DNA from: a virus
Virus record (IMG/VR): IMGVR_UViG_3300007516_000063
Location: 1 to 34,376 of that record
Reading direction: 5' to 3' (one strand)
DNA length: 34,376 bases
In this document: positions 1 to 34,376 of the stretch, piece after piece
Position numbering within the stretch: the stretch's first letter is position 1
How the letters are laid out: each line of letters opens with the position of its first letter
Notes under the pieces: model-generated
Databases searched by the model: none
Seen by the model: the letters and a program-made list of their open reading frames with translations, nothing else
Told to the model about the DNA's origin: nothing
Translations under genes and position numbers: made by a program

Positions 1-24
1 AAACCCGGCCCTAAACCCGGCCCT
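1..24. repeat. 12-bp C-rich tandem repeat
   Basis: Two exact copies of AAACCCGGCCCT (1-12 and 13-24) are followed to about 55 by looser variants containing ACCCGGCC. The repeat touches the window edge, so its full copy number is unknown. It superficially resembles telomeric CCCTAAA, but nothing else supports that reading. Confidence 0.6.
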
Positions 25-661
25 ACACCCGCTACAGACCCGGCCTACAAACCCACTAAAGAAAACCCTTCCCCCTTGGAAAGGTAAAAGAGACCTATTT
101 ATTTATGTCAAAAGGAATGTTCTCCATTACTTTACTTGACTTACTAACTACCCGGACAGGAGCCGTATAAGAATGTAGGAACGTAGTAGGTCTTTTATAT
201 AGGAAAAAGAAATAGCCTCAGAGACTTTTAGCTTTAGTAGGAGGAAAATACCTATTGTGGGTACTGAATTAGCTCTTATTGTCAATGTGAGTATATTAGA
301 TGCTCGACCTATTACTCAGGGTCTTTTTCCTATGTCAGGGTGGCCCCTTAATCCTCTAGGACCTACTAAGGTATGGGGAGAAACTTAGATACTTTCCTTA
401 AACCCTACTTCCCTTTTTAACCTACATTCCTTTTTCTCCCACAAGAGGTAGAGAGCCCTTCCTAGGCCTGCCCTCCGGGCCTCCGAGAGCCTCAGGCCGT
501 CTGCAGAGCCTCAGCCACCCTGGGGGGGAGAGAGGGAGGTACAGATCCGTCCACTCTTCCGATCCCCTATGGACCAGGCCCCATAACCCTTAGTAAGCTA
601 TTTCTCTAACTTACCTAAAGATAGTAAATTTAACTAAGGCTACCAACTATTTCCTTAATCT
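1..661. other. Non-coding opening region with GC-rich island
   Basis: No convincing gene is seen on either strand. The segment starts with a C-rich tandem repeat. It contains one TATTTATT motif (96-103) directly before a 21-codon reading frame (105-170), too short to call. Positions 451-540 are about 71% G+C by hand count (64 of 90), far above the AT-rich remainder, and hold a 10-bp direct repeat AGAGCCTCAG (486-495 and 505-514). No tRNA-like T-arm was found. Function unknown; an edge artefact of assembly cannot be excluded. Confidence 0.5.
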
Positions 662-720
662 ATATCCATTCTAAATAAGAGAAAAGGTTTGGTAGTTAGG
701 AAGAAAGGTCATATCTTTAG
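662..720 (+). promoter_or_regulatory. Early promoter cassette, type P2, copy 1
   Basis: Bacteroidetes-type promoter: TTTG at 688-691, 20-nt spacer, TATCTTTAG at 712-720. The whole block from ATATCC to TTTAG is nearly identical to 3313-3371, which marks it as a conserved cassette and not a chance match. It lies 25 nt before the ATG at 746. Confidence 0.75.
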
Positions 721-745
721 CTAATAACAGAAACAAATAAGAGTT

Positions 746-1051
746 ATGAAATACACAGTAAACAGTCAAGGAAACCTAGAGACATCGTTTGAGACAGAGG
801 TATTTGTAGACAACGGGTACTCTAATAGGTCTTTAGGAAAGAAAACTTCAGAGATGGAACTTTTTAGGGACAGTAATAACAAACCTTCTTTTATAGAGTG
901 GATTGTTAACGGTGGTGAGTATGTTGAGGGAATAGGATTAGTTTTTGAAGGAAAAACCTTAGTAGATTACGATGGAGTTTTTGACCTACCGAAAGAGGCA
1001 GTTCTTCTAATCCGTAAGGCAGGGTTTAGGGTTCCTAATTCCTTTCTATAA
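746..1051 (+). CDS. Unrecognised small protein (101 aa)
   Basis: I do not recognise the family. The 101-residue product is soluble, mixed in charge, with no signal peptide or membrane segment; a Phe/Val/Gly-rich second half suggests beta structure. The start is supported by the conserved leader type (AAACAAATAAGAGTTATG) and by a promoter cassette ending 25 nt upstream. It is a single-gene unit with about 260 nt of non-coding DNA behind it. Position among promoter-bearing small genes suggests an early host-takeover or accessory protein, by inference only. Confidence 0.7.
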   Translation: MKYTVNSQGNLETSFETEVFVDNGYSNRSLGKKTSEMELFRDSNNKPSFIEWIVNGGEYVEGIGLVFEGKTLVDYDGVFDLPKEAVLLIRKAGFRVPNSFL

Positions 1052-1212
1052 AACAGTAATTCCCTACAAAAGAAGTGGGGCCTTATACTTGTACCTACAC
1101 CTATAGGACCATAGGAGAGAGAAGGTAGAGATAAGGGAGTTACGATGCTCCAGGAGGGGGAAGAGAGTCCACTGAGGAAGTAGAGAAGGAAGGGAGATAA
1201 AGGGTTTTCTTT

Positions 1213-1270
1213 TTTTTAAAAATAACTATAAAAAGGTTAGTTGGTCTGAAAGTAATAACCTATCTTTAGG
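1213..1270 (+). promoter_or_regulatory. Early promoter cassette, type P1, copy 1
   Basis: The block TTTTTAAAAATAACTATAAA continues into AAGG, the -33 region and TATCTTTAG (1261-1269). It recurs at 2313-2370 and 4452-4509. In this copy the -33 tetramer is TTAG (1237-1240) instead of TTTG, with the same 20-nt spacing, so it may be weaker, or it may use TTG at 1241-1243. The interval 1052-1212 before it shows no gene. Confidence 0.65.
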
Positions 1271-1272
1271 GT

Positions 1273-1291
1273 GTTAATAAGAGTTATTAAC
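1273..1291 (+). promoter_or_regulatory. 5'-terminal mRNA stem-loop
   Basis: A perfect 8-bp stem (GTTAATAA / TTATTAAC) with a GAG loop starts 4 nt after the -7 element, so it should sit at the extreme 5' end of the transcript. Related hairpins occupy the same position at 2373-2397 and 3628-3652. Likely roles are transcript stabilisation or control of translation; both are inference. Confidence 0.55.
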
Positions 1292-1315
1292 TATATAATT
1301 AAACAAATAAAAGTT

Positions 1316-1639
1316 ATGAGAATACAGGCACCGGTAGGTAATATTCGTCCTTGGATAACCTCAGGAAAGATTTATGAGGCATTTAATATAGAACCTGAGG
1401 TTAGTACGAAGTTAGGACGTTCCTTTAACGTTATAGATGATATTGGGACAAAAATATTCACTAATGAGAAAGGCTCTGATCACCTAAATGGAATGGATTG
1501 GATTATATTGGATATCTTCCCTACAGGAGTTAAAGCTGCTATAGAATCTATAATGAATTCAGCATACATTCAATCTTTCGATATTGATGATAGGCAATCT
1601 ATGAGAGAGTTGCTAGAGAGGGAACTAATAAAACTATAG
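1316..1639 (+). CDS. Unrecognised small protein (107 aa)
   Basis: The frame is open upstream to a GTG at 1271, but the intervening sequence is the conserved hairpin leader found before neighbouring genes, and the ATG at 1316 sits in the AAACAAATAAAAGTTATG context they share. I therefore place the start at 1316. The central part has a beta-rich pattern like small SH3-like phage proteins, with a DDIG turn followed by a Gly-Ser-Asp-His segment; the C-terminus is charged and helical. Family not identified. The next gene starts 6 nt after its stop, so the two are probably co-transcribed. Confidence 0.7.
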   Translation: MRIQAPVGNIRPWITSGKIYEAFNIEPEVSTKLGRSFNVIDDIGTKIFTNEKGSDHLNGMDWIILDIFPTGVKAAIESIMNSAYIQSFDIDDRQSMRELLERELIKL

Positions 1640-1645
1640 GGGAAT

Positions 1646-1849
1646 ATGAAAAGATTATTAGGAAGGGACCTAGAGGTGGGTAAAAGGTATTGGTTGGATA
1701 CTGGACTTGATATATCAGGGGAACTAGTATCAATTGATAAAAACGATACTATATGGTCAGGTATCCAGGGGAAGGAACTATACACCTTATCTTCTGAAGG
1801 GACTGTAAAGTTAGAAAGAGATTCAGGATTTTACGAAATAAACAAATAA
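1646..1849 (+). CDS. Small beta-rich protein (67 aa), SH3-like pattern
   Basis: This 67-residue protein has short alternating hydrophobic strands and a Val-Gly-Lys-x-Tyr opening typical of small SH3-like or Tudor-like barrels. It resembles the proteins at 3014 and 1316 only in this general pattern. It lies 6 nt after the previous gene and 8 nt before the secreted protein gene at 1858, in one unit driven by the promoter at 1213-1270. Function unknown. A start a few codons later is possible but the ATG at 1646 gives the tightest operon spacing. Confidence 0.65.
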   Translation: MKRLLGRDLEVGKRYWLDTGLDISGELVSIDKNDTIWSGIQGKELYTLSSEGTVKLERDSGFYEINK

Positions 1850-1857
1850 AACAAACT

Positions 1858-2319
1858 ATGAAAAATAAACCAATATTCTTAATTCTACTCTTATTAACAG
1901 TAGTAACATTTGGACAGGGCTGCCCCAAGTATTATACTCCAGGGGAAGATTACCTTCCATCACAATTTTCAGTCTATAAGGGAACGGAAGATACTACAGG
2001 GGGTGAGATAGCTATACAATTAAGGAAGATGGTCTATGGATTTGGCATAGCTGGCTTTACAGGGAATATAATAGAAGACACTCCACTTAGAAATAAAGCA
2101 ATATATGGAATAGTAGCTTTTCAGGTAGAAGACTTTATAGTAGGTAGTAGAGTAGGAGTAGGAAGTAACATAACCTTTATAGGGAATAGAAAGGTATTGG
2201 GAAATGATAGGCCTTTAGTGGGTCTTTTTATAAGGTATAACGTACTTAGGTTTGTAGGAGTAGGGATAGGATACGATACTTTCAATAAGGGAACTTATGG
2301 AGTAACTTTATCTTTTTAA
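1858..2319 (+). CDS. Secreted, probable outer-membrane beta-barrel protein (153 aa)
   Basis: Residues 1-20 form a signal peptide: two Lys, a Leu/Ile-rich core, then a TFGQ ending that is common at signal peptidase I sites in Flavobacteriia. A Cys follows two residues later, but the preceding residues do not fit a lipobox. The mature part alternates hydrophobic and polar residues in several Gly-rich strands (about 48-70, 80-110, 120-153) and ends in Phe, as outer-membrane barrels commonly do. Length would suit about 6-8 strands. A phage-encoded envelope protein suggests superinfection exclusion or receptor masking, but no family was recognised. Last gene of the 1316-2319 unit. Confidence 0.7.
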   Translation: MKNKPIFLILLLLTVVTFGQGCPKYYTPGEDYLPSQFSVYKGTEDTTGGEIAIQLRKMVYGFGIAGFTGNIIEDTPLRNKAIYGIVAFQVEDFIVGSRVGVGSNITFIGNRKVLGNDRPLVGLFIRYNVLRFVGVGIGYDTFNKGTYGVTLSF

Positions 2320-2370
2320 AAATAACTATAAAAAGGTTTGTTAGTCTAAAGTAAATAACCTATCTTTAGG
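2313..2370 (+). promoter_or_regulatory. Early promoter cassette, type P1, copy 2
   Basis: TTTG at 2337-2340, a 20-nt spacer and TATCTTTAG at 2361-2369 are embedded in the P1 block shared with 1213-1270 and 4452-4509. The block begins within the last codons of the preceding gene. Confidence 0.75.
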
Positions 2371-2372
2371 GT

Positions 2373-2397
2373 GTTGGTAGTAAGAGTTACTATTAAC
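2373..2397 (+). promoter_or_regulatory. 5'-terminal mRNA stem-loop
   Basis: An 11-bp stem (GTTGGTAGTAA / TTACTATTAAC, two G-U pairs) carries the same GAG loop as 1273-1291. Compared with that hairpin the arms differ in sequence and length but still pair, which argues for selection on structure. Confidence 0.55.
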
Positions 2398-2418
2398 TAA
2401 ATTAAATAAATAAAAGTT

Positions 2419-2694
2419 ATGAAAAGAGGAACAGTTACAGGAGAAATTAAAAGTATTTTAGGGGAATTGGGAATTAAAATTAACTATTGGAAGGTCTTTT
2501 CAGATACCTACCCTAAAGGAAGAGTAGGGGTAAAATTTAGTGAAGTATATTTAGATCCTACTCAAAAAGATATAGTAAAAACCAAAATGGAGGAAAGGGG
2601 ATTTAAGTATAGTTTTATCAAAGAGAATTTAAACTCAGACTCAGAGTATGAGGGAACGAGATTCTGTTTCTACAATAGGGAATATGTGAACTAA
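2419..2694 (+). CDS. Unrecognised small protein (91 aa)
   Basis: The 91-residue, Lys/Glu-rich soluble product has an alpha/beta pattern and several aromatic residues in its last third. No motif or family recognised. The start is set by the conserved leader (AAATAAATAAAAGTTATG) after a P1 promoter and hairpin. It is a one-gene unit closed by the composite terminator/promoter that starts within 20 nt of its stop. Confidence 0.7.
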   Translation: MKRGTVTGEIKSILGELGIKINYWKVFSDTYPKGRVGVKFSEVYLDPTQKDIVKTKMEERGFKYSFIKENLNSDSEYEGTRFCFYNREYVN

Positions 2695-2712
2695 AATAAT
2701 TTAAAAAAAGTT

Positions 2713-2742
2713 AGCAGATTATTTGTTAGTCTGCTTTCTTTT
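2713..2742 (+). terminator. Intrinsic terminator in composite terminator/promoter, copy 1
   Basis: A 9-bp stem (2713-2721 with 2727-2735, one T-G pair) has the 5-nt loop TTTGT and is followed by TTTCTTTT. It lies 18 nt after the stop of the 2419 gene. The loop contains the -33 TTTG of the next promoter. A near-identical element occurs at 3583-3613. Confidence 0.75.
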
Positions 2743-2753
2743 ACTATCTTTAG
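2722..2753 (+). promoter_or_regulatory. Promoter overlapping a terminator hairpin, copy 1
   Basis: TTTG at 2722-2725, in the hairpin loop, is followed by a 19-nt spacer and TATCTTTAG at 2745-2753. It drives the 2775 gene. The duplicated 62-bp block 2692-2754 matches 3562-3625 except for one extra T in the T-run of the second copy. Confidence 0.7.
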
Positions 2754-2774
2754 GTAAAATAAAAAAGAACAGTT

Positions 2775-2981
2775 ATGATGAATATTAATTATTTCGTAGA
2801 CAGTGCAGAGAATTCTTTTCAAAAGGAATTTAATGACGATTGGGAAGATGTAATTCAGGAAAAAGGAGACGACTTTACCATGTTAATTACAGAAGATAAT
2901 TTTACCTTAACAGTCCTTTGGACTACAGAAGGAAAGTATAACGGTCATCATTCCTTCTTTTTGGGGTATGACGACGATTAG
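2775..2981 (+). CDS. Unrecognised small acidic protein (68 aa)
   Basis: This very acidic 68-residue protein is rich in Asp, Glu and aromatic residues and ends in three Asp. Acidic small phage proteins are sometimes DNA mimics or inhibitors of host enzymes, but nothing here proves that. Two adjacent ATGs (2775, 2778) exist; the first has the GTTATG context seen across the region. It is probably co-transcribed with the gene at 3014, 32 nt downstream. Confidence 0.65.
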   Translation: MMNINYFVDSAENSFQKEFNDDWEDVIQEKGDDFTMLITEDNFTLTVLWTTEGKYNGHHSFFLGYDDD

Positions 2982-3013
2982 GGACAATTACTCACAATTA
3001 AAAATAGGACCAT

Positions 3014-3220
3014 ATGAGTGAAAGAGACTTTAGAGGAAGCTGGAAATTAAAACCAAAGAAAGGAAAAGGCTTTAAAGAGCCAGTGGTAGGTATGATCTAC
3101 ACTGACGGACCTACAATAGGTATGTTAGTCAGTAAGGTAGGAGATTCTGGAATACTGAGGACGAAGGAAGGGCAGGAGATAAGGGTCCTGAAGATAGATT
3201 TAAAATTAATCGGATATTAA
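3014..3220 (+). CDS. Small basic protein (68 aa), SH3-like pattern
   Basis: The first 22 residues are Lys/Arg-rich and the remainder forms short beta strands with Gly turns, resembling a small SH3-like barrel with a basic tail, which could bind nucleic acid. Family not recognised. It has no promoter of its own, so it likely shares the 2722-2753 promoter with the acidic protein upstream. A terminator-like hairpin lies 54 nt after the stop. Confidence 0.65.
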   Translation: MSERDFRGSWKLKPKKGKGFKEPVVGMIYTDGPTIGMLVSKVGDSGILRTKEGQEIRVLKIDLKLIGY

Positions 3221-3273
3221 AGATAAGGAATAGAGATATATAGTTTCATAACCTATATTGTTTAGTTGGGGCT

Positions 3274-3308
3274 GGTCCTAGGGTGAAAGCTCTAAGGACC
3301 TTTCCCTT
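3274..3308 (+). terminator. Stem-loop terminator after the 2775-3220 unit
   Basis: GGTCC (3274-3278) pairs with GGACC (3296-3300), and TAGGG with CTCTA inside it, separated by one unpaired A. The tract TTTCCCTT follows. It is immediately followed by the next promoter cassette. Confidence 0.5.
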
Positions 3309-3312
3309 ATAC

Positions 3313-3371
3313 ATATCCATTCTAAATAAGAGAAAAGGTTTGGTAGTTAGAAGGAAAAGGCTTATCTTTAG
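3313..3371 (+). promoter_or_regulatory. Early promoter cassette, type P2, copy 2
   Basis: TTTG at 3339-3342, a 20-nt spacer and TATCTTTAG at 3363-3371 lie in a block nearly identical to 662-720. It drives the small gene at 3411. Confidence 0.75.
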
Positions 3372-3410
3372 GTAAGTTAATAAGAGATAAAAACTAAACA
3401 AACAAACCTT

Positions 3411-3569
3411 ATGAAAACAATTAAAAAATTACAACACACTCTTAAATTTGATGGGAAAATTTTCTACAGTTCTTCTTTTCTTGCAAATGAAAAAAAAGCA
3501 TTCGATCCTTCTCAATCTTTAAAAATTGGGAATCAACTATTTTATCAATCTAAAAATACCATAAAATAA
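3411..3569 (+). CDS. Unrecognised small basic protein (52 aa)
   Basis: A 52-residue frame flanked by strong signals: a P2 promoter 39 nt upstream, an A-rich leader ending CCTTATG and a terminator hairpin 13 nt after the stop. The product is Lys-rich (11 Lys) with scattered aromatic residues. The flanking signals, more than the protein itself, argue that it is expressed. Function unknown. Confidence 0.65.
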   Translation: MKTIKKLQHTLKFDGKIFYSSSFLANEKKAFDPSQSLKIGNQLFYQSKNTIK

Positions 3570-3582
3570 TTTAAAAAAAGTT

Positions 3583-3613
3583 AGCAGATTATTTGTTAGT
3601 CTGCTTTCTTTTT
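3583..3613 (+). terminator. Intrinsic terminator in composite terminator/promoter, copy 2
   Basis: Same 9-bp stem (3583-3591 with 3597-3605) and TTTGT loop as 2713-2742, followed by a slightly longer pyrimidine run, TTTCTTTTT. It closes the 3411 unit. Confidence 0.75.
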
Positions 3614-3624
3614 ACTATCTTTAG
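3592..3624 (+). promoter_or_regulatory. Promoter overlapping a terminator hairpin, copy 2
   Basis: TTTG at 3592-3595 in the hairpin loop, a 20-nt spacer and TATCTTTAG at 3616-3624. It drives the 243-residue protein gene at 3674. Confidence 0.7.
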
Positions 3625-3627
3625 GGT

Positions 3628-3652
3628 GTTGGTAGTAAGGGGTACTAGTAAC
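3628..3652 (+). promoter_or_regulatory. 5'-terminal mRNA stem-loop
   Basis: GTTGGTAGTA (3628-3637) pairs with TACTAGTAAC (3643-3652) with one internal G-G mismatch and an AGGGG loop. Same position relative to the promoter as 1273-1291 and 2373-2397. Confidence 0.45.
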
Positions 3653-3673
3653 TAAATTAAACAAATAAAAGTT

Positions 3674-4405
3674 ATGAAAACATTAGAATTAGATTTAGGG
3701 GTCTTAACATTGGACCAACAGAGGAGTGTAGATGATTTTGTTCTGTGTTCAAAACAGTTTTGTAATGCCTGTGTAGACAATTACCTTTCTATAGAAAAGG
3801 AACTATTGGGTGCAGGCTTCATTAAGGGCCTAGACTTCACTAACGACCACTCTGTAGAAGAGGTGACTGAGGAAAGGTCCTTTGGATATGGAGATAGTCA
3901 ATTTAGTAACACACAAACATCCTTACACAGTAAGGGAAGTGTAAGATTGCTCTACAAGTACTACTATAGTGGAGAGAATAGAATAGTTCAGAATAGTTCG
4001 AGCGTAGGTAAGGAAGGAGATAAATTAGAGTGTGCAGCAATAACAGGAAGCTACAGAGCTCTTAAGGCTGTTACATTATTACGTAAGTTGAAAGAAAAGA
4101 ATCTACGAGCACAGGTAGAGTTTAGAGCTTTCAACAAAGAGCTTACAATTATCACTGAGACTATGGAGAAATATAAAGAACTATTTCCTAAGGCAGAAGT
4201 TAAGAAAGATAGAGGCTCTACGCACTATGGAGGTAGAGGAAACAGAAGTAGCTATTTCGACACTGTGGTTATAAGATTCGAATCAGGGAGTCACATTACA
4301 TTAAGGATGGGATATGAAATGGGAAAGGAATATGTAACAAATATGTACGACGTAAAAGTATCTAAGATGTCAGTAGAAGAGAAAGTAAGGTCCTTATATA
4401 TCTAA
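3674..4405 (+). CDS. Unrecognised protein (243 aa)
   Basis: The largest gene of the early zone. The product is soluble, with Cys residues in the first 40 positions (a Cys-x6-Cys-x2-Cys pattern around residues 25-35), then a long Lys/Glu-rich helical middle and a beta-rich C-terminal part containing a Gly-Gly-Arg-Gly loop. The early Cys group could bind metal, but no known motif is matched. Start supported by the AAACAAATAAAAGTTATG leader; it has its own promoter and its own terminator, so it is a monocistronic unit. Confidence 0.75.
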   Translation: MKTLELDLGVLTLDQQRSVDDFVLCSKQFCNACVDNYLSIEKELLGAGFIKGLDFTNDHSVEEVTEERSFGYGDSQFSNTQTSLHSKGSVRLLYKYYYSGENRIVQNSSSVGKEGDKLECAAITGSYRALKAVTLLRKLKEKNLRAQVEFRAFNKELTIITETMEKYKELFPKAEVKKDRGSTHYGGRGNRSSYFDTVVIRFESGSHITLRMGYEMGKEYVTNMYDVKVSKMSVEEKVRSLYI

Positions 4406-4420
4406 ATAAAAGGAACGAAG

Positions 4421-4456
4421 AAGGGAGTTACTTAGTTAGTAGCTCCTTTTATTTTT
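4421..4456 (+). terminator. Intrinsic terminator after the 3674 gene
   Basis: GGAGTTACT (4424-4432) pairs with AGTAGCTCC (4438-4446) across a TAGTT loop, with one T-G pair, followed by TTTTATTTTT. It lies 18 nt after the stop and its T-run abuts the next P1 cassette. Confidence 0.8.
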
Positions 4457-4509
4457 AAAAATAACTATAAAAAGGTTTGTTGGTCTGAAAGTAATAGCTT
4501 ATCTTTAGG
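4452..4509 (+). promoter_or_regulatory. Early promoter cassette, type P1, copy 3
   Basis: TTTG at 4476-4479, a 20-nt spacer and TATCTTTAG at 4500-4508 in the P1 block. The T-run of the preceding terminator also forms the start of this block. Confidence 0.75.
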
Positions 4510-4548
4510 TAAGTTAATAAGGAGATAAAAACTAAACAAATAAAAGTT

Positions 4549-4797
4549 ATGACAAGAGAACAATTTATGGAAGGGGCAGAGTTTAAGTTACCTTTTACAA
4601 CTAGTACTTTCTTTATGGAAGTTGATTCAATAAGCAGAGTTTATAAAACTACAGACCTAACAAGGAACATCATGGTAGATTACGAAGCTAACATTTTAAA
4701 GGTAGGTAAAAAGAGTTTTACAGCCTACAGGTTCATTTTAGGAAAAAAGATCCAAGTTACTCACAAGTTTGAGGACTTGGCACTTTGGGGAGAATAA
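4549..4797 (+). CDS. Unrecognised small protein (82 aa)
   Basis: An 82-residue basic protein with a short N-terminal helix containing a Glu-Gly-Ala-Glu-Phe stretch and a beta-rich remainder with several Phe and Tyr. General look of the small beta-barrel proteins of this region, but no family recognised. Its unit is complete: P1 promoter, AAACAAATAAAAGTTATG leader and a strong terminator 18 nt after the stop. Confidence 0.7.
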   Translation: MTREQFMEGAEFKLPFTTSTFFMEVDSISRVYKTTDLTRNIMVDYEANILKVGKKSFTAYRFILGKKIQVTHKFEDLALWGE

Positions 4798-4814
4798 AGT
4801 AGTATTTTAGGGAA

Positions 4815-4837
4815 AGGGGACTTAGGTCCTCTTTTTT
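4815..4837 (+). terminator. Intrinsic terminator closing the early zone
   Basis: GGGGAC (4816-4821) pairs with GTCCTC (4826-4831), with one G-T pair and a TTAG loop; a run of six T follows (4832-4837). Confidence 0.8.
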
Positions 4838-4846
4838 CCACCTGAC

Positions 4847-4868
4847 GTCAAGGTTAGGTCAAGGTTAC
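4847..4868. repeat. Two adjacent 11-bp direct repeats
   Basis: GTCAAGGTTAG (4847-4857) and GTCAAGGTTAC (4858-4868) are head to tail, one helical turn apart, as expected for a cooperative protein binding site or a short iteron pair. Confidence 0.6.
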
Positions 4869-4878
4869 GTAAAAATGA

Positions 4879-4893
4879 GAGTTAATTTAACTC
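4879..4893. promoter_or_regulatory. Palindrome, possible operator
   Basis: GAGTTAATTTAACTC is a perfect inverted repeat with 7-bp arms around a central T, 10 nt after the direct repeats. The symmetry fits a dimeric DNA-binding protein; no matching regulator is identified in the window. Confidence 0.45.
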
Positions 4894-5145
4894 AACGGGT
4901 TTAGGGTCGGGTCTCCGCCCCCCTACTGGTTAATATACTTCTCTAATTTTTCAAATACGGGCTCATTATATATTTACCCACCTCTCTCAACTGTTTCTCC
5001 TCCTTATTATCAATATGTCAATGAACTTCTATATGTCGAACTTCCTCTTATTTTCTTATACCAATATAGTAAATACCTTTCAGGTACACAACCCTAGATT
5101 CTAAAAAAAATTTTGGCCAACTTTCCCTAATACCGGATCTTACCA

Positions 5146-5153
5146 TATTTATA
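5146..5153 (+). promoter_or_regulatory. Late-promoter-like motif TATTTATA
   Basis: One of a set of TATTTAT(A/T) sites placed just before + strand genes. Here only 4 nt separate it from the ATG at 5158, so a transcript from it would be almost leaderless. Confidence 0.45.
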
Positions 5154-5157
5154 TTAA

Positions 5158-5559
5158 ATGAATATCGATAAAATATTTTCGATTTTTGAAACTAATGAAG
5201 ATCTTTCCACAGAAGACCTCCTAGGGTCACCCTATATTCTACTAGGGACTGTAATAAAAGGTATTCTCAGCTACCCCTTTGTTCACAACTTTTATAAACA
5301 TAAATACGGAGAAACCTTCTCTAACCTTGAGGCGGACCTAAAGATGAACTACTTTACGGGACTGTTTAGTTACTTGGGGAGAATTAAGGAGATTGATGGA
5401 GAAACGGTCTCATACCTTAAGGAAGACTTCTCAGAGGAAGTAATTAATCAGATATTTTCAGAAATGTTAAGGTACTTTGAAGAAAAAGAGTATTATGAAA
5501 AGTGTATCATTATAAAAAAGAATTTCGATTATTTCCAAGAAAAAGTTGGTACCCCGTAA
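5158..5559 (+). CDS. Unrecognised helical protein (133 aa)
   Basis: The 133-residue product is predicted mostly helical, with an acidic, aromatic-rich second half (Tyr-Phe-Glu-Glu-Lys segments). No transmembrane helix or known motif. The only reasonable start is the ATG at 5158, because the next Met is more than 60 residues in. That start lies 4 nt after a TATTTATA motif, an arrangement repeated at 11170. Function unknown. Confidence 0.7.
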   Translation: MNIDKIFSIFETNEDLSTEDLLGSPYILLGTVIKGILSYPFVHNFYKHKYGETFSNLEADLKMNYFTGLFSYLGRIKEIDGETVSYLKEDFSEEVINQIFSEMLRYFEEKEYYEKCIIIKKNFDYFQEKVGTP

Positions 5560-5576
5560 TAGTTTTACTATCTTAA
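5546..5576 (+). promoter_or_regulatory. Possible Bacteroidetes-type promoter, degenerate
   Basis: TTG at 5546-5548, a 20-nt spacer and TATCTTAA at 5569-5576, then an A-rich leader ending AAAAAGTTATG at 5605. It resembles the early promoters but lacks the conserved cassette, and its -33 part lies inside the preceding gene. Confidence 0.4.
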
Positions 5577-5604
5577 CTCTATACAAATTAAAAACTAAAA
5601 AGTT

Positions 5605-5802
5605 ATGCTATTATCAACATTTTCACAAATAACCGTTTACATAATTATCGGACTTACTACTGCTTTTTTAATAGACCGTACGATTAGGAACTATACTACC
5701 GAGGAACCTTACACAACTAACGAGATTTTCTGGGTTATTTTGCTTTGGCCGCTAAACGTCCTTTTCTTCGTTACCTACTTTATCTACAATTTTTTTAAAT
5801 AA
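5605..5802 (+). CDS. Small two-helix membrane protein (65 aa)
   Basis: Two hydrophobic segments (about residues 8-24 and 42-63) flank a polar, Thr-rich turn with a basic start (Asp-Arg-Thr-Ile-Arg), predicting a hairpin membrane protein. Size and topology fit a small holin or membrane effector, but charge pattern and neighbours (no endolysin adjacent) do not establish this. Start supported by the AAAAAGTTATG leader. The next gene begins 6 nt after its stop. Confidence 0.65.
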   Translation: MLLSTFSQITVYIIIGLTTAFLIDRTIRNYTTEEPYTTNEIFWVILLWPLNVLFFVTYFIYNFFK

Positions 5803-5808
5803 TATTGT

Positions 5809-6426
5809 ATGTATCAAGAAAAACTAAGCTTTTCTAAAGCACTAAAACTCGAAGAGGACGGACACATTACAATCGTTGACGCGTCCCCCGATTCATTGGA
5901 ACCTATTTTACACACTAACGGCAAGTCTTGGAAAGATAACTTCATAATACTACAAAGCAGAGCAACGAAAGTTAATATTGAAAAAGTAGTATCCTTCTTC
6001 GGGTGTAAGTTTATTATAGAGGTTTTAGATCCGGGTCATTTTTCCTGGAGATATTTACATGGACTCGAGAATAGTATAATAGTGGAGAAAGTTCAGGACG
6101 AAATAGAGTACGTTTACGTACTTATGAATAAAGGATACCCAGGTATAGTAAAAATAGGTATGACGACTACAACGGTAGAGAAGAGAGTAGCAGGTATAAA
6201 TGCAACTTCGACATTAGTAGAATGGGAACCTATCTTTGCTTTACCTGTAAAAAAGGGAAGTGCACTTAAGATAGAGCAGCAAGTTCATAGTTACTTTCAA
6301 GTACTAAGACAGTCTACTAACCTCGGCAATCAAAGAGAATTTTTTACCCTTAGTCCTTTTCAAGCTATAGATAAGATTAGAGAGGTAGGAGCAATGTACC
6401 AAGTAGGTGAACCTATACTATACTAA
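5809..6426 (+). CDS. T5orf172 / GIY-YIG-related domain protein (205 aa)
   Basis: Residues about 100-195 match the T5orf172 (Mug113) pattern, a distant GIY-YIG nuclease relative: Tyr-Val-x-Val-Leu strand, Gly...Val-Lys-Ile-Gly-Met-Thr strand, an Arg in the following helix (Lys-Arg-Val), a Glu-x4-His helix and a final Arg-Glu-Phe-Phe. Residues 1-95 form an N-terminal domain I do not recognise. Such proteins are found in phages and may act as free-standing nucleases. It is packed between the membrane protein gene and the ferredoxin gene. Confidence 0.8.
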   Translation: MYQEKLSFSKALKLEEDGHITIVDASPDSLEPILHTNGKSWKDNFIILQSRATKVNIEKVVSFFGCKFIIEVLDPGHFSWRYLHGLENSIIVEKVQDEIEYVYVLMNKGYPGIVKIGMTTTTVEKRVAGINATSTLVEWEPIFALPVKKGSALKIEQQVHSYFQVLRQSTNLGNQREFFTLSPFQAIDKIREVGAMYQVGEPILY

Positions 6427-6440
6427 AATTAAATAAACAC

Positions 6441-6767
6441 ATGTATAAAGTAATATTCAATTATGAAGAAAAAGACTTTAACAGTCTCACTCTCGACAGT
6501 GTTCTTCCACATAACTCACTACTTGAAGTAGCTTTAGAAGTTCATATAGATCTAGATTACGACTGCGGGGGCAATTGTGCCTGTAGTTCTTGCCATATCT
6601 ACGTAGTAGAGGGAGACGAGTACTTAGAACCCCTTACTCCTGAAGAAATATATTTTCTAGAGAGGGTAGAGGCACTAGGATCTACCTCAAGGCTAGCCTG
6701 TCAATGTATACTTTTAGAGGGTGCAGGAAATATTGTCGTTAAGGTTCCCATAAAAAAAAGTTACTAG
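6441..6767 (+). CDS. [2Fe-2S] ferredoxin, adrenodoxin/ISC type (108 aa)
   Basis: A one-electron carrier by family. Cluster ligands are visible as Cys42-x5-Cys48-x2-Cys51-x35-Cys87. The Cys51-His52 pair and the Ser83-Arg84-Leu85-Ala86-Cys87-Gln88 motif are hallmarks of the adrenodoxin/ISC Fdx branch, not the plant/cyanobacterial PetF branch. Length (108) is normal for the family. Extra Cys46 and Cys89 sit next to ligands. No reductase or partner enzyme is nearby, so it probably borrows host partners, for example in Fe-S assembly or a reductive enzyme coded elsewhere by the phage. Likely in an operon with the genes at 5605 and 5809. Confidence 0.92.
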   Translation: MYKVIFNYEEKDFNSLTLDSVLPHNSLLEVALEVHIDLDYDCGGNCACSSCHIYVVEGDEYLEPLTPEEIYFLERVEALGSTSRLACQCILLEGAGNIVVKVPIKKSY

Positions 6768-6874
6768 GTGGGTGATGTATATATTACTTATTTGCGCGAG
6801 GGTACTGTACCGAAACCCCCCGAAAAACCGCAGTAGTTTATTAGAATTATTTTTATTATTTTATAACTATATTT

Positions 6875-6901
6875 TAGTAGTATAGGATATTAGTACTACT
6901 A
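6875..6901. repeat. Inverted repeat with 8-bp arms
   Basis: TAGTAGTA (6875-6882) and TACTACTA (6894-6901) are perfect complements around an 11-nt loop. No T-run follows, so it is not a standard terminator. Confidence 0.6.
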
Positions 6902-6951
6902 TATAGTATAATATAATATAATATAATAAGATAGGGTAAGTAGTGTAGTAG

Positions 6952-6997
<46 letters not shown>

Positions 6998-7004
6998 GGA
7001 GTGT

Positions 7005-7178
7005 ATGAGAAATAAAGGAGTTGTTCTAATAAAATTAGAAAGATTAGGGGCAGATATTAAGATGATAGGTTACCTTGTTCGACGTATGGAAAATGATGAG
7101 GCTTTTAATAAGGTAGGTACCATATTAGAGAAGTTAGAGGACATTGTGTCACTATTAAATTCAGAATCTCAAGATTAG
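7005..7178 (+). CDS. Small helical protein (57 aa)
   Basis: An open frame of 57 codons from ATG 7005 to TAG 7178, ending 4 nt before the HD-domain gene. The product is charged and predicted to be one or two amphipathic helices with a heptad-like Leu/Ile pattern. An AGGAG lies just before the ATG, though with short spacing (3 nt). Support comes from tight operon spacing and sensible amino-acid use; function unknown. Confidence 0.55.
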   Translation: MRNKGVVLIKLERLGADIKMIGYLVRRMENDEAFNKVGTILEKLEDIVSLLNSESQD

Positions 7179-7182
7179 TCTT

Positions 7183-7842
7183 ATGGAACTAACAGCAGAG
7201 CAAATAGGGTCTAATTGGGCAAAACACCTTAAAATAGTTAAAACTTTCGTTACTGGAGAAAGAAAAGAACAGTTACTAGAAATGTACGAAGACCTTGCAG
7301 ATACGCTCGTATTAGCACCTGCCTCAGGGAAACCCTCATTTCATAATGCATTTCCAGGAGGCTATATAGATCATGTTAATAGGGTAGTGCAGTGTTCGTT
7401 AAAGGTTAAGGAACTTTGGGAAGGAATGGGAACAAGTATAAACTTCTCAGATGAGGAACTAGTATTTGCAGCTCTTAACCACGACCTAGGAAAGGTAGGA
7501 CTAAAGGACACTCCGAACTATATAAAACAGACAGACCAGTGGAGGATAGATAAATTAGGGGAAAGATATACAAGTAATAAGGAACTAGAGTTTATGTTAA
7601 TCCAAGATAGGTCCCTTTTTATTCTTCAACATTACGGAATTAAAATGACTCAGAATGAATATATGGCGATTAAGTTACATGATGGACTTTACGATGATGT
7701 TAATAAACCTTACTATATTTCATATAATCCAGATTCAAAATTAAGAAGTAATATTACCTATATATTACACCAGGCTGACTTTTTAGCTGCAAAAGTAGAG
7801 TACGATAGGTGGAAAGAGTCTTTAGGTGTAAAAAATAAATAA
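7183..7842 (+). CDS. HD-domain phosphohydrolase-like protein (219 aa)
   Basis: Metal-ligand residues of the HD superfamily are in order: His64 (Tyr-Ile-Asp-His), His100-Asp101 (Asn-His-Asp-Leu-Gly-Lys), His150 (Leu-Gln-His-Tyr) and Asp199 (His-Gln-Ala-Asp). HD proteins hydrolyse phosphate esters of nucleotides, cyclic dinucleotides or (p)ppGpp; the substrate cannot be told here. Candidates for a phage enzyme are nucleotide-pool adjustment or removal of a host alarmone or antiviral signal. Not a RelA/SpoT protein: no synthetase domain. Starts 4 nt after the small gene at 7005. Confidence 0.85.
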   Translation: MELTAEQIGSNWAKHLKIVKTFVTGERKEQLLEMYEDLADTLVLAPASGKPSFHNAFPGGYIDHVNRVVQCSLKVKELWEGMGTSINFSDEELVFAALNHDLGKVGLKDTPNYIKQTDQWRIDKLGERYTSNKELEFMLIQDRSLFILQHYGIKMTQNEYMAIKLHDGLYDDVNKPYYISYNPDSKLRSNITYILHQADFLAAKVEYDRWKESLGVKNK

Positions 7843-7856
7843 AAATAAATAAAAAT

Positions 7857-8153
7857 ATGTGGATAGTGGTAGTATTGTCAACGTGCTTAGTCTTAGTTTT
7901 AACCTACCTTGTATATAACCTACATAGGAAGGTTAGTAAACAAGAAGATGTTATAGAATCTCAAGTAGGTTACCTTAGGAAAGTTTCTTATCTTATACAG
8001 GAGTCGAAATTATATATAGATAAACTAGACGAGAGAGGTGTTTTTAGGTCAGATGACGAAATTGGAACTTTTTTTAATTTTATGAAAGAAATACAAGATA
8101 CGATAAACACCTTCCGTCTACCGGAAGATTATGGAAAAAATAAAGAAGAGTAA
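7857..8153 (+). CDS. Single-pass membrane protein with coiled coil (98 aa)
   Basis: Residues 2-22 form one transmembrane helix at the very N-terminus, followed by a basic stop-transfer segment and a charged helical region with a heptad-like pattern up to about residue 65. An inner-membrane anchor with a cytoplasmic helix is the simplest topology. Function unknown. Its last 23 nt overlap the start of the late sigma factor gene, suggesting translational coupling. Confidence 0.7.
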   Translation: MWIVVVLSTCLVLVLTYLVYNLHRKVSKQEDVIESQVGYLRKVSYLIQESKLYIDKLDERGVFRSDDEIGTFFNFMKEIQDTINTFRLPEDYGKNKEE

Positions 8154-8835
8154 TTACTACTTTACTGCGGAAACAGAGGCTGCTGTTGTACTTTACAACT
8201 CAACCTCTGACCCTGTACTAAGGAATAGCATTTTTACTAAAGAGCTTTACCAACCGTTTTATAAAATGGCTGAAAATATTATACATACCTTTAAATTTTA
8301 CTACCTAGATGTGGAAAGTATAGAACACCTAAAGTACGATGTCGTAACAATGTTAGTCGAAGATAAGATATGTAAATTTGACCCTAACAATGGAGCAAAA
8401 GCTTTCTCGTACTTTCAGACGATAGTAAAACGGTGGTTAATAAACTATAATAATATAAACTATAAGAAGTTAAAGCAAATAGGAACTTTTGAAGAAACAG
8501 ACGATTCATACGAGACCGAACATAATTACGAATCGGAAAGAAGTATTAGCCTTAAGAAGTTAGTGGATATGTTTGTAGAATATTCCTACGAAAATATGGA
8601 AGAGCTGTTTATTAGATCACAGGAACAGGAAGTTGCTGATGCAATTCTAACACTATTTAAAACCCGTTACGATTTAGATATATTTAAAAAGAAAGCCCTA
8701 TACATATACATTAGGGAAATGACAGACTGTGAAACACCTACACTAACGAGGGTAATTAATAAACTAAAAGAAATCTTTTGGGATATATATAGTAATTATG
8801 AAAAAGCAGGTTACGTAGTACGTAATAAAAACTAA
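8131..8835 (+). CDS. 55: gp55-like RNA polymerase sigma factor for late genes (234 aa)
   Basis: Role by family: directs host RNA polymerase to phage late promoters. Residues about 88-110 contain a Lys-Phe-Asp-Pro-Asn-Asn-Gly segment, then a Phe-Ser-Tyr-Phe-x4-Lys-Arg-Trp helix, the sigma region 2 signature seen in T4-type gp55 proteins. Length 234 compares with about 185 in T4; the extra length includes an acidic linker (about 128-147) and a helical C-terminal part. It overlaps the upstream gene by 23 nt. Immediately after it comes a TATTTATA motif and the tail gene cluster, consistent with control of those genes. A sliding-clamp-binding tail is not obvious. Confidence 0.85.
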   Translation: MEKIKKSNYYFTAETEAAVVLYNSTSDPVLRNSIFTKELYQPFYKMAENIIHTFKFYYLDVESIEHLKYDVVTMLVEDKICKFDPNNGAKAFSYFQTIVKRWLINYNNINYKKLKQIGTFEETDDSYETEHNYESERSISLKKLVDMFVEYSYENMEELFIRSQEQEVADAILTLFKTRYDLDIFKKKALYIYIREMTDCETPTLTRVINKLKEIFWDIYSNYEKAGYVVRNKN

Positions 8836-8837
8836 GA

Positions 8838-8845
8838 TATTTATA
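8838..8845 (+). promoter_or_regulatory. Late-promoter-like motif TATTTATA
   Basis: Sits 3 nt after the stop of the sigma gene and 17 nt before the ATG at 8863, at the head of the tail cluster. Confidence 0.5.
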
Positions 8846-8862
8846 AGATAAAGAATATAGAC

Positions 8863-9210
8863 ATGGGATTAGAATTAACAATTTTCGGTAAAAAGAAATT
8901 TTCAGACCTATTAAAGGAGATTTACGACAACTCTAAGAAGAAAGATCAACAAATAAATGCACTTATAGGGGAACTAAGACCCCTTGTACTAAGTTTAGGA
9001 GACGCTACCCTAGTCGTACCACTAATAAAAGAGTATATGGAAATAGGGATTAAAAACGATGACCACCTAATTAAAATGGCTGCAATAGTACAAAGGATGG
9101 ACAGTGGACAGAAAGGATATTCAGATATCTTTGACCCCGAAGAATTGGCTAAGATTTTGGAACAGTCAGAAGAACTGGGTAAAGGTAAGTTAGGAAACAA
9201 AGAAGAGTAA
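8863..9210 (+). CDS. Conserved-looking helical protein (115 aa), unknown
   Basis: The 115-residue protein is helical and charged: a short N-terminal Gly-Lys-Lys-Lys strand/turn, long helices with Leu/Ile heptads to about residue 85, and an acidic linker at the end. No catalytic motif. The size and position next to the gp55-like gene invite comparison with the T4 late co-activator gp33 (112 aa), but I see no sequence feature proving it. Its stop overlaps the start of the spike gene (TAATG), so it is translated together with tail genes. Confidence 0.7.
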   Translation: MGLELTIFGKKKFSDLLKEIYDNSKKKDQQINALIGELRPLVLSLGDATLVVPLIKEYMEIGIKNDDHLIKMAAIVQRMDSGQKGYSDIFDPEELAKILEQSEELGKGKLGNKEE

Positions 9211-10361
9211 TGGCGTATAGGTATCACATGAATGCCAGCTCGATAGGTAGTTCGAGAAGTGGAGGGAAGTCAGGGAAGAGTTCAACCGTACAGGTAGGAA
9301 GGGTCGTACACGTTGTGCTCGATTCTAACGATCCCCACTATAAAGACAGTAGTATGATTAATGGAGTTTTCTACAGGATGCTTACAGTTCCTACAGATGA
9401 AGTTAATGTAGATGGGTTACCTTTTGCACCTCAAGGAAACTGTACAATTAGGCAGATACCTTTACCGGGTGAAATAGTCTACCTAGAACCGGGACCAAGT
9501 TTTAAAACACTAGGAAGCCCAACCGTTACATCTCTTTACTGGACCGGGATTGTAAATATCTGGAATCACCCGCACCATAATGCAGCTCCAGATACAAAAC
9601 AGTTGGAGTGGAAGGAGAGTCTACTGGGGGGGTTTAGTGAAGATAAGACAGTTAGCCCACTTAAAGCTAACCCCGGGGACACCTTATTAGAGGGTAGACA
9701 GGGACAGTCAATCAGGTTTGGGGGAAACAAAGGAACTGCCCTAAACTACATAGATGGCTTAAACAGTGGTAAACCGGTGGTAATTATTAGTAATGGACAG
9801 GTAGTAACAGGTAGTGGGAGTAAACTAGTAGAAGAAAATATTAACGAAGATAACAATTCAATATACCTACTTTCAGACCATAAAGTACCGTTACAGTCAG
9901 CTAATGATAAAAGAGATAGTTATACGGAGGTTCCAACAGTACCGGATCAATATAGGGGAAACCAAATAATAGTAAATGCAGGAAGGTTGTATTTTAATGC
10001 AAAAAACGAAAGCGCTTTTATTTCTGCAAAAAAGTCAATAGGGATGAATGCAAATACCCTAAATTTTGATGGAAAAGAGTATATATGTCTAGATGCTGGT
10101 AAAATCTATTTAGGTAAAGCAGCAAGAACTTCACCAAGTGAAACTAGGGAACCCCTTATACTGGGAAATCAGTTTGAGAACTGGATAAACGCTTTACTGG
10201 ATTCACTAAGGGACGTCGCTACTGCAATGGCATCTGCTTCTTCGGTAAGTGGAGGACCCGTAACGAACCTAAATGTTGCAGGACCGGGACTGGAAGCAGC
10301 AATACGGTCGCTGAAAACTAGAATAAAGCAATTTAAGTCTAATAAAGTATTTACAGAATAG
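9210..10361 (+). CDS. 5: gp5-like baseplate spike/hub protein without lysozyme domain (383 aa)
   Basis: Forms the trimeric puncturing tip under the baseplate by family. Seen: a flexible Ser/Gly-rich start (8-25); an OB-fold-like region (about 26-120) with the Val-Gly-Arg-Val-Val-x-Val strand and a Pro-Gly-Glu-Ile-Val-Tyr strand; an Arg-Gln-Gly-x-Ser-Ile-Arg-Phe-Gly motif near 164-172 as in gp5-type proteins; short beta-helix-like repeats (about 245-300); and a helical C-terminus. T4 gp5 is 575 residues and has a lysozyme domain between OB fold and helix; no such domain fits here. It starts at a TAATG overlap and is followed by a GTG-started gene. Confidence 0.75.
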   Translation: MAYRYHMNASSIGSSRSGGKSGKSSTVQVGRVVHVVLDSNDPHYKDSSMINGVFYRMLTVPTDEVNVDGLPFAPQGNCTIRQIPLPGEIVYLEPGPSFKTLGSPTVTSLYWTGIVNIWNHPHHNAAPDTKQLEWKESLLGGFSEDKTVSPLKANPGDTLLEGRQGQSIRFGGNKGTALNYIDGLNSGKPVVIISNGQVVTGSGSKLVEENINEDNNSIYLLSDHKVPLQSANDKRDSYTEVPTVPDQYRGNQIIVNAGRLYFNAKNESAFISAKKSIGMNANTLNFDGKEYICLDAGKIYLGKAARTSPSETREPLILGNQFENWINALLDSLRDVATAMASASSVSGGPVTNLNVAGPGLEAAIRSLKTRIKQFKSNKVFTE

Positions 10362-11143
10362 TGGTAGGTAAATCAAACATATCGGGAATTATAGCAAGAC
10401 AGGTAGGAACACTTAAAGGAAGGCTGGTGTCTCAAATACAAAGTACAGTATTAGATATTCTTAAGAAGTTCTCAAATAAATGCCCTAACAGTAAGGAATT
10501 GCAGAAGATTATTAAGATACGTAACACACTAATAACGCATATTACTAGTTTTGAAAGTAGGGTACGTAAGTTTAGTTCTCTAGCAGACAAACTAAGTGGA
10601 GCAATTACAACTGCAAAGGCAGCTGTAAAGGTTATTAAGTCTATTCCAATTCCAACAGCAATTATACCGCCAATGTCGGGAGGACTTGGAATCCCAATTA
10701 ACATACTAACCAGGTATAGTGATACACTAATACAGCTTGACAAACTTATTACAAGATTAGAAGATGAAAAGAATGCAATTCTTTCAATTGTAAATACAAC
10801 ACTATCGACCCTCGTCAAACTAAAGAACAAATTAGAGTCAGTAGACATAGCGATTCAAATCTGCGCTTCTAGTACAGGAAATAACTCAGCAGACTTAGTA
10901 GAAATACTGGGGATAGCACAGCCCCCTATTAGTTCAGAGAGTTTGCAACAGGGAGAAATATACAAGGGATACAAACTACTAATACAGCAAGATCCAAATT
11001 CACCGGCAATTGCACCGAAGAGGTATGCAATAGCACAAGATGGGGTGGGAATAACGGTAATATACGGTCCATCATCTTTTAGTTCAAATACAGAGGTACT
11101 TATTGACGAGTTAAAGTTTCGGATTGATAACTACTTACCATAA
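10361..11143 (+). CDS. Helical baseplate/tail-associated protein (260 aa), unknown
   Basis: Starts with GTG overlapping the TAG of the spike gene by one base; no in-frame ATG lies near. Residues 20-170 are long amphipathic helices with Leu/Ile heptads (coiled coil), interrupted by a Pro/Gly/Ile-rich loop (about 94-112) that could be membrane-active or a hinge. The C-terminal 70 residues are beta-rich. The gene order, between gp5-like and gp25, suggests a hub or tail component; family not recognised. Confidence 0.7.
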   Translation: MVGKSNISGIIARQVGTLKGRLVSQIQSTVLDILKKFSNKCPNSKELQKIIKIRNTLITHITSFESRVRKFSSLADKLSGAITTAKAAVKVIKSIPIPTAIIPPMSGGLGIPINILTRYSDTLIQLDKLITRLEDEKNAILSIVNTTLSTLVKLKNKLESVDIAIQICASSTGNNSADLVEILGIAQPPISSESLQQGEIYKGYKLLIQQDPNSPAIAPKRYAIAQDGVGITVIYGPSSFSSNTEVLIDELKFRIDNYLP

Positions 11144-11157
11144 TATAGGAACATAAC

Positions 11158-11165
11158 TATTTATT
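11158..11165 (+). promoter_or_regulatory. Late-promoter-like motif TATTTATT
   Basis: Only 4 nt before the ATG at 11170, as at 5146-5153. It would give an internal late start for the baseplate wedge genes. Confidence 0.45.
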
Positions 11166-11169
11166 TAAT

Positions 11170-11574
11170 ATGAAGACAGAGCAATTTAGTAAACTAATAA
11201 AAAAAGCGGTTAGGGAAGCAGTAAGAGAGGAAATGGAGACAATTTTATCCGAAACCCTTAAGCCCGTAGCAAAAGCAGGTTCTAGAGAACAGGTATACAG
11301 GGATTACGGTCCACTAACACGAAGTATGGAGAAGACAGGAGATACTATAATGGACCTTCTCAATGAAACGAGAAGAGAAATGCAAGTTACTTATTCGGAA
11401 CAGGGGAAAGTATTAGAACACGGTGAGGATCCGGGAATAGGGAGACAGTCTACAGTGGACTACAGTTTAATGAACGAACCTGGAATCGATATTTCAAAGC
11501 TTAGTTTTGTTAAGAATGCTGCAGCTATTTTTAATGAATCGGTTAAAAAAGATAAAGAAAGATTAGGAGGATAA
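11170..11574 (+). CDS. Charged helical protein before gp25 (134 aa), unknown
   Basis: The N-terminus is a strongly charged amphipathic helix (Lys-Leu-Ile-Lys-Lys-Ala-Val-Arg repeats, residues 7-30) with an Ile-Leu-Ser-Glu ending. The remainder is polar and probably disordered, with a short C-terminal helix. No family recognised. The stop overlaps the gp25 start (TAATG), so it is probably a virion or assembly protein made with the baseplate wedge. Confidence 0.65.
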   Translation: MKTEQFSKLIKKAVREAVREEMETILSETLKPVAKAGSREQVYRDYGPLTRSMEKTGDTIMDLLNETRREMQVTYSEQGKVLEHGEDPGIGRQSTVDYSLMNEPGIDISKLSFVKNAAAIFNESVKKDKERLGG

Positions 11575-11984
11575 TGGCATTTGAAATACAACAAAGAAAT
11601 CCGTTAGATTTAAGACCAAGCGTTGGTATAGGGGTAGGACTACCATTTAGCTCAACCTCGGTATTTAATACTACATATACCACTCAGGAAGCACTAAAAT
11701 CGAATCTTATAAATTTTCTCTTAACAGAACCGGGAGAAAGATTTTTAAATACAAACCTAGGGGCAGGATTGAGAAGCCTGTTGTTTACACAAGCTACTGA
11801 AGATAAACAAGTGGAGATAGAGGCGATAGTAAGATCAGGAGTATACAGTTGGTTCCCGAATATAGAAATAAGAAAACTGGTAACAGGTTCTACTCCGGAT
11901 TCAAATTCACTTACTCTTTACTTAAAGTACAGTATAAAAAATACAAACATAGAGGACGAAATAGTAATAAACTTTGAACAATAA
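11574..11984 (+). CDS. 25: Baseplate wedge protein gp25
   Basis: The 136-residue product matches the GPW/gp25 family in length (T4 gp25 has 132) and signature: Ala-Leu-Lys-Ser-Asn-Leu-Ile-Asn-Phe-Leu-Leu, then Glu-Pro-Gly-Glu-Arg and Asn-x-Gly-Ala-Gly-Leu-Arg (about 40-67). The family links wedges to the sheath-initiation site of contractile tails and related injection machines. It follows an AGGAGG and a TAATG overlap, and its stop overlaps gp6 in the same way, so the two are co-translated. Confidence 0.95.
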   Translation: MAFEIQQRNPLDLRPSVGIGVGLPFSSTSVFNTTYTTQEALKSNLINFLLTEPGERFLNTNLGAGLRSLLFTQATEDKQVEIEAIVRSGVYSWFPNIEIRKLVTGSTPDSNSLTLYLKYSIKNTNIEDEIVINFEQ

Positions 11985-13804
11985 TGGCTGAAGATAGAGA
12001 TATAAAATACGTTAATAGAGACTTTACCGACTTTAAAGTTCAGTTGATGGAGTATGCAAAAAACTATTTTCCAAACACCTACAACGATTTTTCTCCTACC
12101 TCACCGGGTATGATGTTTATTGAAATGGCTGCCTACGTGGGAGATGTACTATCTTTTTATCAAGACACTCAGTTACAGGAGACATACTTACAGTATGCTA
12201 AAGTACCAAGTAACCTCTACAACATGGCCAATATGATGGGGTATAGACCGAAAGTTACAACAGTATCGGAAGTAGAGTTGGAATTTTCACATCTCGTTGA
12301 TGCAGTCGACGGTCAACCGAACTGGACACAAGTACTACAGTTAGCAGCTGGAACACAGGTAACATCAAATAGTACGGGGCAGACAAGGTTCTATGTAGAT
12401 AAACCTATTGACTTTTCTTTTTCAAGTTCCTATGATCCGACTACAGTTACTGTAGAGTCTTTAGACATGGGTGGAGAACCAAATCAGTTTAGGTTTACCA
12501 AAAAGGTAACAGCCTTTTCTGGAGAGATAAAAGTAGTAACAGAGGTAGTGGGTGGAGCTGAAAAGTTTAAGACCTTCTCAATACTAGAAAACAACATTGT
12601 AGGTGTATTATCGATAACATCGGGAGAACTAGGTAATACTAAGTGGTACGAAGTTCCTTTCCTAGGACAAGATACAGTGTTTTTAGATGAACAAAATATA
12701 CTATCAGATTCGGGAAAAGTACCGTATATGTTAAATCTACAAAGAGTACCTAGGAGATTTACAACACGAGTAGTGGGTACAGGAGAATTACAAATACAGT
12801 TTGGTGCAGGAATTACAGGTACAAGTGATGAAATACTTACCCCGGACCCAACGAACGTGGGAATAGGTTCAAACCAGGGAATATCAAGAATAGGCTATGC
12901 TTTTGACCCTACAAACTTCTTAGTAACAGGTACATACGGTATAGCTCCGTCAAACACAACACTTACAGTAAACTACATCGTAGGGGGAACAGCTACAGCA
13001 AATGTACCCGCAAACACAGTTGTAAACCTAACTGGATTTACAAATACGGGAAACAGTAGTAAAGAAAACACCCTTAGTGTAAATAATCCATTAGCAGCAA
13101 CGGGGGGTAAAGACGGTGACACGGTTGAAGAAATAAGACAAAATGCCTTAAGGTCCTTCAACGAACAGGGAAGAGCTGTAACGTTACAGGATTACACAGT
13201 AAGGGCCCTCTCTATTCCATCTAAATATGGATCAGTAGGAAAAATCTACATTGCACAGGACCAGCTTACCAACAGTAACTCTGCAGTAGATTCGATAGTA
13301 GACAGTAACCCACTGTCTTTATCGATGTATACCCTAGCTTACGACAATAATAGAAACCTTATACAACCTACAACAAGTCTTAAAGAGAACCTAAAAACAT
13401 ACTTATCAGAGTATATGCTACTAACAGATGCAATTAATATAAAAGATGCGTTTGTAGTAAATATAGGTGTTACTTTTGAATTAATTATTAGACCAAACTA
13501 CTTGGGAGGGGACGTACTACTACAGTGTATAGGTGTAGTAAAAGATCACTTTAAAATAACAAAGTGGAATATAAATCAACCGATTATACTCTCGAATATA
13601 TACGCAGCACTAGACCGAGTTAAAGGAGTTCAGACAGTTCAAAAAGTAGACATTACAAACAAGGTAGGGGGGAACTATTCAGAATATTCATACGACATAA
13701 AAGGGGCTACGAGAAATAACATAGTATACCCATCATACGATCCTATGATATTCGAAATTAAATTTCCAGAAGTAGATATAAAAGGAAGAATAACAGTACT
13801 ATAG
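11984..13804 (+). CDS. 6: Baseplate wedge protein gp6
   Basis: The 606-residue protein (T4 gp6: 660) has the gp6/baseplate-J features: an N-terminal Asp-Phe-Lys-x-Gln-Leu helix, Ser-Pro-Gly-Met-Met-Phe-Ile-Glu-Met-Ala-Ala-Tyr-Val-Gly-Asp motif (about 42-58), a beta-rich middle domain, and near residues 375-405 the Gly-Gly-Lys-Asp-Gly-Asp-Thr-Val-Glu-Glu-Ile-Arg stretch typical of baseplate J-like proteins. Gp6 dimers form the inner baseplate ring that joins the wedges. Order gp25-gp6 is that of T4-like phages. Confidence 0.95.
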   Translation: MAEDRDIKYVNRDFTDFKVQLMEYAKNYFPNTYNDFSPTSPGMMFIEMAAYVGDVLSFYQDTQLQETYLQYAKVPSNLYNMANMMGYRPKVTTVSEVELEFSHLVDAVDGQPNWTQVLQLAAGTQVTSNSTGQTRFYVDKPIDFSFSSSYDPTTVTVESLDMGGEPNQFRFTKKVTAFSGEIKVVTEVVGGAEKFKTFSILENNIVGVLSITSGELGNTKWYEVPFLGQDTVFLDEQNILSDSGKVPYMLNLQRVPRRFTTRVVGTGELQIQFGAGITGTSDEILTPDPTNVGIGSNQGISRIGYAFDPTNFLVTGTYGIAPSNTTLTVNYIVGGTATANVPANTVVNLTGFTNTGNSSKENTLSVNNPLAATGGKDGDTVEEIRQNALRSFNEQGRAVTLQDYTVRALSIPSKYGSVGKIYIAQDQLTNSNSAVDSIVDSNPLSLSMYTLAYDNNRNLIQPTTSLKENLKTYLSEYMLLTDAINIKDAFVVNIGVTFELIIRPNYLGGDVLLQCIGVVKDHFKITKWNINQPIILSNIYAALDRVKGVQTVQKVDITNKVGGNYSEYSYDIKGATRNNIVYPSYDPMIFEIKFPEVDIKGRITVL

Positions 13805-13813
13805 TAAAGAAAA

Positions 13814-14926
13814 ATGGCAATATATAAACTATTTCCGGAAAAAGATTTGTTTATCTCATCGGAAATACCTTTAGGTAATACGGGTAGAGATGAGATATTA
13901 GAGATAGCGGGACACCTTGACTCGGTAGGTAAAGCAAACGTAAGTCGTATACTTCTACAGTTTAGTAGTGTAGAACTTAAGGATCTGATTGACAATAAAG
14001 TAGGAGAAAACATAGAATACAGTGCAAGCTTATGTGTGTACCTTGCAGATGCATACGACATACCGCTCGGGTATACGATATACGGGTACCCGGTATCCAC
14101 AGGTTGGGACAACGGTACAGGTAAGTACGGTGATTTACCAACAAATAATACAGGGGCTAGTTGGTTCTACAGAAGCGTTGGCGGAACAAATAACTGGGCA
14201 GATTCGAATTTTGAAACAGGGGTAACAGGTTCGTTTACTCCAGGAACAACAGGTGGAGGTACATGGTTTACAGGTTCGTTAGGGGTAAATATGGAATCAA
14301 TACAGAGTCACGGTTTATACTCTTCGCACGATATTGAATTGGACGTCACCAACAGTGTCGTACAACACTATAACGAGACACTTGAAAATAACGGATTTAT
14401 AATTAAATTAGAAGATAGTCTTGAATATAATACATCAGCATCAATAAACCTTAAATATTATAGTAGAGATACGAATACAATATACCCACCTTCACTAAAT
14501 ATAAAGTGGGATGACAGTCTATATAGTACAGGTAGCCTAGAGACGTTATTAACAGGAATATCAACAATAGGTATAATAAACAATAGTGGAAAGTATAAAG
14601 GTAGTGGGAAGCAGAGATTTAGGTTAGCAGTTAGGCCAAAGTACCCGGCTAGGACCTTTTCAACAAACTCTATTTACCTAAAGAATTACGCATTACCCAG
14701 AGAAAGCTATTGGGGACTAGTAGATGATAATACAGAAGAAATGGTGGTAGATTTTGATGTACAGTTTACAAAAGTAAGCTGCGATACATCTGGCCCGTTT
14801 TTTGACACATATATGGACGGTTTACAACCGGAAAGATACTATAGAATTGTAATAAAGACAGATATAGACGGAAGTACAACTATAGTAGATAGTGGTAATA
14901 TTTTTAAGGTAGTAAGAAATGGATAG
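13814..14926 (+). CDS. DNRLRE-like virion structural protein (370 aa)
   Basis: Residues 1-200 follow the DNRLRE-type pattern: an early strand with Asp-Leu-Phe-Ile-Ser-Ser-Glu, an Asn-Thr-Gly-Arg-Asp-Glu turn, Ser-Arg-Ile-Leu-Leu-Gln-Phe strand, and later Trp/Gly-rich loops with a Gly-Trp-Asp-Asn-Gly-Thr-Gly stretch. The C-terminal part is beta-rich with many Tyr. In phages such domains occur in tail or baseplate-attached fibre proteins. It lies 9 nt after gp6 and overlaps the next gene by 8 nt, so a baseplate-peripheral role is likely. Confidence 0.65.
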   Translation: MAIYKLFPEKDLFISSEIPLGNTGRDEILEIAGHLDSVGKANVSRILLQFSSVELKDLIDNKVGENIEYSASLCVYLADAYDIPLGYTIYGYPVSTGWDNGTGKYGDLPTNNTGASWFYRSVGGTNNWADSNFETGVTGSFTPGTTGGGTWFTGSLGVNMESIQSHGLYSSHDIELDVTNSVVQHYNETLENNGFIIKLEDSLEYNTSASINLKYYSRDTNTIYPPSLNIKWDDSLYSTGSLETLLTGISTIGIINNSGKYKGSGKQRFRLAVRPKYPARTFSTNSIYLKNYALPRESYWGLVDDNTEEMVVDFDVQFTKVSCDTSGPFFDTYMDGLQPERYYRIVIKTDIDGSTTIVDSGNIFKVVRNG

Positions 14927-15254
14927 TAATATTGAAATACGGAAACTAGTTTTTAGCTCTGCCGAATTTAATAAGGTTGTTAATAGGGATTTTATGACCT
15001 TTACACAGCCGTTAGAGGATGTTGAAAACGATACCCCTGAGGAGCTGTTTAGGTTATACGAAAAACTTTATTATCTTATAGATGTAAACGGTGACACAAA
15101 CTCACATGAATATCTCGTTAAGAGAAGTGTAGAGATAGTGGGGTTTCAACAAACAACAGAAGAAATTCAACCACTTTTGGACGAGATAGGACAACTAAGA
15201 CAGCAACTACTGTTAGCTAATCAACAGATTTTAGATTTAGAAACAATACAATAA
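14919..15254 (+). CDS. Small tail protein with C-terminal coiled coil (111 aa)
   Basis: The first 50 residues are mixed and the last 30 form a Gln/Leu-rich coiled coil (heptads from about residue 82). It overlaps the upstream gene by 8 nt (ATG within the preceding stop region) and ends in a TAATG overlap with the 1118-residue structural gene, so it is probably made in step with that protein, as a partner or chaperone. Family not recognised. Confidence 0.65.
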   Translation: MDSNIEIRKLVFSSAEFNKVVNRDFMTFTQPLEDVENDTPEELFRLYEKLYYLIDVNGDTNSHEYLVKRSVEIVGFQQTTEEIQPLLDEIGQLRQQLLLANQQILDLETIQ

Positions 15255-18200
15255 TGGCAACCACTACATATACAGTTAATCAGGAGTTACCGGAGTACAT
15301 AGTAGGTTTTGAGCAGTTTTCGTTAGCCGATAAACAGTTAATAACAAACTATGAACTTAACAACCTTTTTAATAGTCAAAAAGACAGTGTACAGTTACAT
15401 ATTCTTTCCCTATCTGACGAACTATTAGATAGTTACTATAACTATAAAAACTATAAACTATTAGGAAGTGCGGAATCGGCAGGCAAATCAGGGGCATCCA
15501 GTATTACTATTAATCCCGTTGATGATACTAAGAAGTACGGGTACGAATATGGTGGCGTAAAACTACTATATCACTTTACAAAAGATCTGTATAGTACCGA
15601 TAACACAACCGTAACCCACTATGTAGAGAGTATCTCCCCAGATAGAACAGAACTAAGGTTACAGACCCTCGAACTAGGTACAGATGACCTTGTTAACTAT
15701 ACAGAAGAAGTAAAAGTAAAACTTACTACACATTCTTACTTTAGTGAATTTAGATTAGATTTCGGCAATAATGACCTACTAATAGGTATTAATATTGATA
15801 CGGTACTACTAAACGGACAGAAAGCACTGGTAGTAAAGCTTTACGAACCTTTACCAACAGTGTATGAAGAGAAATCAACACTGTCAATAGTTGAAATAGT
15901 TTCCGATTCTGTTATTTTTGAAATAGAATCAACAACAACCTTTGATGAAATTGAAGCACCTACCCTAAGGTCTCCAAACTTTTATTTGGACATATCAGAT
16001 CATAACGTAGTACCAACAGGATATGTAAACTACAATGACCTGTTTTCTTACCCCATTAATAATACAAACAGTCAAATATATTCTCTTTTTGCAGAAAAAG
16101 GCATAGAACTTTCTACAGAACATTCAGAGTATTCAAACTTTATACACTTCTCATCAGCAGAGGAAAGATTGTTAAACTTTAAGTATAAGTTGGAACTAAT
16201 AGAGAACTATACAGCAGGACTACTACTAATACAAGCAACGACTTCAGGATCTCAGGGGGTAACAGGGAGTATTTCCCAGTATGAAAACCTTATTATAGGA
16301 ACTATAGGGAATTTTGACCATTACGAAAGGTACCTTTATTACGAATCATCATCAACAGCTTGGCCAAAAACAAACACAACTAAACCGTACGAAAATACAC
16401 TAAGCACAGAAGCTGAAGCTATTTCTTGGTACTTAAACCAACATAGGGTTGCGGTCGCGTACGATAATTTAAACCAAAACTCACTTATAAACAGTATACC
16501 GAGTTTCTTAAGGGAAGATAGAAATAACGATAATTACCTAACCTTTGTATTGATGATTGGTCAGCATTTCGATATACTATGGCTATACGGTAAGGCTGTA
16601 ACGGATAAGTATGACAATGATAATAGGTTAGATTATGGAATATCAAAAGATCTTGTAGGAGAAGTTCTAAGGAACTTCGGAGTGAACCTATATACATCTA
16701 ATAACTCAATCGAGAACCTACTAGGGTCTTTTATAGGAGAAGTATATCAACCGGGAAACGAAATAATAAACACGTATGTAACAGGGTCCTTGATCGGAAC
16801 CAATACACCGGTATTACCCTCGTCTTTTGATAACTACAATAAGGAAGTACAAAAAAGAATTTATCATAACCTACCACTACTATTAAAAACAAAGGGTACA
16901 GAAAGGGGACTAAGGTCGTTAATAAACTGTTACGGTATACCTGCAGACATACTTACAATTAAGACATATGGAGGTGTAAATAGTAGTCAAGGTCCTTACT
17001 ACGGGGACTACAGGTATCATACGGGGTCACTAGGAAAAATAAGATTGGATAATACAGGTAGTATTGTGGAAGGAAGTACTCTTTCAAGCAGTACACCTAT
17101 AGTTAGAAGAGATAAGAAGTACACGGATGATTTACATACCATAGAAGTTGGTTTTTCACCAACACAAGACATAGACAACTATATAGTTTCTTCATCCAGT
17201 ATTACATTTAATATTGATACGTACATAGGTGACCCAAGAGATTTGGGTACAGATTCCTACACAGGTTTAAAACACTATACTATACAGGTATTGGAGAATC
17301 TAGATAGGTACGATATAAAAGATTATGTAAGACTTATTAAGTTTTTTGATAATACGATTTTCAAAATAGTTAAGGACTTTATACCAGGTAGAGCACTGGT
17401 AGATACGGGTATAATTATAAAACCCCACTTACTACAGAGATCTAAAGCAAAGTCAGTAAGAGTATCGGTAACACAACCTGAATATACGGGGTCAATCGAC
17501 ACTGCTTTTATTGAAAGTTCTACTGGAAGTTCTTTTGGAGCACAGAACCAGTATAGTACGGTGTACTACGAAAGAGTACAGACACCGGGTGGGATAGAAA
17601 CTAGAGAAGATCATACACACCAGGAAGCTAAGTACGATGGAATACTTTCGGGAAGTAAGATAAGACTGACTAGTAGTGAGTGGAACAGTAGAAACCCCTA
17701 TAAGGTAGAAATACCGCAACCATATTCCTACGGAGCAGTTTTAATATCAGAGTTTCCTTTAAATGTATGTTCACTAAGTATTACAGGTATAGGAAGTCCA
17801 GTATATTTACTAAACCGTAACCCAAGAAACATACCACTAGACTTCTCAGCAATACCGCTTACGAATATGTTGTACACGAGTGCATCTGTAGACATAACTA
17901 CAGGTATAGGTACATACACATTTTCTCCAAACATAAATTACATATCCCACTATATAACAGGGTCAAAAACAGATATAGGAGGGTGTGAACACATAGTGAG
18001 GTATATTACAAACTATTGTGACATTGTAACAGCCACTGTACCTGTATCGATTACTACAGGAAGTGTATATGATTTAACCACATGGTTTACAACTGGAGTA
18101 AATACTAATAATTCATATACTGCATCCTACGGGGGAACAGTGGAAGGAATAGTATCTCCATCCAGCTATACAGTACTACAACCTGCAGGGACATCCCTAA

Positions 18201-18610
18201 CAATTACGGTAAAAGACAATAGTATACTGTCATGTGCAGCTAACACTACCCTAACAGTACAGGGAATACCGGTACTAGTTTCAGGACAGACCTGGACGAA
18301 GACTTCGGGACTATGTGAAAGTAACGTTATACCACACATTTACTTTACAGGAACACAAGCAGGAATATGTATATATACATTAGTGGTTACGGAAGCAAGT
18401 ACTAAGTTAAGGGCAGCAAGCTATAAAGTAACAGGAGACCTAGTAACTGCAGAACTAACAATTAGTGGAATAGGTACGAGCCAGTCATCGGGAACTCAAA
18501 ACGGAGGTGAACTTATAGTACCGGTAGGAACATATACAGCAACATTTACATATGAATTCCAGTCAGCTGAAGGAGAGTCTTACGTAGAAGTAGTACCACA
18601 ACAGAGATAA
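15254..18610 (+). CDS. Large baseplate/tail structural protein (1118 aa)
   Basis: The largest protein in the window. Around residues 530-575 it has a helix-rich segment (Arg-Ile-Tyr-His-Asn-Leu-Pro-Leu-Leu-Leu-Lys-Thr-Lys-Gly-Thr, then Arg-Gly-Leu-Arg...Ile-Asn-Cys-Tyr-Gly-Ile-Pro) that recalls phage tail protein I-like domains. The N-terminal 500 residues are mixed alpha/beta; from about 880 onward it becomes Thr/Ser/Gly-rich beta structure, like fibre or Ig-like domains, with several Cys. By size and place after gp6 it could play the role of T4 gp7, gp8 or a fibre connector; I cannot decide. No signal peptide. Confidence 0.7.
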   Translation: MATTTYTVNQELPEYIVGFEQFSLADKQLITNYELNNLFNSQKDSVQLHILSLSDELLDSYYNYKNYKLLGSAESAGKSGASSITINPVDDTKKYGYEYGGVKLLYHFTKDLYSTDNTTVTHYVESISPDRTELRLQTLELGTDDLVNYTEEVKVKLTTHSYFSEFRLDFGNNDLLIGINIDTVLLNGQKALVVKLYEPLPTVYEEKSTLSIVEIVSDSVIFEIESTTTFDEIEAPTLRSPNFYLDISDHNVVPTGYVNYNDLFSYPINNTNSQIYSLFAEKGIELSTEHSEYSNFIHFSSAEERLLNFKYKLELIENYTAGLLLIQATTSGSQGVTGSISQYENLIIGTIGNFDHYERYLYYESSSTAWPKTNTTKPYENTLSTEAEAISWYLNQHRVAVAYDNLNQNSLINSIPSFLREDRNNDNYLTFVLMIGQHFDILWLYGKAVTDKYDNDNRLDYGISKDLVGEVLRNFGVNLYTSNNSIENLLGSFIGEVYQPGNEIINTYVTGSLIGTNTPVLPSSFDNYNKEVQKRIYHNLPLLLKTKGTERGLRSLINCYGIPADILTIKTYGGVNSSQGPYYGDYRYHTGSLGKIRLDNTGSIVEGSTLSSSTPIVRRDKKYTDDLHTIEVGFSPTQDIDNYIVSSSSITFNIDTYIGDPRDLGTDSYTGLKHYTIQVLENLDRYDIKDYVRLIKFFDNTIFKIVKDFIPGRALVDTGIIIKPHLLQRSKAKSVRVSVTQPEYTGSIDTAFIESSTGSSFGAQNQYSTVYYERVQTPGGIETREDHTHQEAKYDGILSGSKIRLTSSEWNSRNPYKVEIPQPYSYGAVLISEFPLNVCSLSITGIGSPVYLLNRNPRNIPLDFSAIPLTNMLYTSASVDITTGIGTYTFSPNINYISHYITGSKTDIGGCEHIVRYITNYCDIVTATVPVSITTGSVYDLTTWFTTGVNTNNSYTASYGGTVEGIVSPSSYTVLQPAGTSLTITVKDNSILSCAANTTLTVQGIPVLVSGQTWTKTSGLCESNVIPHIYFTGTQAGICIYTLVVTEASTKLRAASYKVTGDLVTAELTISGIGTSQSSGTQNGGELIVPVGTYTATFTYEFQSAEGESYVEVVPQQR

Positions 18611-18620
18611 AAACATAACT

Positions 18621-19844
18621 ATGAACCTAGAATCCTTTAAGTATTTACACATAAACCCTACAAACGCTCCTGTACTAGGTAGCGACGGTACTCTTTTTAA
18701 CCTACTATATAACCTTTACGACAGTATAAACAGGTTAGATGCTATTTCGGTAAGAATAACAGAAGAAAATATAAAACAACTACAACAGGCAACAGCACTT
18801 ACTTTTAGGGTACCAGGTGCAGGAACATACACGACTATTAGGTTGGACCGTATTAATATTCCAATAGACAGGGATGTAGTGGGAAGCTACTATTTCTTCT
18901 CAATTGCCCCGAATATAGGAGATGAGTATTTAAGACCGGAAATCAACCCCGCTCCAACACCGGATATAACAGAGTACGAATCTTATAACACAGACCTTAT
19001 AATAGAACCGGCTCGTACAGAGTTACCTTTTCTAACAGGTGAGTACAACGCCCTCTATGGGAGTAAAACGGTAGATAGAACTTCAAACATACTCGTGAAA
19101 TCCGACAGGGGAGAAAATAAAATACACCCAGGTAATCTGGAAAGTATCCTAACAGGACACCCTGAACCGGCTCCAGTACAGGATAGTAACTATACACTAA
19201 CAGGGTGGATAAATGCAAGGTATAGGGGTACAAGCACTTCTGCAACGGAGTATGGAGGAGTACCTCCAACAATTGCTGGAAACTCTTTTACCGGAGTACT
19301 ATATTCCATTAATACTTCAGACACGGTAATTAAAACGGCACCAACAGAGACACGAACAGTTAAGAATTACCTAAATATTTCGGGAAAAGATTCAAAAATA
19401 GGTGTACCTTCACCTTCACTTCCTCCAAAGGTTACTCCGGAGTTTAAATCTTTTGAAGAATACAGTAGTACGGCAACAGAAGTAGTCTTAATCCCCTTTA
19501 CTGGAGAAACGTTCCCTCGTAACTCTAGAGTAGAGGTAGGAGACTTTCTACACATAGTTACTCAAGGTACAACCGTCCCTAAAGAAATAGTAAAGGTAGT
19601 AGCAGTTAATCACCAGTTCGCACAGGAACTAGTAACAGTATTGAGGGGGGAAATGCATACATCAAAAGCAACAATTATTTTTACAGACAGAATTAGTATA
19701 GTAGAGAATACTAGTAGGGTTTTTGAATTAGAACGAAACAGGGTCCGATTTATAGAAGAAGGTAAACTGTGGATACAGGTATCCGGAGACATACTACTTC
19801 TAGACCGTGAAGGATATTCAGCAACAGGAAGCCTTTCGTCGTAG
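18621..19844 (+). CDS. Tail/baseplate structural protein (407 aa), unknown
   Basis: The N-terminal 60 residues are helical (Asp-Ser-Ile-Asn-Arg-Leu-Asp helix), the rest largely beta with Pro/Thr/Gly-rich loops. No enzymatic motif. The gene begins 10 nt after the 1118-residue protein and is followed by a 61-nt gap holding a TATTTATA motif, so it ends the first transcription segment of the structural cluster. Assigned as structural from composition and neighbours only. Confidence 0.65.
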   Translation: MNLESFKYLHINPTNAPVLGSDGTLFNLLYNLYDSINRLDAISVRITEENIKQLQQATALTFRVPGAGTYTTIRLDRINIPIDRDVVGSYYFFSIAPNIGDEYLRPEINPAPTPDITEYESYNTDLIIEPARTELPFLTGEYNALYGSKTVDRTSNILVKSDRGENKIHPGNLESILTGHPEPAPVQDSNYTLTGWINARYRGTSTSATEYGGVPPTIAGNSFTGVLYSINTSDTVIKTAPTETRTVKNYLNISGKDSKIGVPSPSLPPKVTPEFKSFEEYSSTATEVVLIPFTGETFPRNSRVEVGDFLHIVTQGTTVPKEIVKVVAVNHQFAQELVTVLRGEMHTSKATIIFTDRISIVENTSRVFELERNRVRFIEEGKLWIQVSGDILLLDREGYSATGSLSS

Positions 19845-19876
19845 ACCTTATTAGGAAGGTAAATAAAAAAAACATA

Positions 19877-19884
19877 TATTTATA
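19877..19884 (+). promoter_or_regulatory. Late-promoter-like motif TATTTATA
   Basis: In the 61-nt gap between structural genes, 21 nt before the ATG at 19906; the clearest intergenic site of the set. Confidence 0.55.
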
Positions 19885-19905
19885 ACTAAACACAATAAAA
19901 CAGTA

Positions 19906-20565
19906 ATGGGATACTTAAACAATTCGGTAGTAACGGTAGATGCTATACTAACAAAGAAAGGAAGAGAACTTCTTGCAAGAGGGGACGGGTCTTTTAAAAT
20001 AACACAGTTTGCCTTAGCAGATGACGAAATAGACTATACTCTGTATAATCCAAACCATCACCTCGGATCTGCATACTACGGAGAAGCAATAGAAGCAATG
20101 CCGCTACTTGAAGCCTTCCCTGATGAGAATCAGATAATGAAATATAAGCTAACAACACTACCAAGAGGTACTGCAAGATTACCGATATTAGATGTAGGTT
20201 TTGCAGCTATTAGATTAAAACAAGGAGCATCTTTAGCAATAACTCCACAAACATTAAACTACTTAGGAGCTTCTAATACGTTTGAATCTAGCGGATACGT
20301 AGTAACGATTGCAGACGCTAGGGTACTTAGTTCGTTTAATGGAGTAGGAGTCAATACAGTGGAGGTAAAAGCTTTAAATTCATCGACTACTTTAGGAACC
20401 AACGTATCAAAAACGGTAATAGGAACCTCAATTAACCTAACAGGTACAACAGTTAATACCCTTTTTGGAGGAAGTACACAACTACAAACAACAATCACTG
20501 TAATAGGTAGAGATTCCGGAGCTAGAATAACAATTCCCTTAACTATTATACAAGTAACACAATAA
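19906..20565 (+). CDS. Virion structural protein (219 aa)
   Basis: The N-terminus (Asp-Ala-Ile-Leu-Thr-Lys-Lys-Gly-Arg-Glu-Leu-Leu-Ala, then Phe-Lys-Ile-Thr-Gln-Phe-Ala-Leu-x-Asp-Asp-Glu-Ile-Asp-Tyr) is of a type I associate with structural proteins of marine T4-like phages, a memory-based judgement. The C-terminal third is Thr/Val/Asn-rich beta structure with a repeated Gly-Thr pattern. Function within the particle is unknown; position beside the two fibre-like proteins suggests a tail-tip or fibre attachment role. Own TATTTATA motif upstream. Confidence 0.7.
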   Translation: MGYLNNSVVTVDAILTKKGRELLARGDGSFKITQFALADDEIDYTLYNPNHHLGSAYYGEAIEAMPLLEAFPDENQIMKYKLTTLPRGTARLPILDVGFAAIRLKQGASLAITPQTLNYLGASNTFESSGYVVTIADARVLSSFNGVGVNTVEVKALNSSTTLGTNVSKTVIGTSINLTGTTVNTLFGGSTQLQTTITVIGRDSGARITIPLTIIQVTQ

Positions 20566-20568
20566 GAT

Positions 20569-21567
20569 ATGTCATTTAAAAGATTTGACCAAGAAGATAT
20601 TACAATTAGTGCTGATTCTATAGTTGCCCCAGCTTGGACAGGGCAGGTTACAAACCTTACATCTTTCCATACAGGATCTCAGACCGTATTAGAATCGGGA
20701 AAATACTACTACAATATTTATCAGACAGGATCTAACGACCCAGCTGCAGAAGTACAATTTTCAATAGCCTATGGAAATAGTGTTGGAAGCGGTTCTTTAC
20801 CGATATCGGGAATAGCTGGAAAATCTCCTTCTTCGATAGTATATGGACAGTATAGAACGTTGGTAAATGGAGATGAGAATAATAATTTTATTTTCGGAAA
20901 CATAACACCCAAGTCTATCTACGCACTTTCTATCAGTAGAGCGAGATTTAAAGAAAAACTACTCCCTGCGAGTTTTAACCTTACCCTTACAAGCGGCAGT
21001 AATACACTAAGACTAACGGATAATAGTTTAGACTCAAGTACGGTTTCATACCTAGATGTAGGAAGAGTATATGATATAGTAAGTGGCTCAAACGGAACAG
21101 CATACCTTGGTACAGGGTTTCACCCTAGTTCAGGTTCTTATGGAAAATTCTTACCAGACGTAGGTATAGTATTATTAAACGGAGATGCCTTTAAAGATCC
21201 TTCAGCATATGGACTTAACCTTAATATAAACGAAGCATCTGCAGTAGACGGACAAAATCAGAAACCACTTTACAACGCAATAGTAGCAGGGGGAAACTTT
21301 TTATTAAGATCAGAAGAGACTGTTTCATCGAACTACATATTTGTTAGGGTTAGGAACAGTGAATATAACTATTCAACAAACCCTTCAAACATTGTAGGTT
21401 CGGGAGAACTGAGACACAGTATAATGGTTAATAGTCCACAAGCTTATATTACTACAGTGGGTCTTTATAACGATAATAATGACCTTTTAGGGGTAGCAAA
21501 ACTTTCAAGACCCTTACTAAAAGATTTTACAAAAGAAACATTGTTACGAATAAAACTTGACTACTAG
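20569..21567 (+). CDS. Fibre-like structural protein A (332 aa)
   Basis: Beta-rich, Ser/Gly/Asn-rich protein with no signal peptide or catalytic motif. The last 60 residues share a pattern with the next gene product: Glu-Tyr-Asn...Asn-Pro-Ser, then Tyr-Ile-Thr-Thr-x-Gly-Leu-Tyr-Asn-Asp-x-Asn and a Lys-Leu...Pro...Lys ending in Lys-x-Asp. The N-terminal parts differ. This looks like a conserved C-terminal attachment domain with variable partners. It starts 3 nt after the preceding stop. Confidence 0.7.
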   Translation: MSFKRFDQEDITISADSIVAPAWTGQVTNLTSFHTGSQTVLESGKYYYNIYQTGSNDPAAEVQFSIAYGNSVGSGSLPISGIAGKSPSSIVYGQYRTLVNGDENNNFIFGNITPKSIYALSISRARFKEKLLPASFNLTLTSGSNTLRLTDNSLDSSTVSYLDVGRVYDIVSGSNGTAYLGTGFHPSSGSYGKFLPDVGIVLLNGDAFKDPSAYGLNLNINEASAVDGQNQKPLYNAIVAGGNFLLRSEETVSSNYIFVRVRNSEYNYSTNPSNIVGSGELRHSIMVNSPQAYITTVGLYNDNNDLLGVAKLSRPLLKDFTKETLLRIKLDY

Positions 21568-21573
21568 TGAACA

Positions 21574-22404
21574 ATGGGTGCATACAAGAAACTAAACAAG
21601 CAAGACGCCTTTATAACAGTTCATACTGCTAGAAAGGAATGGTCAGTCTCTGGAGGTGATTTTACTTCTTATGGAATAGAAAAGCACTTAGCTACGGGTA
21701 GCTACCTTACAAGTCTTCAGCAACTTTACTACCCCACTAAAATACTGGGTGAGATAGTTTCACATTCCTATGACTATCACTACGAAACTACACTAGAAAA
21801 CACCAACTCAAGAAACCTTATTACAGGTTCACACATATACTCAATACCTAGGAACTTATTCGGAACACATATAGAACCGGGGAATTCTTTCTCCATAATA
21901 TTAAATATAATATCAGGAAGTAGACCGGTAATTCAGGACGACGGTGAGGGATTATTGTATCTATCTGGAAGTTCTCCGAAAGTATACGTAGGTGACAGTA
22001 TTTACGCCCATGGAATCTGTATTATAACAAGTCAAGAATATATAGACATAATAGATGAGGTGGGGATATATAAATTAAACTGGAAGTCAAATCATAGACT
22101 ATACACGCACAGCTACCGGTGTAGGATTGGGGAATTTGAATATAACTCAACATATAATCCTTCCGCACAGAGTAAAACTGTAAGAGGTTCTTACGATAAT
22201 CAGGGAGAGCTATACGAAAGTAGCGGTAGTTTATTAACAGGAGATAAAGACATAAACATAGTTGGAATCGACTTTCAACCATACATAACAACAATTGGAC
22301 TTTACAACGATGTAAATGAACTAATAGCAGTCGGGAAACTGGGACAACCGGTACCAAAATCTGCAAATACTGAGATGACAATGGTAGTTAAAATAGATAT
22401 CTAA
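21574..22404 (+). CDS. Fibre-like structural protein B (276 aa), paralogue of A at C-terminus
   Basis: Shorter relative of the preceding product: the Tyr-Ile-Thr-Thr-Ile-Gly-Leu-Tyr-Asn-Asp box lies near residues 231-240, with Glu-Tyr-Asn and Asn-Pro-Ser upstream. The rest is beta-rich with many His, Tyr and Ser. Likely arose by tandem duplication and divergence. The stop overlaps the GIY-YIG gene start by one base. Role inferred as tail fibre or decoration. Confidence 0.7.
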   Translation: MGAYKKLNKQDAFITVHTARKEWSVSGGDFTSYGIEKHLATGSYLTSLQQLYYPTKILGEIVSHSYDYHYETTLENTNSRNLITGSHIYSIPRNLFGTHIEPGNSFSIILNIISGSRPVIQDDGEGLLYLSGSSPKVYVGDSIYAHGICIITSQEYIDIIDEVGIYKLNWKSNHRLYTHSYRCRIGEFEYNSTYNPSAQSKTVRGSYDNQGELYESSGSLLTGDKDINIVGIDFQPYITTIGLYNDVNELIAVGKLGQPVPKSANTEMTMVVKIDI

Positions 22405-22841
22405 TGTGGAAATACGAAGGTATAGAAGTAGCAGAGTTAATAGATATGCCAGAATCAACATTCGGATTTATATATGAAGTAACACATATTCCAACAGGTA
22501 AAAAGTACCTAGGAAGAAAACAGCTTATATCTGTACAAAAAAAAGCTTTAGGTAAAAAAGAGCTAATACTACTTACAGATAGGAGATCAAGTAAGAAGAA
22601 GGTTGTTAGGAGGGAAACAGATTGGAAAACCTATTACGGGTCAAATTTAGAGATAAAAAAACTAATAAAAGAAGGAAAACAGTTGGAGTTTGATAGAAAA
22701 ATACTTATCTTTGTATCGAGTAAGAAACTACTAACCTATTACGAAACTAAATACCTATTTATAAATGAAGTATTAGAAGTAGATTCAATATACTTTAACG
22801 ATAATATTCTAGGAAAATTCTATAGAAAGGATTTTGTATAG
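22404..22841 (+). CDS. GIY-YIG superfamily nuclease (145 aa)
   Basis: The first strand Gly21-Phe-Ile-Tyr24 and second strand Tyr35-Leu-Gly-Arg38, ten residues apart, give the GIY-YIG signature, followed by a Tyr-Tyr-Gly-Ser-Asn block (about 74-78), a Glu in a late helix (Tyr-Glu-Thr-Lys) and an Asn-Ile-x-Gly-Lys-Phe ending. Length and layout resemble Seg-like phage endonucleases without an added DNA-binding domain. It is joined to the fibre genes by an ATG overlapping the stop, so it is expressed late and may be a homing-type or DNA-processing nuclease. Confidence 0.8.
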   Translation: MWKYEGIEVAELIDMPESTFGFIYEVTHIPTGKKYLGRKQLISVQKKALGKKELILLTDRRSSKKKVVRRETDWKTYYGSNLEIKKLIKEGKQLEFDRKILIFVSSKKLLTYYETKYLFINEVLEVDSIYFNDNILGKFYRKDFV

Positions 22842-22997
22842 TGTAATTGACAGAGAGAATAGTATTTACTTATCTGTTATTAAAAAAGTTATTATACTAT
22901 GGGAGAGATATTGAGAACATGTTAGAGACAGGTTAAACATTGGCCCAAAAAGAAACAATATAAAAAGAGAACTATACTTAACAATAAAGAAGGTACA

Positions 22998-23393
22998 ATG
23001 AAAAGATCGGAACTGATAAGACTAATAAAGGAAAATCTACAGGGGTATTCGAAATACTCCCCGGGGGGAAAAACAAAAGGAGGAACCACTGAAGACTTCA
23101 GAAACATACTAACAAAGATGGCGAAAGAAACTCCCGAAGAAGATTCTGAAGGAGAAACTAAAAAGGTATCAAAAGGAAAAAAACCGATATACGAGGCTAA
23201 AGAAAAGGAATATAGGGTAGAGTTCTGGTACCGATACGGTAAGAGTGGGGATGAAAAAGAAATGGGCGATGTTAAGGTTAAAGCAAATTCAGAAGAAGAA
23301 GCGATTGAAAAAGTAAAATCAGGGGAAGTAAAACTGGACTATGGACAGTCTCTTCCAAGGGGTGCAAAATCATTTACTGCCAAGGAAATATAG
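22998..23393 (+). CDS. Unknown protein with possible capsid-targeting N-terminus (131 aa)
   Basis: The N-terminus (Arg-Ser-Glu-Leu-Ile-Arg-Leu-Ile-Lys-Glu, residues 3-12) is an amphipathic helix ending in Ile-x-Glu, like T4 capsid-targeting peptides cut by gp21. Residues 14-65 are Gly/Lys/Glu-rich and probably disordered. Residues 69-131 form a small alpha/beta domain with a Glu-Tyr-x-Val strand, a Glu-Glu-Glu-Ala helix and a final basic strand. The 156-nt gap before it holds no gene but a weak TATTTAC at 22863. Function unknown. Confidence 0.65.
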   Translation: MKRSELIRLIKENLQGYSKYSPGGKTKGGTTEDFRNILTKMAKETPEEDSEGETKKVSKGKKPIYEAKEKEYRVEFWYRYGKSGDEKEMGDVKVKANSEEEAIEKVKSGEVKLDYGQSLPRGAKSFTAKEI

Positions 23394-23404
23394 CTATAAT
23401 AACA

Positions 23405-23833
23405 GTGACGTTACTAAAAGAAGTTATTCAACCATCCAAAGAGTTTAGTGTAGTTGTAGACGACCTAATAAAAGAGGGTGCGACTATTATTGATTCGGGA
23501 GAGTATGGAACTGCCTTAGAACTTAACAGCAGAGTATTTAAAGTTACAACTGATTCAGAGGAGTTGGAAGATGCACAACAGATTCTACAAATAAAAACAA
23601 AATATTTCGCATATATACACGGCGTTACTGTCTACAGTAGTAACCTAGGAACAATAGAAATGCAACTACTCTACCCCTATACGGGTACCGAAGCTCAAGT
23701 TCCCATAGAAAATATAAAAAAAGAAGCAGAGGAGTTGGGGATATACCCAGACCTAGAAGGCACGGGAGGATCAATTAGAATGCAAAATATAATGCAGGAT
23801 AGTAAGGGTCGAGTAAAGGTAATAGACGTTTAG
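23405..23833 (+). CDS. Minimal protein-kinase-like protein (142 aa)
   Basis: GTG is the only possible start: an in-frame stop lies just upstream and no Met occurs before residue 86. The sequence follows a miniature kinase plan: Gly32-Glu-Tyr-Gly35 loop, strand with Lys46 (Val-Phe-Lys-Val-Thr-Thr-Asp), a helix with Glu53, a hinge-like strand near 84-90, then Asp116, Asn128 (Gln-Asn-Ile-Met) and a terminal Val-Ile-Asp141 where kinases have the DFG Asp. At 142 residues it is about half a normal kinase, so it may be a reduced enzyme or a pseudokinase. Assignment is by pattern only. Confidence 0.5.
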   Translation: MTLLKEVIQPSKEFSVVVDDLIKEGATIIDSGEYGTALELNSRVFKVTTDSEELEDAQQILQIKTKYFAYIHGVTVYSSNLGTIEMQLLYPYTGTEAQVPIENIKKEAEELGIYPDLEGTGGSIRMQNIMQDSKGRVKVIDV

Positions 23834-23860
23834 TATAAAGATACATAAAATAATTGAAAG

Positions 23861-23886
23861 AAAGCTTGTTTATTCAAGCTTTTTTT
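23861..23886 (+). terminator. Intrinsic terminator before the primase gene
   Basis: AAAGCTTG (23861-23868) pairs with CAAGCTTT (23875-23882) around a TTTATT loop, with the T-run to 23886. It separates the upstream genes from the replication genes. Confidence 0.85.
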
Positions 23887-23896
23887 ATTACATTAG
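23866..23896 (+). promoter_or_regulatory. Possible promoter overlapping the terminator
   Basis: TTG (23866-23868) at the end of the left stem arm, a 20-nt spacer and TACATTAG (23889-23896), then GGTTATG. The geometry matches the composite elements at 2722 and 3592 although the bases are less close to consensus. Confidence 0.45.
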
Positions 23897-23900
23897 GGTT

Positions 23901-24821
23901 ATGACCAATACAATACTATTAGGTTTTATTGAGAATATATTAGGAAAGTCATTTAAAAGAGCAAGGGATAACTATGCATTTAACTGTCCTAAATGTAATC
24001 ACGACAAACCTAAATTAGAAGTAAACTTTCATACGAATGAAAAAGGAGAAAACGCTTTTGCTTGCTGGGTATGTGGACTTAAAGGAAAAACAATTAGGTC
24101 CCTACTGAGGCAGATAGAAGTACCCAAAAGTCAAGCATATGAAATACTTAAGTATATTGGGAAGGGAGAAGAAGAGTATTATGCTCCAGATAAGGTAGTA
24201 GATTTACCAAAAGAGTTTCAACCACTATATCAAGCATCCCAAACATCAATTATAGCAAACAAGGTTAGAAAGTACCTATACCGTAGAGGCTTTATAGAAA
24301 GGGACTTCTTAAAATATAATATAGGATATTGTACAAAAGGGGAATACGAAGGAAGGATTATTATACCGTCTTACAACGAAGCAAATCAATTAAATTTTTT
24401 TACAGCTAGAACTTTCGAGAATGCATTCCACAAATACAGGAATCCGGAAATCTCGAAAGATATCGTTGTGTTTGAAAGTACGATAAACTGGAACCAGCCC
24501 GTAATACTGGTTGAGGGAATGTTTGATGCAATGGCAGTTAAGAGGAATGTAATTCCAATACAGGGAAAAACAATATCAAAAGCACTACTGTTAAAACTAG
24601 TAGAAAGTAAAGTTGAAGACATTTACATTGCTTTAGACAAGGATGCTTTTAAGAAGGCATTAGAGTATACAGAACAGTTTTTAAACATGGGTAAAAGGGT
24701 CTACCTTATTAATATGAAAGATAAAGACCCGAGTGAGATGGGATTTGAAAAATTTACCTGTCAGATACAAGAGGCTGAGGAGATGACCTTTGGGAAACTC
24801 TTACAGTATAAACTAAATTAA
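23901..24821 (+). CDS. DNA primase, zinc-finger plus TOPRIM (306 aa)
   Basis: Makes RNA primers at the replication fork. A zinc ribbon is formed by Cys29-x2-Cys32 and Cys55-x2-Cys58. The TOPRIM fold carries Glu205 (Leu-Val-Glu-Gly-Met-Phe-Asp209) and Asp246-Lys-Asp248. Length (306) is near T4 gp61 (342) and shorter than DnaG, with no helicase domain attached. Own terminator/promoter upstream suggests expression at a different time from the tail genes. The nuclease gene begins one base after its stop codon. Confidence 0.9.
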   Translation: MTNTILLGFIENILGKSFKRARDNYAFNCPKCNHDKPKLEVNFHTNEKGENAFACWVCGLKGKTIRSLLRQIEVPKSQAYEILKYIGKGEEEYYAPDKVVDLPKEFQPLYQASQTSIIANKVRKYLYRRGFIERDFLKYNIGYCTKGEYEGRIIIPSYNEANQLNFFTARTFENAFHKYRNPEISKDIVVFESTINWNQPVILVEGMFDAMAVKRNVIPIQGKTISKALLLKLVESKVEDIYIALDKDAFKKALEYTEQFLNMGKRVYLINMKDKDPSEMGFEKFTCQIQEAEEMTFGKLLQYKLN

Positions 24822-24822
24822 T

Positions 24823-25605
24823 ATGATTCAAAAAGGAACAAACGTTTTATCGGAACACGCAAAAAAGAGGTTGGACTTTAAACCGGAACTTAAACAGATT
24901 AACTTTCTAGATCGCCGTGTTTATCAAAGATCAGAAGGGGTTTACTATCCTTCAGTTACCTCAATCCTATCATTCATGCCAAAGGGTAAGTTTTTTGAGA
25001 CCTGGATTAAAGATGTTGGACATAACTCAGACATAATAATGAGGAGAGCTGGGGACGAAGGGACACAGGTACATAATGCAATTGAAGCATTAATAAAAGG
25101 AGAGGAGTTAGACTGGTTAGATGATTATGGTAATGCAAAGTATAATGAACTGGTCTGGTCGATGATAATTAAGTTTAAGAAGTTTTGGGAAGTAACTAAA
25201 CCAAAAACAATATTTACAGAAGAATTTACATTTTCAGACATACACAAGTATGCAGGTACATGTGACTATGTTTGTGAAATTGACGGAGAGACATGGTTAA
25301 TAGATTTCAAAACATCAACAGCTATTCACAAATCTCACGAACTGCAGTTAGCTGCATATGCAAAGTCAATAGAAGAAACAAAAGGAATTAAAATTCAAAG
25401 AACAGCAATATTATGGCTTAAATCATCCAGAAGATCAGAAGGTAAAAAACCTGGAGAGTACTACGGTAAGGGTTGGGAACTAAAAGTAATAGATAGGGTA
25501 GAAGAAAACTTTGAAATGTTTAAGTTAATATATAGGTTATATGAGATGGAAAATCCAACAACAGAACCTATTTTTAATTCATATCCAACATCAATAAAAC
25601 TTTAA
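24823..25605 (+). CDS. RecB-like PD-(D/E)XK nuclease (260 aa)
   Basis: Catalytic core visible as Glu134 in a Glu-Glu-Phe-Thr-Phe strand, Asp148 (Gly-Thr-Cys-Asp-Tyr-Val), Asp161-Phe-Lys163 (Leu-Ile-Asp-Phe-Lys-Thr) and the RecB-type helix with Gln175 and Tyr179 (Leu-Gln-Leu-Ala-Ala-Tyr). N-terminal Tyr-Pro-Ser-Val-Thr-Ser-Ile-Leu is also common in this exonuclease family. Probable role: DNA end processing in replication or recombination. Immediately follows primase, with which it forms an operon. Confidence 0.88.
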   Translation: MIQKGTNVLSEHAKKRLDFKPELKQINFLDRRVYQRSEGVYYPSVTSILSFMPKGKFFETWIKDVGHNSDIIMRRAGDEGTQVHNAIEALIKGEELDWLDDYGNAKYNELVWSMIIKFKKFWEVTKPKTIFTEEFTFSDIHKYAGTCDYVCEIDGETWLIDFKTSTAIHKSHELQLAAYAKSIEETKGIKIQRTAILWLKSSRRSEGKKPGEYYGKGWELKVIDRVEENFEMFKLIYRLYEMENPTTEPIFNSYPTSIKL

Positions 25606-25608
25606 GAC

Positions 25609-25616
25609 TATTTATT
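25609..25616 (+). promoter_or_regulatory. Late-promoter-like motif TATTTATT
   Basis: Lies 3 nt after the nuclease stop and 55 nt before the ATG at 25672, heading the nucleotidyltransferase/polyprotein unit. Confidence 0.5.
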
Positions 25617-25671
25617 AAGAAAAAGTTGTTGATACTAAATATTATTATTATATTTAAAAAAAAGTAACACA

Positions 25672-26583
25672 ATGGGAGGAAACGTATTCGGAAACACAGC
25701 TTCAATTAAAAAGGAAGATATACAACCAACATTAAGAGAATTCTTTAAGCAGTTTAAGCAGATTTTTCCAAAAGTCGAAGCACACTTATCCACTATTAAG
25801 ACTTTGGGGTCCGTGGGAAAGAAGGACATATCTGGCGACATTGATCTAGCTTTATCTGAGAAGTCTCTTAAAGACATTGGTGATTGGGGACTAGATGAAG
25901 AACACATAACAGAACTTTTCAATGGATTTAAGAAGAGAGCTAGAACCTCCACAGACATAATGCTTAGGAAGAGGGCAATTATTGTGGGGATAGTTGAAAA
26001 GATTCAACAAGCAGATAAGGAGATTTTAGCTGATATGAAAGGTTCGGGAACAGGTTCACTATTCTTATTATTTCCACAGTATAATTCTAAAGGAGAAACC
26101 GTAGGAGATAATGTACAGATTGACATAAACATAGGGGATATTGATTGGCTTGTATTCTCTTATCATTCAGCAACATATAAAGGAAACGTAAAAGGATTAC
26201 ATAGGACACAGTTACTTGTATCTCTTTTTTCACATAAAGGATATACATTTTCTCACAATTACGGGATTAAAAATAAAGAAACTCAGGAAATTGTAGCAAA
26301 CAAACCAGAACAGGCAGTAAAACTCTTAAACGATTTATATGGCTTAGACTTAGATGGAGAAAGAGTGGGTGACTATTTTAGTATAACGGAAGCTTTAAGA
26401 CTGTCTTTAAATTATGTAGATTTACATGGAGTTTACGATACGTACCTAAAAATACTAGACAGTACGAGGTGCGACGTACCGGAAGACCTACAACAGTATT
26501 GGATTAATAATAGAGAAAGATTAGGACTAAAAGGAAAGTTTCTTCCTGGAGATTCAAATCTCTACAAATATAAAACAGAATAG
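25672..26583 (+). CDS. DNA polymerase beta-type nucleotidyltransferase-like protein (303 aa)
   Basis: The fold signature is Gly46-Ser47, then Asp56-x-Asp58 (Ser-Gly-Asp-Ile-Asp-Leu-Ala) and a third acidic strand with Asp151 (Gln-Ile-Asp-Ile-Asn). Enzymes of this superfamily transfer nucleotides to proteins, RNA or small molecules. The remainder is helical; no other known domain. The stop abuts the ATG of the next gene, whose N-terminal domain has the same motif set, so the pair may be ancient duplicates. Substrate unknown; a modifying enzyme carried in the virion, like T4 Alt in principle, is possible. Confidence 0.7.
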   Translation: MGGNVFGNTASIKKEDIQPTLREFFKQFKQIFPKVEAHLSTIKTLGSVGKKDISGDIDLALSEKSLKDIGDWGLDEEHITELFNGFKKRARTSTDIMLRKRAIIVGIVEKIQQADKEILADMKGSGTGSLFLLFPQYNSKGETVGDNVQIDINIGDIDWLVFSYHSATYKGNVKGLHRTQLLVSLFSHKGYTFSHNYGIKNKETQEIVANKPEQAVKLLNDLYGLDLDGERVGDYFSITEALRLSLNYVDLHGVYDTYLKILDSTRCDVPEDLQQYWINNRERLGLKGKFLPGDSNLYKYKTE

Positions 26584-29322
26584 ATGAGCGGTGTAGCAGG
26601 TGGTAATAGAATAGAAAAACAAGATGTTAGAAATACCTTTAATAGGTATGTGGAAGAAGTATTGTCAACCATCCCCGGGTTTAAAAAAGCTACCTTGTCT
26701 GGTTCAACAAAAAACCTGTCAAAACCGGACTACGGAGATTTAGACTTGGTAATCTGGTTTGAAGGTAACGATAAGAGAGAGGTAAAGCAAAGAATTATTA
26801 CTAAAATAAGCTCCTTACCGCAAGATGTAATTGTCCCGTTTAAATCAGAAAAGAATTTAGGGAAGAGACATTATAACTCAGGGGAACTAATATCAATTCT
26901 TTACCCAGTAGTGGGAAAGGAAAATGAATTTATTCAGATAGACAACATTGTAGCACTATCAGAGGAAGAGTATACGTTTAAGGAATCTTTTCTAGATCTA
27001 CCAGCTGAAAAGCAAGGGCTATTAATAGGGCTTGCAAAAGTAATACTACTGGAAGAAGAGCCCAGAGAGGTTTTTAATAGAATGGGTATTACGGGTTTGC
27101 CAAAAATTAAAAAAGGGGAAGAATTAGAATTTAATCTATCATCTGTAAAACTGACCTTAAGAAAAGTAAAACTCGATAACTTTAAAGAAGTATCAAGAGA
27201 GGAGATTTGGGCTACGGCAAACTGGGGACTTATTAAAATATTGTTTAGAAAGTACAATATAGACGGTTCTTTTGAAGATATGTTAGACAGTGTTTCAAGG
27301 AATCTACAAAACTCAAGATCAAAAAAGAGAGTAGTAGGAGTCTTTAAATCAATGATAACGGTTAAGTCTGGAGAGGTTGGAACACCAAAGGGAACAAATA
27401 AAGAGTCGGCATTGGAGAAAGTATCACAGACACTCGCAGAAGCTTTAGAAGATCAACAAAAAGTAGTTGCCCTGTATGCAGGAGGATTTAAGCCCCCACA
27501 TAAGGCTCACTTTGAAAATGCAAAAATACTATCTGAACAAGCAGATGAACTTATTATTTTTGTAGGTCCAAAAGTTAGAGAAGGTGTAAAAATAACAGCT
27601 GAACAGTCAAAAGCTGTTTGGGAAATATATGCCGAGTACATTGTAACCCCCACTACAGTGAAGATAAGTGCTATCACACCTATCCGAGATGTCTACGAAT
27701 GGGCTGAAGATAATGTAGATATCGTCGATAAGATAATAACAGGTACTATGCCTGATGAAAAAAATAAATTTAGTTATTTTAACAAAAATAAAGAGAAGTA
27801 CGGAAAAGTGGAGATTATAGAACTACCAGTAATAGTGTCAAAAGAGGACGATAAATTCTCAGCAACAGAAATTAGAAAGTCAAAAGAATATATGATTTCA
27901 GGTAAATGGATTCCAACAGTACTATCCAAAGAAGATAAGCAAAAAGTGATTAACATAGTAACACCAAAGGAAGAGCTTTCAATTGAAGGTAGAATGTTAG
28001 AAACAATTGATACTGTACTTGAAAATATAATCAATAAAAAAGAACAGCCGGAACAGAGGTTAGACGAACTAACACCAATAGCATCAACATCAATAATTCC
28101 TTCATCAGAAAGGGAGGAACTAATAGTATTTTACAATGACCTTAAAAAAACAGTAGATACGGAAAAGTATAATCTAGAATTTCAACAGGACAGAATACTG
28201 ATAAGAATAAAGAGACCTGATGAAATAGGTTCAGACTATACACCTTACCAAACAAGAATAGTTGAAGATGTTGAAGAGGGAGAAGCGGATTTTAATTATC
28301 TTCCATATCTTGCATCAATATTGGAGTATATGGTGGAACAGGGGGCAAATATAATGCCTCTACCCGATATAAAAATAAAGAAAGATCCTGAACAGTTAGA
28401 CAGCTTTTTTGGTAAAACAGCATATTATGACCCAAACAGTCAAGAACTCGTACTCTACGTTTTAGATAGGTTACCGAAAGATGTTTGTAGGTCTTTTTGC
28501 CACGAAATGATACACCACATACAGACTATAGAGGGAAGATTGGGGAAAATAACAACAGATAATACAACGGAGGATGATCATCTTCAAAAAATAGAAGACG
28601 AAGCATACCTAATGGGCAATAGGTATTTTAGGAATTGGGAAGATACAGTAAAAAATCAAGACAGTAAAAAGGAAACGTTAATGGAAGGGAGGTACGATGC
28701 AATATCTAACAGAGTTTCTTCACTAGTTTTTCGTGCATGGAAAAAACAGATTGAAGAGGGAGAAGAAGTAGCAACTATCGTAGAAGTAGGTATAGAAGCT
28801 GAGTTCGGAACCTTTACTGTAGAAGCTACATTATTTACAGAAGCCGGTACAGGTAACATGGTAGTACTTGGAACCACAGGTGCCGGGTATAAAAAAGATG
28901 AAGATTTTATCGTTATAGAAATGGAAATAGATCCAACACTTTTTCCTAACCACTGGGAAGAATTATCAATGACACTAAAGGACATTATAAGACATGAAAT
29001 AGAACACCTAACCCAGACTATAGGGAGAGGAGTATCCGTCGCTTCAAAGGGAATGGCGGACCAACAGGAAGAAAGGGATTCAGCAAACCGGAGAGCAAGG
29101 AAAGGAAGTAGAAAGGGGAAAGCAGATTACCTAGTACTTGATAAGGAGGTAGATGCAAATATACAGGGACTTCTTTTTAGGGCTAAAAAACAAAAAGTAC
29201 CTTTTGCTCAAGTAGTAAATAAATATCTAGATTTAGTAGGCCTAACACCAAAAGGGAAACAAGAAGTATTAACAGTATGGCGAAAGAGATTACCAGCATT
29301 GGGAATCAAACGGCCTTTATAG
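26584..29322 (+). CDS. Multi-enzyme protein: nucleotidyltransferase, cytidylyltransferase and two HExxH metalloprotease domains (912 aa)
   Basis: Domains in order: (1) about 10-240, nucleotidyltransferase-like, Gly40-Ser41, Asp52-x-Asp54, Asp120; (2) about 293-450, cytidylyltransferase-like, Tyr-Ala-Gly-Gly-Phe-Lys-Pro-Pro-His306-x2-His309, later Ser-Ala-Thr-Glu-Ile-Arg; (3) about 500-690, HExxH peptidase with His640-Glu641-x2-His644 and Glu671-x2-Ala674; (4) about 702-912, second HExxH peptidase with His804-Glu805-x2-His808 and Glu855-x2-Ala858. Linkers are polar; Leu284-Ala-Glu286/Ala287 and Leu699-Met-Glu701/Gly702 at domain joints resemble gp21 prohead protease sites. No signal peptide. 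It could be a virion-packaged polyprotein; whether it is cut is unknown. ATG directly follows the previous stop. Confidence 0.75.
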   Translation: MSGVAGGNRIEKQDVRNTFNRYVEEVLSTIPGFKKATLSGSTKNLSKPDYGDLDLVIWFEGNDKREVKQRIITKISSLPQDVIVPFKSEKNLGKRHYNSGELISILYPVVGKENEFIQIDNIVALSEEEYTFKESFLDLPAEKQGLLIGLAKVILLEEEPREVFNRMGITGLPKIKKGEELEFNLSSVKLTLRKVKLDNFKEVSREEIWATANWGLIKILFRKYNIDGSFEDMLDSVSRNLQNSRSKKRVVGVFKSMITVKSGEVGTPKGTNKESALEKVSQTLAEALEDQQKVVALYAGGFKPPHKAHFENAKILSEQADELIIFVGPKVREGVKITAEQSKAVWEIYAEYIVTPTTVKISAITPIRDVYEWAEDNVDIVDKIITGTMPDEKNKFSYFNKNKEKYGKVEIIELPVIVSKEDDKFSATEIRKSKEYMISGKWIPTVLSKEDKQKVINIVTPKEELSIEGRMLETIDTVLENIINKKEQPEQRLDELTPIASTSIIPSSEREELIVFYNDLKKTVDTEKYNLEFQQDRILIRIKRPDEIGSDYTPYQTRIVEDVEEGEADFNYLPYLASILEYMVEQGANIMPLPDIKIKKDPEQLDSFFGKTAYYDPNSQELVLYVLDRLPKDVCRSFCHEMIHHIQTIEGRLGKITTDNTTEDDHLQKIEDEAYLMGNRYFRNWEDTVKNQDSKKETLMEGRYDAISNRVSSLVFRAWKKQIEEGEEVATIVEVGIEAEFGTFTVEATLFTEAGTGNMVVLGTTGAGYKKDEDFIVIEMEIDPTLFPNHWEELSMTLKDIIRHEIEHLTQTIGRGVSVASKGMADQQEERDSANRRARKGSRKGKADYLVLDKEVDANIQGLLFRAKKQKVPFAQVVNKYLDLVGLTPKGKQEVLTVWRKRLPALGIKRPL

Positions 29323-29335
29323 TTTATAAAAAGTT

Positions 29336-29911
29336 ATGATAAAAAGTTTAGTAGAACTATTATTAACAGAAGAAGATTTTACACCAAAATATACACTGTA
29401 CTGTGATATGGACGGTGTACTTACGAACTTCGAAGCAAGATTTTTAGAGATGCTTGCCAAAGAAGGTAAAAAGTACTATACGAAGGTAGAGTTAGAAAAT
29501 ATAACAAGACCAAAGCACTTTGAAGCAAGATTTGGTAAAGAAGAGCTTGCAAAATTTGTAGAACAATACGGAGAAGATTTTTGGACAGGGATGCCGTGGA
29601 TGTCAAACGGAAAACAACTATGGGACTCTATAGCACCTTATCAACCGAAAATACTGTCTTCTCCCTTTGATAATAATTCTTCAAGATTAGGAAAAAGAAT
29701 GTGGGTAAGACAGAACCTATCCCCCTCTCCTTCAGAAATAATCTTTAGAAAATCTGAAGAGAAGCAGGAGTTTTCAAATAGTACAAGTATCCTAATAGAT
29801 GATAAGCCATCTAACATTTTAGAGTGGAGAGCAAAAGGAGGAATAGCATTAGAGTGTAAAGACGGGGAAGTACATTCAATCATAGAGCAATTAAAAAAAT
29901 ACTACGTATAA
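29336..29911 (+). CDS. HAD-superfamily phosphatase, 5'-nucleotidase-like (191 aa)
   Basis: HAD motifs: Asp24-Met-Asp26-Gly-Val (nucleophile and acid/base), Leu-Ser-Ser-Pro (about 104-107), a Lys in Glu-Glu-Lys-Gln (about 141-144) and Ile-Asp-Asp-Lys-Pro-Ser-Asn (about 157-164). The layout resembles 5'-deoxynucleotidases. An extra N-terminal segment (Leu-Val-Glu-Leu-Leu-Leu-Thr-Glu, residues 5-12) precedes the fold and ends in Leu-x-Glu, like other candidate capsid-targeting tags here. Leader AAAAAGTTATG; 13 nt after the 912-residue protein. Substrate unproven. Confidence 0.82.
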   Translation: MIKSLVELLLTEEDFTPKYTLYCDMDGVLTNFEARFLEMLAKEGKKYYTKVELENITRPKHFEARFGKEELAKFVEQYGEDFWTGMPWMSNGKQLWDSIAPYQPKILSSPFDNNSSRLGKRMWVRQNLSPSPSEIIFRKSEEKQEFSNSTSILIDDKPSNILEWRAKGGIALECKDGEVHSIIEQLKKYYV

Positions 29912-29912
29912 T

Positions 29913-30497
29913 ATGGCACAGGAGAGTTTACTAATCAAGGACTTTAAGTCGAGAGATGTTGCAAGGGCAAGGAACCTTATTTCAAAAAACTTTCAAGGCA
30001 AGACAGTAGAAGGTATTGGCTATCAAAAATCTCATACGGCCCGTAAGGAAGGGGAGATTTGGGAAGAAAGTGGGAGAAGCTGGACCATTAAAAACGGACT
30101 TAGACAGAATATTACAAAATTGGATTTAGCTAAAAGTGCATTACGAATACCATTAAGGTGTCCAAAATGTAGTGGACCAATGAAACACTGGATGGCTAAG
30201 AAGATGTACGGTATACATGGATTTTGTTTTGATCCCTGTACAGTGGAGTACGAAGCTGAATTAAGGAAATCAGGTTTGTACGAAGCATATGAAAGTTCTA
30301 TGATTAGGGGTGGACTTAAGGCATTCCTAAAAGATGTTGAAGATTATATTCTAGAAAGCATGAATACTGCAAATACTTTCGTAACGGAACAGGGAGATGT
30401 AGAGGACTGGAATAACAACAACAGTAAGGTTAGAGCAGATATGACAGTAAAGCTCCAAGAGTTTCTACTACACGCTAAAAGACATTTACAGGACTAG
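29913..30497 (+). CDS. Zinc-ribbon protein (194 aa), unknown
   Basis: Cys83-x2-Cys86 and Cys105-x3-Cys109 with an intervening basic, aromatic loop form a zinc ribbon. The N-terminal 80 residues are basic with a Lys-Asn-Gly-Leu-Arg-Gln stretch, and the C-terminal 85 residues are helical and acidic with a Trp near 168. It resembles conserved hypothetical proteins of marine T4-like phages from memory; no function is known to me. The gene starts one base after the phosphatase stop, so they share an operon. Confidence 0.7.
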   Translation: MAQESLLIKDFKSRDVARARNLISKNFQGKTVEGIGYQKSHTARKEGEIWEESGRSWTIKNGLRQNITKLDLAKSALRIPLRCPKCSGPMKHWMAKKMYGIHGFCFDPCTVEYEAELRKSGLYEAYESSMIRGGLKAFLKDVEDYILESMNTANTFVTEQGDVEDWNNNNSKVRADMTVKLQEFLLHAKRHLQD

Positions 30498-30500
30498 ACA

Positions 30501-30508
30501 TATTTATA
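30501..30508 (+). promoter_or_regulatory. Late-promoter-like motif TATTTATA
   Basis: Intergenic, 3 nt after a stop codon and 10 nt before the ATG at 30519. Confidence 0.5.
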
Positions 30509-30518
30509 TAAAAACTAG

Positions 30519-30635
30519 ATGGCAAAAGTAATAAAACCACAGAAATCAAGACCGGGAGTTCATTCAAAATCAAAAACATCAACCCTAGTAACCTCAAAAA
30601 ACTATAAAAAACTCTATAAAGGGCAGGGTAAGTAG
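30519..30635 (+). CDS. Small very basic protein (38 aa)
   Basis: A 38-codon frame between two TATTTAT(A/T) motifs. The product is highly basic (about 12 Lys/Arg plus His) with a Ser-Arg-Pro-Gly-Val-His-Ser-Lys-Ser-Lys-Thr-Ser segment and an aromatic Tyr-Lys-Lys-Leu-Tyr-Lys-Gly ending. Such compact basic peptides may bind DNA or RNA, be packaged, or be ribosomal-protein-like. Its short length makes chance possible, but composition, spacing and flanking motifs favour a real gene. Confidence 0.6.
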   Translation: MAKVIKPQKSRPGVHSKSKTSTLVTSKNYKKLYKGQGK

Positions 30636-30646
30636 GAAAAGGTAAC

Positions 30647-30658
30647 TATTTATTTATA
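30647..30658 (+). promoter_or_regulatory. Late-promoter-like motif, overlapping double copy
   Basis: TATTTATT (30647-30654) and TATTTATA (30651-30658) overlap by four bases, 27 nt before the ATG at 30686. Confidence 0.5.
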
Positions 30659-30685
30659 GAACAATATACACATAGAACATTACAT

Positions 30686-32194
30686 ATGAAACAATTAAAG
30701 AAACGTATTCAAGAATCTGGAGAAAAAACAGCTTTTATTACAACTTCCGACGGAACTAGTAAAACCCTTGATTATAAATCAGATAGTGAATTATCAGCAC
30801 TAAAGGACAATAGCGATATCAAGAAAATTGAAACAGGTGACGGAAAGAAACTAAAGGAAGAGGTAAGAAAGTATGCTTCTGAAGAATCTGAAGCAGTAGC
30901 TAAAAAGGTAGTAAAATCACTACTAAAAGTAATGAGAGCCGAGGGTGATGAGGTTGTCTCTATGAAACAGTCGAATGTAGCGGTTAACGCTTTTAACATA
31001 CGGGTAATATATGGTAACGATAGGGGAGATGATGTATTTAAGTTTAAACTATACCCAGAAACTAAAGATATAAAAATGGAATCCCCAGAGGGAAAGGAGG
31101 AAAGACTGTCAGACTTCCTAGTAACACAGGGAAATACAGTTAGTATTCCTACACCAGAACTAGAACAGAATCTTGCAACAATATTAAAAAAATACGTAAC
31201 CGAACCAACTGATCAAGAATATGACGATCAAGCAGAAATGGAACCTGAACATGACGAATCTCAAGTAGGGAAGTACATATCAGAAAGTGGTGGAGATATA
31301 AACGAACCGATTGCAGTAAGATTAAGAGCTGATAAGATGTTTAGAAAACAGCATGATGATTTTGACAGACAGCAAGCAAAGGACACACCAAAACCCTACT
31401 CACCCCGTATTATTAAAAATAAGGAAGCTAAGATTAGGGTTTTAGAAAAAGAAAAGAAAAGACTTGAGATGGAAATGGAATCCGAAGCTGGATTAGAGGA
31501 TATGGGAGGTTTATCGTATGATGAGTTGGGAAATAAATATGCAGACGATATGATGCGAGTTGATTACGCATTAGATAAACTAAGAGGATTATCAGGAATG
31601 TATAACACTACTTACAAACCGGGAGAAGATATAGTAGAGAGAAAAATAAAAGGATCAGAGCTGAAACAACTAATGTTAGAAGCATATGCAGAGGTATTGG
31701 TAGAAACTCCCGAAATACCTGTTCTTAAAACATCCACTCAAGAGATACTTGGGAAGTTCCCAACAGTTAAGAAAACACTAGAAAAACTTCTTACATCAGA
31801 GTTTGGTGAGTTTGTTCAAGATGTTAAGTGGGTTGCACCTAAGCCATCAACTTTTACGGTTGTACTAAAAAATGGACAAACATTTAACTTAAAATGGTTA
31901 GGTAAAGACTTTAATGCACAGATAGGAGGTAAGAACTATTACTTAGGAACCGTATCAACATATCAACAAGCTTTAGATAAACTTAACGATACACTTATAA
32001 ACGGACCAATTGATACGAATCAAGAACAACCAGACAGTGAATTAGGAGGCGAACAGTTTGGTGATCCTGCAGCACCAACAGGTGGATTAGCACCAGAATT
32101 GACACCGGAAGCAGACCCATTCGCAGCAGAAGCTCCTTCAACAGGGGAAGAAGAAACAACAGACGCAACAGAAGAAACACCAAAAGGGCTATAA
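30686..32194 (+). CDS. Unknown acidic protein, possible virion/scaffold component (502 aa)
   Basis: Residues 1-170 form a Lys/Glu-rich alpha/beta part; 170-290 is acidic and helical with a long coiled-coil-like stretch (about 245-270); residues 325-340 (Ser-Glu-Leu-Lys-Gln-Leu-Met-Leu-Glu332-Ala333) look like an internal copy of the targeting-peptide pattern; 345-430 is a small alpha/beta domain; from 435 the tail is Glu/Pro/Thr/Ala-rich and disordered. No enzyme motif. Charge and layout fit a head core, scaffold or packaged protein, but this is inference. Confidence 0.6.
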   Translation: MKQLKKRIQESGEKTAFITTSDGTSKTLDYKSDSELSALKDNSDIKKIETGDGKKLKEEVRKYASEESEAVAKKVVKSLLKVMRAEGDEVVSMKQSNVAVNAFNIRVIYGNDRGDDVFKFKLYPETKDIKMESPEGKEERLSDFLVTQGNTVSIPTPELEQNLATILKKYVTEPTDQEYDDQAEMEPEHDESQVGKYISESGGDINEPIAVRLRADKMFRKQHDDFDRQQAKDTPKPYSPRIIKNKEAKIRVLEKEKKRLEMEMESEAGLEDMGGLSYDELGNKYADDMMRVDYALDKLRGLSGMYNTTYKPGEDIVERKIKGSELKQLMLEAYAEVLVETPEIPVLKTSTQEILGKFPTVKKTLEKLLTSEFGEFVQDVKWVAPKPSTFTVVLKNGQTFNLKWLGKDFNAQIGGKNYYLGTVSTYQQALDKLNDTLINGPIDTNQEQPDSELGGEQFGDPAAPTGGLAPELTPEADPFAAEAPSTGEEETTDATEETPKGL

Positions 32195-32212
32195 AAAGAT
32201 ACAAAAAGTTAT

Positions 32213-33178
32213 ATGAACGTAGTAGATAGAATTTTAGTAGAATGGGCGTATAGATGTGAGAAAGGATACCCAGATACATCTAGTATAGGGGACATAAAGA
32301 TCTTAGGGGAGATATATGGAGAATACGGGATTAACGTAGGAGAAGATACGGGTACGACTAGGGCTACTGCTACTCAAAAAGATGTCTTGTTTTTAAGGAA
32401 AGCCTTCGCAGATATTAGAGAAGACTATGCCAAGTACTTAAAAGTATTTATGTTATTCGATCCAAATTCTTTAGGAACAATTTCTGAAGTACTTCTTACT
32501 AAACTTCTCTTAAGGGAAGGAATAGAAACAGTACATAAAGGAGCAGGACAAGGGCTGACAGATTTAATTGTAAACGGACACAGAATTAGCCTTAAAACAA
32601 CATCGGGTACCAATAAGATAGGATTGGGGTCAGAAAAGGGGGTAAACGACGGTAAGGCTGTAGAGTTGGCTAACCACTTCAAAGAAAATAGTTTTCTATC
32701 TGAACAGATTGTTAAGGATCTTGAAGCTTCGGTTTTTACTTCAGATATACAACTAAGACTAGAAGCAGTAGCAAAGAAACTTTCAGGAGATGATAATGGA
32801 GAGTTCTTTGTTTGGGTAGAAAAACAGGTAAATTTACAGTCTGGGTTATTGGAACGTATTACAATTCATACACATAAGTTTGACTACGACGAGATATTAG
32901 AAACCTTTAACAGGGGAAAAGTAGTACCAACAACGGGAAAAGGAAGCAAATCAGGTTGGAATCTATTAGACCACAACAATAAAAAACTGATAGAAGCTGA
33001 TATAAAAAGTAAGTACTTAAATATATCACCAGATTTTATTAGAAGAGTTACAAAAGGGACAACAGTTTCTGTAGACTTTCCAATACTAGAGCAAAGCAAA
33101 GCAGAACTGTCTGACAAGGTTTCTAAAAACATGTTAGAATCTTTGGATCGAATATATAGGGAGATAATAGTGGTTTAG
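32213..33178 (+). CDS. Divergent PD-(D/E)XK nuclease-like protein (321 aa)
   Basis: Residues 92-130 follow a restriction-endonuclease core: Glu92 in a helix (Ser-Glu-Val-Leu-Leu), a strand and turn Gly-Gln-Gly-Leu-Thr-Asp117-Leu, then Ile-Ser126-Leu-Lys128-Thr. The usual acidic residue two before the Lys is Ser, so activity is uncertain or uses Glu92. Flanking regions are helical with a basic C-terminal third. It may be a phage DNA-processing nuclease or a degenerate one. Leader AAAAAGTTATATG, 18 nt after the preceding stop. Confidence 0.6.
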   Translation: MNVVDRILVEWAYRCEKGYPDTSSIGDIKILGEIYGEYGINVGEDTGTTRATATQKDVLFLRKAFADIREDYAKYLKVFMLFDPNSLGTISEVLLTKLLLREGIETVHKGAGQGLTDLIVNGHRISLKTTSGTNKIGLGSEKGVNDGKAVELANHFKENSFLSEQIVKDLEASVFTSDIQLRLEAVAKKLSGDDNGEFFVWVEKQVNLQSGLLERITIHTHKFDYDEILETFNRGKVVPTTGKGSKSGWNLLDHNNKKLIEADIKSKYLNISPDFIRRVTKGTTVSVDFPILEQSKAELSDKVSKNMLESLDRIYREIIVV

Positions 33179-33189
33179 TATAATATAAC

Positions 33190-33197
33190 TATTTATA
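33190..33197 (+). promoter_or_regulatory. Late-promoter-like motif TATTTATA
   Basis: Intergenic, 18 nt before the ATG at 33216. Confidence 0.5.
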
Positions 33198-33215
33198 ACA
33201 AATTAAAGGTAAATA

Positions 33216-34376
33216 ATGAAAAATAAATTTGATTTAAGGCAATTTCTTACAGAAAATAAGCTGACTAGAAATTCAAAAACGATTAACGAGTCTCACGAAA
33301 GTAGGATAGGGATGTGGATTGCAAATAACCACGAAGAAAATTTACCTAGGGAAGAATACGACGACTACGGTACTCCAACAGATTGTTGCGGAGCAGAATT
33401 TGCAGATGATACAGACATATGCTCAAGTTGTGGTGAACATGCAGATGCTGCAGAATACGACGAAGACGATATGAATACCGTATATGAAGCAAAAGATTTT
33501 GTACCACCGTCAAAACTGATACAGGTAGCACAACAAGCATGGGCAGAGAAGGACTTGGGTAAAGCTAAACAAATAATCGTCGATTTAATCGAACCTTCTA
33601 AAGTTAAATCAAAAGATGTAATTCTACAGACAATAAAAGCACTTAGAACCAAAACAGAATTTGACAGATACCTAGCAAACTCTATACTAAAATTTGAAAA
33701 ACTGGGATTAAATGAAGCAAAAATGACAGGTAGAGAAAAACGATTAGTAGAAATGGTTGACCAAGCAATGGGAAGACCTATTCAGAGACTTACACCAATA
33801 GCTACAGAAGGAGAAGATTTGGTTGCTGAAAATCCTTTAGAGAAGTATAAAGGAAAGAATGTTGACGAAATTATGAAAGAAATCGAGTACGGCACAAACG
33901 AACAGTCTCACAAGTATAAAATGGAAGAGATGAAAAATATTGCTGATGCTTTAGAACAAAAAGTAACATCTTTGGAAGAGGGAGAAAATGCAGAGCATAT
34001 TGATCAAAAAGCTGTTAAGCAGATGAGAAAAGATATAATGGCTTTAAGAAAAGGTGAAGAGAAGTTAAGAAGAGAATTTGATAAGAAATTTAATAGAAAA
34101 AAGAAAGCACCTGGAAAGGAAAAACCAGTTGAAGTAGCTTTAGCAGAAAATAGAAGAAGGGTACCAAAGATACGTAAAACAAACACAAACACAAACACAA
34201 TGGAAAAAACATTTGATTTAAAAAAGTTCTTAGTAGAGAACAAACTTACTACTAACTCAAGACAGTTAAAAGAAAACTGGCCACATGATGGTGAAGAAGA
34301 GTACAGTGCCGAGTATGAAGCTGACTTTGCTGCAGCAAAAGCAGCAGTAGCTGGAGGAAAGAAACTTGCAAGTCAC
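33216..34376 (+). CDS. Tag-repeat protein with zinc ribbon, partial at the window end (at least 387 aa)
   Basis: The frame is open to the last base, so the C-terminus is missing. The N-terminus carries the tag Phe5-Asp-Leu-x2-Phe-Leu-x-Glu-Asn-Lys-Leu-Thr-x-Asn-Ser20, and a second copy starts at 333 (12 of 16 positions identical). Each copy contains two [LI]-x-Glu sites (residues 11-13 and 23-25; 339-341 and 351-353). Between them lie Cys57-Cys58...Cys69-x2-Cys72-x2-His75 (zinc ribbon), a helical part and a Lys/Arg-rich coiled coil (about 250-310). The second copy has its own ATG at 34200 after AAACAC repeats, so a second gene fused in frame is possible. Likely head-core or packaged protein. 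Confidence 0.75.
   Translation, partial: MKNKFDLRQFLTENKLTRNSKTINESHESRIGMWIANNHEENLPREEYDDYGTPTDCCGAEFADDTDICSSCGEHADAAEYDEDDMNTVYEAKDFVPPSKLIQVAQQAWAEKDLGKAKQIIVDLIEPSKVKSKDVILQTIKALRTKTEFDRYLANSILKFEKLGLNEAKMTGREKRLVEMVDQAMGRPIQRLTPIATEGEDLVAENPLEKYKGKNVDEIMKEIEYGTNEQSHKYKMEEMKNIADALEQKVTSLEEGENAEHIDQKAVKQMRKDIMALRKGEEKLRREFDKKFNRKKKAPGKEKPVEVALAENRRRVPKIRKTNTNTNTMEKTFDLKKFLVENKLTTNSRQLKENWPHDGEEEYSAEYEADFAAAKAAVAGGKKLASH
34181..34198 (+). repeat. (AAACAC)3 hexanucleotide repeat inside a frame
   Basis: Three AAACAC units encode Asn-Thr repeats just before the ATG of the second tag copy. The composition is that of a translation leader, unlike coding sequence nearby, which suggests an old gene boundary. 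Confidence 0.7.

Follow-up and report, generated by a model that had tools for sequence, protein, structure and literature searches.

The window analysed here, a 34,376-base fragment, comes from a virus of aquatic bacteria, a T4-like phage with Flavobacterium phage immuto_2-6A among its relatives. On its plus strand, an open reading frame with an ATG start (26584..29322) encodes a chain of 912 amino acids that begins MSGVAGGNRI, without an N-terminal capsid-targeting leader, and in which, as a preliminary description of this DNA had reported, a single frame joins the motif sets of four domains, here termed NT, CT, Z1 and Z2. The chain is 58.6% identical over its entire length to immuto26A_183 (immuto gp183), whose annotation is NMN adenylyltransferase (nicotinamide mononucleotide adenylyltransferase), and searches of the 912-aa protein against Pfam, PHROGs and NCBIfam gave no match above cut-off. 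In INPHARED, the close relatives were immuto phages and none besides, so that the virion data considered below are taken from distant phages. The gene adjoins primase, exonuclease and 5'-nucleotidase genes; an upstream gene on the same strand (25672..26583; 303 aa, 213/302 identical to immuto gp182) abuts its start, and a gene for NT5C, a 5'(3')-deoxyribonucleotidase (29336..29911, plus strand; PHROG 2643, E 4e-23), is found downstream.

The domains were delimited by a combination of motif, profile and structural evidence. NT (residues 1-286; 26584..27441, plus strand) was assigned as a pol-beta-fold nucleotidyltransferase from Foldseek and secondary structure: the best Foldseek matches of its model are the DNA polymerases lambda/beta (E about 4e-5), and its motifs of the GS/DxD type, G40-S41 and D52-x-D54, are invariant in homologues. 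A PDB sequence-profile search with NT returned nothing meaningful; judged by its GS...DxD motif and its modelled fold, the domain is a member of the pol-beta superfamily. According to the predicted secondary structure, its terminal helix (268-286) runs into the first of the sites discussed below. CT (residues 287 to about 495; 27442..28068, plus strand), assigned by profile match, comprises an NMNAT-like cytidylyltransferase and a C-terminal linker. Its family profile matches NMN adenylyltransferase 1f9a (E 1e-5), matches to NCBIfam NMNAT models are weak, and the score against Pfam CTP_transf_like is 18.5 bits, under the 21-bit cut-off. The motif G-F-K-P-P-H-x2-H reads KPPHKAH in the window chain and HRGH or HKGH in relatives, and on this HxGH-type motif together with the profile similarity CT is a predicted member of the NMNAT/nucleotidyltransferase superfamily.

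The two remaining domains are predicted zincin-like peptidases. Z1 (residues 496-701; 28069..28686, plus strand), assigned by motif, carries HEMIHH at residues 640-645 (28501..28518, plus strand) followed by E671-x2-A674, both invariant among relatives, and found no match in a PDB sequence-profile search. A survey of cellular relatives of Z1 yielded 7 stretches, all on metagenome-assembled contigs that are possibly phage DNA, and was set aside as uninformative. Z2 (residues 702-912; 28687..29319, plus strand), assigned by motif and an AlphaFold model, carries HEIEH at residues 804-808 (28993..29007, plus strand) followed by E855-x2-A858, invariant in homologues; in A6, R-H-E-x-E-H and K-E are invariant. 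The Z2 model has a pLDDT of 85, and its fold starts at G702 with a pLDDT of about 92. The PDB sequence-profile search with Z2 gave nothing meaningful, Foldseek found no fold match in PDB with E<0.001, and in BFVD it found unnamed phage proteins only. The assignment of Z2 as a zincin, made on its HExxH motif and without a PDB match, is correspondingly provisional.

We next consider the boundaries between these domains, where each joint holds an [LI]xE tripeptide, the putative cut being marked here by a slash. Joint 1, between NT and CT, contains LAE/A (residues 284-287; 27433..27444, plus strand; pLDDT<50 at 286-292), and joint 3, between Z1 and Z2, contains LME/G (residues 699-702; 28678..28689, plus strand; pLDDT<50 at 686-702), both exactly where the preliminary description had placed them. 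Joint 2, between CT and Z1, which that description did not list, contains LDE/L (residues 493-496; 28060..28071, plus strand; pLDDT<50 at 463-503), with an off-consensus Leu at P1' where most relatives have KE/GSSGTP. The three low-confidence stretches of the model, 286-292, 463-503 and 686-702, coincide with the three joints. A further strict site, IEE/G (residues 723-726; 28750..28761, plus strand), follows the first helix of Z2, is not conserved and is probably a chance match. Both this site within Z2 and the P1' Leu of joint 2 count against the interpretation developed below. The preliminary description had cautioned that [LI]-x-Glu is common by chance, and the count bears this out: the 912 residues contain three strict [LI]xE[AGS] sites (at 284, 699 and 723), and the immuto phage proteome contains 2.4 per 1000 aa. 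We therefore rejected the site count as evidence, as it equals background, and considered position and conservation only. The number of sites is at chance level; their placement is not. Two of the three strict sites land in joints predicted to be unfolded, for which a rough estimate of chance is 0.002, and the P1' residue of joint 3, residue 702, is the first of the Z2 fold. The two sites first described thus lie in joints with pLDDT<50 and not inside folded domains, a location that had been named as grounds for abandoning the idea of processing.

To evaluate conservation, viral contigs were scanned for matches to the complete chain and to profiles made for each domain, giving 189 distinct homologous ORFs and 125 non-redundant representatives. 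Their architectures include NT-CT-Z1-Z2, NT-CT-Z1, NT-CT, CT-Z1-Z2, CT-Z1 and CT-Z2-Z1 as well as single-domain genes. The relatives share ancestry and are statistically dependent, so the following joint frequencies are descriptive: the strict motif [LI]xE[AGS] is present at 72%, 65% and 48% of CT, Z2 and Z1 joints, respectively, compared with 6%, 5% and 8% in the remainder of these proteins and 13%, 3% and 8% in a shuffled control, an enrichment of about 12-, 13- and 6-fold over that remainder. With the same reservation, [LI]xE ranks first among 160 spaced residue-pair classes at the joints of the 125 relatives (78% vs 21% elsewhere).

Individual joints differ in how the motif is retained. 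At the NT/CT joint, [LIVF]xE is present in 36/36 distinct relatives at a variable distance from the CT fold, and in A5 the joint 1 residue E286 is invariant and L284 and A287 are each at least 90% conserved. Before Z2, the P1 Glu is kept in 39/39 and a P3 Leu, Met or Ile in 37/39, and P2 and P4 vary; fixed P1 and P3 with a free P2 suggest the pattern of a protease site. The usual form before Z1 is xxE/GSSGTP. The joints of immuto gp183 read QTLAE/A, VVKE/G and VMAE/G. Joint 3 of the immuto clade, VMAE/G, has Met at P3, which falls outside the strict T4 motif and counts against this assignment. Overall, the position of the sites is kept across diverged relatives, contrary to the lack of conservation that had been put forward as a second ground for dismissal. 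A stronger argument than the frequencies comes from the company the motif keeps: it stays with its domain whether that domain is preceded by another domain, by a site-flanked zinc-ribbon module or by the start of the gene. The zinc-ribbon module, CDNCGWSWxIxDGGDDLYxCHKCGHDN, lies between two [LI]xE sites in the CT-Z1-Z2 chains L100, L095, L050, L086 and L058. We also noted that the segment KDPFGLNQFAREL recurs before some sites in other chains, e.g. L075 and L080, and is possibly an embedded targeting helix. Separately, the 1148-aa chain of L070 is an order-swapped array, CT-Z2-Z1-unknown domain-NT5C, in a single polypeptide.

The preliminary description had proposed comparing homologues to see whether the domains occur as separate genes. 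They do, and some of these genes carry T4-type leaders that end at the equivalent site. Separate CT or Z2 genes can start in this way, as with MKTFKQFVTE/AERTG in L336 and MKYIKQFENFLINE/GRYD in L103, and chains that begin with CT have the leaders MNSLVKSLIQPILE/A and MNKLTQYLVDSILNE/G. For comparison, T4 IPIII starts MKTYQEFIAE/A and T4 IPI starts MKTFKEF...TITE/A, and by this likeness the leaders of the separate CT and Z2 genes appear to resemble T4 capsid-targeting sequences, ending at a site of the joint type. Separate NT5C genes in relatives are usually leader-bearing with LxE as well (e.g. MPNLLDLYE/A and MKSIKELIGE/G), the NT5C gene of the window starts with a leader-like segment, MIKSLVELLLTE/E, and in four relatives (L052, L070, L084 and L109) NT5C is fused to the C-terminus of the polyprotein. 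Leaders are limited to relatives beginning with CT or Z2 and to the NT5C genes. Marine CT-Z1 chains start at CT itself (MATALYPG), and the separate Z2 genes of L022 and L059 are likewise leaderless; the domains can therefore work without a leader, which, like the leaderless start of the NT-first chain, counts against the interpretation developed below.

We then asked whether a matching protease accompanies these genes. A gp21-family protease (peptidase S77) and gp23 are encoded in 19/19 long relative genomes tested, immuto included. The gp23 propeptide boundary of the long relatives keeps [LI]xE with a variable P1' (QIVSE/A, QIVAE/G, QIIKE/A), and their prohead protease, gp201 in immuto, has LLTE/S near its start and SLNE/G near its end. 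In immuto, an N-terminal [LI]xE[AGS] occurs in 11/22 genes of the stretch 182-205, from gp182 to the capsid gene, vs 10/195 others (Fisher 1.5e-7). The 34-kb window fragment has no head module, so the evidence for the protease comes from the relatives, and that of the window phage itself is not seen.

Taken together, a conserved cut-type sequence at each domain join suggests the packaging, cutting and joint delivery of the enzymes, and we consider it probable that the chain is a modular internal-head polyprotein, processed by the prohead protease, packaged and delivered with the DNA, although its packaging, cleavage, injection and targets are what we infer from the patterns above. The chain would be a late product that the prohead core takes up, possibly by way of helices preceding each site. 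A gp21-type (peptidase S77) protease would then cut after [LI]xE at the three joints and release four separately folding enzymes, NT, CT, Z1 and Z2, which would remain beside the DNA in the head and pass with it into the next host. Inside the host, the enzymes would act on nucleotides or NAD and on proteins. Defences that deplete NAD and phage restoration of NAD both exist, and a plausible role for CT would be to restore or alter NAD early in infection.

Such a chain would combine features of two known groups. T4 gp21 cuts after L/I-x-E, core proteins are cut at several sites, and ten N-terminal residues of IPIII are enough to direct a protein to the head (PMC9026906). With the gp21-cut T4 internal head proteins (IPI, IPII, IPIII, Alt), the present family shares the L/I-x-E motif, leaders in single-domain and CT-first relatives, a gp21-family protease and gp23 in relatives, and diverse cargo behind a conserved signal. 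The T4 proteins, however, are single cargoes with terminal cuts and carry a capsid-targeting sequence, whereas here one chain holds several enzymes, its sites lie at the joints between them and the NT-first form lacks an N-terminal leader, for which reason we do not file it as a simple member of the T4 internal-protein type. Polyvalent proteins (Iyer et al. 2017, PMC5512222), such as P1 DdrB and the N4 virion RNA polymerase, likewise unite unrelated enzymatic domains in one chain, with prominent HExxH peptidase domains and proposed delivery with the DNA (PMC5512222). In keeping with that class, which is defined by at least two domains of disparate activity, the chain contains NT, CT, Z1 and Z2; as for the zincin component, the HExxH and the downstream Glu are invariant, with no PDB sequence match for Z1 and neither a sequence nor a fold match for Z2. 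Polyvalent proteins are proposed to be separated by zincins within the chain or by an assemblin-like peptidase at the C-terminus (PMC5512222), while the sites here match a separate prohead protease; pol-beta nucleotidyltransferases within polyvalent proteins have been reported from conjugative elements only (PMC5512222), whereas this one is in a phage. Judged on its domains and sites, the chain would thus be T4 internal protein and polyvalent protein in its working, without agreeing with the full definition of either.

A third comparison concerns phiKZ and SPN3US, in which a gp21-related protease cuts many head and ejected proteins after x-x-Glu, sometimes repeatedly per protein (PMC7411985, PMC10052503). 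The known multiple cuts of SPN3US trim propeptides; these papers describe no case in which a single chain yields several enzymes (PMC7411985, PMC10052503), and the literature searched gave no report of a prohead protease used to separate enzymes in that way. The preliminary description's claim that no system of this form is known holds for that separation; for the rest it was too broad, as polyvalent proteins (PMC5512222) and virion cytidylyltransferases (PMC3037559, PMC9602691, PMC10665884) are known.

The main rival to this account is zincin self-processing in the polyvalent style, in which the chain is a fusion that is active in the infected cell or injected whole, any separation is the work of the HExxH domains it contains, and gene fusion has left the [LI]xE motifs behind as linker remnants. 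Self-cutting by zincins has been proposed for polyvalent proteins (PMC5512222), the chain has two HExxH domains and some homologues are without leaders. Linker remnants, however, would not hold P3 and P1 constant in a linker that varies in length and at P2 and P4, and the single-domain genes of L336, L103 and L089 and the NT5C genes end T4-like leaders with the same tripeptide where no fusion is involved. Since the CT-Z1 forms with one HExxH domain and the NT-CT forms with none also keep the sites, we regard this alternative as unlikely.

Less probable again is an ordinary multifunctional nucleotide/NAD enzyme of early or mid infection that is left unpackaged and whose fused domains act as a unit. 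While the proximity of primase, exonuclease and 5'-nucleotidase genes, the resemblance of CT to NMNAT and the database name nicotinamide mononucleotide adenylyltransferase would fit such an enzyme, domains that swap order and split off freely, joints predicted to be unstructured and the clustering of [LI]xE leaders in the region from the polyprotein gene up to the capsid gene all argue against it. We give very little credence to the notion that LxEG is conserved because it caps the Z2 (and CT) fold structurally and not because a protease cuts there: the distance from site to fold is constant for Z2, always 4 residues, but varies between 10 and 13 residues for CT, the separate Z2 proteins of L022 and L059 do without the motif, and the same motif precedes four unrelated folds (CT, Z1, Z2 and NT5C) and stands at the processing positions of gp23 and the protease.

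Virion data from other phages bear on the preferred reading, a prohead-processed head cargo. No virion proteomics for the window phage or immuto were found in the literature searched. A cyanophage cytidylyltransferase (cluster T4-GC190) was detected in S-SM1 particles (PMC3037559), and NMNAT-like proteins in particles of S-SCSM1 (PMC9602691) and of S-CREM2 and others (PMC10665884); the authors allow purification carry-over as a source of such detection. The S-SM1 and S-SCSM1 cytidylyltransferases start MKKFSAFLNE/A and MKSFLQFLKE/A. The T4-GC190 proteins (S-SM1, S-SCSM1, P-SSM2) thus share with the present family a nucleotidyltransferase-superfamily domain behind an FLxE/A leader and, in S-SM1 and S-SCSM1, occurrence in virions, a comparison tempered by their only distant relationship to the window CT and by their single enzyme domain, as opposed to the four-enzyme array here.

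More broadly, we see an even chance that true polyproteins serve as head cargo in T4-like phages of aquatic bacteria, with [LI]xE at every joint, a fixed enzyme ratio, separation by the prohead protease and arrays that evolve by cassette swapping between sites. If the proposal is true, prohead proteases mature multi-enzyme cargo besides capsids, a phage counterpart of viral polyproteins, and a sequence rule, [LI]xE where domains join or a leader ends, would predict which of the many unknown proteins of T4-like aquatic phages are injected; the proposal would also help to explain the repeated finding of NMNAT-like enzymes in cyanophage particles. In immuto, a cultured phage with its host, LMO8, is at hand.

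Several other genes drew attention during the analysis. The product of the abutting upstream gene (25672-26583; starts MGGNVF...) has, by eye, an NTase-like GS/GDID motif. The gene at 30686-32194 (immuto gp192) starts MKQLKKRIQE/S and is a second candidate of the same kind; immuto gp192 has 841 aa vs 502 aa in the window, with extra stretches near VNE/G and LKE/S, and stretches of the gp192-like gene seem to come and go close to [LI]xE sites. The 142-aa product of 23405-23833 (immuto gp178), for which we found no Pfam or PHROG match, has by eye the look of a miniature kinase: one segment resembles a glycine-rich loop, and the ending is of the form NIM...GxxKVIDV; kinase-like proteins have been reported in cyanophage virions (PMC10665884). 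In Synechococcus phage S-SRM01, a gene at L370:5832-7490, beside that of a leader-bearing cytidyltransferase, encodes a protein with several [LI]xE sites (MKKHIAE/D, YMKE/S and VKE/G) that may be another processed head protein.
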